From contig NZ_JABEQH010000020.1 in the NCBI RefSeq assembly GCF_014174305.1, forward strand, positions 1 to 64,000: a DNA stretch of 64,000 bases, in the 5' to 3' direction. This document shows, one piece after another, positions 1 to 64,000 of this stretch. Source of the DNA: Gluconacetobacter johannae. GTDB lineage: Bacteria; Pseudomonadota; Alphaproteobacteria; Acetobacterales; Acetobacteraceae. Both the position numbers and the translations under genes were made by a program. How positions within the stretch are numbered: the stretch's first letter is position 1; every line of letters starts with the position of its first letter. The notes beneath the pieces are model-generated. The model searched no databases, had not been told where the DNA came from, and was given only the letters and a program-made list of their open reading frames with translations.

Positions 1-43
1 TCAGTCCTTTGTCGCACGCAGCGACACGGAATGCATAAGACAA

Positions 44-169
44 GCCTGTTTGAAAATGTGGGCTGGCGAGCGAGAGCGGAACGCAGTGAAGCGCCCGGCG
101 TGTGTTTTCGAGCACCGAAGCGCAGAAAACGCGCGTCGGATCGCCGCCAGCGCGCATTTTCAAACAGGC
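44..169. repeat. Long imperfect inverted repeat (possible MITE-like element)
   Basis: A perfect 15-bp inverted repeat (44-58 and 155-169, GCCTGTTTGAAAATG and its complement) bounds about 96 bp. The interior is itself partly self-complementary (GCTGGCG near 63 against CGCCAGC near 146, and GTTTTC near 105 against GAAAAC near 125). The whole segment could fold into one long hairpin. I see no target-site duplication and no ORF inside. It could be a small non-autonomous element or a structured intergenic repeat. A second copy is not visible in this window. Confidence 0.4.
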
Positions 170-189
170 TCTGACGCCCGGCCTTCCTT

Positions 190-681
190 TTATCGGCGCT
201 GTTGCAGGATGCAGGCCAGGGTGAACAGCCGGCGCGCGGTTTCGGCGTCCATCTCGATCTTGCCGCGCAGGCGGTCGATCATCAGTTCGGCGCCGTCATT
301 GTGCAGGCCGCGCCGCCCCATGTCGATGGCCCGGACCCGCATCGTGTTGCCCTCGGTCACCGCTTCATCGAAACTGTCGACCAGCAGGATGTAATCCTTG
401 ATGAGCCGCCGGAACGGCATCAGCGAGATCCGATAGATCCGTAACGGCCGGTCGTCGTCGGCGTGACGCAGGTCGAAGACCAGCCCGTTGGTCTGGACCG
501 ACAGATGCAGGTTGAACGGCCCGGTCAGCCCCTCGGGCATGAAACGGGCCGTCTGCCGCAAATCCGCGATCGCCTGGTCGACCTCATTCCGCCGGGTCCG
601 GCTGGCCAGCAGCCCGTCATCCAGGTCGTCGAGGATGACATGGGCCAGGGTTCCCGGCCCCGTGTCAGGCGATGAATGCAC
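190..681 (-). CDS. UPF0262 family protein
   Basis: The 163-aa product matches the alphaproteobacterial UPF0262 family, whose function is unknown. Diagnostic stretches are LVFDLRHAD, the PFRRLIKDYI region, AIDMGRRGLHNDGA and the C-terminal ETARRLFTLACIL block. It should be a small soluble cytoplasmic protein. The start is GTG at 681, chosen because a strong AGGAAGGGG ribosome site lies 6 nt upstream. It is followed after about 70 bp by the end of the leftward dehydrogenase operon, so it may be the last gene of that transcript or have its own promoter. Confidence 0.85.
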   Translation of the reverse strand: MHSSPDTGPGTLAHVILDDLDDGLLASRTRRNEVDQAIADLRQTARFMPEGLTGPFNLHLSVQTNGLVFDLRHADDDRPLRIYRISLMPFRRLIKDYILLVDSFDEAVTEGNTMRVRAIDMGRRGLHNDGAELMIDRLRGKIEMDAETARRLFTLACILQQRR

Positions 682-752
682 CGAAAACCCCTTCCTGCGG
701 TCCCTGGCCCCGGCACGCCCCGGGACGGGAGCCGCACCGGGGCGTCCTCACG

Positions 753-1679
753 CTACACGACCGGGGTCAGCAGCGACTCCCCGGCGAACCAGGCGGCGAG
801 GTTGCGGACGACCAGGTCGCCCATCGCCAGGCGCGTCTCCACCGTGGCACTGGCGCGATGGGGCTGCAACACGACATTGTCCATCGTCTTCAGGGCGTCG
901 GGCACATGGGGTTCGTGCTGGAACACATCCAGCCCGGCGGCGCCCAATGTGCCGGCCTGCAGGGCGGCGACCAGGGCTTCCTCGTCAACCACGCTGCCGC
1001 GCGCGACATTGACCAGCACGCCCTCGGGGCCCAGGGCCTCCAGCACCGCCTGGTTGACGATGTTGCGCGACTGCGCGCCGCCGGACGCCGCGACGACAAG
1101 GATGTCGCTGGCGCGCGCCAGCTCGACCAGGTCGGCATGGTAGGTGTAGCCGGTCTCGGGGAATTCGCGGATGTCGTGATAGGCGATCGGCATGCCGAAC
1201 GCCTGGCCCCGCACGGCGATCGCACGTCCGACCTGCCCCAGGCCCAGGATCCCCATCTTCTGCCCCGTGACGGTGTGCCCCAGCGCCAGCGGCGCCGTGC
1301 CCCACGACCCGGCCCGGACATACCGGTCCCCGACCGCCAGCCCACGGCAGGTCGCCAGGATCAGGCCCAGGGCCATGTCGGCGACATCGGCGGTCAGCAC
1401 GCCGGGCGTCGTCGTCACGCGGATACCGCGTTCGCGCGCCACGTTCAGGTCCACCGCGTCGGTGCCGATGCCGTTGATCGCCACGATCCCCAGTTCCGGC
1501 AGCGCCGCCATCACGTCGGGCGGCACGCCTACGCCCCCGCCGGTCGCGATTCCGCGGATGGACGACGCGACCCCCTTCAGGGCCGCCACGTCGGTGAAGC
1601 GATGCACGGTATAGGCATCGTCCAGCGCCTTTTCGATCTGCGGCATCATCGGTTCAAGCAGGAGAATGTCGGGTTTCAT
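753..1679 (-). CDS. D-2-hydroxyacid dehydrogenase (glyoxylate/hydroxypyruvate or 2-ketogluconate reductase type)
   Basis: The 308-aa protein is a D-isomer-specific 2-hydroxyacid dehydrogenase. It has the Rossmann motif ILGLGQVGRAIA at about residues 146-157, the VNVARGSVVDEEAL segment, and C-terminal catalytic Glu and His regions (FQHEPHVP, LQPHRASATVETR). The family reduces 2-keto acids such as glyoxylate, hydroxypyruvate or 2-ketogluconate with NAD(P)H in the cytoplasm. The ATG at 1679 has GGAG 7 nt upstream. It lies 52 bp downstream of the hydratase gene and probably belongs to one operon with the transporter and Gfo/Idh genes. Given the other genes nearby, 2-ketogluconate is a reasonable but unproven substrate. 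Confidence 0.88.
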   Translation of the reverse strand: MKPDILLLEPMMPQIEKALDDAYTVHRFTDVAALKGVASSIRGIATGGGVGVPPDVMAALPELGIVAINGIGTDAVDLNVARERGIRVTTTPGVLTADVADMALGLILATCRGLAVGDRYVRAGSWGTAPLALGHTVTGQKMGILGLGQVGRAIAVRGQAFGMPIAYHDIREFPETGYTYHADLVELARASDILVVAASGGAQSRNIVNQAVLEALGPEGVLVNVARGSVVDEEALVAALQAGTLGAAGLDVFQHEPHVPDALKTMDNVVLQPHRASATVETRLAMGDLVVRNLAAWFAGESLLTPVV

Positions 1680-1731
1680 TCATGGTCTCCGGTCTTCGCC
1701 CGGCGGAGCGGGCGGGGGAATGGAACAGGGG

Positions 1732-2487
1732 TCAGCAGGTGATGGACAGCGTGCCCAGGTGCGCGAAGGTCGCGCTGACGCGGGCGCCGGGCGCCACGAA
1801 GAGGGTGCCGGTCGCCGAGCCGGTGGTGACGATCGCGCCTTCGGCCAGGCCGCCGGCGTACCGCGCGGCATGCCCGGCCAGCCAGACCAGCGTGCGGATG
1901 GGGTCGCCCGCCGAATTGCCGCCGACATGATCGGCGACCACCTTGCCGTCGATGGTCAGGATCACCCGTTCCTCGAGCGGCACCAGCGATTGCCAGTCCG
2001 TCACCGGGGGGCCGACGAACAGGGCGCCATGGCTCTGCTGGTCGGCCAGATGGTCCAGCGCCGGCTGGCTGCCGGGGGTGACGAAGCGCGTGTCCACGAT
2101 TTCGATCGCCGTGTGGACCGAGGCGATCGCGTCGCGGATTTCGGCGGTGGTGTAAGGCGCGTCGCGCGGGGGCAGCGCGCGGCCGAACCGATAGGCGATC
2201 TCGGCCTCGACGCCGATATGGCGGCACAGGCCCGGCGGCAGCACGGTGGCGCTGTCGAACAGGGTCGCCTCCAGGATCGGGGCGGCGAACGGCTCGGCGT
2301 CGGGCGTGCGGGCCCCGACCTTCCATCCGGCGATCCGCCCGCCCAGGGCGCGGATGGTTTCGTGCTGCACCGCATAGGCGTCGGCGGCGGACACGACCCG
2401 GCACCCGTCGGGCAGGCGGGCCAGGGGTGGCGCACCCGACCGGACCCGGAGAAAGGACCCGGCCAGATGATCGACTGAAGCGGTCAC
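1732..2487 (-). CDS. 2-keto-4-pentenoate hydratase / fumarylacetoacetate hydrolase-superfamily protein
   Basis: The 251-aa product resembles the MhpD/HpcG hydratases: GWKVGA, an acidic metal-binding EAEIAYRFGRAL block, AIEIVDTRF, and the C-terminal VTTGSATGTLFVAPGARV segment. Such enzymes hydrate 2-oxo-alkenoates or act on related diketo acids using a divalent metal. I start it at GTG 2487, which has CAGGAG 7 nt upstream. A longer reading from 2547 adds 20 residues that look non-homologous. Its operon has no other aromatic ring-cleavage genes, so the substrate may be a sugar-acid-derived keto acid. Confidence 0.82.
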   Translation of the reverse strand: MTASVDHLAGSFLRVRSGAPPLARLPDGCRVVSAADAYAVQHETIRALGGRIAGWKVGARTPDAEPFAAPILEATLFDSATVLPPGLCRHIGVEAEIAYRFGRALPPRDAPYTTAEIRDAIASVHTAIEIVDTRFVTPGSQPALDHLADQQSHGALFVGPPVTDWQSLVPLEERVILTIDGKVVADHVGGNSAGDPIRTLVWLAGHAARYAGGLAEGAIVTTGSATGTLFVAPGARVSATFAHLGTLSITC

Positions 2488-2566
2488 GTAGATACTCCTG
2501 CACGCCAAAAACGACGCCACGATACCGCCCCCGGCGGGGAAAACCATCCGGAGGCGGCGCGGCTCC

Positions 2567-3994
2567 TCAGGTATTGATGAGGTCCCGCCGGTCCAGCAGG
2601 TCGCGATCGCGCGGTTCGGGCGCGAACAGGGTGGCCACGATGGTCATGCAGGCCAGCAGCATGACATACAGCGCCAGCGGCAGCCACGAGATCAGGCCCG
2701 GACGGGCCGCGCCGGCATAATGGCTCGACACCATGGCGATGATGACCGACCCCACCAGCGGGGCCAGCCCGCCCGACAGCACGGCCGAGATCTCGCGCGT
2801 CATCGACACGCCCAGATACCGGTGACGGCTGCCGAACATTTCCGGCAACAGGGCCCCCTGCGTTCCGAACATCCCCCAGGTGGCGCAGCCCAGCGCGATG
2901 GACAGGGCCAGGATGGTCAGCGGCAGGTAGCCGAGGCTGAGGGTGTACCACACCGGGATCGCGGCCACGAGTTGCAGGATCGCGAAGGCGCGATAGACCC
3001 TGATCCGCCCGAACCGGTCACTGAGCATGCCGGCGGTCGGCACGATGAACGCCCCCACGATCGCGGCGCACAGCAGGGACAGCGCGCCCGTCGCATTACG
3101 CATGCCCACCACATTGACCGAATAGCTGACGGCCAGCACCTGGTAGATGGACGATCCGCCGTTTTCCGCCATCCGCAGGCCCATGCCCAGCAGGATCGTC
3201 TTCCACGATTCCCGCACGACCTCGGGCAGGGATTGCGACTGCGCGCGTTCCTCTTCCTCGATCTCGACGAAGGCCGGTGATTCCTTCAGCTTCACCCGCA
3301 TGTACAGCGCCACCAGCAGGATCAGCGAACTCAGCAGGAACGGCAGGCGCCACATCCAGCTGTCCAGGACGTCCTGGACATGGAACAGCAGCGCGAAATA
3401 CACGACCGCCGCAACGACGGTGCCGATCTGGATGCCCAGGAACGGCAGCGCGGCATAGAATCCCCGCTGCCCCTTCGGCGCATATTCGGTCATCAGCACG
3501 GCGGCGCCCGCCTGTTCCGCGCCGGCCCCCAGCCCCTGCAACAGGCGCAGCACGATCAGCAGCACCGGCGCCCAGATGCCGATGCTCTGGTAGGTCGGGA
3601 TCAGGCCGATCGCGGTGCTGGCGCCGCCCATCAGGGTGACGGTAATCAGCAGGACCATCTTGCGCCCGTACCGGTCGCCCATCATCCCGAACAGGATGCC
3701 GCCGACAGGCCGGACGGCAAAGCCCAGGAAATAGGTGCCGAAGCTGGAGATCAGCGCGATGCTGGGGCTCTGGTGCGGAAAGAAGAGCGGCCCGAACACC
3801 AGCGCCGCCGCCAGGCTGTAGAGCGCGAAATCGTAATATTCGAGGGCGCTGCCCAGGGAACTGGTCCAGGCCGCGCGGCGCAGGTCGGCCGTGGTCACGG
3901 CGTGATGCGCCATCCCGGCATCCCGGGTCGCTGCGCGCGGCAGCGGGCCGGCGGCGCGCATCGCGGCGGCCCCGGCAAGAATTGGCTGTTTCAT
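2567..3994 (-). CDS. MFS transporter, metabolite:H+ symporter (MHS) type
   Basis: The 475-aa protein has about twelve hydrophobic segments and the MFS loop signature GDRYGRKMVLL after TM2, repeated as SDRFGRIRVYRA in the second half. The FALYSLAAALVF and RPVGGILFG stretches are typical of the MHS group (KgtP, ShiA, ProP), which imports organic acids by proton symport. Its ATG overlaps the stop of the Gfo/Idh gene by 4 nt, so the two are translationally coupled. Met28 (3913) is an alternative start, since the first 27 residues are not family-like. The likely cargo is the substrate of the neighbouring enzymes. Confidence 0.88.
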   Translation of the reverse strand: MKQPILAGAAAMRAAGPLPRAATRDAGMAHHAVTTADLRRAAWTSSLGSALEYYDFALYSLAAALVFGPLFFPHQSPSIALISSFGTYFLGFAVRPVGGILFGMMGDRYGRKMVLLITVTLMGGASTAIGLIPTYQSIGIWAPVLLIVLRLLQGLGAGAEQAGAAVLMTEYAPKGQRGFYAALPFLGIQIGTVVAAVVYFALLFHVQDVLDSWMWRLPFLLSSLILLVALYMRVKLKESPAFVEIEEEERAQSQSLPEVVRESWKTILLGMGLRMAENGGSSIYQVLAVSYSVNVVGMRNATGALSLLCAAIVGAFIVPTAGMLSDRFGRIRVYRAFAILQLVAAIPVWYTLSLGYLPLTILALSIALGCATWGMFGTQGALLPEMFGSRHRYLGVSMTREISAVLSGGLAPLVGSVIIAMVSSHYAGAARPGLISWLPLALYVMLLACMTIVATLFAPEPRDRDLLDRRDLINT

Positions 3995-4995
3995 GGCAGG
4001 TCTACCCCGATCTCACGCCCGGTTCTGGCGGATTCACGCAGGGCCAGCGCAATGGCCAGCGAGGCAACCCCGTCCTCGCCGGTGGCGGCCGGCAGGCCGC
4101 CGCCATGGATGGCATCGGTGAACAGCTCCAATGCGCGATGATAAAGATTATGGTGCTTTAACGGAATTTCGCGTTCGCCGTCGCCATCGCGCACCGACAC
4201 CGTGCCGATCGGCCGCTGGCTCATGCAATCGCGGCCGATGATGACGCCGCGCTCTCCCATGATTTCCACCCCGCCCGGCGCATAGGGCACGGTGTAGCCG
4301 CCGTGGATCTGGACCAGCATGTCGTCGGGGAAGCGCAGGACGGCCATGATCCCGTCCTCGATCCCGTCCTGGGCCAGACGGCCGCTCTGCGTCATGGCGA
4401 AGACGCTGATCGGGTCCTGGTCGAACAGGAAACGCAGGGTGTCGATATCATGGATGGTGCTGTCCAGGATCACCCCGCCGCCCTGGTCGTTGACGCGCCA
4501 GCCCTGCAGGGCGGCGGCCAGATAATTGGCGTGGAAGACCCGTCCGCCGATCAGCCGCCCGACCCGCCCGTCCTCGATCATGCCGTGGATCGCGATATGG
4601 GTCGCCGCATTGCGTAGATGGTGGTTGGTGCCCAGCACCACGTCGCAGGCGCGACAGACGCGGACCATCTCGTTCGCATCCTCGACCGACAGGGCAAGGG
4701 GTTTTTCGCACAGCACGTGCTTGCCGGCCCGCGCCGCGGCGATGGTCTGCTCGAAATGCAGGCGATTGTTCGTGCTGACGTACACCGCGTCGATGTCCGG
4801 CCTGGACAGCAGGTCGTCGAGCGACGTGGTGTGCCAGGCAATGTCGTTGTCGCGGGCGAAGGCGGCGCCACGCTCGGCGCTGCTGCTCAGAACCGCGCGG
4901 ACCTCGCTTCCGGGCTGTGCCCGGATCGCGTCGATGATCCATTCCCGTGCGACATTGCTGGCACCTATCAGACCCCATCCGGTCGGATGCGTCAT
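3991..4995 (-). CDS. Gfo/Idh/MocA family NAD(P)-dependent oxidoreductase
   Basis: The 334-aa protein begins with a Rossmann fold (GLIGASNVAREW, residues 8-19) and carries the family hallmark CEKPLALS near residue 97, with Lys as a likely catalytic residue. The C-terminal half has the usual DSTIHDIDTLRFL helix. Members oxidise or reduce sugars, inositols and related compounds. The ATG at 4995 has a strong GGGAGG site 5 nt upstream, and it is the first gene of a four-gene leftward operon with the transporter, hydratase and 2-hydroxyacid dehydrogenase. The exact substrate cannot be read from sequence. Confidence 0.88.
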   Translation of the reverse strand: MTHPTGWGLIGASNVAREWIIDAIRAQPGSEVRAVLSSSAERGAAFARDNDIAWHTTSLDDLLSRPDIDAVYVSTNNRLHFEQTIAAARAGKHVLCEKPLALSVEDANEMVRVCRACDVVLGTNHHLRNAATHIAIHGMIEDGRVGRLIGGRVFHANYLAAALQGWRVNDQGGGVILDSTIHDIDTLRFLFDQDPISVFAMTQSGRLAQDGIEDGIMAVLRFPDDMLVQIHGGYTVPYAPGGVEIMGERGVIIGRDCMSQRPIGTVSVRDGDGEREIPLKHHNLYHRALELFTDAIHGGGLPAATGEDGVASLAIALALRESARTGREIGVDLP

Positions 4996-5315
4996 TCCGT
5001 CCTCCCTCGAGGCGCCAGGCCCCGGTCCGTTCCCGTTATGTTATTGTTGAGATTGCCGTGGCGGTCGGACGTTGCACCAAAAACACGATACGGCTTCGAG
5101 AGTTCCGTCGGGCCGCATCCGGCCCTCTTTCCTCACGTTCCGGCCCTGTCTGTCGGTCGTCCGGGCAATCCGTTTCCCGAGGACGGCATGGCGCACCGCC
5201 CCCGCAGGCTACGAGCGGTCATGATAGAGGCCATCGCCCGACGCGCCGCAAGCGCCCGCGAAGACGATCCACTTCACAAATTCGTATTTGTGCGCTGCAA
5301 AATTTATAGATGGGA
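4996..5315. other. Intergenic region with a short palindrome
   Basis: This 320-bp stretch precedes the leftward operon at 4995 and follows the end of the UPF0303 gene. No convincing gene is present. The promoter of the operon must lie here, but I see no clear -35/-10 pair. CACAAAT and ATTTGTG (5275-5281 and 5286-5292) form a 7-bp hairpin around TCGT. Just after the UPF0303 stop codon, it could be a weak terminator or an operator. Confidence 0.4.
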
Positions 5316-5852
5316 TCAGGGCTGAAGCTGAATCCCGTCTATGGGAGCGCCCAGGAACGCGCCCAGCGCCTCGACCACCAGCCGGTGATCCTCGCGTTGC
5401 GGCAGGCCGGACACGCAGACCGTGCCCACCACCCCGACCCCGCGCACACGCAGCGGAAAGGCCCCGCCAAAGGGGGCGTACTCGGCCTCCGGCAGGCCGA
5501 AGCGCGTGGTGATGGTCTTGCCTTCCTGCTGCAGCAGCAGCCCGATCGCATAGGACGGGCGGTGGAAGCGTTCGGCCACGCGGGTCTTGCGCGCGATCCA
5601 GCCCAGGTTGTCCGGCGTCGCCCCCTCCAGGCATGCGCTGAACAGCGTCTGCCCGCCGCGCCGGATGTCGATCGCGATCGGGTGGTGTCTGTCCGCCGCC
5701 CTCTGCCGCAGCCAGCATCCCAGTTCCCAGGCGTCGGCCTCGGTCAGGCCGGGCAGGACTAGGTCCTGCTCCTGCCGGGCGATCAGGTCCAGGTCCCTGA
5801 CCACCGACGATATGCCGCTGGCCGCGCCGCCTGTTTCTGCCTGATCCGCCAT
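5316..5852 (-). CDS. UPF0303 family protein (heme-degrading-domain-like)
   Basis: The 178-aa protein matches UPF0303, a family with a GlcG/HbpS-like (DUF336) fold found in bacteria and yeast. Visible family blocks are LGCWLRQRA, the PIAIDIRRGGQTLF strand-loop, WIARKTRVAERF, and the glycine-rich AEYAPFGGAFPLRVRG segment. The role is not established for most members; some annotations call it a heme-degrading domain protein. The ATG at 5852 has GGAG 8 nt upstream. It is transcribed divergently from the idonate dehydrogenase-like gene, with which it shares a 175-bp regulatory gap. Confidence 0.8.
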   Translation of the reverse strand: MADQAETGGAASGISSVVRDLDLIARQEQDLVLPGLTEADAWELGCWLRQRAADRHHPIAIDIRRGGQTLFSACLEGATPDNLGWIARKTRVAERFHRPSYAIGLLLQQEGKTITTRFGLPEAEYAPFGGAFPLRVRGVGVVGTVCVSGLPQREDHRLVVEALGAFLGAPIDGIQLQP

Positions 5853-6027
5853 ACCCTGTGCTCCGTGCCTCTACGACGCCGCGATGCGGCGACATGATGA
5901 GCCGCGATAGCACCGAAAACATCGTGGCGGCCGAGAGTGACTTTATCGTGATTTCTGTCGCCCCCGATCCGGATCAATAGTCGCGACACGCCCAGCCGGC
6001 TCCCCCTTCCCTGCGGATATCGACGCG

Positions 6028-7074
6028 ATGGATCTCATGACGGATCTTTCCACCACCGACGCCCTGGTCATCCATGGCGCGGGCGACCTGCGGTTGGATT
6101 CGATGGCACTTCCGCCCCCCGGCCCGGACGAGGTCAGTGTCCGCATCGCCTGGGGCGGCATCTGCGGGTCGGACATGCACTACCTGCACCATGGGGGCGT
6201 GGGCGCGTCCGTCCTGCGCGAACCCATGGTCCTGGGACATGAGGTGTCGGGCGTCGTCCTGTCCTGCGGCGCGAACGTCACCGGTTTCCAGGCCGGGGAC
6301 CCGGTCGCGATCCACCCGGCCCGCCCGTGCGGGACATGCCCCGAATGCCGGCGCGGGCTGCATAACCTGTGCCGCAACATGCGGTTCTTCGGCAGCGCGG
6401 CCTACCTGCCCCACACGCATGGCGGGTTCCGCCGGATCATGACCGTCGCCGCGTCGCAACTGCATCATCTGCCGCCGGGGCTGGATCTGCGCCGCGCGGC
6501 GCTGGCCGAGCCGTTCGCGGTGGCGCTGCACGCCATCGCCCGTGCCGGGAATTGCGCCGGGGCCTCGGTGCTGGTGCAGGGATCGGGCCCCATCGGGGCG
6601 CTGATCGTCGCCGGCCTGGCCGTGCGGGGGGCCGCCCGCATCGTGGCCACCGACCTGCATGATTTTCCGCTGTCGGTCGCCCGCCGCCTGGGCGCGACCG
6701 AGACCTGGAACACCGCCACCACCGCGCCCGACGAGGAATTCGACATCGTGTTCGAGGCCACGGGCGTCGTCCGGGCCCTGCCCTTCGCCATCGCGCATAC
6801 GCGCCGGGGCGGCATCCTGGTTCAGGTCGGGATGTTCCCCCCTGGCAATATCGAGGTGCCGATGGCGCAGATCATCGCGCGCGAGCTGGATGTACGCGGC
6901 TCGTTCCGCTTCGATTCCGAATTCGCCGACGCGCTGGACCTGCTGGCGACGCATCCGGGCATCGCCGACGGGCTGGTCACCCACGAATTCGGCTTCACCT
7001 CCTATGACGCCGCCTTCGCCGCCTCATCCGACCGGCAGAGCGCGTCGAAGGTGCTGCTCAGTATCGGCGACTGA
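6028..7074 (+). CDS. Zinc-dependent alcohol dehydrogenase, L-idonate 5-dehydrogenase type
   Basis: The 348-aa protein is a medium-chain zinc dehydrogenase. The catalytic zinc site is seen in GGICGSDMHYLHHGGVG and GHEVSGVV, the structural zinc cysteines in the PCGTCPECRRGLHNLC segment, and the NAD(P) site in VQGSGPIGALIVAGL. The residues after the first zinc ligand resemble L-idonate 5-dehydrogenase, which interconverts L-idonate and 5-ketogluconate. Two starts are possible (6028, or 9 nt later at 6037); neither has a strong ribosome site. With the 2-hydroxyacid dehydrogenase and acid transporter nearby, ketogluconate metabolism is a plausible theme. Confidence 0.85.
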   Translation: MDLMTDLSTTDALVIHGAGDLRLDSMALPPPGPDEVSVRIAWGGICGSDMHYLHHGGVGASVLREPMVLGHEVSGVVLSCGANVTGFQAGDPVAIHPARPCGTCPECRRGLHNLCRNMRFFGSAAYLPHTHGGFRRIMTVAASQLHHLPPGLDLRRAALAEPFAVALHAIARAGNCAGASVLVQGSGPIGALIVAGLAVRGAARIVATDLHDFPLSVARRLGATETWNTATTAPDEEFDIVFEATGVVRALPFAIAHTRRGGILVQVGMFPPGNIEVPMAQIIARELDVRGSFRFDSEFADALDLLATHPGIADGLVTHEFGFTSYDAAFAASSDRQSASKVLLSIGD

Positions 7075-7110
7075 GGCGGCGGGTGGCGTGCGAGGGCAGC
7101 GGCCCCGCGG

Positions 7111-7521
7111 TTACAGCAGGGATTGCGCGCGGCTGAGGACCATGTTGCAGATTTTCTGCGTCATCTGCTGCTTGATGCCCTGACCGGCGCCGGCCAGCGA
7201 GAATGTCCCGCCATTTCCGGTATCCAGCAGGCCGCGTTGCCCCGCCTGGTACTGGCTGCTGTCGGTGCCGGTCTTCTGGCCCAGGGCGCTCATGACCGGG
7301 GACGCCGCGCCGGCGCCCAGGTAATTGTTCTGCACGCAGAACCCCAGCACGCCCGCCAGATTGCCCGGCGCCGCCGACGTCACCGACGGCAGCCCCAGCC
7401 CGCTGCCCATGTTCATGCCGGGCATCCCCGGCATGCTCGGCATCTGCGCCCGCGCCGCCTCGACACCCGCCGCGAGCGCCAGAACGGCAAGAGCCGACGA
7501 AACGGCGATACGTCCGGTCAT
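7111..7521 (-). CDS. DUF2501 exported protein
   Basis: The 136-aa protein starts with a Sec signal peptide (basic MTGR, hydrophobic core, cleavage after AARA near residue 25). A Met/Gly/Pro-rich linker follows. The C-terminal part has the DUF2501 (E. coli YjjA-like) pattern GNLAGVLGFCVQNNYL and KQQMTQKICNMVLSRAQSLL, with two conserved cysteines that may pair in the periplasm. The ATG at 7521 has AGGA 8 nt upstream. It converges with the dehydrogenase at 7074 and stands alone. Function unknown. Confidence 0.8.
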   Translation of the reverse strand: MTGRIAVSSALAVLALAAGVEAARAQMPSMPGMPGMNMGSGLGLPSVTSAAPGNLAGVLGFCVQNNYLGAGAASPVMSALGQKTGTDSSQYQAGQRGLLDTGNGGTFSLAGAGQGIKQQMTQKICNMVLSRAQSLL

Positions 7522-7608
7522 GGCCAGGTCCTTTCTCTCATCAGACCGGCCATCCTGGGCCGGAATTATGTTCGCATCATGAATAACGGCGAAGGCCTGC
7601 CCGGTTTT

Positions 7609-7917
7609 TCAGGGTACGCCGCCGACGATCAGGGCATAGTAAAGCTGCCGCAGCAGCGGGGTGAGGAGGTACTGGATCAGCAGCAGCAGCACCAGCGGGC
7701 TGAAATCCATGTTGCCCATCGCGGGCAGGATACGGCGGATCGGCTGCAGGACGGGTTCGGTCAGGCGATTCAGGAAAGCGCCGATATTCCACACGATCCG
7801 GTTACGGGTATCGAGCACGCCGAATCCATACAGGAAACTGAATACGCACGAGATCACCAGCACCCACGTGTATAGCCGGATCAGTTCGAATAACAGGGTG
7901 AAGACAAGAGTGATCAA
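7609..7917 (-). CDS. YggT family integral membrane protein
   Basis: This is the YggT family: two hydrophobic segments flank the conserved NRLTEPVLQPIRRILPAMG loop, followed by MDFSPLVLLLLIQYLL. Homologues have been linked to osmotic tolerance and cell-division or membrane processes. I use the TTG at 7917 (102 aa, the usual family length of about 100), with an AGGGG ribosome site 9 nt upstream. A longer reading to 7992 adds residues unlike the family and runs close to the tRNA promoter. Confidence 0.8.
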   Translation of the reverse strand: MITLVFTLLFELIRLYTWVLVISCVFSFLYGFGVLDTRNRIVWNIGAFLNRLTEPVLQPIRRILPAMGNMDFSPLVLLLLIQYLLTPLLRQLYYALIVGGVP

Positions 7918-8002
7918 CGCGGCAATCCCCTGCGATGGCTGGACGGAAATCCTATCGCCAGCCGCAGGGCGGCACAACTCCACCCTGCCCACGGATCCCC
8001 GC

Positions 8003-8030
8003 TTGACAAACGCCGGCGGGCCGTTATTTA
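8003..8030 (+). promoter_or_regulatory. Promoter of tRNA-Ala(CGC)
   Basis: A consensus -35 TTGACA (8003-8008) is followed after 16 bp by TATTTA (8025-8030). The spacing and the 19-bp distance to the tRNA gene fit a sigma-70 type promoter. Confidence 0.6.
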
Positions 8031-8048
8031 TCCAGCCCGTCAGGCAGT

Positions 8049-8124
8049 GGGGCTGTAGCTCAGTTGGGAGAGCGCCTCGTTCGCAATGAGGAGGTCAGGG
8101 GTTCGATTCCCCTCAGCTCCACCA
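8049..8124 (+). tRNA. tRNA-Ala (anticodon CGC)
   Basis: A full 76-nt cloverleaf with encoded CCA. The acceptor stem (8049-8055 with 8114-8120) contains the G3-U70 pair diagnostic for alanine. The anticodon stem CCTCG/TGAGG closes the loop TTCGCAA, giving anticodon CGC. The T arm AGGGG-TTCGATT-CCCCT is perfect. Confidence 0.97.
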
Positions 8125-8228
8125 CTGGCCGACGTTCTTTTCAAAAAAATCAGCGTATTAGCCAAGAGGCCGGAAATCCGTTCCCTCTTGAGATCGGGGT
8201 CCGGCGCAAAAAGGCCGCGGAACGGCAT

Positions 8229-9692
8229 TCATGATGCGACCTTCGCGCATGCGACTTCGACGACATGGTCGTTGAACAGGGTGTAGCCGTTGCGACCCGA
8301 CGCCTTGGTCGTATAGAGGGCGATATCGGCCCTACGCATGATGTCGTCGGTATCGAGGTTGTTCGAATCAATCTTCGCCGCGCCGATGCTGGCGGTTATC
8401 GACCGTTCGATTCCGGAAAATCGGTACGGTTCGCGCAGACTGTCCGATATGGAGGCGCAGAGAAGGTCGAGCTTCTCGTATGAGAACGTTCCGGGAATGA
8501 TCGCCACGAATTCGTCGCCGCCATAGCGCGCCACGCAGCCCTGGAGCCCTTGGATCAACTCGATCAGCCTGGCGCTGAACACCCTGAGAAAATCGTCTCC
8601 CGCCTGGTGCCCCAGACTGTCGTTGATGCCCTTGAAATCGTCGATGTCGATGAACAGCACGGCGCCGGAGGCGGCGTTGCGGATCATCGACCCCAGGACC
8701 GCTTCAAACCTCTGGCGATTCATCGCCGACGTCAGCATGTCGTGCGTCGCGGCATGTTGCAGATTGAGCTTCAGCAGCAGCAGCCTACGGGTCGAGCGGC
8801 GCCCCTCGCCGATGGCGTTGTTGATCGGCAGCACCACCAGGAACAGCGAGAACAGATACGGCTGCAGCATGCCCTCGCGCATCAGATGCCCATCCGGCGA
8901 CAGCAGGGCGATCGGTCCGAAGCCATGTTGTGTCAGCGCCGCGGCGAAGAGTGAAACGAAGAAGATCAGGATGAGGATCCAGGTTGGCCTGGCATGGAAG
9001 GCCAGCGTCGCCAGCATCGGATAGATGAACAGAAACAGCGGCGACCGGGACCAGGAGAAACTCACGATCGTCAACAGGATGCACAGCAGAAGCAGGGTGA
9101 CGACCTTGGCGTCGAAATCGGGATGCGTCGGCGCGCGCGGTGACGATCGTACCAGGTAAAGCGCCACGGGCGTCGCCAGCAGCAGGCCCAGCGCGTCGCA
9201 CAAAACCCATTGCATCCATTCCGCCAGCGGCGTGGCGGGGTCGTTGAGGAACACGACCTCGATCATGACACCGATCCCTGCCTCGGCGGCGGCGGACAGC
9301 ATCGCAATGATCGTGAACGCCACGAAACGGCGCGGCCGCGTCAGATCCGTCAGCGCGCCGCAGAAACGCCGGGTGAAGGGTGCTGCAATCAGCACCTGTA
9401 TCACGTTGAGAGCGCAGGCGAGCAGCGACTCGGTCGGCGACAGGGCGCTCAGTTTGTTAATGAAGACATTCAGGAGAAAGCACGCCACCAGGACGAAGGC
9501 CGAGAGGCGCGCCCGCAGGGTAAGCAGGGCGACGAGCATTGCCGCGTTGGCCGGCCAGAACGCGGAATAGCCGAACTCGTCGGAGCAGAGGAAGCGCGTC
9601 GTCAGGGCGCATGCCCCGAAGGCAAGCACCAGCAGGACAGCACTGTCCATGCCCCGTTTGAACTCAACCGGTCGACAAGGTCTCCAACCCAA
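8229..9692 (-). CDS. MASE1-like membrane sensor with GGDEF diguanylate cyclase domain
   Basis: The 487-aa protein has an N-terminal half with about eight hydrophobic segments of MASE1 type, then a GGDEF domain from roughly residue 310. The active-site signature is intact (ARYGGDEFVAI), as is FIDIDDFKGINDSLGHQAGD, so it should make cyclic di-GMP at the inner membrane. The usual RxxD inhibitory site just before GGDEF is absent (the segment reads QGLQGCVARYGGDEF), so product feedback may be lost. The start is TTG at 9692 with GGAG 7 nt upstream; ATG 9650 is an alternative. It is monocistronic. Confidence 0.9.
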   Translation of the reverse strand: MGWRPCRPVEFKRGMDSAVLLVLAFGACALTTRFLCSDEFGYSAFWPANAAMLVALLTLRARLSAFVLVACFLLNVFINKLSALSPTESLLACALNVIQVLIAAPFTRRFCGALTDLTRPRRFVAFTIIAMLSAAAEAGIGVMIEVVFLNDPATPLAEWMQWVLCDALGLLLATPVALYLVRSSPRAPTHPDFDAKVVTLLLLCILLTIVSFSWSRSPLFLFIYPMLATLAFHARPTWILILIFFVSLFAAALTQHGFGPIALLSPDGHLMREGMLQPYLFSLFLVVLPINNAIGEGRRSTRRLLLLKLNLQHAATHDMLTSAMNRQRFEAVLGSMIRNAASGAVLFIDIDDFKGINDSLGHQAGDDFLRVFSARLIELIQGLQGCVARYGGDEFVAIIPGTFSYEKLDLLCASISDSLREPYRFSGIERSITASIGAAKIDSNNLDTDDIMRRADIALYTTKASGRNGYTLFNDHVVEVACAKVAS

Positions 9693-9969
9693 TCAAGTTC
9701 TCCATATCAACGAGACGGCGCCAGACAGGGGCTGCCGGCGAAACTATGCCTGCCTTGCTCCTGTAACGTGCGCCCCTTCCTGTCCCCTTTTCAACACGCG
9801 GTGGACATCAGGGCATAGTCTTTGGACACAGTATTACGAACCATGTGCACAGACATTGCGATATGGGGTCCCAAGCGCGCTCTTCTGTTATGGATGAAAG
9901 CTTCGCGGCGCCGGGTCAAGAAGGACTATTCTTCTTGTCGTATTATTTATGGCACGGAGGCCATCGGGA

Positions 9970-10662
9970 TCACTCCAGGCTCATCGTCACTGCGGCCTGG
10001 GCATGGAGCGCAGTGGTGTCGTACAGCGGCACCGGACTGTCCTGCGGGCCGAGCAGCAGCATGAGTTCCGTGCAGCCCAGGATGACCGCCTGGGCCCCGC
10101 GTTCCACCAGCCGCCCGATGATCTCGCGGCACGCCTGGCGGGAGGCCGGCAGCAATCGCCCCTGCACCAGTTCCTGAAAGATCACCCGATGGATCGTCTG
10201 GCGGTCGTCCGCGTCCGGGACCAGCACGTCCAGCCCGTGCCGCCCGGCGAGGCGGCCCTTGTAGAAATCCTGCTCCATGGTGAAGGCCGTGCCCAGCAGG
10301 CCCACGCGGCGCAGCCCGTCCGCGCGGATGCGGTCGGCCGTCGGGTCGGCGATATGCAGCAACGAAACGCCGATGGCATCCTGCACGTCGTCGGCCATGC
10401 GGTGCATGGTGTTCGTGCAGATCATCACGAAGGCCGCCCCGCCGCGTTCCAGCCGTCGCGCCGCGTCGATCATCAGCGCTGTCGCGTCGTCCCAGCGGCC
10501 GGCGCGCTGCAGGGCCTCGATGTCCGCGAAATCGAACGACCATATCAGGCAGCGCGCCGAATGCAGCCCGCCCAGGCGCCGGCGCACGCCGTCATTAATC
10601 AGGCGGTAATAGACTGCCGAACTCTCCCAGCTCATGCCGCCGATCAGGCCGATCGTCTTCAT
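9970..10662 (-). CDS. Aspartate/glutamate racemase family protein
   Basis: The 230-aa protein opens with KTIGLIGGMSWESSAVYY, the standard amino-terminal signature of Asp/Glu racemases. It carries both catalytic cysteines, in MICTNTMHRM (near residue 82) and ILGCTELMLLL (near residue 190). Cofactor-independent racemases of this family interconvert D- and L-aspartate or related amino acids in the cytoplasm. The ATG at 10662 overlaps the stop of the LysE-type exporter by 4 nt and has AGGAGG 10 nt upstream. Together with the exporter and the divergent MocR regulator it suggests an amino-acid handling unit. Confidence 0.9.
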   Translation of the reverse strand: MKTIGLIGGMSWESSAVYYRLINDGVRRRLGGLHSARCLIWSFDFADIEALQRAGRWDDATALMIDAARRLERGGAAFVMICTNTMHRMADDVQDAIGVSLLHIADPTADRIRADGLRRVGLLGTAFTMEQDFYKGRLAGRHGLDVLVPDADDRQTIHRVIFQELVQGRLLPASRQACREIIGRLVERGAQAVILGCTELMLLLGPQDSPVPLYDTTALHAQAAVTMSLE

Positions 10663-11273
10663 CGCGTGGCGGCCTCCTGCATCAGGGGGTAGAGCGACGC
10701 CACCAGCAGCAGCGCCATCCCCACATTGAAGCCGCGCAGGATGGCCGGACGCGCCAGCCAGCGCCGCATGCCGGCGCCGAACCCCGCCCAGAGGCTGACC
10801 GTCGGCAGGTTGATCGCCCCGCAGATCAGGCAGGCGACCAGCAGGTTGAACAGGAAATCGTCGCGGGGCGTATAGGCGGACACGATGCCGATGGCCATGA
10901 CCCACGCCTTCGGGTTCACCCACTGGAAACCCGCCGCCTGGAGAAAGCCCAGCGGCCGCCCGCCCCCGGCCGACGAGGCGCCGGCGCCCGCCCGCGCGAT
11001 CTTCCACGCCAGCCACAGCAGGTAGACCGCGCTGACATATTTCAGCACCACATACAGCCAGGGCAGCCGGTCGAAGACCGTGCCCAGCCCCACGCCCACC
11101 AGCGCCACCATGACCACGAAGCCCACCGAGACGCCCAGCATATGAGGCAGCGTCCGCCGGAAGCCGTGGGTCAGGCCCGATGCCGCCAGCATCGTATTGT
11201 TCGGGCCGGGCGTGATCGAGGCGACCAGGGCGAACACGGCCAAGGGTCCGAAACTATGCCAGAAGGCGGACAT
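10659..11273 (-). CDS. LysE/RhtB family amino-acid exporter
   Basis: The 204-aa membrane protein has the LysE/RhtB start ITPGPNNTMLAASGLTHG followed by GVSVGF, and about six hydrophobic segments. NPKAWVMAIGIVSAY is the typical second signature. Such proteins export amino acids or derivatives by proton antiport. The ATG at 11273 has GGAG 8 nt upstream. It is the first gene of a two-gene leftward operon with the racemase and is divergent from a MocR-type regulator. Confidence 0.92.
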   Translation of the reverse strand: MSAFWHSFGPLAVFALVASITPGPNNTMLAASGLTHGFRRTLPHMLGVSVGFVVMVALVGVGLGTVFDRLPWLYVVLKYVSAVYLLWLAWKIARAGAGASSAGGGRPLGFLQAAGFQWVNPKAWVMAIGIVSAYTPRDDFLFNLLVACLICGAINLPTVSLWAGFGAGMRRWLARPAILRGFNVGMALLLVASLYPLMQEAATR

Positions 11274-11338
11274 GCGTAAATCTCCGTTTGCGGAAAGGCG
11301 GCTGCCGGCAGTATTGACGATCTGGCCGGAACAGGACC

Positions 11339-11372
11339 GGTACAGTTTATCTGCCTTTATCCATACTGTACT
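11339..11372. promoter_or_regulatory. Inverted repeat in the lysE / mocR intergenic region
   Basis: GGTACAGT-type and ACTGTA-type half sites (TACAGT 11341-11346, ACTGTA 11365-11370) form an inverted repeat with 24 bp between half-site starts, just before the MocR start codon. Repeats two helical turns apart are common binding sites for MocR/PdxR regulators. This is the best operator candidate for the divergent unit. Confidence 0.4.
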
Positions 11373-11384
11373 GGGAATCGGACC

Positions 11385-12848
11385 ATGCCAGTTGAACACC
11401 CCCGCCCCTCGGTCCTGCTGCCCCGCTGGCGGCCGGTGCGCGGCGGCGACCGGACGCTGATCGCCCAGTTGGAAGACGAACTGTCGGCCCGCATCGCCGA
11501 TCATGCCCTGCGTCCGGGCAGCCGCCTGCCGTCGGTGCGGCGCATGGCCGACAGCGCCGGCGTCAGCCGCTTCACCGTCGTCGAGGCCTACGAGCGGCTG
11601 GTGGCGCGCGGCCTGGTCGAACCCCGCCATGGGTCGGGCTATTTCGTGCGAACGCGGGCGGCGGCGCCGCCGATCGCCGATGCGGTCTCGCCGGCCGGGG
11701 CGCCGTCATCGCGGCTGGATGTCGCATGGCTGCTGCGCGGCATGTTCGATGACGGCGCGCCGGTCGCCATTCCGGCCGGCGCCGGCCTTCTGCCCCCGGG
11801 CTGGCTGGATGCGGAGATGGTCACGGCCGCCATCCGCGCGGTCGGTCGCCAGGCCGGCGCGGAATTTCTCGATTATGGCCATCCCCGTGGACACCCGCCG
11901 CTGCGCGCGCAACTGGCCTCGACCCTGCAAAGCCAGGGCATCGCCGCCCATCCCGACCATCACCTGATGACGACCGCCGGCGTGACCCAGGGGCTGGATC
12001 TGGTCCTGCGTCTGCTGGTGCAACCCGGCGACACCGTCCTGGTCGAGGACCCCGGCTGGTTCCTGCTGTTCGGACGGCTGGCGGCCTATGGCACGCGCAT
12101 CGTCGGCGTGCCGCGCGGCCCGGACGGCCCCGACCTGGAGGCGCTGGACCGGCTGGCCGCGACACATCGGCCCCGGCTGTTCCTGATGAACAGCGCGGTG
12201 CACAACCCGACCGGCCATACGCTGGGCGCGGCGGCGGCCCATGACGTGCTGCGCCTGGCCGAACGGCACGATTTCCTGATCGTGGAAGACGATACCTATG
12301 CGGATTTCCACCCCGGCGTGCCCATCAGGCTGGCCACGCTGGACCGCCTGCGCCGCGTCATCCTGGTCGGCGGCTACGCCAAGACGCTGGCGGCGGGCCT
12401 GCGGGTGGGGATGCTGGCCGCGCGGCCGGAACTGATCGCGCGCCTGACCGAACTGAAGCTGCTGGCCGGGCTGACGACGCCGCGCCTGGGCGAAAGCGTG
12501 GTGCATCGCCTTCTGCATGAAGGCCATTATGCGCGGCACCTGACCCGTGTCCGCCAGCGTGTCGACCAGGCGCGCCATCGCTGCATCGAGGCCCTGACCG
12601 GCTGTGGCCTGAGGCTGCCGCATCTGCCTTATGCGGGCATGTTCGTGTGGGCCGATTGCGGGCGCGATTCCGAAACCGTCGCACGCGTGGCCACGGAACA
12701 TGGCGTACTGCTGGCGCCCGGCTCGCTGTTCTCGCCGATGCAGGCCCCGTCCACCATGCTGCGCTTTACCGTCAGCGTCGCGGACCAGCCGAAACTATGG
12801 CCGGTCCTGCGTACCATCCTGGCCGAAGCCGGCGCACAGGCGGCATAA
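11385..12848 (+). CDS. MocR/PdxR-type transcriptional regulator (GntR HTH + aminotransferase-like domain)
   Basis: The 487-aa protein joins an N-terminal GntR winged helix (LRPGSRLPSVRRMADSAGVS, residues about 42-61) to a class I aminotransferase-fold domain. The PLP lysine is probably in VGGYAKTLAAGLRVG (near residue 330), and VHNPTGHTLG and DDTYADF are typical of the fold. Family members sense PLP, GABA or amino acids and regulate the adjacent gene. Its divergent neighbours are an amino-acid exporter and a racemase, which are the likely targets. The 112-bp gap contains an inverted repeat suited to such a dimer. Confidence 0.92.
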   Translation: MPVEHPRPSVLLPRWRPVRGGDRTLIAQLEDELSARIADHALRPGSRLPSVRRMADSAGVSRFTVVEAYERLVARGLVEPRHGSGYFVRTRAAAPPIADAVSPAGAPSSRLDVAWLLRGMFDDGAPVAIPAGAGLLPPGWLDAEMVTAAIRAVGRQAGAEFLDYGHPRGHPPLRAQLASTLQSQGIAAHPDHHLMTTAGVTQGLDLVLRLLVQPGDTVLVEDPGWFLLFGRLAAYGTRIVGVPRGPDGPDLEALDRLAATHRPRLFLMNSAVHNPTGHTLGAAAAHDVLRLAERHDFLIVEDDTYADFHPGVPIRLATLDRLRRVILVGGYAKTLAAGLRVGMLAARPELIARLTELKLLAGLTTPRLGESVVHRLLHEGHYARHLTRVRQRVDQARHRCIEALTGCGLRLPHLPYAGMFVWADCGRDSETVARVATEHGVLLAPGSLFSPMQAPSTMLRFTVSVADQPKLWPVLRTILAEAGAQAA

Positions 12849-12944
12849 GCCCGCCTTCCATGCTTTCCGGCCTTACGATGTCTAAGAGATCGCGTTTCTG
12901 TTACCTTCGCCGCCATCGCGTGGAACAGACAGAGGCGGACCAAT

Positions 12945-13427
12945 ATGATTTCCCGAATACCAGGCTTCCTGCAGACGGCGAAGGCGTTCGACCTGTTCGA
13001 GGAATGCGCGATGCTGGTGCTGACATTCCTGATTGTCATCATCGCCAGCCTGTCGCTGTTCCATGTCGTCGTGGCCGTCGGACACATGCTGCTGACAACC
13101 GGTCTGTCGCCCACCAGCCCGCAGGTGCTGCAGAGTCTGTTCGGCATGTTCTTTACCGTCCTGATCGCCCTGGAATTCAAACATTCCATCCTGGTGCTGC
13201 CCGATGTCCAGCCGCACAGCATGGTCCGCATGCGCTCGGTGCTGCTGATCGGGATGATGGCCACGGTGCGGAAATTCATCGTCCTCGACCTCAGCGGCGT
13301 GAATGTCATGGAAATGCTGGCGCTGTCGGCCGCCGTCCTGTCCCTGGGCGTCGTCTACTGGCTTATCCGCACGCCGGCCCCGGCATCGTCCACGGCGGAT
13401 GACATCCACCACGCGGAACACCCCTGA
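12945..13427 (+). CDS. PsiE-family (phosphate-starvation-inducible E) membrane protein
   Basis: The 160-aa protein has four predicted membrane helices and the PsiE-type pattern AFDLFEECAMLVLTF, an ALEFKHSI block between helices 2 and 3, and a VRKFIVLDL segment. The family is named for phosphate-starvation induction in E. coli; its biochemical role is unknown. The ATG at 12945 follows a modest purine-rich stretch (AGAGGCGGA). It is 96 bp downstream of the regulator and probably separately transcribed. Confidence 0.8.
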   Translation: MISRIPGFLQTAKAFDLFEECAMLVLTFLIVIIASLSLFHVVVAVGHMLLTTGLSPTSPQVLQSLFGMFFTVLIALEFKHSILVLPDVQPHSMVRMRSVLLIGMMATVRKFIVLDLSGVNVMEMLALSAAVLSLGVVYWLIRTPAPASSTADDIHHAEHP

Positions 13428-13491
13428 CCAGCGCCGCAACCGGGCATGCGATGCCGCGTTAGACCGGGTCTGGAGCATTGGGGTAAATCCG

Positions 13492-13716
13492 ATGGTTGAC
13501 CTGACCCGGATCAAGGAACACGCCGATGTGATCGGCGCCGACGGCGTGCATGTCGGCACTGTCGATCATGTCGAGCGCCATCGTATCCGGCTGGCGAAAA
13601 CAGACGCCGCGGATGGCAAATATCACTACATCTCGATCGGCCTGATCGCCGGCGTCGAAGGCGACACCGTGCGGCTGTCGGCGAACGGCGACGTCGCGGT
13701 GACGTTCGAGGAATAA
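13492..13716 (+). CDS. DUF2171 family protein
   Basis: A 74-aa protein with the DUF2171 pattern: DLTRIKEHADVIGADGVHVG, then VDHVERHRIRLAKTD and YHYISIGLIAGVEGDTVRLS. Members look like small PRC-barrel-type proteins of unknown role. The ATG at 13492 gives the exact family length. It ends directly before a copy of the composite palindromic repeat. Confidence 0.8.
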   Translation: MVDLTRIKEHADVIGADGVHVGTVDHVERHRIRLAKTDAADGKYHYISIGLIAGVEGDTVRLSANGDVAVTFEE

Positions 13717-13718
13717 CA

Positions 13719-13840
13719 GGTCGGGCTCTGCCCGAACCCGGCAAGGGCCTCGGCCCTTGCATCCCATTCGTTTATAAAATCCTGGGTTTCCAAAGGGCTA
13801 TGCCCTTTGATGGGTCAAGGGTGAAACCCTTGCCTTCACC
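13719..13840. repeat. Composite palindromic repeat, copy 1
   Basis: The copy consists of successive short hairpins: GGTCGGGC/GCCCGAACC, CAAGGGCC/GGCCCTTG, AAAGGGC/GCCCTTT and CAAGGGT/ACCCTTG. The same modules recur in varied combinations at seven other intergenic sites here. It sits between convergent genes and may act as a bidirectional terminator or REP-like element. Confidence 0.85.
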
Positions 13841-13855
13841 ACCCGCCCCCGATTG

Positions 13856-14509
13856 TCAGCCCGCGTGCAGCAATTCCGGTCCGTTGTTGCGTGTGTCGTT
13901 CACGGCCATGCCGATCGGCCAGAAGCGCAGGACATCGTCCCCGGTCCCGTGCAGCAGATCGCTTGCGACCTGGGGCGGGGCATTCAGCCACATATCCTGG
14001 TCCCGGTCGGCGACAATGACAGGCATCCGGTCGTGGATCGGCCGCACCGCGTCGCTGGCGCGGGTAGTGATGATCGCGAACGTACGCAGGATATCGCCCT
14101 CGTATTCCCACGACTCCCACAGGCCGGCCAGCGCCAGTGGCGCCCCGTCGCGTCGTGCGAAGGCATAGGGCGCGCGGGGGTGCGAACCGGTCTTCCATTC
14201 GTAATAGGCCGTCGCCGGGACCAGGCACCGGCGCGATCGGAACGCCGCGCGAAACATGCCGGACGTCGCCACCGTTTCGGCGCGCGCATTGATCGGCTGC
14301 CGGTCCATGTTCCGTGCCCAGTTGGGCACCAGGCCCCACATCAGCAGATCCAGCCTGCGTTCGCCCGTCGCCGGATGACGCCGCACGACCGGCGCGGGCT
14401 GTCGTGGCGCGATGTTCCAGGATGCCAGCCAGTCCGGCGCCGGACCCGTCGTCCGGAAGACCTGTTGCATCAGCTCTTTCGGCAGATCGTTGGCAAACCG
14501 TCCACACAT
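13856..14509 (-). CDS. yedK: SOS response-associated peptidase / abasic-site protein (YedK/HMCES)
   Basis: The 217-aa protein starts MCGRF, with the catalytic Cys2 that crosslinks to abasic sites in single-stranded DNA. Other active-site elements are visible: NARAET (Asn), YYEWK (Glu) and PIHDRMPVI (His). The family (SRAP) shields abasic sites at replication forks by forming a thiazolidine DNA-protein crosslink. The start is fixed at 14509 because Met1 must be removed to expose Cys2. Repeat copy 2 lies just upstream of it and copy 1 downstream. Confidence 0.93.
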   Translation of the reverse strand: MCGRFANDLPKELMQQVFRTTGPAPDWLASWNIAPRQPAPVVRRHPATGERRLDLLMWGLVPNWARNMDRQPINARAETVATSGMFRAAFRSRRCLVPATAYYEWKTGSHPRAPYAFARRDGAPLALAGLWESWEYEGDILRTFAIITTRASDAVRPIHDRMPVIVADRDQDMWLNAPPQVASDLLHGTGDDVLRFWPIGMAVNDTRNNGPELLHAG

Positions 14510-14529
14510 TCGAAAAACGACCGTATTCA

Positions 14530-14612
14530 AATCGGGCTTTGCCCGAACCCACCAGGGCCTGAGGCCCTGGACCCCGATCATGGACAAAATGACTGGGTTT
14601 CAGGGCAGTGCC
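14530..14612. repeat. Composite palindromic repeat, copy 2
   Basis: The copy contains the TCGGGC/GCCCGA hairpin and the CAGGGCCTGAGGCCCTG hairpin followed by the shared ACCCCGATCATGGA tail. It lies between the end of the aldose-epimerase gene and the start of yedK. Confidence 0.85.
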
Positions 14613-14632
14613 TGAGATACGCCGCCGAAGAA

Positions 14633-15529
14633 TCATTCATACGACGGATTAAGACCAGGCTCCAGCCTTACCGACCATGCGGCGGCCCAGCTTTCACCGG
14701 GCGCAATATGCAGCAAACCCGGCTTCGTTTCGAAATCCCCTGAAAAATCCACCGGGCTGGCAAAACCGTACCACGGTTCGAGGCACAGGAAATCCGCCCC
14801 CGGCTTCATCCACAGGCCCAGTTGCTCGAACCCGTGCCATTCCATCGTCAGCCCGTCGCCATCGAGGGTGCGGAACGTGACCTGCCGGCTGGCCGGATGA
14901 TCCAGGATCAGCGCATCAGTCGCGAACAAATCTTCGGACAATTTCAAGACCCGCCCTTCGATCGGCGAGGGAAACAGGTCGGGCAGCAGCAATCCCTTTT
15001 CCAGCCGTCGGACCGGCGCGGGTTCCGGCTGGGCGAATTCCAGGACATGGTCCCCCTTCGCCACGTCGGGACGCAAGGGCCAGGCAAAGGCGGGATGCGT
15101 GCCCAGCGACGCATGCAGGACGACGCGATCATCGGGATTGTACAGCGTATAGCCGACATGCAGCGTGTCGCCGTCGACCCGATACGTGATCGTCAGGGAA
15201 AAACGGAAGGGAAAGATCTGCCGGCTGGCCTCGTCCTCGGTCAGGACCAGCGTGCATCCGGCCGCCGTCCGCTCGACCCAGCTGAACATCCGATCGCGGG
15301 CGAAACCGTGCTGGGTCAGGTGGTAGGGCTTGCCGTCGATCCAGGCCGTGTCGTCTGCCAGTCGCCCGACGATGGGAAACAGGACCGGCGCATGGCGCGG
15401 CCACGCCGGCAGGCCGGGCCAGATATGCTCGCGCCCCGCCGCATCGCGCAGCGAATGAAGCTCGGCCCCCGCCGCGGCGACGCGAACCGTTATGCGGTCT
15501 GTCCCGAATGCGTGATCCGTTGCGTCCAT
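14633..15529 (-). CDS. Aldose 1-epimerase family protein (LacX-like)
   Basis: The 298-aa protein has the galactose-mutarotase fold of the LacX-like branch: LFPIVGRLAD, a catalytic-His region in HLTQHGFARD, LGTHPAFAWPL, and LCLEPWYGFASP near the end with the probable catalytic Glu. The family interconverts sugar anomers, but LacX-like members are often uncharacterised. The start at ATG 15529 has GGAGG 8 nt upstream; a longer reading from 15544 is less likely. It is flanked on both sides by palindromic repeats. Confidence 0.85.
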   Translation of the reverse strand: MDATDHAFGTDRITVRVAAAGAELHSLRDAAGREHIWPGLPAWPRHAPVLFPIVGRLADDTAWIDGKPYHLTQHGFARDRMFSWVERTAAGCTLVLTEDEASRQIFPFRFSLTITYRVDGDTLHVGYTLYNPDDRVVLHASLGTHPAFAWPLRPDVAKGDHVLEFAQPEPAPVRRLEKGLLLPDLFPSPIEGRVLKLSEDLFATDALILDHPASRQVTFRTLDGDGLTMEWHGFEQLGLWMKPGADFLCLEPWYGFASPVDFSGDFETKPGLLHIAPGESWAAAWSVRLEPGLNPSYE

Positions 15530-15621
15530 TGTCGCTACCTCCATCCTGACGGGCCGAACCTATCGGAAAACATGCGGCCGCGTCATTTCATAAAGGCTTT
15601 GCCCCATAGGCCCTGAAAGGA

Positions 15622-15785
15622 AGGTCGGGCTCCGCCCGAACCCGGCAAGGGCCTCGGCCCTTGCATCCCGTTCGTTTTATGAAGTTCTGGGTTTCCAAAG
15701 GGCGCTGTCCTGAAACCCGCCAAAGGCCACAGGCCTTTGGAAACCAATCCGTTATCCATGATCGGGGTCCAGGGCCTCAGGCCCG
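15622..15785. repeat. Composite palindromic repeat, copy 3
   Basis: This is one of the longest copies. In order it carries the GTCGGGC/GCCCGAAC hairpin, CAAGGGCC/GGCCCTTG, a TTTCCAAAGGG segment, a CCAAAGGCC/GGCCTTTGG hairpin and half of the CAGGGCCT module. It separates the aldose-epimerase start from the hemJ stop. Confidence 0.85.
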
Positions 15786-15789
15786 ACCG

Positions 15790-16239
15790 TCAGAACGGCC
15801 GGACAATCACCATGATGACGACGACCATCATCAGCACGGTCGGAATTTCGTTTGCCGCGCGATAGAAATTTTCCGGCCGCGTGTTGCGGTCGGACTGGAA
15901 TTGCCGCCGCCAGGACGCGCAGGCGCCGTGAAAGCCCGCCAGGCCCAGCACGCCGGCAATCTTGGTGTACCACCAGCCGGCATGCCAATCGACGGTGCCC
16001 GGCGTCAGGGCCAGCAGGATGCCGAACAGGAACGTGCAGATCATCGCCGGCGTCATGATCTGCCGCAGCAACTTGCGTTCCATGACCTTGAACCGTTCGC
16101 TTTCCGCCGATCGGGGCACGACCTGGCAATGATAGACGAACAGGCGCGGCAGGTAGAACAGGCCCGCCATCCACGCGATCAGGGACATCACATGCAGGGC
16201 CTTGAACCATGCCAGGAACGGCAGGAATCCCTCGATCAA
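15790..16239 (-). CDS. hemJ: Protoporphyrinogen IX oxidase, HemJ type
   Basis: The 149-aa membrane protein has the HemJ signature FKALHVMSLIAWMAGLFYLPR, with the conserved His near residue 16, and the later KVMERKLLRQIMTPAM and GWWYTKI stretches, spread over four helices. It would catalyse oxidation of protoporphyrinogen IX to protoporphyrin IX in heme synthesis. The start appears to be TTG at 16239, overlapping the stop of the HAD gene by 4 nt (TTGA). With hemE two genes upstream on the same strand it forms a heme-biosynthesis cluster. Confidence 0.9.
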   Translation of the reverse strand: MIEGFLPFLAWFKALHVMSLIAWMAGLFYLPRLFVYHCQVVPRSAESERFKVMERKLLRQIMTPAMICTFLFGILLALTPGTVDWHAGWWYTKIAGVLGLAGFHGACASWRRQFQSDRNTRPENFYRAANEIPTVLMMVVVIMVIVRPF

Positions 16240-16943
16240 GACCGTCCCCCGTCCCGGCCCTGGGAGACGAGAATCCGTTCCAGGAACGGTGCGAATTCGG
16301 ACAGGTGCCCGATGCGGAACAGGCCGGGCCAGTCCGGCGCCGGGTGGTCCAGCGGGCGCAGCAGCACGCAGGCCATGCCCGCCGCCTGCGCCGCCCGCGC
16401 GCCGGTATCGGTGTCTTCCAGCACGATGCAGTCGTCCGGGGCCACGCCTTCGATTGCGGCGGCGTGCAGATAGACCGCCGGATCGGGTTTCGGCTTGCCC
16501 ATGTCCCGCGCCGAATGAATGCGGTCGGCCACGAAGCGGTCCAGCCCGGTACGGCCGAATTTCACATCCATCTCGGCAATGGAGGAATTGGAGCCGACGC
16601 GCACCGGCAGGTCCAGCCCGACCACCGCGGTCAGCATGCCGTGCGCGCCGTCGATGGTCCGGGCTTCCCGCCGCATCAGTTCGACCAGCTTGCCCTGCAT
16701 CGTCGCGGCCCAGTCCGCCGGCAGCGCGCGGCCGGTTTCGGCCTCGGCTTCGATCTTGATCGCCGTCAGGGCCTTGCCGGCAAAGCGATGGACCGCCGCC
16801 TCATCGTCCAGATCCAGCCCGATCTGGCGCAGTTCGCGCGCAACCGCCCGGCAGGACAGTCCCTCGCTGTCGATCAGCACCCCGTCGCAATCGAAGATGA
16901 CGAGGCGCAGGCGCCCGTCCGGCCGGACCGCCCTGGGCAACAT
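16236..16943 (-). CDS. HAD-superfamily hydrolase (beta-phosphoglucomutase/phosphatase-like)
   Basis: The 235-aa protein carries the HAD motifs: I, FDCDGVLIDSEG (nucleophile Asp near residue 18); II, VGSNSS; III, MGKPKPDP; IV, CIVLEDTDTGARAA. This is subfamily IA, which includes phosphatases and phosphoglucomutases of small metabolites. The ATG at 16943 has GGAGG upstream and lies 2 nt after the hemE stop, so the two are coupled. Its position between hemE and hemJ is most likely operon membership rather than a heme-specific role. Confidence 0.9.
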   Translation of the reverse strand: MLPRAVRPDGRLRLVIFDCDGVLIDSEGLSCRAVARELRQIGLDLDDEAAVHRFAGKALTAIKIEAEAETGRALPADWAATMQGKLVELMRREARTIDGAHGMLTAVVGLDLPVRVGSNSSIAEMDVKFGRTGLDRFVADRIHSARDMGKPKPDPAVYLHAAAIEGVAPDDCIVLEDTDTGARAAQAAGMACVLLRPLDHPAPDWPGLFRIGHLSEFAPFLERILVSQGRDGGRS

Positions 16944-16945
16944 GC

Positions 16946-18007
16946 TCACCCCTCCCTGACGATACGTACGAGTTCGCCGACATGTTCCGGCGGCGTCGGG
17001 GGAACGACCCCGTGCCCCAGATTGAAGACATGCGGCCGGCCCTTCATCGCATCGCGGATCGACCGGGCCTCGGCCGCCATCGCATCGCCGCCGGCCAGCA
17101 GCAGCAGCGGGTCGAGATTGCCCTGTAAGGTCAGGTCCGGCGGCACCTGGCCGGCCATCGCCGCCATGTCGGTTCCGGTATCCAGCGCCATGGTTTTCAC
17201 GCCGGTGTCGCGCGCATATTCCGCGGCCATGACCCCGGCCAGGCGCGGGAAGCCGATGACCGGAATGCCGGGGCGACGGGTCTGGATTTCCCGCACGATG
17301 GCCCGCGTCGGCGCGATGACATGGCGGCGGAACTGCGACGGTGGCAGCAGGCCGGCCCAGCTGTCGAACAGCATCACGGCCTCGGCCCCGGCGTCGATCT
17401 GCGCGCACAGCATGTCCGCCGTCGCCCGCGTCAGCATGTCCATCAGCCGGTCGAACAGCATCGGGTTGGCGTAGGCCATGCCCCGCGTCGCCTCGAAATC
17501 CCGCGAACCATGGCCTTCGACCATGTAGCACGCGACGGTGAAGGGCGCGCCGGCGAAGCCCAGCAGCGCCACCTTGCCGCCCTGGGCCGCGCCGATCGGG
17601 TCGGGGCCGTCCAGGGTCGCGCGCAGGCGCGACAGCGTTTCCATCACGGGCGCCGTCGCGTCGGCAACGCGCTGGGGGTCAAGCCGCGCCAGATCGGCCT
17701 CGGACCGGATCGCACCCAGGACCGGCCCGGTGCCCTGCACGAAATCCAGCGACTGGCCCATGGCCCAGGGCAGGATCAGGATGTCGGAAAACAGGATCGC
17801 CCCATCCATGGCAAAGCGCCGGATGGGTTGCAGCGTGATCTCGGTCGCCAGGTCCGGCGTCATGCAGCGGGTTATGAAATCCGCCTTGTCCCGCAAGGCC
17901 CGGAATTCCGGAAGATATCGTCCGGCCTGCCGCATCAGCCACAGGGGGGGCGGCCAGACGGCCTCGCCCTGAAGCACCCGCAGCAGAGGTTTGCCTGTTT
18001 CCGTCAT
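16946..18007 (-). CDS. hemE: Uroporphyrinogen decarboxylase
   Basis: The 353-aa enzyme converts uroporphyrinogen III to coproporphyrinogen III. The signature PLWLMRQAGRYLPEFRALR is present near residues 21-39, and GFAGAPFTVACYMVEG and FNLGHGVVPPTPPEHV are conserved blocks. I start it at ATG 18007 because this aligns with known HemE proteins of about 354 aa; upstream in-frame starts (18031, 18124) add unconserved residues. In many alphaproteobacteria hemE borders the chromosome replication origin, which fits the region just upstream here. Confidence 0.95.
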   Translation of the reverse strand: MTETGKPLLRVLQGEAVWPPPLWLMRQAGRYLPEFRALRDKADFITRCMTPDLATEITLQPIRRFAMDGAILFSDILILPWAMGQSLDFVQGTGPVLGAIRSEADLARLDPQRVADATAPVMETLSRLRATLDGPDPIGAAQGGKVALLGFAGAPFTVACYMVEGHGSRDFEATRGMAYANPMLFDRLMDMLTRATADMLCAQIDAGAEAVMLFDSWAGLLPPSQFRRHVIAPTRAIVREIQTRRPGIPVIGFPRLAGVMAAEYARDTGVKTMALDTGTDMAAMAGQVPPDLTLQGNLDPLLLLAGGDAMAAEARSIRDAMKGRPHVFNLGHGVVPPTPPEHVGELVRIVREG

Positions 18008-18117
18008 CGCCCTGTCGTTCGTTCCTGTCATCGGGGGAATATCCCGTACTTTCGCCGAAGATGACAGGACCGTCGTGAACGTCCGGTACGCCGTCACCAG
18101 CTTTCGGGTCCCACCTC

Positions 18118-18435
18118 TAAACATGAAATAAGAAGAAAGAAATGCTGTTGAGGGTTATAGGGCCTGTGGATGACGGGGTACCCACGTTTCCAAAAACGTA
18201 CCCCGTCTTTCCCACAGGGCGTACAGTTTGCACGACATGAATCTTCAAGGGGTTAGTAGACTTATCCAGAAACTACCGACAAGGCGCTGTGTACAACCCA
18301 CCGTACGGGCCCCGATGGACGTTGTCCACGGTACTCGGTACGGCCAAGAAGCGTCCGGAGTACTATCCCCATGTACCCCAGTACTCGTTCGGGCCGAATA
18401 TGCCCTTTGATTATCGCAGTACGGAGACACGGATC
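18118..18435. other. Probable chromosomal replication origin (oriC) between hemE and maf
   Basis: The intergenic region between divergent hemE and maf is the known origin position in several alphaproteobacteria. An AT-rich purine-skewed stretch (18118-18160) is followed by DnaA-box-like nonamers: TGTGGATGA (18165-18173, complement 8/9 to TTATCCACA), TTATCCAGA (18262-18270, 8/9), and weaker TTGTCCACG (18322-18330) and TGTGTACAA (18289-18297). A hairpin is formed by GACGGGGTAC (18172-18181) and GTACCCCGTC (18198-18207). GTAC occurs 11 times from 18178 to 18455 or so, far above expectation. I see no gene inside; short ORFs here are not supported. Confidence 0.65.
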
Positions 18436-19074
18436 GTGAGCGACTCGTCATTAGTACCGACCCCGGTCCTGTTACAGGCCGAGTCGCCCCGGATAGTACT
18501 GGCCAGCCAGTCCCGGACCCGCAGAATTCTGCTGGAACAGGCGGGATTGTGCGTCGAATCCCGCCCCGCCCGCGTGGACGAGCACGCCATTCGGGAATCG
18601 GCGCTGGCCGACGGCGCATCGCCGGACGAGGCGGCCCTGCTGCTGGCCGAAATGAAGGCCGGGCGCATCGACGACCCCGACGCGGTGGTCATCGGCGCCG
18701 ACCAGATCCTGGCCTGCGACGGCGAATGGTTCGAAAAGCCCGCCGATCGGGATGGTGCGCGGACCCAACTGCTGCGGCTGCGGGGGCGGACGCACGTGCT
18801 GCATACGGCAGTGGTCGTCCGGCGCGGCGGCCAGACGATCTGGCGCCATGTCGCGCGGCCGGAACTGACCATGCGGCCGTTTTCCGAGGCGTTCCTGGAC
18901 CGCTACCTGGCGGCCGAGGGCGAGGCGATCCTGTCATCGGTGGGGGCCTACCTGCTGGAAGGGCGCGGTGTTCACCTGTTCGACCGGGTGGAGGGCGAGC
19001 ACGCGGCCATCCTCGGCCTGCCGCTTCTGAAGCTGCTGGGTTTTCTGCGCCAGCATGGGGTGGTGATGTCGTAA
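18436..19074 (+). CDS. maf: Maf-family nucleoside triphosphate pyrophosphatase
   Basis: The 212-aa protein has the Maf motifs: IVLASQSRTRRILLEQAGL, ESRPARVDE, VVIGADQILACDGEWFEKP, and the C-terminal EGEHAAILGLPLLKLL. Maf proteins hydrolyse non-canonical or methylated NTPs to the monophosphates and are linked to division arrest. The GTG at 18436 has GGAG 9 nt upstream; reading further upstream would enter the origin region. Its place next to hemE across the origin is conserved in alphaproteobacteria. Confidence 0.9.
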   Translation: MSDSSLVPTPVLLQAESPRIVLASQSRTRRILLEQAGLCVESRPARVDEHAIRESALADGASPDEAALLLAEMKAGRIDDPDAVVIGADQILACDGEWFEKPADRDGARTQLLRLRGRTHVLHTAVVVRRGGQTIWRHVARPELTMRPFSEAFLDRYLAAEGEAILSSVGAYLLEGRGVHLFDRVEGEHAAILGLPLLKLLGFLRQHGVVMS

Positions 19075-19082
19075 ATAGGGGG

Positions 19083-19111
19083 TTGCCAAGGGGTCGGACG
19101 GCGGTTATACC
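19083..19111 (+). promoter_or_regulatory. Promoter of tRNA-Ala(GGC)
   Basis: TTGCCA (19083-19088) and TATACC (19106-19111) are separated by exactly 17 bp, 45 bp before the tRNA. Confidence 0.6.
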
Positions 19112-19155
19112 CCGCGCACTCACACGGCGCCGGACGGAATGGCGACGGTGACGGC

Positions 19156-19231
19156 GGGGCCATAGCTCAGTTGGGAGAGCGCCTGAATGGCATTCAGGAG
19201 GTCGTCGGTTCGATTCCGATTGGCTCCACCA
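19156..19231 (+). tRNA. tRNA-Ala (anticodon GGC)
   Basis: A 76-nt cloverleaf with encoded CCA. The acceptor GGGGCCA pairs with TGGCTCC and includes the alanine G3-U70 wobble. The anticodon stem CCTGA/TCAGG closes ATGGCAT, giving GGC. The T arm is GTCGG-TTCGATT-CCGAT. Confidence 0.97.
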
Positions 19232-19263
19232 GTTCCTGCCGATTTTCACGAAAAATCAGTATG

Positions 19264-19307
19264 ACGGGTCGAGGGGTGGAACGCTGCCCCTCTTTCTACC
19301 CGTTTTT
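19264..19307 (+). terminator. Intrinsic terminator after tRNA-Ala(GGC)
   Basis: A two-part stem (ACGGGT with ACCCGT, and inside it GAGGGG with CCCCTC) is followed by a run of five T residues, 33 bp after the tRNA. Confidence 0.7.
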
Positions 19308-19461
19308 GCGATTGGTCTGTCAGCCCCTTGGGGCATATTGACGGATAATCGCCCCATCCCGACCTTCCCGAGTTATCGATAAATAGATTTCCGAGCCGCC
19401 TGCGGTCCTCGTTGAGGGGAGAGCGGCGCCGCCAGACGGCCTGCGTAGCAGGAAGGTAGAC

Positions 19462-19674
19462 ATGGACGCAACGTCACCCGGACGCCGGAGACTGCGGATT
19501 TTTGGTCTCGGAGCGGGATCCGCGGGCGCATTCGCGGTGGGGGCGCTCTCGATCGGCGCCCTTGCCATCTGGGCCGTCGCGATCGGGCGGCTGGCGCTGG
19601 GACGGGTCACCATCCGGGACATGCGGGTGGAGAAGCTGACGGTCGGCGAATTGAAAGTCGAACGGCGCGTTTGA
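19462..19674 (+). CDS. Small membrane protein of unknown function
   Basis: A 70-aa protein: a basic N-terminus (PGRRRLRIFG), a Gly/Ala/Ile-rich hydrophobic stretch with quasi-repeats (GALSIGALAIWAVAIGRLAL), and a C-terminus RVEKLTVGELKVERRV that looks like short beta-type repeats. Small proteins of this layout are common in proteobacteria but have no assigned role. The ATG at 19462 has an AGGAAGG site upstream. It lies alone between tRNA-Ala and the convergent YbbP-like gene. Confidence 0.65.
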   Translation: MDATSPGRRRLRIFGLGAGSAGAFAVGALSIGALAIWAVAIGRLALGRVTIRDMRVEKLTVGELKVERRV

Positions 19675-19676
19675 TG

Positions 19677-19716
19677 AGCCTCAGGCCCTGGTGGGTTCGG
19701 GCAAGGCCCGATCTGT
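19677..19716. repeat. Composite palindromic repeat, copy 4 (short)
   Basis: A short copy: half of the CAGGGCCT module (CCTCAGGCCCTGG), then GGTGGGTTCGGGC and GCCCGA. It sits between convergent genes. Confidence 0.75.
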
Positions 19717-19724
19717 CCAGCATT

Positions 19725-22355
19725 TCACGATCTTGTCCGCCCGGCGGCGCGCAGGGCCCGGCGGCAGAACAGCATCCCCGATCCGATCATCGCAACCAGC
19801 GTGCCCGACAGGGTCAGGGCCAGGTCGGTCCACGCGCCGGTCCAGGGCAGATGCAGGACGCCGCGCGTCACCAGCCAGGCGATGAGCGTGCCCAGCCCTG
19901 CCGCGCACAGGCCGGCGGCCAGCCCCAGCACGATGAATTCCACCAGCCAGATCGACCGGATCTGCCCCGCGTCGGCCCCCAGCGCCCGCAGGGTGGCGGC
20001 CGTGGCGACGCGCTGCCGCCAACCCGCCGCCAATGTCGCCGCCAGCACCAGGCCGCCCGATGCCAGGACGACCGAGGCCGCCGCCGCCAGCGCCACGGCC
20101 AGACGACCCACCAGCGTCCCCAGTTCGGCCAGTACGTCGGCGACCCGGATGCCGGTGACGCCGGGCAGGGTGTCGGTGACGGCCGCCAGCACCGCGGCGT
20201 CCTGGTCCGGCCGGCCGGAGGTCGTCACCGTGGCCACGAAGGTGTGCGGTGCGTGCGACAGCAGGCCCGGCGAGACCACGAACGCGAAATTCAGTTGCAA
20301 CGACCGCCATGCCACCGTGCGGAGGTTCGCCACCCGGAAATCGAGCGACCGGCCGAGGACGTTCAGCCGCACGACCGAACCGATTTTCACGCCCCATCCG
20401 GCGGCCAGGCCGGCATCGAGCGACAGCAGCGGCGGCCCGGCATAATCGGCCGGCCACCATGCCCCGGCGGCAAGCTGCGTGCCGGGCGGCGGTGTCGCCG
20501 ACAGGGTCAGGCCATGGTCGCCGCGCAAGGCCCATTGGGTCTGCGGCGTGGCCGGGACCCGTTCGGCCGGCACCCCGTCGATCGCGACGATGCGGGTACG
20601 CATTGATGGAAGCTGGCGGATTTCGCTGACCGAGGGCTGGGCGCGCGCCACACTGTCGAACCGGTCGAGGTCGTCGGGCTGGATGTCGACGAAATAGAAA
20701 GAGGGCGCATGGCGCGGCAACTGGTCGCGCAACTGCGCCATGATGGCGCCCTCGACCAGCACGATCGTCGCCATGCCCGCGAGCCCCGCGCCCAGTGCCA
20801 CGACCAGGCGGGCCGTCGGCGCGCCCGGCTGGGCGAACAGCGCCAGCCCCAGGCGCAGCACGCCATGTTCCGTCCCCATATGCCGCACCATCCGGCCGAC
20901 GAGGCGGCGCAGCCCCAGCCCGGCCAGCGCCAGCGCGCCCGCCGCCGCCAGCGCCACGCCGAGGAACCCCGCGACGAACAGATGACCAGGCGTCATCGCC
21001 TCGGCCAGCAGGCCCAGCAGGATGGCGCAGGCCGCCAGCGCGCCTCCGGTCTGGATCCGGCCGGCGCGGTCCAGCCCCGGCCTGCGCCCCTGGTCATGAA
21101 ACAGGGCGGCCGGCGGGGTCGCGGCCGCCCGCATCAGGGGCAGGATGGCTGAAAACGCGGCCACCAGCGCGCCGAACAGGCCGGCCAGCAGCACCGGCCG
21201 CACCGCCATCGTCCGGGCCGGCGCCACCGGCAGCAGGCCCGCCAGGGCATGGACCCCCACCGACGGCAGCAGCAGGCCGGCCGCCATGCCGGCGGCGATG
21301 CCGACGCCGCACAGCCCCATGATCTGCAGGCCGAAGGTCAACGAGATCAGCCGGGCCGGCGCCCCCAGGCAGCGCAGGACCGCGATGGTGCATCCCCGCC
21401 CCTCCAGCCACGAGGCGACGCCCGCCGATACGCCCAGCCCCCCCAGCAGCAGGGCCGTCAGCCCGGTCAGGCTCATGAACTGCGCGACCTGGTCGATCGT
21501 GCGCGTCAGGCCGGGGGCGGCGTCGGCCACGCCCCGGATTCGCCAGCCCTGGTCGGGGAATTGCCGGGCGATGGCGCGGGCCAGTTCTGCCGCGCGCGCG
21601 CTTCGCCCCATGTCCGGGCCGTCGAGCGCGATCCGCAGCGACCGGTTGGCCAGCGCGCCGACCTGCAGCAGGCCGGCGGCGTCCAGGGCGCGGCGGTCCA
21701 TCATCACGGTCGGCGCCAGCACCACGCCGCCGGCATTGTCGGGACTGTGCGTCAATGTCCCCGCCAGGCGGAACCGGGCCGCGCCGATCCGCAGCACGTC
21801 CCCCGGTTTCAGGCCCAGCCGGTCGATCACGATCGGCTCGGCCAGCACGCCGGGCGGGTCGGTGTCGGCGAACAGCGGCTGACCCGACGGCCGGGACGGC
21901 GTGCTGGCGACAGCGCCGACCAGCGGATAGGCCGCGTCGACGGCCTCGATTTCGACCAGCATCCGCCCGCTCGCCGTGCCGTTCGCGACGGCGTGCGGAG
22001 CATACAGCATCGAGCGCATACGCAGCACATGCGCGATCCGCCCGCCATGCGCCGTCACGAAGCGGGACAGTGCGTCGGGCAGCGGGTCGCTGCTCTCGAC
22101 CGCCAGATCCCCGCCCAGCAGCGTGCGCTGCTGGTCCGCGATCCCGTCCTGGATCATGGCGCGCAACCCGCCGACGGCCCCGATCGCCGCCACCCCCAGC
22201 GCCAGGCACAGCAGCACGATCCGGAATCCGCCGATGCCGCCCCGCAGGTCGCGCAGGGCCAGCCGCGCGGCCAGCCGCAACGCCGCCAGGCCGGTCGGCC
22301 CGGTGTCGCGGGCGGCGATGTCGGGCGCAAGGTCGGGCATCGGGGCGGGGATCAT
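19725..22355 (-). CDS. ABC transporter permease, FtsX/MacB type (YbbP-like)
   Basis: The 876-aa protein has the YbbP layout: an N-terminal helix in FRIVLLCLALGVAAIGAVGG, a large periplasmic domain, a first FtsX core around residues 250-420, a second periplasmic domain and a C-terminal FtsX core (ATLAAGWRQRVATAATLRALGAD). Together with the ATPase encoded just upstream it forms a mechanotransmission-type ABC complex. In E. coli, YbbAP sits divergent from tesA, exactly as here, and extracts or handles hydrophobic molecules. The ATG at 22355 overlaps the ATPase stop by 4 nt. Confidence 0.9.
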   Translation of the reverse strand: MIPAPMPDLAPDIAARDTGPTGLAALRLAARLALRDLRGGIGGFRIVLLCLALGVAAIGAVGGLRAMIQDGIADQQRTLLGGDLAVESSDPLPDALSRFVTAHGGRIAHVLRMRSMLYAPHAVANGTASGRMLVEIEAVDAAYPLVGAVASTPSRPSGQPLFADTDPPGVLAEPIVIDRLGLKPGDVLRIGAARFRLAGTLTHSPDNAGGVVLAPTVMMDRRALDAAGLLQVGALANRSLRIALDGPDMGRSARAAELARAIARQFPDQGWRIRGVADAAPGLTRTIDQVAQFMSLTGLTALLLGGLGVSAGVASWLEGRGCTIAVLRCLGAPARLISLTFGLQIMGLCGVGIAAGMAAGLLLPSVGVHALAGLLPVAPARTMAVRPVLLAGLFGALVAAFSAILPLMRAAATPPAALFHDQGRRPGLDRAGRIQTGGALAACAILLGLLAEAMTPGHLFVAGFLGVALAAAGALALAGLGLRRLVGRMVRHMGTEHGVLRLGLALFAQPGAPTARLVVALGAGLAGMATIVLVEGAIMAQLRDQLPRHAPSFYFVDIQPDDLDRFDSVARAQPSVSEIRQLPSMRTRIVAIDGVPAERVPATPQTQWALRGDHGLTLSATPPPGTQLAAGAWWPADYAGPPLLSLDAGLAAGWGVKIGSVVRLNVLGRSLDFRVANLRTVAWRSLQLNFAFVVSPGLLSHAPHTFVATVTTSGRPDQDAAVLAAVTDTLPGVTGIRVADVLAELGTLVGRLAVALAAAASVVLASGGLVLAATLAAGWRQRVATAATLRALGADAGQIRSIWLVEFIVLGLAAGLCAAGLGTLIAWLVTRGVLHLPWTGAWTDLALTLSGTLVAMIGSGMLFCRRALRAAGRTRS

Positions 22356-23101
22356 GGATCGTCCCGCCGCAGGGGATGATCGGCCGTCACCCGGCCGTCG
22401 CGGACATGCAGCCGGCGGTCGCATCGGGCGGCCAGCGCCGGATCATGGGTAATCAGCACCAGGGTCGTGCCGTACTGCTGCTGGAGGCTGAACATCAGCG
22501 CCATGACGCTCTCGCCGGTGCGGGTGTCCAGGTTGCCGGTCGGTTCGTCGGCCAGCAGCAGGCGCGGTTGGGTGACGAATGCGCGCGCCAGGGCGACGCG
22601 CTGCTGCTCGCCGCCCGACAGTTCGGTCGGCAGATGTCCCAGACGCCCGTCCAGCCCCACCGCCGCCAGGGCGGCCGTCGCAGTCGCCACCCCGTCGGCG
22701 CGGCCGGCCAGTTCCAGCGGCACCAGCACGTTTTCCAGCGCCGTCATGGTCGGGATCAACTGGAAGGACTGGAAGACGATGCCCGTGGTCCGGCGGCGGA
22801 AGCGGGCCAGGGCGTTTTCGTCCAGGTCGCCCAGCACCGTGCCCGCGATCCGCACCCTGCCCCGCGTCGGACGTTCCAGCCCGGCCAGCAGCATCAGCAG
22901 CGATGTCTTGCCCGACCCCGATGGGCCGACGATCCCCACGGCCTCGCCCTCGCCGACCCGCAGGCTGACGCCGGACAGGATGTCCAGGCCGCCCGGATTG
23001 CCCGTCGGGTTGACCCCTGATGGACGGGCCGGCACTGTCAGCCACAGGTCCTCCGCCTCTATCAGGGCCGGTCGTCCGCTGGGGAATCCTTCGCCGTCCA
23101 T
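22352..23101 (-). CDS. ABC transporter ATP-binding protein (YbbA/LolD-like)
   Basis: The 249-aa ATPase has Walker A (GPSGSGKTS), Q-loop (FQSFQLIP), signature LSGGEQQRVALARA, Walker B (LLLADEPTGNLD) and switch His (LITHD). It belongs to the MacB/LolD/YbbA group and would drive the YbbP-like permease. I choose ATG 23101, which has AAGGAG 6 nt upstream, over 23119. The 58-bp gap to divergent tesA must hold both promoters. Confidence 0.92.
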   Translation of the reverse strand: MDGEGFPSGRPALIEAEDLWLTVPARPSGVNPTGNPGGLDILSGVSLRVGEGEAVGIVGPSGSGKTSLLMLLAGLERPTRGRVRIAGTVLGDLDENALARFRRRTTGIVFQSFQLIPTMTALENVLVPLELAGRADGVATATAALAAVGLDGRLGHLPTELSGGEQQRVALARAFVTQPRLLLADEPTGNLDTRTGESVMALMFSLQQQYGTTLVLITHDPALAARCDRRLHVRDGRVTADHPLRRDDP

Positions 23102-23159
23102 GCGTGCTCCTTCCGACATTCCGGTTTGCCTCGTTTCATACGCTACATGGCGCGGGCGA

Positions 23160-23804
23160 ATGGCCCGAACCCTTTTTGCCGTGCTGTGCCTGTGCGGCGT
23201 GGTCTGCATCGGCCCGTCGGGCCGGGCGGCGGACGGGCCTGCCCGGCCGGTCAGGATCCTCGCGCTGGGGGATTCGCTGACGGCGGGCTATGGCCTGGCG
23301 CATGGCGACGGGTTCGTGGTCCGGCTTCAGGCCGCGCTCGACGCGCGCGGCGACCGTATCACCATTCTGGATGGCGGCGTGTCGGGCGACACCAGCACCG
23401 ACGCCCTGGCGCGGCTGGACTGGGCGCTGGGCGACCGGCCGGACGCGGTCATCGTGGAACTGGGCGGCAATGACGGGTTGCGCGGGCTGGATCCGGCGCT
23501 GATGGAGCGCAACCTGACGGCCATTCTCGATCGCCTGCAGGCGCTGCATCTGCCGGTGCTTCTGTCGGGCATGTATGCCCCGCCCAACATGGGCGCCCCG
23601 TATGGCCAGTCCTTCCGCGCGGTGTTCGACCGCCTGTCACACCGCCCCGGCATCCTGTGGGACCCGTTCTTCCTGGACGGCGTCGCGGCCCATCCCGGTC
23701 TGGTGCAGGCCGACCATATCCATCCCAGCCCGGACGGCGTCCGGCAGATCGTCCGCCGCCTGACCCCGATGGTCGAGCATCTGGCGCAGATGGCGCGGGG
23801 GTAG
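23160..23804 (+). CDS. tesA: Periplasmic SGNH/GDSL esterase (TesA: thioesterase I / lysophospholipase L1)
   Basis: The 214-aa protein has a signal peptide (MARTLFAVLCLCGVVCIG, cleavage near GRAA) and all SGNH blocks: LALGDSLTAGYG (catalytic Ser), GGVSGDTS (Gly), ELGGNDGLRG (Asn) and DHIHPSPDG (Asp and His). TesA hydrolyses acyl thioesters and lysophospholipids in the periplasm. It is divergent from the ybbA/ybbP-like pair, a widely conserved arrangement that suggests a joint role in lipid handling. The ribosome site is weak. Confidence 0.93.
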   Translation: MARTLFAVLCLCGVVCIGPSGRAADGPARPVRILALGDSLTAGYGLAHGDGFVVRLQAALDARGDRITILDGGVSGDTSTDALARLDWALGDRPDAVIVELGGNDGLRGLDPALMERNLTAILDRLQALHLPVLLSGMYAPPNMGAPYGQSFRAVFDRLSHRPGILWDPFFLDGVAAHPGLVQADHIHPSPDGVRQIVRRLTPMVEHLAQMARG

Positions 23805-23819
23805 CCGCAAGGGACTGTA

Positions 23820-24029
23820 TCAGTGATGAAGCATGCCCATGCCGGCCTGCATGCCCGTTTGCATGGCTGTGTGGAGGACGTCGGACCAGATACTCCGGCC
23901 GCCGCCGGCCGAGCGGTTTCCGCGGGGACCGTCGATGAAGGGCTGGCCGTCATCGTCGCGTGCCGGAGGAGGTGAGGCGCATCCGGCCAGCAGCGCCAGG
24001 GCACACAGACAGGGCAGCAGGCCCTTCAT
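23820..24029 (-). CDS. Small lipoprotein of unknown function
   Basis: A 69-aa protein with a lipoprotein signal peptide and lipobox (LALLAGC, Cys near residue 17), followed by a Pro/Asp-rich linker and a short Met/Gln-rich C-terminus (HTAMQTGMQAGMGMLHH). It would be anchored in the envelope. It lies 13 nt after a second small lipoprotein gene on the same strand, so the two are probably co-transcribed. Confidence 0.65.
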   Translation of the reverse strand: MKGLLPCLCALALLAGCASPPPARDDDGQPFIDGPRGNRSAGGGRSIWSDVLHTAMQTGMQAGMGMLHH

Positions 24030-24042
24030 GACGAACCGGGCT

Positions 24043-24396
24043 TCAGCGGGGGTCGCCAATATGGATGCCCGAGGGGGTGATGGTGTCCTGCCTGCCGGAC
24101 CTGCCGCCCTGTCCGGCTGAGGATTGTCCGTCCGGTCCATCGCCCGGGCGCGGTTGGCAGCGGTCTGCCCCGCTGTCCTGATGGACCCGACCGAACCCGC
24201 CGAAGCGGCCGCCCATCATGCCGCCGCCCATGCCTGCGCCCCGCATGCCACCGAACCCGCCATGACCGCCCTCCCCTCTCTGCGATCCCGGCGACGGTCC
24301 ACGCCGACATTGCGACGAATTTTCGTCCGGCGATTGGCAGGCCCCTAGGGTGGCAAGAAGAATCAGGCAGCCGAGTGCCGGCATCGTATGTCTCAT
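24043..24396 (-). CDS. Gly/Met-rich small lipoprotein
   Basis: The 117-aa protein starts at ATG 24396 (AAGGG just upstream) with a lipobox (LLATLGAC, Cys near residue 20). The middle is strongly Gly/Met/Phe/Arg-rich (GGFGGMRGAGMGGGMMGG), a low-complexity style sometimes seen in metal-binding or envelope linker proteins. I recognise no family. It forms a likely two-gene unit with the next lipoprotein. Confidence 0.6.
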   Translation of the reverse strand: MRHTMPALGCLILLATLGACQSPDENSSQCRRGPSPGSQRGEGGHGGFGGMRGAGMGGGMMGGRFGGFGRVHQDSGADRCQPRPGDGPDGQSSAGQGGRSGRQDTITPSGIHIGDPR

Positions 24397-24607
24397 GCCC
24401 TTTTCCCGCCGGGCGCGGAGGGATCGGTTGACAGGGTGGGCATGGGGTATGACGGATCGGTTCGGCATCGGACACTTCCTGTTCAGGGAGGGTCATAATC
24501 GTTGAAAGAGGCGCGATGGACGAGCCTGAGGAATGTCACGAAATGTGATAATGTGTGGTTTGGTCACGAGGGATGCGAAAAATGATGTCCCCTGTCGCCA
24601 TCCGGGG

Positions 24608-24917
24608 TCAGGGGACGCCGGTTCGCCGGAAGAAGCTGAACTGCATCGGTTCGAAATCGCCAAAATCATTGCCGACGTAATAGGTGCAATCCAGGCTTGA
24701 AAACGCCTTGTCACGAGAGCGGAGGGTGCAGGTGCTTTGCGGCGCGGTCCTGGAGCGAACTGCATCGATGCCGAAATCCAGATGCGTGAAACGGGATTTC
24801 AGCGTACAGAGACGAAGCGTCTCGGAAATCATCCGTCGGAAGTGTGGTCGCGCTGGCTGGAACCATGACGGCGTTCAAATAGAGGCAGGCCAATCCAGCA
24901 GAGATACGCCGCAGCAT
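24608..24917 (-). pseudogene. Possible frameshifted exported-protein gene
   Basis: From ATG 24917 the frame encodes a good signal peptide (MLRRISAGLACLYLNAVMVP then ASA-T). After about residue 28 the same frame becomes unconvincing. One nucleotide away, from about 24832, another frame runs to 24608 with cysteine-containing, GC3-rich codons (CTLRSRDKAFSSLDC, then TYYVGNDFGDFEPMQF). A single indel near 24835 would join them into one exported protein of about 100 residues. Either a frameshift mutation or a sequencing error is possible; chance cannot be excluded. Confidence 0.35.
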
Positions 24918-24926
24918 GAGAGTTTC

Positions 24927-24954
24927 ATCGTGACAGGAGTCCCCCTGTCACGAT
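24927..24954. repeat. Perfect 11-bp inverted repeat
   Basis: ATCGTGACAGG (24927-24937) and CCTGTCACGAT (24944-24954) flank a 6-nt loop. It lies directly upstream of the putative exported gene starting at 24917 and could be an operator or a hairpin in its leader. No T-run follows. Confidence 0.55.
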
Positions 24955-25027
24955 AGGGCCGCCGGCTGCGAAGTCATGATTCAAAGAGAAACAATGCGCC
25001 CGAGGCGCTAAGTTATATGGGAAGAGG

Positions 25028-25143
25028 AAGGTCGGGCGCTGCCCGAACCCGGCAAGGGCCTCGGCCCTTGCATCCCAGTCGTTTTATCCATGATCGGGGT
25101 CCAGGGCCTCAGGCCCTGGTGGGTTCGGGCAAAGCCCGACTTT
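25028..25143. repeat. Composite palindromic repeat, copy 5 (overlaps a gene 3' end)
   Basis: The copy carries GTCGGGC/GCCCGAAC, CAAGGGCC/GGCCCTTG, CAGGGCCT/AGGCCCTG and a second GTTCGGGC/GCCCGAC hairpin. The M28 peptidase reading frame runs into it and stops at 25084, inside the repeat. Confidence 0.85.
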
Positions 25144-26847
25144 CCGAACGGCTCTCACTCGCCCCCCCCGTTCGGCGGCGCTTTCCGCGCGGATGGTGGC
25201 GAATTCGGAACCGGGCTTCCAATGGGGCCAGACGTGCGAGAACGCCACGTCGCGTCCGATCTGGTAGAGCAGCGCCGTGTCCTCGGCCGCGCCGCGCAGA
25301 TCCCAGTTCGCGCTCCAGATGTCGCAGGCCTGATGGTAGCAGGCCATATAGGCCTTCAGCCACGCCTCGCCGGCCGCGACACCGCCCGACAGCAGGTCGT
25401 AGGGGCCGGCCATGCCCATCATGGCCACGACCGGCACCCCGGCGCGGGCGAAGGGCAGATGGTCGGCGCGATAGAATGCGCCGCGCTCGGGCCGGGCCTC
25501 GGGCTGCACGATGCGGCCCTGCGTGCGGGCGGCGGCCGCCAGATCGTCCTGCAGGCTGTCCTGCCCGGCGCCGATGACGAAGGCATTATGGGCGGGGCCG
25601 GCCATCTGCAGCACGTCGATGGTGAAATTCGCCGCTGTTTTCGCCAGCGGCGCCAGCGGATGCGCCGCGTACCATGTCGAACCCAGCAGCCCGCGTTCCT
25701 CGGCGGTCCAGGCGGCGAACATCACCGTCCGGGCCGGTTTCGGACCGGCCTTGAATGCACGGGCGATTTCCAGAACGGCGGCAATTCCCGACCCGTCGTC
25801 GATGGCGCCGCGCCGGATCACCGGCCGGCCCTGCGTGTCGGTACCGACGCCGAAGGCATCCCAGTGCGCGCCGTACATGACGGTCTCGCCGGGGTATTTC
25901 GCGCCGGTCAGCTTGCCGATGACATTGCGGCTGTGCAGATGCGCGACCGAAACCGGCACGTCGGCGGTCAGGGTCGCGCCCGGAATCGTCACCGGCTGGA
26001 ACGCGGGGTCGCGCGCCTTTACGCGCAGGGCCGCAAGGTCCAGCCCCGCGCGGGCGAACAGGCGCGTCGCGGCGTCGCCTTCCAGCCAGCCCTGAAGCGG
26101 CACCGGCTTGTCGCTCGCGGCGTCGCGCACGATGTCGAACGCCTCGCCCCCCGGCGCGATCACCGTCGTCCATGGATAGGAGGCGCCCGGCGTGTCATGC
26201 ACGATCAGCGCGCCGATGGCGCCGCGCCGCGCGGCCTCTTCATATTTGTAGGTCCAGCGACCGTAATAGGTCATCGTCCGGCCGCCGAACCGTCCGGCGA
26301 CGGGCTCGCCGGCCCTGGCGTCGAAATCCGGATCGTTGACCAGGAAGACGGCAATCTTGCCTTTGAGATCGACGTTTTTGTAATCGTCCCACTGGCGTTC
26401 GGGCGCGTGCACCCCATACCCCACGAAGACCATCGGGGCCGAATTGACCTGGAGCCGTTCGACCGGCGACAGGGTGGCCAGATAGATGTCCTTCTTCAGT
26501 TCCAGCGGCATGTCCGACCCGCCGATCGTGACGTCCAGCCGCGACGGCGTGCCGATCCGCGTCCGCAGCAGCGGCACGTCCTGGGTCCAGCCGCCGGCCT
26601 CGCCACCGGGTTCCAGCCCGATCTTCCGATATTGCGCGATCAGCCACGCAACCGTGCGGGCCTCGCCTTCCGTCGCGGGGGCGCGGCCCTGGAAGTCGTC
26701 GGAGGCCAGCGTGCGGATCGCGGCCGACATGCGCGCCGGATCGACCGGCGCCCAGGGGGAAGATACCGGCGACGCGGCCTGCGCGGAAGTCAGCGTCGCC
26801 AGGGCCACGACGGGAAGGAGAGTTGCGAGAGCGCGACGAGGAGTCAT
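25084..26847 (-). CDS. Exported M28-family metallopeptidase with PA domain
   Basis: The 587-aa protein has a signal peptide ending in AQA near residue 25. The M28 zinc ligands are visible: His and Asp in MYGAHWDAFGVG, Asp in AIDDGSG, Glu-Glu in WTAEERGLLGS, and His in FYRADHLPFA. An inserted PA domain sits around residues 150-260. Members are secreted or periplasmic aminopeptidases. The ATG at 26847 is chosen for the signal peptide. The last 18 residues (GLCPNPPGPEALDPDHG) are encoded by an intergenic palindromic repeat, so the native C-terminus was probably extended by repeat insertion. Confidence 0.9.
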   Translation of the reverse strand: MTPRRALATLLPVVALATLTSAQAASPVSSPWAPVDPARMSAAIRTLASDDFQGRAPATEGEARTVAWLIAQYRKIGLEPGGEAGGWTQDVPLLRTRIGTPSRLDVTIGGSDMPLELKKDIYLATLSPVERLQVNSAPMVFVGYGVHAPERQWDDYKNVDLKGKIAVFLVNDPDFDARAGEPVAGRFGGRTMTYYGRWTYKYEEAARRGAIGALIVHDTPGASYPWTTVIAPGGEAFDIVRDAASDKPVPLQGWLEGDAATRLFARAGLDLAALRVKARDPAFQPVTIPGATLTADVPVSVAHLHSRNVIGKLTGAKYPGETVMYGAHWDAFGVGTDTQGRPVIRRGAIDDGSGIAAVLEIARAFKAGPKPARTVMFAAWTAEERGLLGSTWYAAHPLAPLAKTAANFTIDVLQMAGPAHNAFVIGAGQDSLQDDLAAAARTQGRIVQPEARPERGAFYRADHLPFARAGVPVVAMMGMAGPYDLLSGGVAAGEAWLKAYMACYHQACDIWSANWDLRGAAEDTALLYQIGRDVAFSHVWPHWKPGSEFATIRAESAAERGGRVRAVRKVGLCPNPPGPEALDPDHG

Positions 26848-26882
26848 GAAACACTCTCGTGGTTCTGTATGGATTTTTCGGG

Positions 26883-26968
26883 AAGGTCGGGCTCTGCACG
26901 AACCCGCCAAAGGGCGTCGCCCTTTGGAAACCCAGTCGTTTTATCCATGATCGGGTCCAGGGCCTCAG
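26883..26968. repeat. Composite palindromic repeat, copy 6
   Basis: The copy carries GTCGGGC/GCACGAAC, CCAAAGGGC/GCCCTTTGG and part of the CCAGGGCCT module. It lies between two leftward peptidase genes and touches the last codons of the M20 gene. Confidence 0.8.
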
Positions 26969-28356
26969 TGCGACAGGCTGGTGAACAGCGACCGGTAGTA
27001 GTCAATTGCCAGCGGGATGCCGGCGATCGGCGTGCGCTCGTTCAGGCCGTGGCTGAAATTCTCGGATTGCTTGATGAAAAGCGGGCTTGCGCCATAGCTG
27101 GGGACGTGGCGATTGCGAAACCACATGCTGTCGCTGGCGCCCGAGGACATGCTGGGAAAGACCGGAACCCCCGGATAGGTCGCACCCAGCGCCTTGTCCA
27201 CGGCCGCGATGAAATCGGGGCGCATGGGCGAGGCGTCGGTGGCGACCGATCCCGCGCTGACATCGGTGAAATGGACGTTCGGGTCGGCGGCGACTTTCTC
27301 CAGTTCCGCCATGATGGCGGCGCGGGGATGGCCGGGGAAGATGCGGCAGTTGATATTGGCGGTCGCGCGTTGCGGCAACGCATTGAGCGCGTGACCCCCG
27401 TTGACCATGGTCACGACGCAGGTGGTGCCGATCTTGCCGATCATGGACGGGTCGGCCGTCAGGGTGGCGATGGCCTTCCGGTCGGCGGGGTTCGCGGCAA
27501 AGGCGCGCATCGCGATGCCGATTTTCCCGGGCTCCCACTTCGCGGCGCTCAGGAAATAGCTGCGGGTCAGCTCGTTCAGTTCCGGCTTGAACTGATAGTG
27601 CTGGATCCGCAGCAGGGCCGCGGCGAGTTGGTCGATCGCGTTTTCGGCGCGCGGTTCCGAGGAGTGGCCCCCCGGATTGGTGACCGTCATTTCAAAATCG
27701 GCGTAGGTCTTCTCGGCCCCCGTCCAGGTGAAATAATCGGGCTTTCCCGTATGTTCGTCCAGAACGCCGCCGCCGCCGTCGATGTTGAGCACGAGGTCGG
27801 CATTCGCCAGCTTGTCGGCGATGATGGCGCTGGTCTTCATCGCCGTTTCCTCGTCGCCCGAGAATTCGATGATGATGTCGCGCCGGGGCGTATACCCTTC
27901 GCGTTTCAGTTCGACCAGCGTGGCGATGGCCAGCGTGCCGTCCAGCTTCATGTCCGTCGCTCCTCGGCCGAGCAGATAGCCGTTTTCGACCACCGGCTTG
28001 AACGGATCGCGCTGCCAGTCGGCCGGCTTGGCTTCCACCACGTCCATATGTCCGGAAATGACCAGCGGCTTCAGCGACGGGTCGCTGCCCGGCCAGCGTG
28101 CGATCAGATAGGCCGTGTCGTCGACGGGCGTGATCGTGATGTCCCGGTCGGCAAAACCGCCCGCAACCAGCGCCGCCTTGTAGAGTGCCGCGACCTGGGG
28201 CGTCCGGTTCCCCGGCCCCGCGACCGACCGCAGCGCGATGGCCTTTTCCGCGAGGTCGAGCGCCTGGGCGTCGGCCTGGGGATGTTCCATGGGGGCCGCA
28301 TGGGCGCTGATCGCCATCGTCGCCGCCATCGCCACGGCGGTTATCGCTGTTCGCAT
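26965..28356 (-). CDS. Exported M20/M25/M40-family metallopeptidase
   Basis: The 463-aa protein has a signal peptide (MRTAITAVAMAATMAISAHA). The M20 active site is clear: SGHMDVVEA (zinc His and catalytic Asp), GRGATDMKLD (bridging Asp), FSGDEETAM (catalytic Glu), and a late His in SENFSHGLNER. The dimerisation domain is around residues 230-350. It should act as a periplasmic dipeptidase or carboxypeptidase. ATG 28356 has GGAG 9 nt upstream. It precedes the M28 peptidase on the same strand, giving two exported peptidases in tandem. Confidence 0.9.
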   Translation of the reverse strand: MRTAITAVAMAATMAISAHAAPMEHPQADAQALDLAEKAIALRSVAGPGNRTPQVAALYKAALVAGGFADRDITITPVDDTAYLIARWPGSDPSLKPLVISGHMDVVEAKPADWQRDPFKPVVENGYLLGRGATDMKLDGTLAIATLVELKREGYTPRRDIIIEFSGDEETAMKTSAIIADKLANADLVLNIDGGGGVLDEHTGKPDYFTWTGAEKTYADFEMTVTNPGGHSSEPRAENAIDQLAAALLRIQHYQFKPELNELTRSYFLSAAKWEPGKIGIAMRAFAANPADRKAIATLTADPSMIGKIGTTCVVTMVNGGHALNALPQRATANINCRIFPGHPRAAIMAELEKVAADPNVHFTDVSAGSVATDASPMRPDFIAAVDKALGATYPGVPVFPSMSSGASDSMWFRNRHVPSYGASPLFIKQSENFSHGLNERTPIAGIPLAIDYYRSLFTSLSH

Positions 28357-28439
28357 CGAAACCATCTCCTGTCCAATGCGCGAGTGTAACGTCATTTCGG
28401 TGACGTGCGCCAGTGAGGTGGTCCGGCGGCGTGCCGCGT

Positions 28440-29324
28440 TCAGGATGTCGCCAGAAGGGAACTGACAAATTCCGTAAAGGCACGGGCCTTCGCGCTGGTC
28501 AGCCGGGCTGCGGGAAAGACCGCCCACAGGTCGATCGGCGGCAGCGTCCAGTCTTCCAGCACGCGCATGACGCGGCCGCTTTCCAGTTCCGGCGCGAACA
28601 TCCAGTCGGAGGCGATGGTCAGTCCCAGATCGGCCAGGGTCGCCGCGCGGATGCCCTCGGCGGCGCTGAGGCGCAGGCGCCCGCGCAGCGTCACGGGGCA
28701 GTCGCGCGTCCCCTGCCGGAACGTCCAGGCGGTGCCTCGGCCCTGGGTATAGATCAGGGCCTCATGCCGTTCGAGGTCGCCCGGCGTGCCGGGCCGGCCG
28801 GCGCGGTCGAAATAGGCCGGCGTCGCGATGACCGACCGCCGTCCCCGCGCGATCTGGCGGGCGATGAGGCTGGTGTCCTCCATCGGGCCGACGCGCAGGC
28901 ACATGTCGATCCCTTCCGCCACCAGATCCACGCGCCGGTCGTCCAGCACGATCTCCAGCTCCAGGGCCGGGTGGGCGGACAGGAAGCGGCCCAGATGCGG
29001 GATGATGTTCTGGCGCGCGAAAGTGGTCGGCGCGGAGATCCGCAGCCGCCCGCCCAGGCCCGCGCCGCTGCCGCGTGCCGCGCGTTCGGCCGCGTCGGCT
29101 TCCTCCAGCGCCCGCGTGGCGGCCTCGACATAGCGCAGGCCGGCCTCGGTCGGCGTCAGGCCATGGGTCGAGCGCAGCAGCAGCCGGACGCCCAGACGCT
29201 GTTCCAGCAGCGCCACCGCTTTGGACACCGCCGGCTGGCCCACGTTCAACTGCCGGGCGGCTGCCGAGAACGAACCCGTTTCGACGACCCGCACGAGGTA
29301 CGTCATGGCCTGGAGACGATCCAT
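28440..29324 (-). CDS. LysR-family transcriptional regulator
   Basis: The 294-aa protein has the LysR winged helix at its N-terminus (AMTYLVRVVETGSFSAAARQ, then NVGQPAVSKAVALLEQRLG) and a substrate-binding domain. It is divergent from an Old Yellow Enzyme gene, which is the likely target. A perfect 7-bp inverted repeat overlaps its own leader. The ATG at 29324 has AGGA 7 nt upstream. The inducer is unknown, perhaps an electrophile or quinone. Confidence 0.93.
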   Translation of the reverse strand: MDRLQAMTYLVRVVETGSFSAAARQLNVGQPAVSKAVALLEQRLGVRLLLRSTHGLTPTEAGLRYVEAATRALEEADAAERAARGSGAGLGGRLRISAPTTFARQNIIPHLGRFLSAHPALELEIVLDDRRVDLVAEGIDMCLRVGPMEDTSLIARQIARGRRSVIATPAYFDRAGRPGTPGDLERHEALIYTQGRGTAWTFRQGTRDCPVTLRGRLRLSAAEGIRAATLADLGLTIASDWMFAPELESGRVMRVLEDWTLPPIDLWAVFPAARLTSAKARAFTEFVSSLLATS

Positions 29325-29326
29325 GG

Positions 29327-29345
29327 TTATTCCTATTGGGAATAA
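29327..29345. promoter_or_regulatory. LysR-type operator palindrome
   Basis: TTATTCC-N5-GGAATAA is a perfect inverted repeat immediately upstream of the LysR start codon, overlapping its ribosome site. It fits autoregulation and control of the divergent OYE gene. Confidence 0.5.
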
Positions 29346-29452
29346 ACGTTACGTCTGCCCGCAGTCTGCCAGCCTGGCAAGGGAATAGGCATGCTCATGT
29401 CCAGCGGCGGAGCCATTCGGGGCGGTTCGCCGGATCGACAAGGACGAATTCG

Positions 29453-30553
29453 ATGTCTCAGCTTCTGTTCACGCCGATGCGGGTCGGCCCGGCCTCGCTT
29501 CTGCATCGCGTCGTGATGGCGCCGCTGACGCGGATGCGCTCCAGCCCCGGCAACCTGCCGAACGATTTGATGCGGGACTACTACCGCCAGCGCACGACCG
29601 AAGGCGGGCTGCTGATTACCGAGGCGACGCCCGTGTCGCTGAAGGGCTACGGGTTCGAGCGTGCGCCGGGGATCTATGACGACGCGCAGATTGCCGGCTG
29701 GCGGAGCATTACCGACGCGGTGCACGCCAGGGGGGGCCGGATGTTCCAGCAATTGTGGCATGTGGGCCGGCAATCGGCGCGCGCTCTGCAGCCGAATGGC
29801 GAGGCCCCGGTGGCGCCCTCGGCGATCCGGGCCGACGGTCAGGCCTGGACGCTGCGGGGGCCGATCCCCTTCGACATGCCCCGGGCGCTGGAACGGCATG
29901 AAATCGCGCTGATCGTCGAGGACTACCGTCGCGGCGCGGAACGCGCCCTGGCGGCCGGGTTCGACGGGGTGGAGATCCACGGCGCGAACGGCTACCTGCC
30001 CGACCAGTTCCTGCAGGACGGCACCAACCGGCGCACCGACGACTATGGCGGCCCGATCGAAAACCGCGCGCGCTTTCTGCTGGAGGTGACGCAGGCGGCC
30101 ATCGACATCTGGGGGGCGGACCGCGTGGGGGTTCGGCTGACGCCAAGCGGCGCCTACGGGTCGATGGCCGACAGCGACCGGCATGCGACATTCGGCTATG
30201 TCGCCGCGGCGCTGGACCGCATGGGGACTGCCTACCTGCACATCGTGCAGCCCCGGATCGGTGGGGATGCCGAGCCCGATCCCGTGGACGCGGCTGTGCT
30301 GCGCCGCAGCTTTTCGCGCACGATCATTGCGGCGGGCGGTTTTTCCCGTGACAGCGCCGAGGCCGTTCTGGCGTCGGGCGATGCGGACCTGGTGGCGTTC
30401 GGCCGGTCGTTTATCGCCAATCCGGACCTTCCGGCGCGGCTGCGCGAAGGATGGACGCTGAACCGCTATGATCGCGCGCGCTTCTACGGCGGGGACGCAC
30501 GCGGATACACGGATTATCCGTTTCATACGGCTTCCGAACGGGTGGCCTCGTAA
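29453..30553 (+). CDS. Old Yellow Enzyme family alkene reductase (NemA-like)
   Basis: The 366-aa flavoprotein shows OYE signatures: VVMAPLTRMRSSPGNLP (FMN site), WHVGRQSA, HGANGYLPDQFLQDGTNRR with the His-x-x-Asn substrate pair, and the GFSRD and VAFGRSFIANPDLP phosphate-binding regions. OYEs reduce activated alkenes, maleimides or nitro esters using NAD(P)H. The ATG at 29453 has AAGGA 8 nt upstream. It is divergent from a LysR regulator, a common pairing. Confidence 0.93.
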   Translation: MSQLLFTPMRVGPASLLHRVVMAPLTRMRSSPGNLPNDLMRDYYRQRTTEGGLLITEATPVSLKGYGFERAPGIYDDAQIAGWRSITDAVHARGGRMFQQLWHVGRQSARALQPNGEAPVAPSAIRADGQAWTLRGPIPFDMPRALERHEIALIVEDYRRGAERALAAGFDGVEIHGANGYLPDQFLQDGTNRRTDDYGGPIENRARFLLEVTQAAIDIWGADRVGVRLTPSGAYGSMADSDRHATFGYVAAALDRMGTAYLHIVQPRIGGDAEPDPVDAAVLRRSFSRTIIAAGGFSRDSAEAVLASGDADLVAFGRSFIANPDLPARLREGWTLNRYDRARFYGGDARGYTDYPFHTASERVAS

Positions 30554-30555
30554 GG

Positions 30556-30665
30556 TGGAACCCGGCAAGGGCCTCGGCCCTTGCATCCCATTCGTTTCAT
30601 AAAGTTCTGGGTTTCCAAAGGGCTTGGCCCTTTGGTGGGTCAAGGGTGAAACCCTTGCCTTCGCC
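30556..30665. repeat. Composite palindromic repeat, copy 7
   Basis: The copy carries CAAGGGCC/GGCCCTTG, CCAAAGGGC/GCCCTTTGG and CAAGGGT/ACCCTTG, nearly identical to copy 1 but lacking its first hairpin. It begins 3 bp after the OYE stop. Confidence 0.85.
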
Positions 30666-30711
30666 TGCTGCTGGCCTATCGTAAAAAGTTGCCTGGAACG
30701 GGGAGACAGCA

Positions 30712-30906
30712 ATGACGGGTTACAGGAACGAAGACGACGATGGGGTTCGGATGCAACTCCAGGTTCTGATTTCCGAGTTGCAGGCCGACGTCCAGGAAAT
30801 GGCGGGCCTGCTGGACCGCACGCAGGCCAATGATGACGTGAAACACCTGGCCGCGCGTATTGCCGATCGGCTTGATGGAGTGGCTGATCTGGCGGAGCGC
30901 ACGTAG
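30712..30906 (+). CDS. Small coiled-coil-like hypothetical protein
   Basis: A 64-aa acidic protein with heptad-like spacing (LQVLISELQADVQEMAGLLD, then AARIADRLDGVADLAER), predicted all-helical. The ATG at 30712 has GGGGAG 6-7 nt upstream, which supports translation. It is the last host gene before the prophage left end, about 90 bp away. I do not recognise the family. Confidence 0.6.
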   Translation: MTGYRNEDDDGVRMQLQVLISELQADVQEMAGLLDRTQANDDVKHLAARIADRLDGVADLAERT

Positions 30907-30998
30907 CGCGTTCGCCAAACAGACGGCATCATTTTGCTTTGTGGGATCCGCAGGCTTGCGCTCTGTGGGGATGACAGCGGGAAATGATGGATTTCCGG

Positions 30999-31053
30999 GG
31001 GCTCCATGGTGGGCGCACAAGGACTCGAACCTTGGACCCGCTGATTAAGAGTC
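30999..31053. repeat. attL (55-bp direct repeat, displaced tRNA-Lys 3' half)
   Basis: Identical to 52360-52414. Bases 31007-31053 are the complement of the tRNA-Lys 3' half through the anticodon loop, including CCA; identity stops right after the anticodon (GAGTC). Confidence 0.93.
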
Positions 31054-31174
31054 TCGAAATCTGCCCTGACAGCGCCCGACAGGGCCGGACGCGGACCCCT
31101 GAAAATCGGCAGATAGAAGCCATTTTTGTTGCAAGTCATCAGACTTTCGATGACACTCCCGGACAACGAAAGAC

Positions 31175-31202
31175 GTTCTGCGGGGTCCGCTACGGGTCCG
31201 CA
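31175..31202 (+). repeat. 28-bp direct repeat near the left end (possible integrase arm site)
   Basis: The same 28 bp, starting GTTCTGCGGGGTCCGC and ending GGGTCCGCA, recurs at 52286-52313 just inside attR. In the excised circle the two copies would flank the core, as arm-type integrase sites do. GGTCCGC occurs twice within each copy. Confidence 0.6.
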
Positions 31203-31232
31203 GCACATCAGCAGATTCCGGGCGCACCACGC

Positions 31233-32435
31233 ATGGCAGGCTTCAAATTCACTCTTCGTTCCGTCGAGTCGGCCGTCTGTCCGCCCGACAAGAAGGACGT
31301 GCTGTTCTTCGACACGACGACGCGTGGCTTCGGGCTCCGCGTATCTTCGTCCGGCGGCAAGATGTTCCTGGCCCAATATTCGGTGGGGAAGGCCAAGCGG
31401 CGCGTGCCGCTCGGAGCGTTCGGGGTGCTGACCATTGAGGAGGCGCGCGCGCAAGCCCGGGCTGTCCTTGGCGAGGCAGCCAAAGGCGGCGACCCCATGG
31501 CTGAGCGCAAAGCCATGAAGAAGGCCGAGTTGGTAGCCGCCGCCGACGCCTCGTTCACCTTCGAGACCCTGGCGACCAGTTGGGCAGAAGCCCGCGAAGG
31601 CGAGCGGCGGGAAAGCTACCTGAACGAGGCCAAGGCTGCGCTCCTGCGGGCCTTCCCCGACTGGCGGAAGCAACCGGCCAGCAGCATCACCGTCGCAGAC
31701 GCCGTGAAGGCGCTGGATGCGATCCGTGAGGCCAAGAGTGTCGTGACCGCCAACCGGGCACTGGCCTATGCGCGGGCGGCCTATGGTTGGGCCGTGAAGC
31801 GGCAGAAATTGACCATCAATCCATTCCAGGGTCTGGAGCGCCTGGGCCGCGAGCAATCGCGCGAACGCGTTCTGACCGTGACCGAATTGCGGGCGATCTG
31901 GGAGGCGTGTGGCAAGATCACCCCTACGCTGGGCGCCTATGTCCGCGTCCTGATGCTGACGCTCCAGCGGCGAGAAGAAGTCGCGTCGATGCGGTGGGCG
32001 GAGCTGGACGACCTGGAGAATCCGACAACCTGGACCCTGCCGCGGGAGCGCGCGAAGAACGGGCGGACGCATGTCGTCCACCTGTCCGCTCCGGTGCGGG
32101 AGATCATCCGCGCCCTTCCCCGTATCGAAGGCAACCCCTTCGTGTTCGCCGGCCGGGCCAAGGGATCGATCGGCGCCTATAGCTACGCCAAGAATGCAAT
32201 CGAGAAAGAGATGGCGGAACAGAAAATCACTCTGACCGACTGGCGCCTGCACGATTTCCGGCGATCTGGCGTGACCTGGCTGGCCACCCATGGCGTGCCA
32301 CCGCATGTGGCCGACCGCATCTTGAACCACGTCAGCGGCACGATCAGCGGCGTGGCGGCGGTCTATCAGCGGGCGGAATTCCTGACTGAGCGGCGCGATG
32401 CACTAGATCTTTGGGCGGGAGCGGTGGTGCAATGA
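31233..32435 (+). CDS. int: Tyrosine-type site-specific integrase (P4-like)
   Basis: The 400-aa integrase has an N-terminal DUF4102-like arm-binding domain (FFDTTTRGFGLRVSSSGGK) and a catalytic domain with the first Arg in LTLQRREEVASMRW, Lys in the AKNGRTHVVHL turn, His-x-x-Arg in LHDFRRSGVTW (near residue 339), His in ILNHVSG and the nucleophile Tyr near residue 378 (VYQR). It would integrate and excise the element at tRNA-Lys. The ATG at 31233 follows attL and the 28-bp repeat. Its stop overlaps the next gene by 4 nt. Confidence 0.95.
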   Translation: MAGFKFTLRSVESAVCPPDKKDVLFFDTTTRGFGLRVSSSGGKMFLAQYSVGKAKRRVPLGAFGVLTIEEARAQARAVLGEAAKGGDPMAERKAMKKAELVAAADASFTFETLATSWAEAREGERRESYLNEAKAALLRAFPDWRKQPASSITVADAVKALDAIREAKSVVTANRALAYARAAYGWAVKRQKLTINPFQGLERLGREQSRERVLTVTELRAIWEACGKITPTLGAYVRVLMLTLQRREEVASMRWAELDDLENPTTWTLPRERAKNGRTHVVHLSAPVREIIRALPRIEGNPFVFAGRAKGSIGAYSYAKNAIEKEMAEQKITLTDWRLHDFRRSGVTWLATHGVPPHVADRILNHVSGTISGVAAVYQRAEFLTERRDALDLWAGAVVQ

Positions 32436-33166
32436 CTGTCGATCACATCGAACTATGCGCGAAGATCATCTCTGGTTTGGATGAACCTCAACCGGCGCTG
32501 ATGACTACCATCAGATCTTTTGCGGGAGCAGTTGCTGCAGCCAGAATGTCTGAGGAAAGGACGCTAAAGAGGACTGAACTCAGAAAACGCATGGCGCCTC
32601 TCGGCGACGCCTGCACGACGATATTGCAGGCTCTTGAAAGCGCAGAATTATCCTCATGGTTTGCAGCAGAAGAACAGAACGTCAGCGGTCAAAAGCCCCC
32701 TGAGGATTCGGGCGATGATCCACCTCTCCAGGGAGACCCAAGCTGTCTGGATGACGAGATTGCCGCTGTTCGGTTCTTAAAGAAGTTGCAACTTCAAGCC
32801 GATGCTTTGGCAACTCGCATCGAGAAGGGAAAAGGAAATTATCGATCCTATCCTAACCCTGATGGATCGTCAGCGAAGGAACTCTGCGCGCTGGCATGTG
32901 CCTTTCTGTGGCGAGACGCTCGCAAAAGGCAGATCGGGAAAAAAAACCCCACCGCTTGGGAGGCATGTGATGCTCTGTGGCTCGCGTCGGGCGGAAAAAT
33001 CAAAGAAAATAACCAGCGGATCGACTCATCCGGTTGGCTCGATCATTTGCAGAAAATAAACAGATCAGACACGAGTTTATTCACCAAAAAATTTCAGAAA
33101 CTGATGCGCCCACCGACACCTCGCCTCCCGCGCCGCTTCCGACAGCATGAAAGGGGGGAAGAATAG
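32432..33166 (+). CDS. Unknown protein, AT-richer accessory gene after the integrase
   Basis: The 244-aa product has no family I recognise. It is mostly helical and charged, with a possible conserved core (DDEIAAVRFLKKLQLQADAL, then KELCALACAFLWRDARKRQ) and a basic C-terminus (PRLPRRFRQHERGEE). Its base composition is clearly lower in GC than the flanking phage genes. ATG 32432 overlaps the integrase stop by 4 nt, so it is co-translated with int. Position between int and the excisionase-like gene is typical of cargo; a defence role is possible but unsupported. Confidence 0.7.
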   Translation: MTVDHIELCAKIISGLDEPQPALMTTIRSFAGAVAAARMSEERTLKRTELRKRMAPLGDACTTILQALESAELSSWFAAEEQNVSGQKPPEDSGDDPPLQGDPSCLDDEIAAVRFLKKLQLQADALATRIEKGKGNYRSYPNPDGSSAKELCALACAFLWRDARKRQIGKKNPTAWEACDALWLASGGKIKENNQRIDSSGWLDHLQKINRSDTSLFTKKFQKLMRPPTPRLPRRFRQHERGEE

Positions 33167-33273
33167 AGATGAAAAAAGCTATTTCAGCCCTCTCTCAGAA
33201 GTCGCCCTCAGTCATATAAATGATTGTCTTGCCGGCCGCAGTAGCTTGCGGCCTTGAAGTAAGGAGGCAAGCA

Positions 33274-33486
33274 GTGCGTCCCCTTTGGACCAACGAACAG
33301 ACCTGCACCTATCTGCAAATTCACCCGCGGACACTGGCGCGCAGTCGCGCGGCGGGAACAGGCCCCCGCTACGTCAAGATCGGCAGCAAGTTCATGTACC
33401 GGCAGGAAGATGTCGAGGAATGGCTGGCAAGCCGGACGTTCCGTCACACGGCGGCCGAAGCAACGGGGCGTCACGCCACACCCTGA
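33274..33486 (+). CDS. Excisionase-like / MerR-type helix-turn-helix protein
   Basis: A 70-aa winged-helix protein: LWTNEQTCTYLQIHPRTLAR then YVKIGSKFMYRQEDVEEWLA, the standard AlpA/excisionase-type HTH17 pattern. It may control excision or early transcription of the element. GTG 33274 has a perfect GGAGG site 6 nt upstream; an upstream reading from 33220 is unlikely. It begins the rightward replication block. Confidence 0.75.
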   Translation: MRPLWTNEQTCTYLQIHPRTLARSRAAGTGPRYVKIGSKFMYRQEDVEEWLASRTFRHTAAEATGRHATP

Positions 33487-33622
33487 GCCAGAAACAGAAA
33501 TCGCCGGCCGCGATAACGCAGACCGACGATCCGAAATAGCTGACCCCTGACAGGTCAGCTTGTAGAGCCATTTCGGGTCGATCGTCCAGAAGAAATCGCG
33601 GTTGGCATATCGGAAAAGTGCC

Positions 33623-33826
33623 ATGCCGAGCTTGAAAAAGCGCGGGCGCCCGAAGTGCGTCCGCAGCGGGGGAAGTGTGCCCCGCCTGATCCTCCTGTCC
33701 GATGCCTGCCGCCCCGATGGCGAGCCGCGCGTCGGTGTGCTGATGCCGGGTTGCCGGCTGCCGGTCCTCTTTCCGTCGATCGCGGCCGCCAGTGCTGCCA
33801 TCGAGGCCGGGAGGGCTATGCGATGA
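33623..33826 (+). CDS. Small hypothetical phage protein
   Basis: A 67-aa basic protein (MPSLKKRGRPKCVRSGG at the start, then PDGEPRVGVLMPGCRLPVLF and a short helix). No family recognised. Its stop overlaps the next start (ATGA), so it is probably real and co-translated. ATG 33623 is preceded by a weak GGAA site. Confidence 0.55.
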   Translation: MPSLKKRGRPKCVRSGGSVPRLILLSDACRPDGEPRVGVLMPGCRLPVLFPSIAAASAAIEAGRAMR

Positions 33827-34617
33827 GCAAACGCACCTATCGCACCGCCTCCGCGATTCCCGACGTGATCGCGGACCCGGCTACCCTGGCCCCCGATGCT
33901 GTGCGCTGCCTGTGGGTTCGCCCGGTCGAGGGGCGTTACCTACCCACCGCCATTTTCAATGATGGCACGGATTGTCCGCTGGCCTGCGCCATGGATGCCT
34001 TGCAAGCCCGTCAGTTCTGCCAGCGCATCAGCGCCGTTCACGATTGGCCCGTGATGGACCACCGCCCCAAGGACATCGGCCCGGAGGTGGTGGCTGAGAA
34101 GATCTGGGCCACGATGCCGCCGGAATACAAGGCCCAGATCGACGGGGAAACCCGCGTCAACATGGAAGGGGCCGGATACATGATGGCCGACATGTGCCGG
34201 GAATACCGCCTACCGTTAGGCGTCGCCATCCACCGCATTACCGAACGCATCGGCACGTTTATCCACGACATGGTTTCGCAAGGGGCAATGTCCGAGCAGG
34301 ACGGAAAGGAGAACGCCCGGCTCGCCGCCAAAGGAGCATTCTCCCGTCTGGATGAAATCTACGCCGGCGAGGATCGCGGCCCGGACCTTGCGACTGTCAT
34401 GCCTCACCGGCTGGGTGTGATGCTGGCCGATTACCATCAGAGCAAGAACAGTTCTGACGACCAGTTCCAGCATGGACTGACTGCCGCTCTGACGATCGCG
34501 ATGACGGTCTGGACCGGAAAGGGCGAGAGCGAGCCTGTGGCTAAGGCCAGAGCGGATGTGACGATGGACGCCGCAATCCGGCACTGGTTCCGTTTGACCG
34601 GGAGGGCAGTCGGATGA
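33823..34617 (+). CDS. Hypothetical phage protein
   Basis: The 264-aa protein has no motif I recognise. A helical region (MEGAGYMMADMCREYRLPLG) and a conserved-looking C-terminal half (FQHGLTAALTIAMTVWTGKG) suggest a soluble all-alpha protein. It overlaps both neighbours by 4 nt (ATGA at each junction) in the block leading to the prim-pol gene, so an early or replication-associated role is likely. Confidence 0.75.
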   Translation: MSKRTYRTASAIPDVIADPATLAPDAVRCLWVRPVEGRYLPTAIFNDGTDCPLACAMDALQARQFCQRISAVHDWPVMDHRPKDIGPEVVAEKIWATMPPEYKAQIDGETRVNMEGAGYMMADMCREYRLPLGVAIHRITERIGTFIHDMVSQGAMSEQDGKENARLAAKGAFSRLDEIYAGEDRGPDLATVMPHRLGVMLADYHQSKNSSDDQFQHGLTAALTIAMTVWTGKGESEPVAKARADVTMDAAIRHWFRLTGRAVG

Positions 34618-35048
34618 AGCCCCTGCACAACCCTATCTATACCGGCCAGTTGCGTGGACGCGCCATCCGGTTTTTCGCGGCCCCCAACGGCGTGGTCGCG
34701 CTGCCGTGGCATTCCTGCGCAGACCTGGTGAGTGCGGCCGGACTGCCGGCCGACGCGCAGGGCATCTTCCTCCAGATGACGCGCTCTGGGTCGTTCCAGG
34801 ACAGCGTCCGGATGGTCAGCACCGACGCGGGGGAAGTGCTGATCGCCCCGCATTCCGTTGCCCAGGGCACGATCGGCGCTTTCAGGCAGTGCGGCTTCCT
34901 GCCGGACGATGGCACCTTCGAGAACGAATTCTATCGGGCCGGCATTGGCGCGACGAAGGTTCTCCAGGCGGGCATGAGCCCGGAAGAGCGCTTTCGCAAT
35001 CTCATCCAGATGGGACGCCAGAGCCTTGGCCAGGAGGACGAGGAATGA
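34614..35048 (+). CDS. Hypothetical phage protein
   Basis: A 144-aa soluble protein without recognised domains (RFFAAPNGVVALPWHSC, then FQDSVRMVSTDAGEVLIAPH). It overlaps the start of the prim-pol gene by 4 nt. The strict ATGA coupling on both sides indicates a functional member of the replication operon. Confidence 0.75.
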   Translation: MKPLHNPIYTGQLRGRAIRFFAAPNGVVALPWHSCADLVSAAGLPADAQGIFLQMTRSGSFQDSVRMVSTDAGEVLIAPHSVAQGTIGAFRQCGFLPDDGTFENEFYRAGIGATKVLQAGMSPEERFRNLIQMGRQSLGQEDEE

Positions 35049-35851
35049 GCGCCGCCAGCCAACTCGCGGTTCTGCCGCCCCACATCATCCAGGCCGTGAA
35101 CCTGGGCAAGCATGGTGCCGCTGTCTTCCCCTGCCAGGAGAACAAGCAACCGGCCTGCCCGCATGGGTTCAAGGATGCAGCAACCAAGGCGGATGCCATC
35201 ATGACCTTGTGGCGGCGCTATCCGGGCCCGCTGGTGGGTGTCGCCACGGGGGCCGCGTCCGGCATCGATGTGCTGGACCTGGACCTCCATAAGGAAGGCG
35301 CAGACGACTGGCATGCCGAGCATTGCGCCCGGCTGCCGGCGACCCGCACCCACCGCACGCGGTCGGGCGGCCTGCACATGCTGTTCCGCCATCGGGAAGG
35401 CATGCGCAATAGCGCCAGCCGGATCGCCCCTGGCATCGATGTGCGGGCCGATGGCGGCTATATCATCTGGTGGCCTGCCGCCGGGCTGGACGTGGTGAGC
35501 AAGGCCCCTGCCGCCCCATGGCCTGCGTGGCTGGCTGAGATGGCCGTCCCGCCCCCACCGCCCAAGGCCGATCTGGCAAAGATCGAGCGCGGCATCGAGG
35601 ATGCTGACCGCTATGTGCGGGGTGCTGTCCGGGGTGCTGTCCAGGCGGTCGCGTCAGCCGGGCAAGGGCGACGCAATGACACACTGAACGCCGAGACCTA
35701 TGCGCTGGCCCGGTTCATCCCAGAGGGGCATCTGACGGCCGGGCAGATTGCCGAGGCGATGGCCGCCGCTGCCCTCCAGGCTGGGCTCACCGTGCCGGAA
35801 ATAGAGAAGACGATAACGTCCGCCTTGCGGGCTCGGGGAGGCGCGGCTTGA
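35045..35851 (+). CDS. Bifunctional DNA primase/polymerase (prim-pol, AEP family)
   Basis: The 268-aa protein shows the prim-pol domain: VNLGKHGAAVFPCQENKQPA at the N-terminus, the catalytic acidic pair in IDVLDLDLHKEGA (near residue 80), the SGGLHMLF motif with catalytic His, and DVRADGGYIIWWP. It should prime and perhaps extend DNA for the element. It is followed directly by the helicase, a typical primase-helicase pair of phages and plasmids. Length is short, so it lacks a fused helicase domain. Confidence 0.9.
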   Translation: MSAASQLAVLPPHIIQAVNLGKHGAAVFPCQENKQPACPHGFKDAATKADAIMTLWRRYPGPLVGVATGAASGIDVLDLDLHKEGADDWHAEHCARLPATRTHRTRSGGLHMLFRHREGMRNSASRIAPGIDVRADGGYIIWWPAAGLDVVSKAPAAPWPAWLAEMAVPPPPPKADLAKIERGIEDADRYVRGAVRGAVQAVASAGQGRRNDTLNAETYALARFIPEGHLTAGQIAEAMAAAALQAGLTVPEIEKTITSALRARGGAA

Positions 35852-37059
35852 GCGAAGCCCTGAACATCGACAGCATCGTGCGTGAAGGTGTGCGGAAAGC
35901 CCAGATCAGTGCTGACACCACACCGGCGCTGCTGGTCGAGGATGCCGAGGGCTGGCTGGAGCAGGATATCCCACGACGTCCTTGGGTCGCGACCGGGCTA
36001 CTGCTGCGCGGTGCCGTCACGGTCGTGGTCGGGGCGCCGGCTTCCGGCAAATCGAGCCTGATGGTCGGATGGGCAACCGCTCTGGCGCTTGGAAAGCCCT
36101 ATGGGCGGATGGATGTCCAGCCGGTCAAGGTGATGACCTACAACACGGAAGACGACAGGGACGAGCAGCGGCGCCGCTTCTCTGGTGCCCTCCGCTTCTT
36201 CGGTGCCCGACCGGCCGATCTCGCCGGGTGCGTGATGAGGCTGGGCACGGACACAATCGGTACGCTCCTGGCCTATGATCGTGAAACCAAGGAACTGCGC
36301 GCCACGCCGGCCATGGACCAGATGCTCAAGATGATCGAGACGATGCAGCCGGACGTGCTGATGCTCGATCCGCTGGTCGAACTGCACGAGGCCGAAGAGA
36401 ACGACAACACGGCCGTCAGGACGGTGATGGCCTATTTCCGCAGCCTGGCCATCCAGCACAATCTCGCGCTCGTTCTCCTGCACCACACGCGCAAAGGCTC
36501 GGCAGCGACAGCTGGAGATCCGGACATCGCCCGCGGTGCCTCCGCTGTCATTGGCGCGGCACGCATCGTCCTGACGGTTACCGTGATGAGCGAGGATGAG
36601 GCCAACACCTTCGGCATCAAGGCTGACCAGCGCCGCTATTTCTCGCGCGTTGACGGCGCCAAGATCAATGCTGCCCCGATCGGTCGTGAAGAATGGTTCG
36701 AGCGCCAGTCCTACGAATTGGCGAACGGTGACCATGTGGCTGTCATGCTGCCCTGGGCACCGCCAGAAGATACGATCTCTCAGGACACCATGGCAGCCAT
36801 TCAGGTCGGTGTGGAAAGAGGCAGCCCGGCTGGACCGTGGAGCCCGCGCTTTTCTGCCGATGCACGATCAATCAAGAGGCTGTTGGTCGAACATGGCATC
36901 GTCACGGCTGACGGGCAGCGAAAGGTCATGGACGGGCTGATGGCCGCTGGCTTCATCACTGCGACCTTCAGAAGGTCGAATAGAGGAACGGGGAAAGGTC
37001 TACGCTCGACTGACGGCCTCCCCGACAGCGTCACATGGCTTGAGGATGACGAAGCATGA
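35848..37059 (+). CDS. RepA/DnaB-like hexameric replicative helicase (AAA, RecA-fold)
   Basis: The 403-aa protein has Walker A (VVVGAPASGKSSLMVGWA, near residue 61), Walker B (PDVLMLDPLVEL, near 169) and a later LALVLLHHTRKG motif, all typical of RepA-type ring helicases. It would unwind the element's origin. Translation probably begins at TTG 35848, overlapping the prim-pol stop (TTGA), with GGGGAGG 6 nt upstream. Iteron-like CCGTGC repeats begin 12 bp after its stop codon. Confidence 0.9.
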   Translation: MSEALNIDSIVREGVRKAQISADTTPALLVEDAEGWLEQDIPRRPWVATGLLLRGAVTVVVGAPASGKSSLMVGWATALALGKPYGRMDVQPVKVMTYNTEDDRDEQRRRFSGALRFFGARPADLAGCVMRLGTDTIGTLLAYDRETKELRATPAMDQMLKMIETMQPDVLMLDPLVELHEAEENDNTAVRTVMAYFRSLAIQHNLALVLLHHTRKGSAATAGDPDIARGASAVIGAARIVLTVTVMSEDEANTFGIKADQRRYFSRVDGAKINAAPIGREEWFERQSYELANGDHVAVMLPWAPPEDTISQDTMAAIQVGVERGSPAGPWSPRFSADARSIKRLLVEHGIVTADGQRKVMDGLMAAGFITATFRRSNRGTGKGLRSTDGLPDSVTWLEDDEA

Positions 37060-37071
37060 TCCGCGCAACTT

Positions 37072-37171
37072 CCGTGCAACTTCCGCGCGCGCACGGATGT
37101 CGGAACCCTATAGGGGGATAGACCATCCGTGCGGTCTATCCACCCGTGCAGGTTCCGTGCGAGTCCCGTGC
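37072..37171. other. Iteron-like repeats: possible replication origin of the element
   Basis: CCGTGC occurs directly at 37072, 37127, 37144, 37155 and 37166 and inverted at 37091. The last three are 11 bp apart, close to one helical turn. An inverted repeat GGATAGACC / GGTCTATCC (37116-37124, 37133-37141) encloses one copy. Position just after the helicase gene fits a replication origin. The remainder of the 37060-37472 gap has no supported gene. Confidence 0.5.
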
Positions 37172-37425
37172 AAACGGGCGAGACGATCCTGAGCCTGTGC
37201 CCCCGTTACCTCGTAACTATGCAACGGTTCATTCTAAAACGAAGAGCTCACTTGCAGCCCCTTTTTCTCACCTCAGCAACCGTCACTTGCAACGCCGCTT
37301 TCGTCCATCAGTGACGCCAGGTGCGATCCTGTCGAAGATGCCGGGTGACGACAGGAAAAAATGTTTCCCTGTCTAGTAATGTCCGAACTTGTCTGCTTCT
37401 GCCGAGGTGACGGTGAAGTATTCAA

Positions 37426-37448
37426 TCTGGTAGGGTGACAATACCAGA
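37426..37448. promoter_or_regulatory. Inverted repeat before the small terminase gene
   Basis: TCTGGTA and TACCAGA are separated by 9 bp, 24 bp upstream of the ATG at 37473. It may be an operator or part of the packaging site. A weaker GACAGG/CCTGTC hairpin lies at about 37348-37373. Confidence 0.35.
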
Positions 37449-37472
37449 CACGGACGAGAGCAATCGCAAGCA

Positions 37473-37883
37473 ATGGTCTTCCAGCCGGGACAATCGGGCA
37501 ATCCGGCGGGGCTCAAGAAGGGCACCCGTCGCAAGCGCACGGTCGCTCTGGAAGAGCAGATGGAGAGGATCACGGCGACGCTGGGGCATGACGTGGCCAG
37601 TGGTCCGCAATTCGGCGCTCATGACGTGCTGGTCGCCATGTATCGCCATCCCGAAGTGCCACTGGACCTGAAGCTCGATGCCGCCAAGGCTGCCATCCGG
37701 TTCGAGAAGCCCGCGCTATCGGCATCGTCGGTGACGGCTGATGTGAAGCACACAATCAGCATCGCGGATCAGCTCGCCCGCGCGCGCAAGCGGGAACTGA
37801 CGATCGAAGGGGCGACGACTGGCCAGATCGAGGCGGCCAAGACGCTGGCGATCGCACCGAGCGCCGAGGCCGAAAAAGCATGA
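37473..37883 (+). CDS. Putative small terminase subunit (DUF5681-like)
   Basis: The 136-aa protein starts with FQPGQSGNPAGLKKGTRRKR, the DUF5681-type N-terminus often found just before large terminase genes. A helical middle (PLDLKLDAAKAAIRFEKPAL) follows. It should recognise the packaging site. The ribosome site is weak. It is separated from the large subunit by 118 bp containing a GGTCCGC repeat like those at the ends of the element. Confidence 0.7.
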   Translation: MVFQPGQSGNPAGLKKGTRRKRTVALEEQMERITATLGHDVASGPQFGAHDVLVAMYRHPEVPLDLKLDAAKAAIRFEKPALSASSVTADVKHTISIADQLARARKRELTIEGATTGQIEAAKTLAIAPSAEAEKA

Positions 37884-38001
37884 TTTCCTGTCGCGAAAGG
37901 TCCGCTCTGGGTCCGCTTATCACACGACACGACGGAGATTGGCAGATTTCTGGGGTTAAACTCGATTTCATCACCAGATATAGTATCAGGTGGAGCGCCG
38001 A

Positions 38002-39504
38002 ATGATGGATCCGGATGCCCCTCTGACGCAGCAGCTTCAGGACGATCTGGTCCAGCTGGCGGCCGAGTGTTCCACCGACCCGCTCCGGTTCGTGCAGTCG
38101 GCCTTCCCCTGGGGTGAACCTGGGACCGATCTGGCCAGCATGGACGGCCCGGATGCGTGGCAGGCTGATATCTTGCGGGCAATCGGTCAAGGCATCCTGT
38201 CGCCGGCCCAGGCGATCCAGATCGCGATTGCGTCGGGGCACGGCATCGGCAAATCGGCGCTGGTGTCATGGGTGATCCTGTGGGCTATCACCACATGCGA
38301 GGACACGCGCGGCGTCGTCACCGCCAACACCGCGGCGCAGCTGGCGACCAAGACCTGGCCCGAGTTGAACCGCTGGTTCCGGGTCTTCCTGTGGCGGTCA
38401 TGGTTCGAGGTCGCGGCCACCGCGATCTATTCGTCTGACCCGACCCACGCCAAGACATGGCGCATCGACGCCATCAGCTGGTCGCCTGATCGGGTCGAGT
38501 CCTTCGCCGGCCTGCACAACCAAGGCAAGCGCATCCTGGTCGTCTTCGACGAAGCCTCGGCCATTCCGGACGTGATCTGGCAGACGACCGAAGGCGCGCT
38601 GACCGACGACAACACGGACATCATCTGGCTGGTGGCCGGCAACCCCACGCGCAACACTGGCCGTTTCCGCGACTGCTTCGGCCGGTTCAAGCATCGTTGG
38701 ACGACGCGCCAGATTGACAGCCGCACGGTCCGGATCACCAACAAGGAACAGATCCAGCAATGGGTCGACGACTATGGCGAGGACAGCGACTTCGTCCGCA
38801 TCCGCGTGCGAGGCGTTTTCCCGCGTGCCGGCTCGGCCCAGTTCATCCCGTCCGACACCGTTGAGGCGGCACGGATGCGGGATGCCGCCGGCAGGAGCTT
38901 TGACGCCATCGTCATTGGCGTGGATGTGGCACGGCAAGGTTCCGACCAGACCGTCATTTATGTCCGCAAAGGCCAGGATGCGCGCAACTGGCCGCTCCTG
39001 AAACTACGGGTGGCCGACCTGATGCAGATCGCGGCCAAGGTGGCAGACACGGCCCAGCAATACCGGTGCGAGGCTGTGTTCGTGGACGCGGGCGGCATCG
39101 GGGCTGGTGTCGTGGATCGCCTGCGTCAGCTCCGGGTGCCGGCGGTCTTCGGCGTCCAGTTCGGCGGGAAGGCCGACCGGGCGAACTATGCCAGCGATGC
39201 CTCGCGCTACGCCAACAAGCGCGCCGAGATGTGGGGGATGATGCGGGAATGGCTGAAGACCGGTGCCATCCCAGATGATCCCGAACTGATCGCCGACCTG
39301 ACCGCGCCCGAGTTCGGCCACAACGCCCGCGACGAAATCCAGATCGAACCGAAGGACGCCATCCGCAAGCGTATCGGCGCCTCGCCCGACGTGGCGGACG
39401 CGCTGGCCCTGACGTTCGCCTATCCCATCCTTCCATCCCCGCACGGCAGTCCCTGGGGCGCGCCGAGAGTGGAGGCCGATTATGACCCATTCGCAGCAGC
39501 ATAA
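38002..39504 (+). CDS. Terminase large subunit
   Basis: The 500-aa packaging motor has Walker A (IASGHGIGKSALVS, near residue 80), Walker B (ILVVFDEASAI, near 181), and an RNase H-type nuclease domain with GVDVARQGSDQTVIYV (near 306), EAVFVDAGGIGAG and the late acidic SPDVADALAL. It would cut concatemers and translocate DNA into proheads. The ATG at 38002 has GGAG 6 nt upstream. It overlaps the next small gene by 23 nt. No portal gene follows. Confidence 0.93.
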   Translation: MMDPDAPLTQQLQDDLVQLAAECSTDPLRFVQSAFPWGEPGTDLASMDGPDAWQADILRAIGQGILSPAQAIQIAIASGHGIGKSALVSWVILWAITTCEDTRGVVTANTAAQLATKTWPELNRWFRVFLWRSWFEVAATAIYSSDPTHAKTWRIDAISWSPDRVESFAGLHNQGKRILVVFDEASAIPDVIWQTTEGALTDDNTDIIWLVAGNPTRNTGRFRDCFGRFKHRWTTRQIDSRTVRITNKEQIQQWVDDYGEDSDFVRIRVRGVFPRAGSAQFIPSDTVEAARMRDAAGRSFDAIVIGVDVARQGSDQTVIYVRKGQDARNWPLLKLRVADLMQIAAKVADTAQQYRCEAVFVDAGGIGAGVVDRLRQLRVPAVFGVQFGGKADRANYASDASRYANKRAEMWGMMREWLKTGAIPDDPELIADLTAPEFGHNARDEIQIEPKDAIRKRIGASPDVADALALTFAYPILPSPHGSPWGAPRVEADYDPFAAA

Positions 39505-39688
39505 AGCCGACATGGCTTCGGCGCCGTCCGACGGTGACGGCCTGGAAAGCCTAGGCGATTTCCTGAGGCGCACCATGAACCGGGAGCACCTGCAGAACGC
39601 CATGCGCGTCCACCTGAAAGCCGGCGGCTTTTGTGGATGCTTCACAGATGTCGGTGGTGTCCTGATTTGGGATGGGGTAACCGCCTGA
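39482..39688 (+). CDS. Small hypothetical phage protein
   Basis: A 68-aa protein (GLESLGDFLRRTMNREHLQN, then GGFCGCFTDVGGVLIWDG) lying between terminase and the transglycosylase-containing virion protein. It overlaps terL by 23 nt and the next gene by 1 nt (TGATG), so it is part of a tightly packed operon. No family recognised; two closely spaced cysteines (CGC) near residue 52. Confidence 0.6.
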   Translation: MTHSQQHKADMASAPSDGDGLESLGDFLRRTMNREHLQNAMRVHLKAGGFCGCFTDVGGVLIWDGVTA

Positions 39689-42621
39689 TGGCCAATGTCC
39701 CGACATTCACGCCCGGCAAATCCCCTGACGGAATCGCGGCGGCACCTGAAACCAAGATCGATCCAGATGCCTTCGGCGCCGGCATTGCCAGCAGTCTGCG
39801 CAGCTTCGGCGACCAGATGGGAAAGGCCGGCGATGTCCTGGCCGCGTCTCAGAACAGACAGGCCGAGCAGGCCGGCATGGTCCGGGCCAACAACGCCCAG
39901 AACAGCCACATCGACCAGGTCAACACGCTGCTCTATGGCGACCCCAACGACAGCACGAAGCCGGGTTTCCTCAACCAACAGGGGCCGGCGGCCATCGCCG
40001 CATGGAACGGCTTCGTCAATCAGCTGAAGCAAACGCAACAAAACGCAGGGTCGGGGCTGCAGGCTGGCACCACAGCCCGTGACCAGTTCGACCAGAACAG
40101 CATGCGCTACACTCAGATGGCGCTCGACCAGGCGCGCCAACATGTGGCCGCCCAGGCTCAGGATTATGCGAGGCAGAGCGTCGGTTCCACGGTCCAGATG
40201 GCGCATCAAGTGGGGGTCCAGAACTATGGCGACCCCCGCGCGCTGTCGCTGGGGCTGGGCCGCAGCCAGCAGGTTCTCACCGATTTCTATGCCACGACCT
40301 ATGGCATGAAGCCGTCCGATCCGGTTGTGCAGCAGAAGCTGCAGGACGACCGCGACCAGTTCTTCGACAAGGCCATCACAGCCGCCTTGCAGAACGGGCA
40401 GCCGATCGAGGCACAGCAGCGGCTCCTGGCGAACCGTGGCCTGATCAGTCCGACCGCCTATGCCAGCATCGCGGCGAACCTGCGCCCGCATGTCGTGAAG
40501 GCCGATGCCGATGCGGTTACGCGCGAACTGCTGGGGCAGCCTGCCGATGACGGGGTGGTGGCGATTCCGCGCGATGCCAACCCGGACGACGTGATGGACA
40601 GCCAGATCCGCATCGAGAGCGGACGTCAGCAGTTCGATTCCAGCGGCGCGCCCCTGACATCGGGTGTGGGCGGTGCGGACGCTCCGGTCGGCGCCGGGCA
40701 GATCCGGCCCAGCAGCGCTAAAGCCGCCGCGGCGCGGGTGGGGCTGCAATGGGACGAGAACCGCCTGAGGAACGACCAAGCCTACAACATGACGGTCAGC
40801 CGGTCCTACAAGGACATGCTCCTGGACCGCTATGGGGGCAATCAGACGCTGGCGACGGCGGCCTACAATGCCGGCCCCGGCCGGGTCGATGAATGGCTGA
40901 AGACATACGGCGATCCGAGGACTGGCGCGATCAGCGATACGGATTGGCTGAAGCAGATCCCGTTCCGGGAGTCGCGGTCCTACGTGTCGCGGGCTGGGCT
41001 CCAAAACCATGGCAAGCCGGCACTGTCTGCCGGATATAGCCCACCAGACTATGACAAGATTCTGTCCAAAGTGGATGCAGCAACGGCAGGCATGGACCCG
41101 GAAGTCGGGGATCGGGTCCGGGCCAATATCATTACCCGTCGCAACCAGTGGCAGGTCCAGACTGCGACGCAGCGGGCCGCCTTGGAGAAGCAGGTGTCGG
41201 GCATCCAGGCGGCGCAGCTGAACGGGGATGATTCCTATCAGCCGGCGATCACTCCGATCATCGGGCAATTCCAGACCCTCTACCCCGCGCAGGAAGCCGA
41301 ACAGAAAACCCACGACCTGGTGACCGGCCAGCAGGCCGCGACGGTCTTCGCCGGCATGAAGAACGGCACGCCGCAGGAGATCGCGGACGGCATCCGGTCG
41401 CTTCAGGATCCGAACAGCGCCGGATCGAAAGCGGCCGTCCGGTCGATGAAGGGGATGATGGGCGCCACGGCGAGCCCTGCGACCGGCATGAATGGCCAGA
41501 TCGCCCCCGAGGATTACCAGCTACACCAGCAGTTCGTGGAGCGTGTCGCGGCCTTCGCCCAGCGCCGGCAGGAGGCTCTGGCGAAAGACCCGGTGGCAGC
41601 GGTGTCCGAAGCCTCGACCGTGCAGACCGCCCAACAGCATCTGGCCCACGCCATGCAGTCGAACGACCAGAACGCGATCGCGCAGGCCCAGAGGGACGCC
41701 ATCACCGCCAGCGATGCGATGCAGACCCATCAGGGCGTCCTGCGCCCCCGCATCCTGACCGAAGCGCAAGGCCAGCATGACGTGCAGATGCTGACGGACG
41801 CGGACCCCGCCAAGACAAGCGCGGCCCAGATCCTGGATGCCCTGGCGGGCCGGTATGGCGGAGACAGCGACGACAGCGCGTGGCCCCGGGTCTTCGGCGA
41901 GTATCAGGAGCATTTTGGCTTGAGCCCGGACTATGTGGCGCTGGGGATCATGAACCAGCCCAACCAGGTGATCGCGCGGGCGGACATGGAACGGGCCATC
42001 CACGCCGGGTCGGAACAGCAACTGACGGCCGCCGCCGGGGTCCATGCCGGGAGTGATGCCGGAAAGATCGACGATCCCACGTCCGGCCTGCCGACCCTGA
42101 TGAGGGACTTTCTGGGAACCACGATGGGCAACCGCGCCGGGCTGGCGACCTACAACGCCATCTATGGGAGCGTGAAACGGCTGGTTCTCTACTACATGGC
42201 GAACGGCAAGGGCTTCCAGACGGCGATGAACGATGCCTACGACGGCATCCTGGGCCGGAAATACGACTTCAACGGCACGATGCGCGTCCCGAAGGGCATG
42301 CTGTCAGCCACCGAGGACGCGACCAGCCGGGTCATGGACGGACTCGCACCGGACAGCCTCGCGCCCGAGGGCGGCGACCCGAACCTGACGCAGGCACAGA
42401 GACAGGAAATCGCCCTCAGCGATGCGCGGAAAGGATCGTGGATTCCGAACGCGCATGAGACCGGCCTGACGCTGATGTCGAGCAGCACTTTTCTTCCGGT
42501 CCTTGGCAAGGATGGGAAGCCGATCACCGTCCTGTTCCAGGATATCCGCAACGGGAAATACCCGCCCAGGCTTCCCGGCATCAATTCCGTTGCCTCCATC
42601 AGCCCGAGCCTTGTGAAATGA
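39688..42621 (+). CDS. Large virion protein with lytic transglycosylase (SLT) domain
   Basis: The 977-aa protein has an SLT-fold transglycosylase domain around residues 300-420: catalytic Glu near 310 (IRIESGRQQFD), GAGQIRPSSAK, and AYNAGPGRVDEWL near 392. Flanking regions are long and helical with many Gln/Ala residues. It resembles internal or ejection proteins of podoviruses that open the cell wall during DNA injection. Here it directly follows terminase with 1-nt overlap, with no portal or capsid genes in between. Confidence 0.8.
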   Translation: MANVPTFTPGKSPDGIAAAPETKIDPDAFGAGIASSLRSFGDQMGKAGDVLAASQNRQAEQAGMVRANNAQNSHIDQVNTLLYGDPNDSTKPGFLNQQGPAAIAAWNGFVNQLKQTQQNAGSGLQAGTTARDQFDQNSMRYTQMALDQARQHVAAQAQDYARQSVGSTVQMAHQVGVQNYGDPRALSLGLGRSQQVLTDFYATTYGMKPSDPVVQQKLQDDRDQFFDKAITAALQNGQPIEAQQRLLANRGLISPTAYASIAANLRPHVVKADADAVTRELLGQPADDGVVAIPRDANPDDVMDSQIRIESGRQQFDSSGAPLTSGVGGADAPVGAGQIRPSSAKAAAARVGLQWDENRLRNDQAYNMTVSRSYKDMLLDRYGGNQTLATAAYNAGPGRVDEWLKTYGDPRTGAISDTDWLKQIPFRESRSYVSRAGLQNHGKPALSAGYSPPDYDKILSKVDAATAGMDPEVGDRVRANIITRRNQWQVQTATQRAALEKQVSGIQAAQLNGDDSYQPAITPIIGQFQTLYPAQEAEQKTHDLVTGQQAATVFAGMKNGTPQEIADGIRSLQDPNSAGSKAAVRSMKGMMGATASPATGMNGQIAPEDYQLHQQFVERVAAFAQRRQEALAKDPVAAVSEASTVQTAQQHLAHAMQSNDQNAIAQAQRDAITASDAMQTHQGVLRPRILTEAQGQHDVQMLTDADPAKTSAAQILDALAGRYGGDSDDSAWPRVFGEYQEHFGLSPDYVALGIMNQPNQVIARADMERAIHAGSEQQLTAAAGVHAGSDAGKIDDPTSGLPTLMRDFLGTTMGNRAGLATYNAIYGSVKRLVLYYMANGKGFQTAMNDAYDGILGRKYDFNGTMRVPKGMLSATEDATSRVMDGLAPDSLAPEGGDPNLTQAQRQEIALSDARKGSWIPNAHETGLTLMSSSTFLPVLGKDGKPITVLFQDIRNGKYPPRLPGINSVASISPSLVK

Positions 42622-44639
42622 CCGGCCTTTACACCGGCGACCCGATCGACAGCGCGACGGAGCGCGCCCAGGGCGTCAACCTGATCTCCAGCTCTCTCGG
42701 CGAGCAGATGGCGGCCGAATTCCAGTCGGGCATGGCCGAGACACCGACCGCGCGCCTGGGCCGGCTGGCTTCGTCCTACGACCCCAACGGCGAGATGCTG
42801 ACGCCCGAGCAGGCGAACGCCCGCTATCCGGGGGAGGGCTTCAAGAGCAACACGGCGGATTCCGTGGCGTCCTCGCTCTACAAGGCCCGGCAGGACCAGG
42901 CGATGCGGAGCAGCATCATCGCGCGCGGACCGGGCGGCGTCATTGCCGGCATCGGCGGCTTTGGTTCGCGCCTGCTGCCTCAGATGTTCGACCCGCTCAA
43001 TGTGGCCTCGATGTTCGTTCCTGGCCTTGGCGAGACCCGCGCGGCGGCGATCCTTGGCCGGGCCGGGATCGAAAGCACGCTGGCAACCCGGGCGCTGGCC
43101 GGTGCCACCCAAGGCATGGCCGGGCAGGCCCTGCTGGAACCGACCAACGCGGCCCTCGACCATGCCGACCAGAACGACTGGAGCATGTCGCGCGCCCTGA
43201 TCGATATCGGCATCGGCGGCTTATTCGGTGGCGGGCTGCATGCTGCCGGCGGCGCGATTGCCGATCGGCTGGGTGCCGGGCGCGCGGCGTCTCAGCCCGC
43301 CGAGGCGGCCGAAGCGGCCCCTGAAGCCGTCAACCCGATCGCGCAGCACATGGAAGAGGCCGGCCCGCTGGCCCACGATGCCGCCATGCGCGAGGGGATC
43401 GCCGCCCTGGTCGAAGACCGGCCGAACATTGTGAGCGAGGGGCTGGGCTTCCAGGACAGCCTGCTTCACCAGAACGAAGCGGCCAACGTCTCGGACGAAC
43501 TGGCGGGCTGGCAGCGGCAACAAGAAGGCCTGTCAGCGGATCAGGACGGCCTGCTGAACGAGGCGACGACAACCGACGAAGCGGCCTCGGCGCAGAACGA
43601 CCGGGCGGGCGCCTCGACGGAAGACCTGCAAAGCCGAGCGGATGCGCTTCAGGCCGAGCATGACCAGCTTGGACAGGAAGCCCAGGCGGCACGGGACCGC
43701 TACTCCCGACAGGTCGAGGACACGACCGGCGACCGGATCACGGCCATCCGCGATGAGTTGGCCCAGGACAGCCTGCCGGCGACGCGGCGCGCGGCGCTGG
43801 AAGACGAACTGCGCATGGTGACCGAAGGCGGTGGCCAGTCTGCTGCCGACCGGGCGCTGGAGATGGCCCGCACCCTGGCGCATGCCGGCGGTCTGGAGCG
43901 GCGCCAGAGCGCGCTGGCGAAGCAGATCCGGCAAATCCAGTCCCGTATGAAGCGCGTGCGTGTCGCCGGGCCCGATGCCTGGAACACGCCGGAGTTTCGC
44001 GCAGCAGCAGCGCGCATCCAGTCCCGGCAGGATGTGCTGCACGCCCTCACCCACCGTAGCCTGGGGCGTTACGCCCGGCGCATCGGGTCTTCGGCCTCCG
44101 ACCGCGATCTTGCCGCCCTGGCCCGGGCGGTCTTGCAGGCGACAGGCGATGACCGGCGACCGGCGATTGCCGCGGCGCTCGATCAGGTCCGGCGCGCGCG
44201 TGGCCCTCGGCCACCGCACTATCTCGACCGGGTGGCTGAAGCCTACCAGGGTTACCTTCGGGCCACCGCTGGCAGCGTGGCCGAGACGGGCGAGCCGGAG
44301 ATCGGCGCCGCGCAGAACATCCTGAACGCGCCGAACCAGCAGGCCGCCGCCATGGATGCCCTGCGCCGCAGCGCGCTGGCCGACCATCCCGAGGTCCAGG
44401 CTGCCCGCCAGAGCGTCGACCAGGGCGCGCATGGTGCGCCGGAGGCCGATGCCAGTGATCCCGCGCGCGAGCTGGCCGAGGCACGGACCGCCTATGAGCA
44501 GGACCGGGCGGAATTCGAGGCCAGCGTCACCGACGAAGAGCGCAAGGCCCTGGCCGCGATCGACACTGAATTTTCCACCGAAGAGGGCGATGCGCGAGCG
44601 ATCGAGGCCGCGACCCTCTGCATGGCCGGGAGGCTGTAA
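42618..44639 (+). CDS. Large putative virion/ejection protein
   Basis: The 673-aa protein has a Gly/Ala-rich hydrophobic region at about residues 95-215 (GVIAGIGGFGSRLLPQMFDP, then GIGGLFGGGLHAAGG), followed by long acidic helical, coiled-coil-prone stretches. This layout resembles membrane-active ejection proteins. Its ATG overlaps the transglycosylase gene stop by 4 nt and its stop overlaps the next ATG by 1 nt. No catalytic motif is recognised. Confidence 0.65.
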   Translation: MTGLYTGDPIDSATERAQGVNLISSSLGEQMAAEFQSGMAETPTARLGRLASSYDPNGEMLTPEQANARYPGEGFKSNTADSVASSLYKARQDQAMRSSIIARGPGGVIAGIGGFGSRLLPQMFDPLNVASMFVPGLGETRAAAILGRAGIESTLATRALAGATQGMAGQALLEPTNAALDHADQNDWSMSRALIDIGIGGLFGGGLHAAGGAIADRLGAGRAASQPAEAAEAAPEAVNPIAQHMEEAGPLAHDAAMREGIAALVEDRPNIVSEGLGFQDSLLHQNEAANVSDELAGWQRQQEGLSADQDGLLNEATTTDEAASAQNDRAGASTEDLQSRADALQAEHDQLGQEAQAARDRYSRQVEDTTGDRITAIRDELAQDSLPATRRAALEDELRMVTEGGGQSAADRALEMARTLAHAGGLERRQSALAKQIRQIQSRMKRVRVAGPDAWNTPEFRAAAARIQSRQDVLHALTHRSLGRYARRIGSSASDRDLAALARAVLQATGDDRRPAIAAALDQVRRARGPRPPHYLDRVAEAYQGYLRATAGSVAETGEPEIGAAQNILNAPNQQAAAMDALRRSALADHPEVQAARQSVDQGAHGAPEADASDPARELAEARTAYEQDRAEFEASVTDEERKALAAIDTEFSTEEGDARAIEAATLCMAGRL

Positions 44640-47218
44640 TGGCTGACGGATCATATCGCGACTGCTTCGCCGCCGCCATCAAGGCCGCCGGCCGGGAGCT
44701 GAGCGAAGACGAACTGCACGACCTCTTTACGGCCGCGCAGAACCGCATCGATCGCCTGGTGCGCGAGGGTATGGCGCCCCGCGACGCCGCGACCGAGGCA
44801 GCCAGGCAGCTGGGCCATGAATGGAACCTGGCCGCGATCGTCGAGCGGCGGAACAAGGTCATCAACCTGCGCATCCGGCGCGGCCTGGTCGCGGCTGTCG
44901 GCGAGGGAGAGGAAGCCCAGCGGGTGCGGGCGATCCTGACCGGCGTGGAAGGCAACAAGCGCGGACTTGCGGACTCAGTCGATGCCCGCATGCACCAGTC
45001 CGAAGCCGCGATCATCTCCACCCTGGAAGCTGACCTGAAGCAGGCGGGTGTGCTTGATGCCCTGCTCGACCGGTCGCATGATTTCGACCGTGATATCGGC
45101 CGCGAGCTGTGGCGCCTGGAAGACCCGGCGGCAGGCAAGCCGACCGGCAACGAGGCGGCGGCCAAGATCGCGAAGATCCTGCACACCTACCAGGAGAAGA
45201 TTCGCCTGCGCCTGAACAAGGCCGGGGCGTGGATCGGCAAGCAGGCGCATTACGTGACGCGCCAGAGCCACGACATGTGGAAGATCGCCGCCGCCACGGC
45301 CGAAGAGTGGGTCAGTTTCATCCGGCCACTGCTGGACGAACGGACCTTCGACGGGGTCGAGGGCGACCGGGATGCCTGGTTGCGGGAGATCTACAACGCC
45401 CTGCGGACGGGCATTCATGAGAACACGACGGGCGCCAGTGGTCCGGCGGGCCCGAAAGGAGCCGGGGCCATGGCCAAGCGGCTCAGCCATGGCCGTGTCC
45501 TGCATTTCAAGGATGCCGATTCCTGGATGACCTACAACGAGCGCTTCGGCCGGGGGCACATCGCGGACAGCATCTTCCGGGGGCTGATGCACGGCGCGCG
45601 GAATGCAGCCCTGATGGAGCAGTTCGGCACCAACCCCGAGGCCATGTATCGCGACTGGATGGACCGGCTGATCGCCCGCGCCAACAAGCGTGGGGATGCG
45701 GAAGCCGTCAAGCGGTTACAAGGCCAGTGGAACGACAGGATCTTCGACACCATCACCGGCAAAGCTAACCAGCCTGCGGATGTGACGCTGGCAAAGGTTG
45801 GATCGATGGCGCGTCTGGTCAATCAGGTCCGGATGCTGGGCGGCGTCCTGTTCAGCTCGATCGGTGATCTGGGCGTCAACTCCGCCATGCTGCGCCACAA
45901 CGGCGTGCCGGTCCTGGAGCGATACGAGGGCATGGTCCGCGGGCTTCTGCCCACCGCGTCGAAGGAACGGGCCTATGCAGCCACGATGCTGGGCGCCGCA
46001 CATGATTCCCTGCTGGGCGATGTCGTCAGCCGGTTCCGCTCCGAGGACGACCGCCTCGGGCGCATGTCCGCCCAGGTGAGCCGGTTCCATCGGTGGACGG
46101 GCCTCACCTACTGGACCGACGCCATGCGCCGCTCCTGCGCCCTGATGCTCAGCCACAACCTCGCGCGCCAGGCCGGCAAGGCATTCGGCAGCCTGCCCCA
46201 GCGCCTACAGATCACGCTGCGCCGCTACGGCATCGAGGAGGCGGAATGGAAAGCGCTGAGGAAGGCCAAGATGTTCGCGGCCGATGGGCGGCACTACATC
46301 CTGCCGGCCCATCTGACCGACCTGCCCGGCGAGGCGGTGGCGCATCTCGGCGGCGAGCCCGAAGCCACAAAAGCGGACCTGCAACGCAAGCTCCAGACCT
46401 ACATCATCGACCAGGTGCGCGAGGGCATGACGGAAGGCACCGCCGGCACCCGGACCATGGCCAATTGGGGCACCCAGTCGGGCACCGTGGCGGGCGAGAT
46501 GGTCCGGCTGATGATGCAGTTCAAAAGCTACGCCTTCACCTACATGTCGCGGACCATGAAGCGCGAGCTGATGCGCATGGGGCCGGGCAACGAAACCGGC
46601 GACTTCCGAGGATTCCAGCGTGCCGTGATGGCGGGCGCGGACGTGCCCGGCCTGGCGTGGCTGATCGCGACCACCACCGCCCTGGGCTACGTCTCGATGT
46701 CGCTGAAGGATCTGGCCAAGGGGCGCGACCCCAGGGTGCCGGAGACGAAGTCCGACTTCGCCAAGGTCGTCGCAGCCTCCGCTGTGCAGGGAGGCGGGGC
46801 CGGGATCTTCGGCGACTTCCTGTTCGGCGAGGCCAACCGGTTCGGCGGTGGCCCGCTGACGACGCTGGCCGGCCCGACCGCCGGCGTCCTCTCGGATGCC
46901 GTGCTGCTGTATCAGTCGATCAAGGACGGCTACATCCACTACGGCTTCACGCATAAGGCCAACCAGGAGGCCGGCAGCGCGCTGCTGCGGTTCGGCATCA
47001 ATGACGTGCCATGGCCGGCGGCGATCCCCCAGGCGGCCCTGCTGAACACGTTCTACGCCAAGAGCGCGATGGAATATCTGGTCTATTACCGGCTCCAGGA
47101 GATGATGAACCCCGGCTATCTGCGCCGCTACGAGAACCGGGTGCGGCAGGAGAACAGCCAAGGCTTCTGGCTCTCGCCCTCGTGGAGCCCATACCGCGCG
47201 GCGGGGCTGACGCAATGA
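44639..47218 (+). CDS. Large putative virion/ejection protein (polyvalent-protein-like)
   Basis: The 859-aa protein is mostly helical, with weak hydrophobic segments in its last third (PGLAWLIATTTALGYVSMSL). Its organisation resembles the large conserved proteins found with terminase and transglycosylase proteins in alphaproteobacterial podophages and prophages, often labelled hypothetical or large polyvalent protein. I see no enzyme motif. It is coupled to both neighbours by overlapping start/stop codons. Confidence 0.65.
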   Translation: MADGSYRDCFAAAIKAAGRELSEDELHDLFTAAQNRIDRLVREGMAPRDAATEAARQLGHEWNLAAIVERRNKVINLRIRRGLVAAVGEGEEAQRVRAILTGVEGNKRGLADSVDARMHQSEAAIISTLEADLKQAGVLDALLDRSHDFDRDIGRELWRLEDPAAGKPTGNEAAAKIAKILHTYQEKIRLRLNKAGAWIGKQAHYVTRQSHDMWKIAAATAEEWVSFIRPLLDERTFDGVEGDRDAWLREIYNALRTGIHENTTGASGPAGPKGAGAMAKRLSHGRVLHFKDADSWMTYNERFGRGHIADSIFRGLMHGARNAALMEQFGTNPEAMYRDWMDRLIARANKRGDAEAVKRLQGQWNDRIFDTITGKANQPADVTLAKVGSMARLVNQVRMLGGVLFSSIGDLGVNSAMLRHNGVPVLERYEGMVRGLLPTASKERAYAATMLGAAHDSLLGDVVSRFRSEDDRLGRMSAQVSRFHRWTGLTYWTDAMRRSCALMLSHNLARQAGKAFGSLPQRLQITLRRYGIEEAEWKALRKAKMFAADGRHYILPAHLTDLPGEAVAHLGGEPEATKADLQRKLQTYIIDQVREGMTEGTAGTRTMANWGTQSGTVAGEMVRLMMQFKSYAFTYMSRTMKRELMRMGPGNETGDFRGFQRAVMAGADVPGLAWLIATTTALGYVSMSLKDLAKGRDPRVPETKSDFAKVVAASAVQGGGAGIFGDFLFGEANRFGGGPLTTLAGPTAGVLSDAVLLYQSIKDGYIHYGFTHKANQEAGSALLRFGINDVPWPAAIPQAALLNTFYAKSAMEYLVYYRLQEMMNPGYLRRYENRVRQENSQGFWLSPSWSPYRAAGLTQ

Positions 47219-47712
47219 GCGCGGATTCCGAGCGGAGGATCATCGCCGCCATAGATCCGGGGAACGAGGGCGCGGTCGCCATCCTGAACGGGCGCGGCGA
47301 ACTGGTGGAGATCTTGGACATGCCGACCTCCGCCATCACGGTTTCCGGCAAGGCCCGGCAGATCGTGTCAGCGCCCCTGCTGGCGATGCTGCTGCGCGCC
47401 CACGACCCGGCCGAGGTCTGGATGGAACAGGTTCACGCGGGCCCTCAGATGGGAGGCGTGTCGGCCATGTCGTTCGGCCGGGGTGTCGGGATCATCGAGG
47501 GCGCCGTGGCCATGCTGGGCAAGCCGCTGACGACCGTCCGGCCGAACGAGTGGAAACGGGTCATGCGCTGCCCCGCCGACAAGGACGGCGCCCGAACCCG
47601 CGCCATGCAGATCTTTCCGACCTGCGCCGACCTGTTCAGGCGGAAGAAGGACGATGGCCGGGCGGAGGCAGCGATGATCGGGGCGTTTGCGGTGCGGGTG
47701 GCTACCGGCTGA
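47215..47712 (+). CDS. RuvC-like Holliday junction resolvase
   Basis: The 165-aa protein has the RNase H-fold layout of RuvC: AAIDPGNEGAVAIL (first Asp, near residue 13), WMEQVHAGPQMGG (Glu, near 70), and a C-terminal DDGRAEAAMIGAFAV with the last acidic residues. Phage RuvC-like nucleases resolve branched DNA before packaging. It overlaps the preceding virion gene by 4 nt, so the packaging operon ends with a DNA-processing enzyme. It converges with the HIRAN gene. Confidence 0.85.
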   Translation: MSADSERRIIAAIDPGNEGAVAILNGRGELVEILDMPTSAITVSGKARQIVSAPLLAMLLRAHDPAEVWMEQVHAGPQMGGVSAMSFGRGVGIIEGAVAMLGKPLTTVRPNEWKRVMRCPADKDGARTRAMQIFPTCADLFRRKKDDGRAEAAMIGAFAVRVATG

Positions 47713-47720
47713 CTGCCGCC

Positions 47721-48473
47721 TTAAGCAGCAAACTGGTTAGCCACCAGACGCACCTTCACAAAAACAAATGCCCGCGGATGATCCGGCCGTCCGTTTAGGC
47801 GCTCTATGACAGCTTCAACTTGTCGTTCGTTTAGCCAAGAGCGAAATGCCTTAGCTTGCAAGCGATTGATGTTACCAATCTTTTCTCCACCCCTCGTCAC
47901 CATCACAGCGTTTTCGTCATAGGAATTCTCGGGCTCATCGACGATGACAACACGATCGCCGACCCTTGGCGGGGAAGATAGAGTACTCGCATAATGCCGA
48001 TATCCAGCGATCTCCAGCATCAAATCCAGATTAGCACCTTCTGTATCGAAAGGATTAACAACAGAAAAGCCATCACTAGGGAGCTTGGCCTCTGTCATGG
48101 CTAAAAGCGCAATGTCCGAGAGAACAAGATCAGGGGCAAGACGAAATAACTTCTTATATGCATCGAAGTCTGGTCGACTACGGGGCGGCAGCCGACGTAG
48201 TAGAGCGTCGACAACACCCTCCGTATGCAAAGACCGCTTCTGATTAAATGCCGGATATCCAGCATAACCTAGTTCTCGGATACGCTCGATCGTCTTACCA
48301 CTATTCAGTCGCTTGAACTCCTCAGGGTCATCAACATAACGAAGGCTGAGACCCGCGGGATCTGGCAAAAGTTCGGCCACAATCCATCGAAAGCGTTCGT
48401 TAAAGTTTTCAGGTGCTTGCCACGCCAAATAGAGCTTCTTGGGATTCGCGACGTGTTGGATCCAGTTTTCCAT
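47721..48473 (-). CDS. HIRAN-domain protein
   Basis: The 250-aa protein has a C-terminal HIRAN domain (about residues 153-243): EIAGYRHYAS, GDRVVIVDEPENSYDENAVM, and EKIGNINRLQAKAFRSWL. HIRAN domains bind DNA 3' ends or damaged DNA and occur in remodelling and repair proteins. The N-terminal 150 residues are unrecognised. ATG 48473 has GGAGG 5 nt upstream and lies 1 nt from the HipA-like gene stop, so they form one operon. GC content is well below the surrounding genes, indicating separate acquisition. Confidence 0.8.
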   Translation of the reverse strand: MENWIQHVANPKKLYLAWQAPENFNERFRWIVAELLPDPAGLSLRYVDDPEEFKRLNSGKTIERIRELGYAGYPAFNQKRSLHTEGVVDALLRRLPPRSRPDFDAYKKLFRLAPDLVLSDIALLAMTEAKLPSDGFSVVNPFDTEGANLDLMLEIAGYRHYASTLSSPPRVGDRVVIVDEPENSYDENAVMVTRGGEKIGNINRLQAKAFRSWLNERQVEAVIERLNGRPDHPRAFVFVKVRLVANQFAA

Positions 48474-48474
48474 G

Positions 48475-49392
48475 TCAGCCTCCCAAAATGGCACCTAAAC
48501 GCTCCTGCCGCAGCCCGAGGAGCGAACGAACGAATGCGGCACGCTCTGGTGTGAACGAGATGTCTACGGAATAGCTGCAACATTCTTGCAGGATGTCGTC
48601 CACGAGCGATTGCCCGAAGCGAATCATATTTTGCATGCTTGTTCCAGCTTCAGGGTTCGCCTGTACCAAAATTTCACAAAGGTCAATATGGGGTGTGCCC
48701 TTATCCGCGTCCAGAACCCAAGAGCAGTGATGGGTGCCCTTGGATACATATCGTTCGAGTTCCCTCACCCCCCAGCCCTGGATTTTGCTATCGTTGTGCT
48801 CGTAGCCGAGGCTAGTGCCATTGTCGAACAGAGGCGCCATCGTTAGGCCAACCTCAGGCTCGTTCAGGAATCCCCAATTTTCGGGATGTCGGTCAGAGTT
48901 ACCTATCAACGTGTCAAAGGCGATTGTCTTTGCCCACCAATCGACCGCACTCCATCCATATCTTGCCCCTAGCAATCGGCAAATCCATAAATTGAGCTGG
49001 AGTGAGTGCGGGCGCCCAGTTTTTTGGTCACGTAGTACGCGGGCTAGCATATCCTTGGCATGGATTAGTCGTCGTGACCTTGAGATTGTAGGACCTTGAA
49101 TAAATGACTGCATCAGCACGCCTAGAGCCCCAGTCTCCTGATTGAGGCCGACATGACATGTCGGGACAGTGAGGCCGAGATTTTGCCCTAAGCGAGACGC
49201 TATCATCTCAGACCAAAGCTGATTCGCCTGCCATGAACGCTTGGCTGTCTTGAAAATGTAAGTCTGACCAGCCACAACCCGGCCATCAGTTTCATCGCTC
49301 GGGCAGATCAAAATCTGCTTTGGCTGAGAGCCGATGGGGTGATAGGGGAAATCCTCATCAAACGGCCACTTCTCGACAAAAATAGGCGTCAT
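48475..49392 (-). CDS. HipA-like kinase-fold protein
   Basis: The 305-aa protein has HipA-type kinase elements: QTYIFKTAKR (possible ATP-binding Lys), QLWSEMIASRLGQNLGL, the catalytic loop GNSDRHPENWGF (Asp and Asn, residues 164-175) and the metal-binding APLFDNGTSLG (near 190). It is shorter than HipA toxins and lacks the usual N-terminal subdomain. HipA phosphorylates GltX; this protein's substrate is unknown. It is followed by a HIRAN gene and preceded in the same direction by a small ORF and the permuted tRNA. No intact HipB-like gene lies immediately upstream, only an XRE remnant. Confidence 0.8.
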   Translation of the reverse strand: MTPIFVEKWPFDEDFPYHPIGSQPKQILICPSDETDGRVVAGQTYIFKTAKRSWQANQLWSEMIASRLGQNLGLTVPTCHVGLNQETGALGVLMQSFIQGPTISRSRRLIHAKDMLARVLRDQKTGRPHSLQLNLWICRLLGARYGWSAVDWWAKTIAFDTLIGNSDRHPENWGFLNEPEVGLTMAPLFDNGTSLGYEHNDSKIQGWGVRELERYVSKGTHHCSWVLDADKGTPHIDLCEILVQANPEAGTSMQNMIRFGQSLVDDILQECCSYSVDISFTPERAAFVRSLLGLRQERLGAILGG

Positions 49393-49511
49393 CGGTCGAT
49401 GCCTTTTCCTCGAAGACCATCGAGCCAGTGACTCTCGTCAACCTCATCCGGCCTCTCCAGCACGCTGAACAGCAGCGTCATCTCAAGAGGAATGCCGAAT
49501 TCTCGAGACAA
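49389..49511 (-). CDS. Possible small ORF before the HipA-like gene
   Basis: From TTG 49511 (or ATG 49481) the frame encodes 40 (or 30) residues, with FGIPLEMTLLFSVLERPDEV and DESHWLDGLRGKGIDR, and its stop overlaps the HipA-like ATG (ATGA). The coupling and plausible codon use suggest a translated leader peptide or small partner. It could be the tail of a truncated larger gene. There is no good ribosome site. Confidence 0.4.
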   Translation of the reverse strand: MSREFGIPLEMTLLFSVLERPDEVDESHWLDGLRGKGIDR

Positions 49512-49539
49512 AACGAAAACCCCCGCTCGAAAGCGGGGG
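49509..49539 (-). terminator. Terminator-like hairpin after the permuted tRNA
   Basis: On the minus strand CCCCCGCT and AGCGGGGG form an 8-bp stem closed by TTCG, followed by TTTTCGTTTT. It lies 5-10 nt after the 5' tRNA half and may end the tRNA transcript, or attenuate read-through into the HipA/HIRAN genes. Confidence 0.65.
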
Positions 49540-49544
49540 CTGAT

Positions 49545-49633
49545 GGAAGACCGGCGCTCTATCCGACTGAGCTACCAGAGCCGAAGAAATTGGCGCTCTG
49601 GGTGAGATTCGAACTCACGACCCCCGGTTTGGG
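49545..49633 (-). tRNA. Circularly permuted tRNA gene (glycine-like anticodon, 3' half before 5' half)
   Basis: On the minus strand a 3' tRNA half (49633-49591) comes first: anticodon stem strand ACCGG, variable GGGTC, T arm GTGAG-TTCGAAT-CTCAC, acceptor CCAGAGC, G, then encoded CCA. After a 9-nt spacer (49590-49582) the 5' half follows (49581 to about 49545): acceptor GCTCTGG, TA, a perfect D arm GCTC/GAGC, and anticodon strand CCGGT, then CT. The acceptor strands pair 7/7 and the anticodon strands 5/5, so the halves fold into one cloverleaf. Joining in the loop gives anticodon TCC or CCC, both glycine. No normally ordered partner halves are nearby. The alternative is the middle of a decayed tandem tRNA pair. 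Confidence 0.65.
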
Positions 49634-49662
49634 GTGGGGGCTAACGCCCCAATGCGTTCGCT

Positions 49663-49692
49663 CGTATGCCACGCCATTCGGGTAAAAGTCAA
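49663..49692 (-). promoter_or_regulatory. Candidate promoter of the permuted tRNA transcript
   Basis: On the minus strand TTGACT (49692-49687) is followed after 18 bp by CATACG (49668-49663), about 30 bp before the 3' tRNA half. The style resembles the host tRNA promoters in this window. The -10 match is only 3/6. Confidence 0.45.
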
Positions 49693-49698
49693 GACAAT

Positions 49699-49812
49699 TT
49701 ACGACGTTGCCGATTGCCCCCGGCCCGTGTCCTTCCTCAGCCGCACCCCAGCTCCACCCCCGTTCTCGGCGATGAATTCCACGCCGGCGGTCTCCAGGGC
49801 GGTGCGGATGGC
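49699..49812 (-). pseudogene. 3' remnant of an XRE-family repressor gene
   Basis: The fragment encodes AIRTALETAGVEFIAENGGG then AGVRLRKDTG and stops at 49699. It closely parallels AIRLALEAAGVAFISENGEG in the intact XRE gene at 50221-50604. The HTH-coding 5' part is missing. It marks an old duplication or insertion next to the permuted tRNA and HipA/HIRAN cassette. Confidence 0.65.
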
Positions 49813-49830
49813 GCCAGATAACAATGCACG

Positions 49831-50112
49831 TTATCGCTTCACCATGGCCTTCAGTTTTGCAATCCGTAAAGCGACTTCAACGCCACTTTCTACGGATCGG
49901 CGTTCTTCGGGCCCGATGCCGGCAGCATCAATCATCGGGCTTCTAAACTGCTCGAGATAGGCTTGGAGTGCAGGTCGGCTGATCCGGGTCGCCCGGGGGC
50001 GTCTATAGGCCTCCAATTTGCCACTGCGGATATCGCGACGAAGCGTCTCCGGGTGCAGCCCTAATAAGGCAGCGGCCTGTGCAATCGTCATGAGGGGCGT
50101 GATGTCGTCCAT
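49831..50112 (-). CDS. Helix-turn-helix (excisionase/MerR-like) protein
   Basis: The 93-aa protein has an HTH17-like domain at the N-terminus (MTIAQAAALLGLHPETLRRD, then GKLEAYRRPRATRISRPAL) and a basic C-terminal helix. ATG 50112 has AAGGAG upstream. It lies 108 bp downstream of the XRE gene on the same strand and could be a second excision or regulatory factor of the element. Confidence 0.75.
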   Translation of the reverse strand: MDDITPLMTIAQAAALLGLHPETLRRDIRSGKLEAYRRPRATRISRPALQAYLEQFRSPMIDAAGIGPEERRSVESGVEVALRIAKLKAMVKR

Positions 50113-50220
50113 CGGTTGTTCTCCTTGCCATGAGAAGACAAGGGCGAGCCCGCAGGATGGTTGCACGGTTCCTTGTGGAACGAACCCCATGCGGGCGGAT
50201 TCCAGGAAGACAAGTAAGGG

Positions 50221-50604
50221 TTAAGTGTCCTGCTCTTCGTTTTGCTTCGATGTGCTCGTAACGTTTGCCCTCGAAGGCTTGCATTGAGGGGTTTCATTCA
50301 AAGGTCGATAGCGTTGGCGTTCCTCTTCTGTCCGGGGCCTTCCGAATAATTCCTCATGGATGCTGTCCACACTTCTCTTCATTCGGACTCCAACGCCTTC
50401 CCCATTTTCCGAAATGAATGCGACTCCCGCCGCTTCTAGGGCCAACCGGATAGCGACGAGGGTCCGGGGATGAGGGTTGCGCCGTCCCGCCTCGAAGTCA
50501 GCCAATGTTGCCACAGCAACCTCTGCTTTGCGCGCGAGGTCATCGCGCTTCATGCGAAGCATCGCACGAGCGCCCAGGCATTGCTCAGGTGTCAAATCTG
50601 ACAT
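50221..50604 (-). CDS. XRE-family repressor-like transcriptional regulator
   Basis: The 127-aa protein has an XRE HTH (LGARAMLRMKRDDLARKAEV then AVATLADFEAGRRNP, residues 10-44), then AIRLALEAAGVAFISENGEG and a charged tail. It probably represses the divergent early operon starting at 50735. The ATG at 50604 is preceded by AGGA and a consensus -10. It is the best candidate for the element's maintenance repressor. Confidence 0.85.
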   Translation of the reverse strand: MSDLTPEQCLGARAMLRMKRDDLARKAEVAVATLADFEAGRRNPHPRTLVAIRLALEAAGVAFISENGEGVGVRMKRSVDSIHEELFGRPRTEEERQRYRPLNETPQCKPSRANVTSTSKQNEEQDT

Positions 50605-50616
50605 TGGTTCCTATGA

Positions 50617-50667
50617 TTGACTTTGGGCAATATCAGTGATTATAGCTGACCTTGGCTGAAAGGCCAA
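50617..50667. promoter_or_regulatory. Overlapping divergent promoters with repeated operator-like motif
   Basis: Rightward: TTGACT (50617-50622), 18 bp, TATAGC (50641-50646). Leftward: TTGGCC (complement of 50662-50667), 17 bp, TATAAT (complement of 50639-50644). The -10 elements overlap. TGACTTTGG (50618) and TGACCTTGG (50647) are direct repeats covering the promoters and could bind the XRE protein. Confidence 0.55.
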
Positions 50668-50734
50668 TGCTGGCCGGCACCGCGACTGGTCCTCGTGGAG
50701 CCGGCCTAACCACATCCGAGAGGAGACCTCGGCA

Positions 50735-50926
50735 ATGGCCAGTCGTGCCTATAGCACATCCCCACAGACGTGGGCATGGACACTCGTACGCGCAACCGGG
50801 ATATCGGTTGCAATGGCGTTCCTCTTTTTCGTCGCCCTGGCCGGCTTCGCCCAGCCGGAGACGCTGGCCAGCCACACGGCCCGGCCCGCTCATGCGCCGC
50901 TGGTGCTGGCGGAGGGCGGCCGATGA
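50735..50926 (+). CDS. Small membrane protein
   Basis: A 63-aa protein with one clear hydrophobic helix (GISVAMAFLFFVALAGFAQ). ATG 50735 follows GAGGAGA at about 10 nt. It is the first gene of a rightward chain of seven short genes with overlapping start/stop codons that ends before attR. Function unknown. Confidence 0.6.
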   Translation: MASRAYSTSPQTWAWTLVRATGISVAMAFLFFVALAGFAQPETLASHTARPAHAPLVLAEGGR

Positions 50927-51150
50927 GCCAGAAGCGCATGGATGCCATCGCGGCCGCCGGCTTCAAGGTTCAGAACCTTGCGACGCTCCTGATCTGGGCC
51001 GGAAACGCGGCCGGGCAGACCTGTTTCGAGGCGACACAGGAGCGGCTGTCTCATCTCGGTTTCGCCATGCAGCAGGCTGGGGAGGAACTCTTTCGGCTGT
51101 CGGAGGAAATCACCGACGCCGCAGACCCGTCGGGGGAGTGGTCACGATGA
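50923..51150 (+). CDS. Small hypothetical protein
   Basis: A 75-aa helical, Ala-rich protein (RMDAIAAAGFKVQNLATLLI, then LGFAMQQAGEELFRLSEEIT). It overlaps the previous and next genes by 4 nt, so it is part of the coupled early operon. No family recognised. Confidence 0.6.
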   Translation: MSQKRMDAIAAAGFKVQNLATLLIWAGNAAGQTCFEATQERLSHLGFAMQQAGEELFRLSEEITDAADPSGEWSR

Positions 51151-51422
51151 AACGGACGATCGACCACCACCAGGGCGTCACCGACGGGACGAAGGATGTC
51201 CTGGTCCATCCTTACGCCCTCGAATGGCAGGCCCTCCACACACGCGACCTTCGCGACGTCGCCCTTGCGATTGGTCGCGACATGGATCTGGTGCGCACTC
51301 CCGCCGAGGAAGTGGTGTCGGACTGGATTGGCGCGGTTCAGTGGATGGCAGCCTATGCCGAGCGGATCGCTCAGAACGCTGACAAGGATGCCGCTGCCCT
51401 GCGGAAAGGTGGTGCGGCATGA
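51147..51422 (+). CDS. Small hypothetical protein
   Basis: A 91-aa soluble protein (DVLVHPYALEWQALHTRDLR then VVSDWIGAVQWMAAYAERIA). Coupled on both sides by ATGA overlaps. No recognised family. Confidence 0.6.
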   Translation: MKRTIDHHQGVTDGTKDVLVHPYALEWQALHTRDLRDVALAIGRDMDLVRTPAEEVVSDWIGAVQWMAAYAERIAQNADKDAAALRKGGAA

Positions 51423-51727
51423 GCCGCCTCCGCAGCCTGGTCATGTCCGCGCTGGGAACCGAGCGCCGATCATGGCGGATAGAGGCCCCGCTCAGCCTTA
51501 TCCCGGATGGGCAGTGGGCGCCAGCTGCCGCGGCGGAGAGACGGCGCGTGAACCGCGCCTACATCGCAACCCGGGCAAAGGTCTACGAGGGGCGCCCCCG
51601 CACCATGGCGGATCTGGTCGCGAAGGCGCGGCTGGTGATCGAGGACACGAGGCATAGCCCCGATACCGACGAGTGGGGCGTGGCTCTTGCGCACGACATT
51701 CTGGCACTGGCGGGGAGGCGGCGATGA
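51419..51727 (+). CDS. Small hypothetical protein
   Basis: A 102-aa basic protein (GTERRSWRIEAPLSLIPDGQ, then ARLVIEDTRHSPDTDEWG). Coupled by 4-nt overlaps at both ends. No recognised family; the operon context suggests an early or regulatory accessory role. Confidence 0.6.
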   Translation: MSRLRSLVMSALGTERRSWRIEAPLSLIPDGQWAPAAAAERRRVNRAYIATRAKVYEGRPRTMADLVAKARLVIEDTRHSPDTDEWGVALAHDILALAGRRR

Positions 51728-51846
51728 GGCGCGTCACTCTACAGGCCGCGTTGTTCGTCCTGGTCCCGATTGCCTGCTGGTCCGTCCGTGCCAGCAGCGC
51801 CCTGGGGGCTTTCACGCTACGTCTCTGGCGGGAGGCGCAAGCCTGA
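51724..51846 (+). CDS. Very small hydrophobic protein (40 aa)
   Basis: A 40-residue ORF (RRVTLQAALFVLVPIACW, then SVRASSALG) with a single hydrophobic segment. Its ATG overlaps the preceding stop (ATGA) and its stop overlaps the next ATG (TGATG), so it is very likely translated. It may be a membrane microprotein. Confidence 0.5.
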   Translation: MRRVTLQAALFVLVPIACWSVRASSALGAFTLRLWREAQA

Positions 51847-52046
51847 TGGGCCGTCCCCGCAAAGTCTGGCCCGAGGCGCGGGTCCGTGAACTGGTCCGGC
51901 TGCGCGAGGCCGGACTGACCTGGAAGCAGATCGGCGCACGGCTCGGCCTGCCGCACGTCACCTGCTCCCGTTACTGGCAGGAGGTATTGGGGCGCCCAGC
52001 GTTTCGGGTGTCCCGTCAGCATCAACAGCAGGAGGCCAGGGTATGA
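51846..52046 (+). CDS. Helix-turn-helix DNA-binding protein
   Basis: A 66-aa basic protein whose core (VRELVRLREAGLTWKQIGAR then LGLPHVTCSRYWQ) is a simple HTH of the Hin/GcrA style. It overlaps neighbours by 1 and 4 nt. It could regulate the element's late genes or recombination. Confidence 0.65.
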   Translation: MGRPRKVWPEARVRELVRLREAGLTWKQIGARLGLPHVTCSRYWQEVLGRPAFRVSRQHQQQEARV

Positions 52047-52258
52047 GCCGCAAGCTACCTGTGGCGACGCCCGATCGCATTGCTGCAATCAACCAACAGA
52101 CCCGCGACCTCGCCATGCTGTCGGTGCTGATAGTCAGCGCCAGTCGAGCGGCACTGCATGACGACAGGGTCAGGCCCGAGGCCTACGCGATGGCCATGGA
52201 ATGGGTCGGGAATGAGATTGAAAGCCGCCTGGCGGTGATCAGTGAGGCTCTGTCATGA
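52043..52258 (+). CDS. Small hypothetical protein
   Basis: A 71-aa helical protein (RIAAINQQTRDLAMLSVLIV, then MAMEWVGNEIESRLAVISEA), the last gene of the early operon before the right end of the element. No recognised family. Confidence 0.6.
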   Translation: MSRKLPVATPDRIAAINQQTRDLAMLSVLIVSASRAALHDDRVRPEAYAMAMEWVGNEIESRLAVISEALS

Positions 52259-52285
52259 GTCCGGCCGAAGTCCGCATTTCGGCTT

Positions 52286-52313
52286 GTTCTGCGGGGTCCG
52301 CTACGGGTCCGCA
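52286..52313 (+). repeat. 28-bp direct repeat near the right end (possible integrase arm site)
   Basis: Identical to 31175-31202. It ends 46 bp before the attR core. Confidence 0.6.
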
Positions 52314-52359
52314 AGTTTTTGCCCTTTTGAGGGCAGATCGGAAAATCGTGGAATTTCAA

Positions 52360-52443
<84 letters not shown>

Positions 52444-52470
52444 ATGGAGTTGGCCCTTTCGGGTGACGCG

Positions 52471-52499
52471 CTTCTAACAGCGCACCACCGTCAGGGCAA
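52471..52499 (-). promoter_or_regulatory. Promoter of tRNA-Lys
   Basis: On the minus strand TTGCCC (52499-52494), 17 bp, TAGAAG (52476-52471), 27 bp before the tRNA. It lies on the host side, so integration does not silence the tRNA. Confidence 0.55.
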
Positions 52500-52540
52500 G
52501 GGGGTTTGTTGAAAAAAATCCCCCTGGTTCAGACGGTCCG

Positions 52541-53428
52541 TCAGCCGTTCAGGCGGGCCAGTACCGCATCGAACTGGTCCAGCGAATGATAGAGGATGCG
52601 GATCGACCCGCCCTTCCCGTCGAATGCGATCTGCACCTTCAGGCCCAGGCGGGCCGACAGGTCGCGTTCCAGGACCTGGATTTCCGGGTCCTTGCGTTCG
52701 GCGGCGGCGGGCGCGGGCTTTTGGGCCTGGCGGGCGGTCTTCTGGATCAGGGCTTCGGTCTGGCGGACGTTCAGGCCCTGGTCCAGGACGATCTTCAGCG
52801 CCGCCACCGGGTCGGGGTGGGCCAGCAGGGCGCGGGCGTGGCCGGCGGTCAGCTCGCCATTACGCAGGGCGTTGCGAACTGCCCCCGGCAGGTTCAGCAA
52901 GCGGACCATGTTGGCGACATGCGACCGCGACTTGCCCAGGGCGCCGGCCAGTTCGTCCTGCGTCAGGCGATAATCCTGCAACAGCCGTTGCAGGCCCTCG
53001 GCTTCCTCGATCGCGTTCAGGTCGGCGCGTTGCAGGTTTTCGACCAGGGCGGCCGCCATGGCGTCGCCGTCGTCCAGCGTGCGGATATGCACCGGGACTT
53101 CGTGCAGCGCGGCCATCTGCGCCGCGCGCCAGCGCCGTTCGCCGGCGATGATCTGAAAGACGTTCTCGCGCTCGGGGTGCGGGCGGACCAGGATCGGTTG
53201 CAGGATGCCGCGCGTGCGGATCGAATCCGCCAGTTCGCTCAGGGCCTCGGGTTCCATGACCTGGCGCGGCTGGAACGGACCGGGTTCCAGCAGATCGACC
53301 GGCAGGGCGCCGGCCCGGTCGCCGGTCGCCTTGCCCGACACGCGGGCGATCGTGGGGGCCTGGTCCCCCAGCAGCGCCGCCAGCCCCCGGCCCAGACGCG
53401 GGCGGGCCTGATCCTTCTTCGTGCTCAT
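52541..53428 (-). CDS. parB: Chromosome-partitioning protein ParB
   Basis: The 295-aa protein has an N-terminal ParA-interacting tail ([14 protein letters not shown]), the CTP-binding ParB/Srx domain ([45 protein letters not shown]), an HTH ([20 protein letters not shown]) and a C-terminal dimerisation region. It binds parS, two copies of which occur upstream in the rsmG and mnmE coding sequences, and spreads as a CTP clamp. The ATG at 53428 overlaps the parA stop by 4 nt. Confidence 0.97.
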
Positions 53429-54270
53429 GCCCGGGCGGCCTTCCGTTTGGGTTTGCTGATGCCCATCCGGGCCACCACTTCGTTAGCCATGGCCAGATAG
53501 GCCATCGCGCCGCTGGATTTGGGGTCGTAGGTCATGGCCGGGCGGCCATGGCTCTGGGCCTCGGAAATGCGGATGTTGCGCGGGATCAGGGTGTCCATCA
53601 CCTGGTCGCCGAAGAAGCCGCGCGCGTCGGCGGCCACCAGTTCCGACAGGTTGTTCCGCCGGTCGTACATGGTCAGCACGATGCCCGCGACATGCAGGTC
53701 GGAATTGAAGGCGCGGCGGATGCGATCGACCGTGCGGACCAGTTGGCTGATGCCTTCCAGCGCGAAGAATTCGCATTGCAGGGGCACGATGACCCCGTCG
53801 GCCGCGACCAGGGCGTTCAGGGTCAGCAGGCCCAGGCTGGGCGGGCAGTCGATCAGGACCACATCGAAGCCCTGCCCCGCCCGCGCGATGGCCTCGCGCA
53901 GCCGGAATTCCCGCCGGTCCTGCATGACCAGTTCCAGTTCCGCGCCGGCCAGTTCGGTATCCGCCGCGACGATCGACAGGTTCGGAACTTCGGTGGCCTG
54001 GATCAGATCGCCCGGCGGGGTTTCGTCCATCAGCAGGGCGTAGGTGCCGAGCCGGCGGGCGTCATAGCCGACGCCCAGCCCGGTCGAGGCATTGCCCTGC
54101 GGATCGATGTCGATCAGCAGGACCGAAAAGCCCTGCTCGGCCAGCCCCGCGGCCAGGTTGATCGCCGTCGTGGTCTTGCCGACGCCGCCTTTCTGGTTCG
54201 CGAGGGCAAGAATACGAGGAGCGCGCACGGCGTCATGGACCCGCTGCACGTTCTTCTGAGTGTCTGACAC
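53425..54270 (-). CDS. parA: Chromosome-partitioning ATPase ParA
   Basis: The 281-aa ATPase has the deviant Walker A ([20 protein letters not shown], near residue 28), [17 protein letters not shown], and [18 protein letters not shown]. It drives origin segregation with ParB. The open frame starts at GTG 54270, inside the 3' end of rsmG (38-nt overlap); GTG codons 7 or 14 residues later are alternatives, since no strong ribosome site is visible. Confidence 0.96.
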
Positions 54271-54871
54271 GCCTGATATCGCCCAATCTGAGAATGGTAC
54301 CGTCCGCGTTGGTGCGGCTTGGTAATCGGGATATGGCCATGTGCCAGTCGGCAGCGGCCGAGGTCAACTCATCCTCGACGTTTCTGCCCTTCAGGAACAG
54401 ACAAAATCCGTCGGGGGCCAGGAAACGGGTGGCCCAGCCCAGCAATTGCGGCAAGGCGGCCAGCGCGCGGGCGGTGACGACCTGCACCGGCGCGATGTCC
54501 GCCCGTTCGATCCGCTGGGCCACGATGGTTGCGCGCACGCCCACCAGGCGCGCGGCCTCGCGCAGGAAAGCGGCCTTGCGGACGTCGGATTCGATCAGCG
54601 TGACGTCGGCGTCGGTCGCCATGGCGACGATCAGGCCGGGGAAGCCGCCGCCCGAGCCCATGTCCGCCAGCCGGACCCCGGGCGGGATCAGGCTGGCCAG
54701 TTGCAGGCTGTCGGCGATGTGGCGGTCCCACAGATGGGGCAGGTCGCGGGGCGACACCAGATTGATCCGCCCGTTCCAGCGGGTCAGGATCTCGGCGAAC
54801 AGGTCCAGCCGGCGGCGCAGTTCGGGCGACGGCGCGGCCTCACCTGCGGGGTTCGGTTTCACGTGAAACAT
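54233..54871 (-). CDS. rsmG: 16S rRNA (guanine-N7) methyltransferase RsmG
   Basis: The 212-aa protein (GidB) methylates G527 of 16S rRNA. It shows the SAM-binding motif [29 protein letters not shown], and [10 protein letters not shown]. The ATG at 54871 overlaps the mnmG stop (TGATG). Its first codons (MFHVK) are encoded by a parS site, so start codon context and partition site are superimposed. The 3' end overlaps parA. Confidence 0.95.
54855..54870. promoter_or_regulatory. parS site in the start of rsmG
   Basis: GGTTTCACGTGAAACA matches the parS palindrome TGTTTCACGTGAAACA in 15 of 16 positions. It encodes residues 2-5 of RsmG, about 1.4 kb from parB. Confidence 0.85.
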
Positions 54872-56733
54872 CACGCCACCTGCCGAAGATGCGACAGCAG
54901 CGCCACCAGCGCCGAGGGCGTGACGCCGGGAATGCGCTGCGCCGCGCTGAAGCTGGCCGGGCGGGCGGCGGCCAGGCGCTCCTGCATTTCGGTGCTCAGC
55001 CCGCCGATGCGGCGATAATCGAGGTCATGGGGCAGCACGATGCGCGTGTCGGCCTCAAGCTGCCGGATCTCGCGCGCCTGGCGGGCCAGATAGCCGCTGT
55101 AGCGCGCCTCGGTTTCCACATGGCGGCGGACGCGCACCGGCAGGTCGGCGAACCAGGGGGCGACGCGGTCGATGGCATCGGGTGCCGCTGCTGTGGCCAG
55201 CACGTCCAGCAGGGTGCGGCGCCGCCCGTCGGCCGAGACCGGGACGCCGGCCTGGTTCAAGGCGTCGGGCAGGAAATGTTCGCCCGCCGCCCGCTGCATC
55301 GCGCCGTCGATGGCATCGCGGTCCGCCTGGAACAGGCGGGCCCGCTCGGCGCCGACGCAGCTCCATTCCAGCCCGCGCCCGGTCAGGCGCAGGTCGGCAT
55401 TGTCGGCCCGCAGGCTCAGCCGGTATTCGGCGCGCGAGGTGAACATGCGATAGGGTTCCGAGACGCCCTGCGTGGTCAGGTCGTCGATCATGACGCCGAG
55501 ATAGGCCGCCCCCCGGTCGATGCTGACGGGGGCCGACCCGCCGGCCTGGCGGGCGGCGTTGATGCCCGCCAGCAGGCCCTGGGCGCCGGCCTCCTCATAC
55601 CCCGTGGTGCCGTTGACCTGCCCCGCCAGGAACAGGCCCGGCAGGGCAGCGAGTTCCAGGCCCGGCGTCAACTGGCGTGGGTCGATGAAATCATATTCCA
55701 CCGCATAGCCGGGGCGCACGATGGCGCAGTGTTCCAGACCGGGGATGGAGCGGATCATTTGGGCCTGCACGTCGGCCGGCAGGCTGGTGGAAATGCCGTT
55801 CGGGTAGACCAGGTCGCCGCCCGGATTGCCCGGCAGGGCTTCGGGTTCCAGGAAGATCTGGTGGCTGTCGCGCTCGGCGAAACGGACCACCTTGTCCTCG
55901 ATGGAGGGGCAGTAGCGCGGCCCCCGCCCCGCGATGGCCCCGCCATAGACGGCCGACAGATGCAGATGCGCGCGGATCAGCTCGTGCGTGCGCGCCGTGG
56001 TGGCAGTGATCCGGCAGGACAGTTGCGGGTTGGCAAGGGTGGTGGTCAGCCGGCTGAACGGTTCGGGCACCGCATCGCCCCGGTCTTCCGCCAGGGCGTC
56101 CCAGTCGATGGTCGCGCGATCCAGGCGCGCGGGTGTGCCGGTCTTCAGCCGCCCCATGGTCAGGCCCAGCGCCTGCAACCGCTGGCCCAGGGCCTGGGCC
56201 GGGGCCTCGCCCACCCGCCCGGCGGGGGTGCTGTCATGGCCGATATGGATCATGCCGCGCAGGAAGGTCCCCGCCGTCAGCACCACGGCGCCGGCGCGCA
56301 ACGGCCGCCCGTCCTCGCACACCACGCCGGCCACGTGGCCGGCGGCATCCACGATCAGGTCGCCGGCGGCCCCTTCCGCGATCTCCAGGTTCGGGGTTTC
56401 TGCCAGCAGGTCGCGGATGGCCTGGCGATAGAGCGACCGGTCGGCCTGGGCGCGCGGCCCGTGCACCGCCGGCCCTTTCGAGCGGTTCAGCAGCTTGAAA
56501 TGGATGCCGGCCCGGTCGGCCGCCCGGCCCATCAACCCGTCCAGCGCGTCGATCTCGCGCACCAGATGGCCCTTGCCGATGCCGCCGATCGCCGGGTTGC
56601 ACGACATGGCGCCGATGGTCTCCAGCCGGTGTGTCAGCAGCAGCGTCCGCGCCCCGCTGCGCGCGGCGGCGGCGGCGGCCTCGCACCCCGCATGGCCGCC
56701 CCCGATGACGATGACGTCGTGCTGGCCCTTCAC
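54871..56733 (-). CDS. mnmG: tRNA uridine-5-carboxymethylaminomethyl modification enzyme MnmG (GidA)
   Basis: The 620-aa FAD enzyme forms cmnm5U34 together with MnmE. It has the FAD motif [20 protein letters not shown] at the N-terminus, [35 protein letters not shown], and [20 protein letters not shown]. The start is GTG 56733 with AGGGGG 9 nt upstream; the frame stays open further upstream but is not homologous. It lies between mnmE and rsmG, a conserved order near bacterial origins. Confidence 0.96.
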
Positions 56734-56750
56734 CCGAACATTCCCCCTTC

Positions 56751-58058
56751 CTACTTGCCGATGCAGAACTGGCCGAAGACCGTGTCCAGCACCTCCTCGA
56801 CGCCGACCGCGCCGGTCAGGCGGCCCAATGCCCGCATGGCCTGGCGCATGTCTTCGCCGCGCATCTCCGGCCAGTCCATATCCAGTGCGGTGGTCAGATG
56901 GGAAGCGGTTTCTTCGATGGCTGCGCGATGGCGCGCCCGGGTCAGCGGCGGGCCGGCCGATGCCGCCGTCAGCCCCCGCGCCCGCTCGGCCAGGGCGGCG
57001 CGCAGCGCATCCATGCCACGGTCCTGATGGATGCTGATGCCAATGGCGCCGTCGGGCGCCGGACCCAGGTCGATCTTGTTGCGGACCAGGATCGCCCCCT
57101 TCGGCACGTCGGCCGGCGGCGTCTCGCCGTCGAACATCGCGATCACGCAATCGGCGTGTTTCACGTGAAACAGCGCCCGGCGCACTCCCTCGGCCTCGAT
57201 CTCGTCCTGGGTGTCGCGCAGGCCGGCGGTGTCGATCAGGGTCACCGGCACCTCGCCCAGCACCACCCGCACCTCGATCGCGTCGCGCGTGGTGCCCGCG
57301 ATGGACGACACGATGGCGGCCTCGCGCTCGGCCAGCGCGTTCAGCAGGCTCGATTTCCCGACATTCGGCGCGCCGACGATGGCGAACGTCAGGCCGCGTC
57401 GCAGCTTCTCGCCGCGTCCGCCGTCGTCCAGATGGGCCTGCATCTCGCATCGCAGGGCGGCCAGGTCGTCCAGCAGCGCCTGTTCGATCTCGGGCGGCAG
57501 GTCTTCGTCGGGGAAGTCGATCAGCGCTTCCTGATGCGCCAGCAGAACCCGCAGGCGGGCCGCCCACCCGTCATACAGGCGGCTCAGCCTGCCGTCGGAC
57601 TGGTCCAGCGCCTGGCGGCGCTGGGCCTCGGTCTCGGCCGCGATCAGATCGGCGATCCCTTCGGCCTCGACCAGATCCAGCCGGCCGCCGGCAAAGGCGC
57701 GGCGGGTAAATTCGCCCGGTTCGGCCGGGCGCGCGCCCAATGCCACCAGGGCGTCGGACACCGCCGCGATCACCGCCGGGCCGGCATGCAGGTGCAATTC
57801 CGCGCTGTCCTCGCCGGTATAGCTGCGCGGCGCGGGGAACCACAGCACCAGCGCCCGGTCCAGCAGGATGGGGCCGGACGGATCGTCGCGCCGCCACAGG
57901 CCGCGCAACGATGCCTGCCGGGGTGCGGGCAGCGTCCCGCACAGGGCGCGCAGGATGGCGTCGCACCCTGCCCCGCTCAGGCGCATGACCGCGATCGCCG
58001 CCCGCCCGGCGCCGGTCGCCAGCGCGAAGATCGGTGGGTGTCCTGCCTGTGCCGTCAT
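56751..58058 (-). CDS. mnmE: tRNA modification GTPase MnmE (TrmE)
   Basis: The 435-aa GTPase has an N-terminal THF-binding domain ([20 protein letters not shown]) and an inserted G domain: G1 [15 protein letters not shown]2 SIAGTTRD, G3 DTAGLRD and G4 NKID. It ends with the catalytic CIGK. ATG 58058 is chosen by family alignment, as 24 upstream residues are not conserved. An exact parS site lies in the coding sequence for LFHVKHAD. Confidence 0.96.
57157..57172. promoter_or_regulatory. parS site inside mnmE
   Basis: TGTTTCACGTGAAACA is a perfect 16-bp palindrome identical to the widely conserved chromosomal parS sequence. It lies about 3.7 kb upstream of the parB start and 2.3 kb from the other parS site. 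Confidence 0.92.
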
Positions 58059-58220
58059 GGGGTGTGCGTCCGTCCCTGCCTTGTCCGTGAGGTCACCATG
58101 GGCTGGTGAGCCCACGCTATCCTCTTGCATGTGGCGTCATCCGGCGGAAGAGTACAGAGTCACCTTCGCGGCGGATATGGGTTCGCCGGGTATGAATGGG
58201 ACAAGGGCCAGGGACACGGA

Positions 58221-58682
58221 ATGCCGCAACTCTCGATGCACTCGCCGCTGGGCGACCTGACCCTGTCGGAAGACGACGGCGCGATCGTGGCGCTGGATTG
58301 GGGCTGGGGCCGCGACCAGGATGAGACGTCCCTGCTGGTGGCCGTTCGCGACCGTCTGGACGCCTATTTCGACGGCGGGGCCGATCCGTTCGCCGACCTG
58401 CCGCTGGCGCCGTACGGCACCGCCTACCAGCAGAGGGTCTGGCAGGTCCTGCGCGCCATCCCGGCGGGGCAGACACGGACCTATCGCGATATCGCGCAGG
58501 TGGCCGGCGGGTCGCCCCGTTCGGTCGGGCAGGCCAACAGCGTCAATCCGATCCCGATCCTGATCCCCTGTCACCGCGTCGTCGCCGTCCAGGGGCTGGG
58601 CGGCTATTCCGGTGACGGCGGCCTGGACGACAAGCTGTTCCTGCTGGGGCTGGAGGGCGCCGCCGTCCCGGCCCTGGCGTAG
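58221..58682 (+). CDS. ogt: Methylated-DNA--protein-cysteine methyltransferase
   Basis: The 153-aa protein repairs O6-methylguanine by transferring the methyl group to its own cysteine in IPILIPCHRVVAVQGLGGYS. The DNA-binding HTH is in RTYRDIAQVAGGSPRSVGQA. Single-domain length fits Ogt rather than Ada. ATG 58221 has AGGGA 6 nt upstream. It is divergent from mnmE and followed after 29 bp by a quinone oxidoreductase on the same strand. Confidence 0.94.
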   Translation: MPQLSMHSPLGDLTLSEDDGAIVALDWGWGRDQDETSLLVAVRDRLDAYFDGGADPFADLPLAPYGTAYQQRVWQVLRAIPAGQTRTYRDIAQVAGGSPRSVGQANSVNPIPILIPCHRVVAVQGLGGYSGDGGLDDKLFLLGLEGAAVPALA

Positions 58683-58711
58683 ACACGACAAGAACCAACG
58701 GAGAAAACGCG

Positions 58712-59683
58712 ATGTTCAGGGCAATTCGCATCCACGCGTATGGCGGTCCCGAGGTCCTGAAGCTGGAAACGCTGCCCACGCCCGTCCCCGGAACGGGGGA
58801 AATCCTGATCCGGCAGGAGGCGATGGGGGTCAATTTCATCGACACCTATTTCCGCAAGGGTCTGTACAAGCTGCCGACCCTGCCAGCCATCCTGGGCATG
58901 GAAGGCGCGGGCGTGATCGAGGCCGTCGGCGCGGACGTCACCGACATGGCCCCCGGCGACCGTGTCGCCTACCCCACGGCCCTGGGCGGCTATGCCGAAG
59001 TCCGGACCATCGCGGCCGATCGCGTCGTGCCCCTGCCGCCCTTTATATCGTCGGACGTCGCGGCGGGCGTCATGCTGCGCGGGCTGACGGTGCACGCCCT
59101 GCTGCGCGAGGTGTACGACGTCAAGCCGGGCGAGACGATCCTGGTCTACGCCGCCGCCGGCGGGGTCGGGTTGCTGATGTGCCAGTGGGGGCGGCATCTG
59201 GGCGCGCGGGTCATCGGCGTTGTCTCGACCGAGGAAAAGGCCGAACTGGCCCGCCAGAACGGCGCGGCCGACGTGCTGATCGGCCATGACAACCTGCCCG
59301 CGCGCGTACGCAAGCTGACGGACGGGGCGATGGTGCCGGTCGTCTACGACAGCATCGGCAAGGATACGTTCGTGGCCAGCCTGGATTGCCTGGCGCCGCG
59401 CGGGCTGATGGTCAGCTACGGCAACGCGTCCGGCGAGGTCACGGGCATGTCGGTGGGGATGCTGGCCACGCGCGGCAGCCTGTACCTGACCCGGCCGGGG
59501 CTGACGACCTACATCGCCCAGCGTTCGGCCCTGCTGAAGGGGGCCGAGGAGCTGTTCGGCCTGATCGGCCAGGGCGTGCTGTCTGTGCGGATCGGCCAGC
59601 GCTTTGCCCTTGCCGACGCCGCCGACGCCCACCGCGCCCTGGAAGCGCGGGTGACCACCGGCAGTACGATCCTGCTGCCGTGA
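58712..59683 (+). CDS. NADPH:quinone oxidoreductase (zeta-crystallin type)
   Basis: The 323-aa medium-chain reductase lacks zinc ligands and has the QOR pattern GVNFIDTYFRKGLYKLPTLP, GMEGAGVIEAVGADV, and the NADPH motif YAAAGGVGLLMCQWGRHLGA. It reduces quinones by one electron with NADPH. GGAG lies 8 nt before the ATG. A palindromic repeat begins 8 bp after its stop. Confidence 0.94.
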   Translation: MFRAIRIHAYGGPEVLKLETLPTPVPGTGEILIRQEAMGVNFIDTYFRKGLYKLPTLPAILGMEGAGVIEAVGADVTDMAPGDRVAYPTALGGYAEVRTIAADRVVPLPPFISSDVAAGVMLRGLTVHALLREVYDVKPGETILVYAAAGGVGLLMCQWGRHLGARVIGVVSTEEKAELARQNGAADVLIGHDNLPARVRKLTDGAMVPVVYDSIGKDTFVASLDCLAPRGLMVSYGNASGEVTGMSVGMLATRGSLYLTRPGLTTYIAQRSALLKGAEELFGLIGQGVLSVRIGQRFALADAADAHRALEARVTTGSTILLP

Positions 59684-59690
59684 TCGGCGA

Positions 59691-59824
59691 AGTCGGGCTT
59701 TGCCCGAACCCATCCGTTATCCAGGATCGGGGGACCTGAGGCCCTGGACCCCGATCCGGTATGAGACGACCGGGTTTCCAGAGGGCGATGCCCTTTGGCG
59801 GGTTGCAGGGCAGCGCCCTGAGGC
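59691..59824. repeat. Composite palindromic repeat, copy 8
   Basis: The copy carries GTCGGGC/GCCCGAAC, a CTGAGGCCCTGGACCCCGAT segment, GGGTTTCCAGAGGGC/GCCCTTTGG and a CAGGGC/GCCCTG hairpin. More diverged than the other copies. Confidence 0.75.
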
Positions 59825-59924
59825 GGCGCCCTCAATAGCCCGTGTAGCGGCTCGGCCGGCGCCCATCATGGGCGCCAGGTTGAAACTGATGGGTGATGAG
59901 GCTTCGTTCCGATTTCCACTTATT

Positions 59925-60101
59925 TATCCATGTAATATGTATTCAACGCTTAATATCAACTATATATGAATAAATTTTATTGGAAATTTGTACGTATTAA
60001 TACATGGTTAATTGGATATAATCTCTAACCTTAAGAGTATTCAATTATATGGATTATTTTATTAAATAACCATATAAAGATGAAAAAATATTACGAGATT
60101 A
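59925..60101. other. Strongly AT-rich intergenic island
   Basis: About 180 bp are mostly A and T in a genome of about 65 % GC. Features include a perfect palindrome GTATTAATAC (59994-60003) and a consensus TATAAT at 60017-60022 without a matching -35. It is upstream of an exported-protein gene and could be a promoter or silencer region of foreign origin. No gene is seen inside. Confidence 0.6.
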
Positions 60102-60725
60102 ATGAGGAAGATTTTCTACCATTTCATGTTTTTCGCGTTTTTATTCCCTCTTTCGGGCGTGGTGACAGCACAAGTTGTGTCTGCCCGGGAATTGGGAAGC
60201 TCTCATGAGGGCAAGCTTACACACGCGTTCAACACCATCATCGCAGATGACCTTGCTTCGGCTCCTACCGACGTCAAGACTCTTGTTCGCAAGGAATCCG
60301 TTCTCGATGACAAATGCGGCGGCGAAGACGAACTTGCCACCAACCCCGCCTGCAGGACACGTAATACTCTCAAACAGCAGATCAAGGCGCGGGGATGGTG
60401 CTACGGTCCCGATGAGGCTGGGGGCAAGCATTGGCTGCGGTGCTCCCAGGGGCAACCGGCCGCCGACCTGGCTCACCGACGTCCCGTCCCGGCCCGCTGG
60501 CTTGACAAGAGGTCGGGCAGTCTTTTGAACCTGCCCAGGCAGTTCCCTCTCATCTCGGCCGTGCTGGACCGCTCGCACCAGCAAACAGGGGCGGCGCAGC
60601 AAGAGGAAGGGGACGACATGGCGGGCGGCTATCAGGGCACATACTCGGATGGCTTGAAGGCCCTCGCCATTGTCGCCATCCTGGCCCTCTTCCTGATGGG
60701 TCTTATCTACCTTCCGATGACATGA
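60102..60725 (+). CDS. Exported protein of unknown function with C-terminal membrane helix
   Basis: The 207-aa product has a signal peptide (MRKIFYHFMFFAFLFPLSGV, then VTAQVVSA), a Cys-containing domain (SVLDDKCGGEDELATNPACR, then ARGWCYGPDEAGGKHWLRC) and a C-terminal hydrophobic helix (LKALAIVAILALFLMGLIYL). The four or so cysteines suggest disulfides. An internal ATG at 60618 has an excellent AAGGGG site and would give a 35-aa single-helix membrane protein (MAGGYQGTYSDGLKALAIV and on), so the tail may be a separate small gene. The upstream AT-rich island suggests horizontal origin. Confidence 0.55.
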   Translation: MRKIFYHFMFFAFLFPLSGVVTAQVVSARELGSSHEGKLTHAFNTIIADDLASAPTDVKTLVRKESVLDDKCGGEDELATNPACRTRNTLKQQIKARGWCYGPDEAGGKHWLRCSQGQPAADLAHRRPVPARWLDKRSGSLLNLPRQFPLISAVLDRSHQQTGAAQQEEGDDMAGGYQGTYSDGLKALAIVAILALFLMGLIYLPMT

Positions 60726-60973
60726 GGGATTCCGCGCGCCTGGGCAGCGGCGCGCGCGCCTCCACTCGGCACTCGCTGGATGCATGCCTGATGAAGCGCA
60801 TCATACATCCGTTGACACCGTTGCCGGAGTTCATCCCGGCAGCAGTGTCGAGCGACGAGAAACTGACGGCATAGCAACACCGGGCGATAGCTTATTTCCG
60901 CCGCAAACCTGTCCGAACGGTTGGGGCCACCTCTGCCATGGGTGGTCCATCATCTTCGTCATCATGCGCCCAT
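60726..60973. other. Gene-poor gap before the rho terminator
   Basis: With the adjacent terminator region this makes a gap of about 300 bp between the exported-protein gene and rho. I see no gene, RNA or repeat here beyond short GC-rich alternation (GCGCGCGC near 60747). Confidence 0.4.
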
Positions 60974-61012
60974 GAAAAAACCCCGGCACCGTCGTCCGGT
61001 ACCGGGGCTTTT
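60974..61012 (-). terminator. Intrinsic terminator of rho
   Basis: On the minus strand GCCCCGGTACCG pairs with CGGTGCCGGGG around a short loop, followed by TTTTTT. It lies 22 nt after the rho stop. The other strand ends with CTTTT, so it may act in both directions. Confidence 0.8.
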
Positions 61013-61033
61013 CCGTGCGGCGCCGACCTGCAA

Positions 61034-62335
61034 TCAGGTATTCATCGCGTCGAAGAAATCGCGGTTGGTCTTGCTGTATTTCAGCTTGTCCAGCAGGAAG
61101 TCCATCGCATCCATCGTCCCCATCGGGGCCAGGATGCGGCGCAGGACCCACATCTTCGACAGTTCGGAGCGTTCGACCAGCAGTTCTTCCTTGCGGGTGC
61201 CGCTCTTGGTGATGTCGATCGCGGGGAAGGTGCGCTTGTCGGCCAGCTTGCGGTCGAGGATGAGTTCCGAGTTACCGGTGCCCTTGAATTCCTCGAAGAT
61301 GACCTCGTCCATGCGACTGCCGGTGTCGATCAGCGCAGTGGCGATGATGGTCAGCGATCCGCCTTCCTCGATATTGCGGGCCGCGCCGAAGAAGCGCTTG
61401 GGGCGCTGCAGGGCGTTGGCGTCCACGCCGCCGGTCAGCACCTTGCCCGATGACGGCACCACGGTGTTGTAGGCGCGGGCCAGGCGGGTGATGGAATCCA
61501 GCAGGATCACGACGTCGCGCTTGTGCTCGACCAGGCGCTTGGCCTTTTCCAGCACCATCTCGGTCACCTGGACGTGACGGGTCGCCGGTTCGTCGAAGGT
61601 CGAGGACACGACCTCGCCCCGGACCGAGCGCGCCATGTCCGTGACTTCTTCCGGCCGTTCGTCGATCAGCAGGACGATCAGGAAGACTTCGGGATGGTTG
61701 GCGGAAATCGACGACGCGATGCTCTGCAGCATCACGGTCTTGCCGGTGCGCGGCGGGGCGACGATCAGGGCGCGCTGGCCCATGCCGATCGGCGAGACCA
61801 GGTCGATGACGCGGGGAGTGAAATCCTTGGTCTGGCCCTTGCTGCCCTTGGTGCCTTTTTCGGGTTCACCGCCGACGGCGTTGGCCTCGACTTCCATCTT
61901 CAGCCGGCGCTCGGGGTAGAGGGGCGTCAGATTGTCGAAATTGATCCGGTGGCGGACGGCCTCGGGCGGCTCGAAATTGATCGTGTTGACCTTGAGCAGC
62001 GCGAAATACCGTTCGCCGTCGCGCGGGGCGCGGATCTGCCCCTCGACGGTGTCGCCGGTCCGCAGGCCGAAACGCCGCACCTGGCTGGGCGAGATATAGA
62101 TATCGTCCGGCCCCGGCAGGTAGTTGGCTTCCGGCGAGCGCAGGAAACCGAAGCCGTCGGGCAGGATTTCCAGCGTGCCCTCGCCATGGATCGCCTGGTC
62201 ATTGTCGGCAAGGGTCTTGAGGATGGCGAACAGCATGTCCTGCTTACGCAGGGACGATGCGTTTTCGATTTGCAGGCTTTCGGCGTAGGCCAGAAGGTCC
62301 GCGGGCGTTTTGGCCTTGAGTTCGGCGAGATGCAT
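61034..62335 (-). CDS. rho: Transcription termination factor Rho
   Basis: The 433-aa hexameric RNA helicase has an N-terminal Rho_N domain ([20 protein letters not shown]), a CSD-like RNA-binding domain ([20 protein letters not shown]), Walker A ([16 protein letters not shown], near 190), Walker B ([16 protein letters not shown]) and the Q-loop and R-loop ([20 protein letters not shown]). ATG 62335 has AAGG 8 nt upstream. A 250-nt leader precedes it, which might support autoregulation, and a clear terminator follows. Confidence 0.97.
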
Positions 62336-62587
62336 TCACGATGCCTTGAATGGGCAGGTCACGATCGGGGAGAGAACAGGTTGACCCGAAGGGAGGTGCA
62401 GGGCACCTGCCGGACGACCGGACAAACCGGGACCCGGTCAACATCGTTCCAGACGGAGGGAGCGCGTAACGGGTGAAGTCCGTCAGCGATGACCGCGACA
62501 GTAGGGATGCCCGCCCCAAAGGTCAAGTCCGGCGCGGGTACGCCGCGTTCACGCCTGCGCGTGGCCTGCGCCCGAGGGGGAATGACG

Positions 62588-63559
62588 TCAGCGGCCGGGG
62601 CCCAGCCATCCCCGCTTCCAGAACCACAGCAGCGGCAGGATGACCGTCGCCGCCATCAGCGCCAGCGAATACCAGTAGCCGTACCGCCAGCCCAGTTCGG
62701 GAATATCGTGGAAATTCATGCCGTAGATCCCGGCCACCAGCGTCGGCGCGACGCCGATGAAGCTGACCACGGTCAGGATCTTCATGCCGTTATTCTGTTC
62801 GATGCTGATAAAGCCCAGCGTGGCGTCCAGCAGGAACTGCACCTTGTTCGACGTCTGGGACACGAAATCGTTCAGCGACCCGATATCCCGCGCGACGGTG
62901 GCCAGGCGGGCGCGCAGCCGTTCGGACAGGTCGTGCTTCTTGTTCTCGCTGACGAAGATCGCGATCCGCTCCATCCCCAGCAGGCTGTCGCGCACCGACG
63001 AGGCCAGGTCGCCCGACCGCCCCACCCGCCGCAGCAGCGTCCGCAGCACCATGTCGCCCTTCCCCGCGCTGGGCTGGTCGGCCTGGAAGACCTCGCGCGA
63101 CAGGGTGTCCAGCGACTGCCCCAGATGTTCCAGGATGTCGGCCAGCCGGTCCACGACCGCCTCCATAATCAGGACCGAGACCTCGTCGCCGCTCAGCTTG
63201 TCCTGGCGGTCGGCAATCTGGCGGGCCACCAGGTCGAAGGCCGAGTACGCGGTGAAGCGGATCGTCAGCAGCCGGTTGCGCGACAGGATGAAGCCGACGG
63301 GCGAGACGAAGAAATTGTCCTGCATCCGCCGGACCAGCGGCGTGGACAGGTAGACGGCGTCGTCTTCCATGAACAGGCGCGACGAACTTTCGATTTCCTC
63401 CAGGTCGTCGCGGGTCGGGATGCGCTGGCCGGTGATGCGGGCGGCCAGGGCCTGCTCGTCGGGGGTCGGGTCCAGCAGGTCCAGCCAGGGGGTGTTGGCC
63501 GCGTCGGCCTCGCCCGTGATGGTCCGCGCGGGCGCGCCGGGCCTGTGCGCAAGAAACAT
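62588..63559 (-). CDS. corA: CorA-family magnesium/cobalt transporter
   Basis: The 323-aa protein has the CorA architecture: a large N-terminal cytoplasmic domain, a long stalk helix, and two C-terminal membrane helices with the selectivity motif [11 protein letters not shown] after TM1, ending in basic RGWLGPGR. It forms a pentameric Mg2+ channel. ATG 63559 is preceded by a TTGACA-type promoter. It is divergent from trpB. Confidence 0.94.
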
Positions 63560-63618
63560 GCCGTCCCTATCCCTCCGGTTCCGGCCAAACCCAGGGCCAG
63601 GCCCCGGAGCCGGGCCAA

Positions 63619-63647
63619 GATATCCGGTGCCGTGGCGCGCCTGTCAA
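63619..63647 (-). promoter_or_regulatory. Promoter of corA
   Basis: On the minus strand TTGACA (63647-63642), 17 bp, GATATC (63624-63619). The predicted leader is about 50 nt. Confidence 0.6.
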
Positions 63648-63812
63648 ATGGCGGCCAGCCGGGCGCGGGCGCATGGGGGACGGTACAGGAGATCTGGACA
63701 GGAGACTGGTAATTTTCCGGCACTCGGTCCAGAACACGCTACGCCGCCGCGCGGGGCGCACCGGCGGACGGCGGGGGACCCCGCCCGCATCGGAAGGCTT
63801 CTGGAGAACGAC

Positions 63813-64000
63813 GTGAGCGCAGCAGACATGCACGGGACGCAGCCGGACGGAACGCCGGCAGGGGATACGCCGGCCAGGCCCAACAGCCTGCGGGCCGGGC
63901 CGGACGCACGGGGCCGCTTCGGCATCTTCGGCGGCCGCTTCGTGGCCGAGACGCTGATGCCGCTGGTGCTGGAACTGGACCAGGCCTATGCCGCGGCCAA
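63813..64000 (+). CDS. trpB: Tryptophan synthase beta subunit (partial, 5' end)
   Basis: The gene continues past the window end. The first 62 codons include an unusually long N-terminal extension (residues 1-28) and then the TrpB start pattern [20 protein letters not shown]. The enzyme makes tryptophan from indole and serine with PLP. GTG 63813 has GGAG 6 nt upstream; the ATG at 63828 is an alternative. Confidence 0.9.

Follow-up and report, generated by a model that had tools for sequence, protein, structure and literature searches.

The window, by which we mean the whole 64,000-nucleotide stretch of the Gluconacetobacter johannae contig that was analysed, contains a prophage of about 21 kb bounded by exact 55-bp att repeats. 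A repeat search placed the left copy at 30999-31053 (plus strand), where it is part of a tRNA-Lys(CTT); a repeat search and a tRNA scan placed the right copy at 52360-52414 (plus strand), inside and just past the tRNA-Lys(CTT) at 52443-52368. The tyrosine integrase of the prophage is the listed open reading frame at 30984-32435 (plus strand), at the left end, whose listed start overlaps the att repeat. Among the prophage proteins scanned, which were part of the set encoded between 31.0 and 52.4 kb, no capsid or portal family was seen.

The element under study lies inside this prophage, 2.8 kb from its right end, between an excisionase-like HTH gene and a HipA_C kinase gene (48475-49392, minus strand), the latter with a HIRAN-domain partner at 47721-48494 (minus strand). 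PADLOC assigned the kinase to PDC-M03A and its partner to PDC-M03B, which we take to be candidate phage-defence families, and the element stands upstream of this candidate defence pair. By gene organisation the two proteins are HipI-like and HipN-like, respectively. It is in this organisation that the pair resembles the hipIN genes as described in PMC8262856. Immediately upstream of the element is the C-terminal remnant of an HTH repressor gene (49698-49830, minus strand) resembling the intact gene at 50221-50604; this truncated gene end indicates that the area around the element has been rearranged. The element was also considered as the prophage's own attachment site and rejected as such, the att repeat being that of the tRNA-Lys(CTT) at 30999 and 52360.

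On the minus strand, the element reads as tRNA positions 37-76 with the CCA (49630-49591), 9 nt, and then tRNA positions 1-35 (49581-49546). The 3' half (49591-49630) opens with A37 and A38, which precede the 3' strand of the anticodon stem (49628-49624), and continues through the variable loop (49623-49619), the T arm (49618-49602), the 3' strand of the acceptor stem (49601-49595), and the discriminator G with CCA (49594-49591). A 9-nt spacer (49582-49590), defined from the sequence, leads from the CCA to G1. The 5' half (49546-49581) comprises the 5' strand of the acceptor stem (49581-49575), the D arm (49572-49556), the 5' strand of the anticodon stem (49554-49550), and C32 U33 U34 C35 (49549-49546). 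Sequence, covariance model, pairing, and alignment were used to delimit both halves.

A sequence-only reading of this DNA had placed the 3' half before the 5' half, 9 nt apart on the minus strand, and we find the order and the coordinates as it claimed. Its perfect pairing across the order reversal, 7/7 in the acceptor and 5/5 in the anticodon stem, was likewise confirmed, and with the D stem (4/4) and the T stem (5/5) all 21 of 21 pairs are Watson-Crick. These intact pairs leave no sign of mutational decay in 76 nt, which a recent origin would explain too. The break corresponds to nucleotide 36 of the anticodon loop, and its two ends lie within about one nucleotide of each other. The description of a permuted tRNA gene within a prophage is therefore supported as anatomy. 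No complete tRNA overlapping either half was disclosed by ARAGORN, by Rfam, or by scanning the window for T-arm and D-arm motifs, and neither ARAGORN nor Rfam at the gathering threshold reported anything at the element. The motif scan returned three intact tRNAs, the att copy, the element, and two T-arm motifs (8357 and 11080); it gave no support to two intron-split tRNAs with their outer halves elsewhere in the window.

By sequence, both halves belong to a single phage-type tRNA-Arg(UCU). When they are joined at the break, 65 of 77 positions are identical to those of an intact phage tRNA-Arg(UCU) on an IMG/VR contig (L154) and 55 of 77 to those of the host's own tRNA-Arg(UCU); in the alignment with the phage gene, nucleotide 36 alone is missing. 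The pattern of the 5' half recurred on 3 IMG/VR contigs, in each case within an intact tRNA-Arg(UCU), and a search of 385 genomes of the class found it in one, the element's own; the exact pattern of the 3' half matched no stretch in IMG/VR. Joins tried with encoded letters only gave TCC or CCC on the arginine body. The glycine anticodon proposed earlier does result from such a mechanical join, but a glycine identity was rejected, since the body is of the arginine type and the glycine anticodon arises in no other way. Because nucleotide 36 is not encoded, a simple join does not restore the arginine anticodon either.

These joins bear on whether the halves mature into a working tRNA by way of a circular or trans-ligated intermediate, in the manner of red algae. 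ARAGORN accepted the reassembled halves as a tRNA, in agreement with this idea. Against it, the host draft genome gave no match to RtcB, the one RNA ligase searched for, the encoded joins leave TCC or CCC, and we know of no tRNA-splicing endonuclease of the archaeal or eukaryotic kind in bacteria. The circular intermediate, raised in the sequence-only reading, is thus unsupported, and we consider a working tRNA very unlikely.

Two observations on tRNAs of genome G000 are recorded here in their own right. At C17:62341-62432 (L012:1053-1144, L054) it carries a class II-shaped tRNA with a long variable arm and an arginine ACG anticodon (49 bits), with no encoded CCA and with a terminator-like hairpin close behind. 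Its 47 tRNA matches include no tRNA-Arg(CCT). They also include neither Ile(GAT) nor Ala(TGC), so that some tRNA genes may be absent from the draft.

The flanks of the element were examined for signals of transcription. Upstream lies a weak promoter-like sequence, TTGACT-18-CATACG (49663-49692, minus strand), which agrees at 8 of 12 positions and was absent from a stricter scan that found no promoter between 49300 and 50000. Its total was matched by 248 of 1000 dinucleotide shuffles, 98 of them with a -35 of at least 5/6. The promoter that had been read here is consequently no better than chance allows. Downstream, the strong hairpin with a T-rich tail is indeed present, as a terminator-like structure of 10 pairs (49518-49541, minus strand; terminator scan) that starts after four nt beyond C35, although the shuffles of the same scan contain on average 1.2 terminator-like sites of any quality in that stretch. 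Folding of a 161-nt stretch gave a lowest-energy structure in which the acceptor and T stems form and neither the anticodon stem nor the D arm does. For the 89-nt element alone, the minimum was -29.7 kcal/mol, in a fold that has the anticodon stem and lacks the D arm; the full permuted cloverleaf came to -29.0 kcal/mol.

The sequence-only reading had proposed scoring the rearranged order with a covariance model. For this, we used a permuted-tRNA model, R1, built from 24 of the 31 listed host tRNAs with the anticodon removed, the halves re-ordered, and the element left out. R1 scored the element at 84.9 bits (E 7e-30), whereas no other place in the window exceeded 26.1 bits, which excludes a chance origin of the pairing. 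In 397 family genomes, searched with stricter filters under which weak matches may be lost, R1 matched at E 1e-19 or better in 73 genomes and at 94 places, the element included. Inspection of each of the other 93 places, in two batches, identified 90 as intact tRNA pairs or arrays (28 of 29 and 62 of 64), two as lying at contig ends, and one, in G059, as a Y RNA adjoining Ro60 and RtcB. Not one of these 93 places, the two truncated at contig ends among them, shows a permuted element that carries CCA and has no intact tRNA beside it. Among intact tandem pairs in the family genomes, the highest score was 80.8 bits, below the element's 84.9, and two identical tRNA copies are present at 75 of the 93 loci. 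Cross-order pairing alone proves little, because intact tandem tRNAs, scoring up to 80.8 bits, pair equally well, and R1 alone cannot separate permuted genes from tandem tRNAs. Unlike the tandem pairs, the element is flanked by no intact tRNA and breaks on both sides at nearly the same nucleotide.

These results lend weight to a reading of the element as the leftover middle of a tandem, near-identical pair of phage tRNA-Arg(UCU) genes that has lost its outer halves and whose RNA would have no present use. The prevalence of intact pairs and of identical copies among the R1 matches is in agreement with it, as is the truncated HTH gene just upstream, and PMC3978253 sets out a model in which permuted genes arise by tandem duplication and subsequent loss of the outer segments. 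The permuted order was also not found conserved in the 397 family genomes, 14 genus genomes, or 24 phage loci. Conversely, breaks that nearly coincide in the anticodon loop would be rare for two independent random deletions, a strong terminator-like hairpin follows directly 3' of the 5' half, and the 76 nt are free of decay, even if a recent loss would also fit. An acceptor-junction pattern searched in IMG/VR found 6 stretches, none of them a tRNA, and hence no tandem copy of the element's tRNA. We regard such a relic as a serious contender, quite possible rather than probable.

Searches for relatives returned few candidates. By DNA search, the element was found in 1 of 397 family genomes, namely its own. 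Within the genus, R1 matched in 14 of 14 genomes, but apart from the element no match exceeded 57.5 bits, and the two best were tRNA-Ile/tRNA-Ala pairs. At 24 IMG/VR loci carrying the prophage's virion protein, neither an intact tRNA nor a permuted copy was present within the extent of the locus, and R1 gave two weak matches only, one truncated by the locus end (23.5 bits) and one of 16.4 bits. Relatives of the kinase occurred in 6 of 395 genomes of the order (own included), as well as at 28 genome loci and one viral locus; no permuted element was found at the 28 genome loci, 4 of which offered <2 kb upstream, or at the single viral hipI locus. Related phages with the same permuted order, which the sequence-only reading had suggested looking for, were therefore not encountered in the 24 phage loci and 28 hipI loci. 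The same two sets, which include no close relatives of the prophage, contained no tandem tRNA-Arg(UCU) in this context.

Larger collections gave a similar picture. A DNA search of 50,697 phage records (E <= 10) matched part of the query in 391, always over less than 80% of its length; the best 40 of the 391, judged by their annotations, were mostly annotated tRNAs or tRNA pairs, and some were unannotated. Among plasmids, 1 of 72,556 records matched, over 31% of the query. Single-protein scans gave no relatives of either the kinase or the excisionase-like protein; tblastn found relatives of the kinase in 8 phage records and 1 plasmid record, and the first of the 8 phage records contained no tRNA and no permuted match. 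A generic junction scan of IMG/VR yielded at least 120 stretches, and we examined 80 loci with 102 junctions, of which 84 join two intact tRNAs and 18 do not. Three of these 18 have no intact tRNA on either side: L212, with its junction at the contig edge; L221, where a hairpin follows the junction; and L182. At L182:4050-4163, a phage tRNA array includes two degenerate halves in B-A order (58.4 bits by R1, acceptor stem 6/7). Its 5' half also fits a weak normal tRNA, and the two halves are probably decayed tRNA neighbours.

The kinase loci did disclose a recurrent arrangement. At 6 of the 28 genome loci (L284, L285, L286, L289, L298, and L310), the hipI-like/PDC-M03A kinase gene stands directly downstream of an intact tRNA on the same strand, the T arm lying 121-312 nt before the kinase match. 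The tRNAs are Arg-TCT, Arg-CCT, Cys, Ala twice, and Glu. This upstream slot is the one filled here by the permuted element. A weak integrase match (27.0 bits, cut-off 27.1) adjoins the kinase pair at one of the six (L147, the same locus as L284), and no integrase was found among the other 8 proteins scanned at the tRNA-kinase loci.

Such tRNA-proximal positions are among the features that a relic of site-specific recombination could explain, in which an element using the anticodon loop as its integration site took one unit of a tandem tRNA array along on excision and so came to carry the attR and attL halves next to each other. The break lies in the anticodon loop, which is a common crossover site according to PMC10865867, one end of the 55-bp att repeat of this prophage falls in the anticodon stem of tRNA-Lys, and an excisionase-like gene adjoins the element. 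In addition, a 7-nt direct repeat, AGCCCCC, flanks the element at 49642-49636 and 49541-49535, outside the halves. For this repeat to have served as the core, however, the original tRNA would have needed a much enlarged anticodon loop. Because the break ends share only CCA in the tRNA register, a recombination relic is unlikely, and we give it very little credence.

Bacterial Y RNAs were also weighed. A Y RNA structure (6CU1) superposes on tRNA with a circular permutation, as reported in PMC11472068. The best Rfam covariance match at the element was in fact to YrlA (RF02553), in the order T arm, acceptor, D arm, at 38.4 bits. The element could on this ground be a YrlA member or a close derivative acting with a Ro60/Rsr protein, the more so as the RNAs of Y RNA-Ro60-RtcB loci in two further family genomes (G076 and G059) also fall below the gathering value (46.4 and 34.7 bits). 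The score is nevertheless far below the gathering score of 69, and the match spans model positions 23-85 of 114 only, without the outer stem, compared with 1-114 in G076 and G059. Tandem tRNA loci score similarly, at 26-36 bits in 4 of 5 controls and up to 39.9 elsewhere, and the six tandem loci behind the higher scores were checked and are intact pairs. The outer-stem sequence common to G076 and G059 had no counterpart at the element even when 3 mismatches were allowed, and a search for Ro60/Rsr (TROVE) in the element's own draft genome gave 0 matches at E <= 1. Moreover, the acceptor stem is capped and lacks CCA in the RNAs of G076 and G059, whereas in the element it is open and ends in CCA. 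We therefore did not assign the element to YrlA and think such a relationship improbable. In the two other genomes, the Y RNA-like RNAs lie directly upstream of a Ro60/TROVE gene and RtcB (L321:5567-8996, G076:C154; L381:3659-7295, G059:C179), and contig C43 of G076 (L319) has a second, near-identical one.

The host itself possesses a permuted RNA gene. A two-piece alpha-tmRNA at C16:41114-41453 scored 239 bits; in it, the 3' acceptor strand with its CCA precedes the 5' acceptor strand. ARAGORN reports it as tmRNA*, presumably that program's mark for permuted genes. No match to the tmRNA family (RF01849) was found at the element by Rfam, and the element was not placed in the two-piece alpha-tmRNAs. 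Since the host has this gene, enzymes for a CCA-spacer-5' end layout are likely in place, and the absence of an RtcB match argues for two pieces. Taken together, these two observations imply that a transcript of the element would most simply end up as a processed RNA in two pieces, without ligation.

Our preferred reading, held tentatively and with somewhat less than even confidence, is that the element is a permuted tRNA-Arg gene giving rise to a nicked, two-piece tRNA mimic, perhaps a decoy. In the proposed sequence of events, the element would be transcribed as a unit, RNase P would cut before G1, and 3'-end nucleases would trim to the CCA, as on the host's permuted tmRNA. In the absence of ligation, the product would be a nicked tRNA-Arg mimic in two pieces, tRNA-like in fold and incapable of decoding. 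Its most likely use would be as a mimic or decoy, with an anticodon nuclease or an arginine-tRNA-binding factor as conceivable targets, encoded next to the candidate defence module of the prophage. A precedent is the tRNA-like domain of YrlA, which PMC7790460 proposes as a competitive inhibitor of an anticodon nuclease.

That precedent, the host's processing of such a layout, the perfect body, the coincident breakpoints, and the terminator-like hairpin speak for a function. The lack of a second copy, the weak promoter, the rearranged neighbourhood, folds that do not favour the whole cloverleaf, and the readiness with which tandem pairs produce this anatomy speak for a relic, and the mimic and the tandem relic stand close to each other in our estimate. 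The fuller proposal, in which the transcript of a phage permuted tRNA-Arg gene is matured by the host's tmRNA enzymes into a two-piece tRNA broken at the anticodon, the first proper case in a bacterium or phage and a decoy for cutters or sensors of tRNA-Arg, is possible but rather doubtful as a whole.

If expressed, the element would add a bacterial virus to the algae and archaea as carriers of permuted tRNA genes, illustrate how a permuted gene can work in two pieces, like tmRNA, without a tRNA ligase, and provide a naturally pre-cleaved tRNA with which tRNA-decoy ideas in phage defence could be tested. If it is a relic, it shows the stage that the duplication-and-loss model predicts on the way to permuted tRNA genes.

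Among known systems, phage tRNA-Arg(UCU) genes resemble the element in its body, as the identity with the intact L154 gene illustrates. Those genes have the normal order and the anticodon UCU, whereas the element has lost nucleotide 36 and has its halves swapped. With the permuted alpha-tmRNA (RF01849) it shares the CCA-spacer-5' end layout, and the tmRNA product is in two pieces without ligation, as proposed for the element; in contrast to it, the element has an arginine-tRNA body and no tmRNA match. YrlA resembles it as a permuted tRNA-like domain in a bacterium, with the T arm, acceptor stem, and D arm in the same order, but the element has a full tRNA-Arg body with CCA and a 9-nt spacer in place of YrlA's capped acceptor stem, no outer-stem match, and a genome without a Ro60 match.

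The statement that no bacterial case is established agrees, for permuted tRNA genes proper, with the literature covered here and does not extend to YrlA and tmRNA, of which permuted forms are known in bacteria. Permuted two-piece genes of bacterial tmRNA are described in PMC3978253, a 2014 review has a dash for bacteria under permuted tRNA (PMC4033280), and no permuted tRNA gene of a bacterium or phage is named in the titles or abstract openings listed from the open-licence literature on permuted tRNA. Relative to the permuted tRNA genes of red and green algae and of archaea, the element stands out as a single case, in a bacterial prophage, with no RtcB match and with an anticodon that a simple join does not restore. 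In organisation, it is alike: the 3' half comes first, the stems pair across the reversal, and the CCA side is joined to the G1 side by a short spacer.
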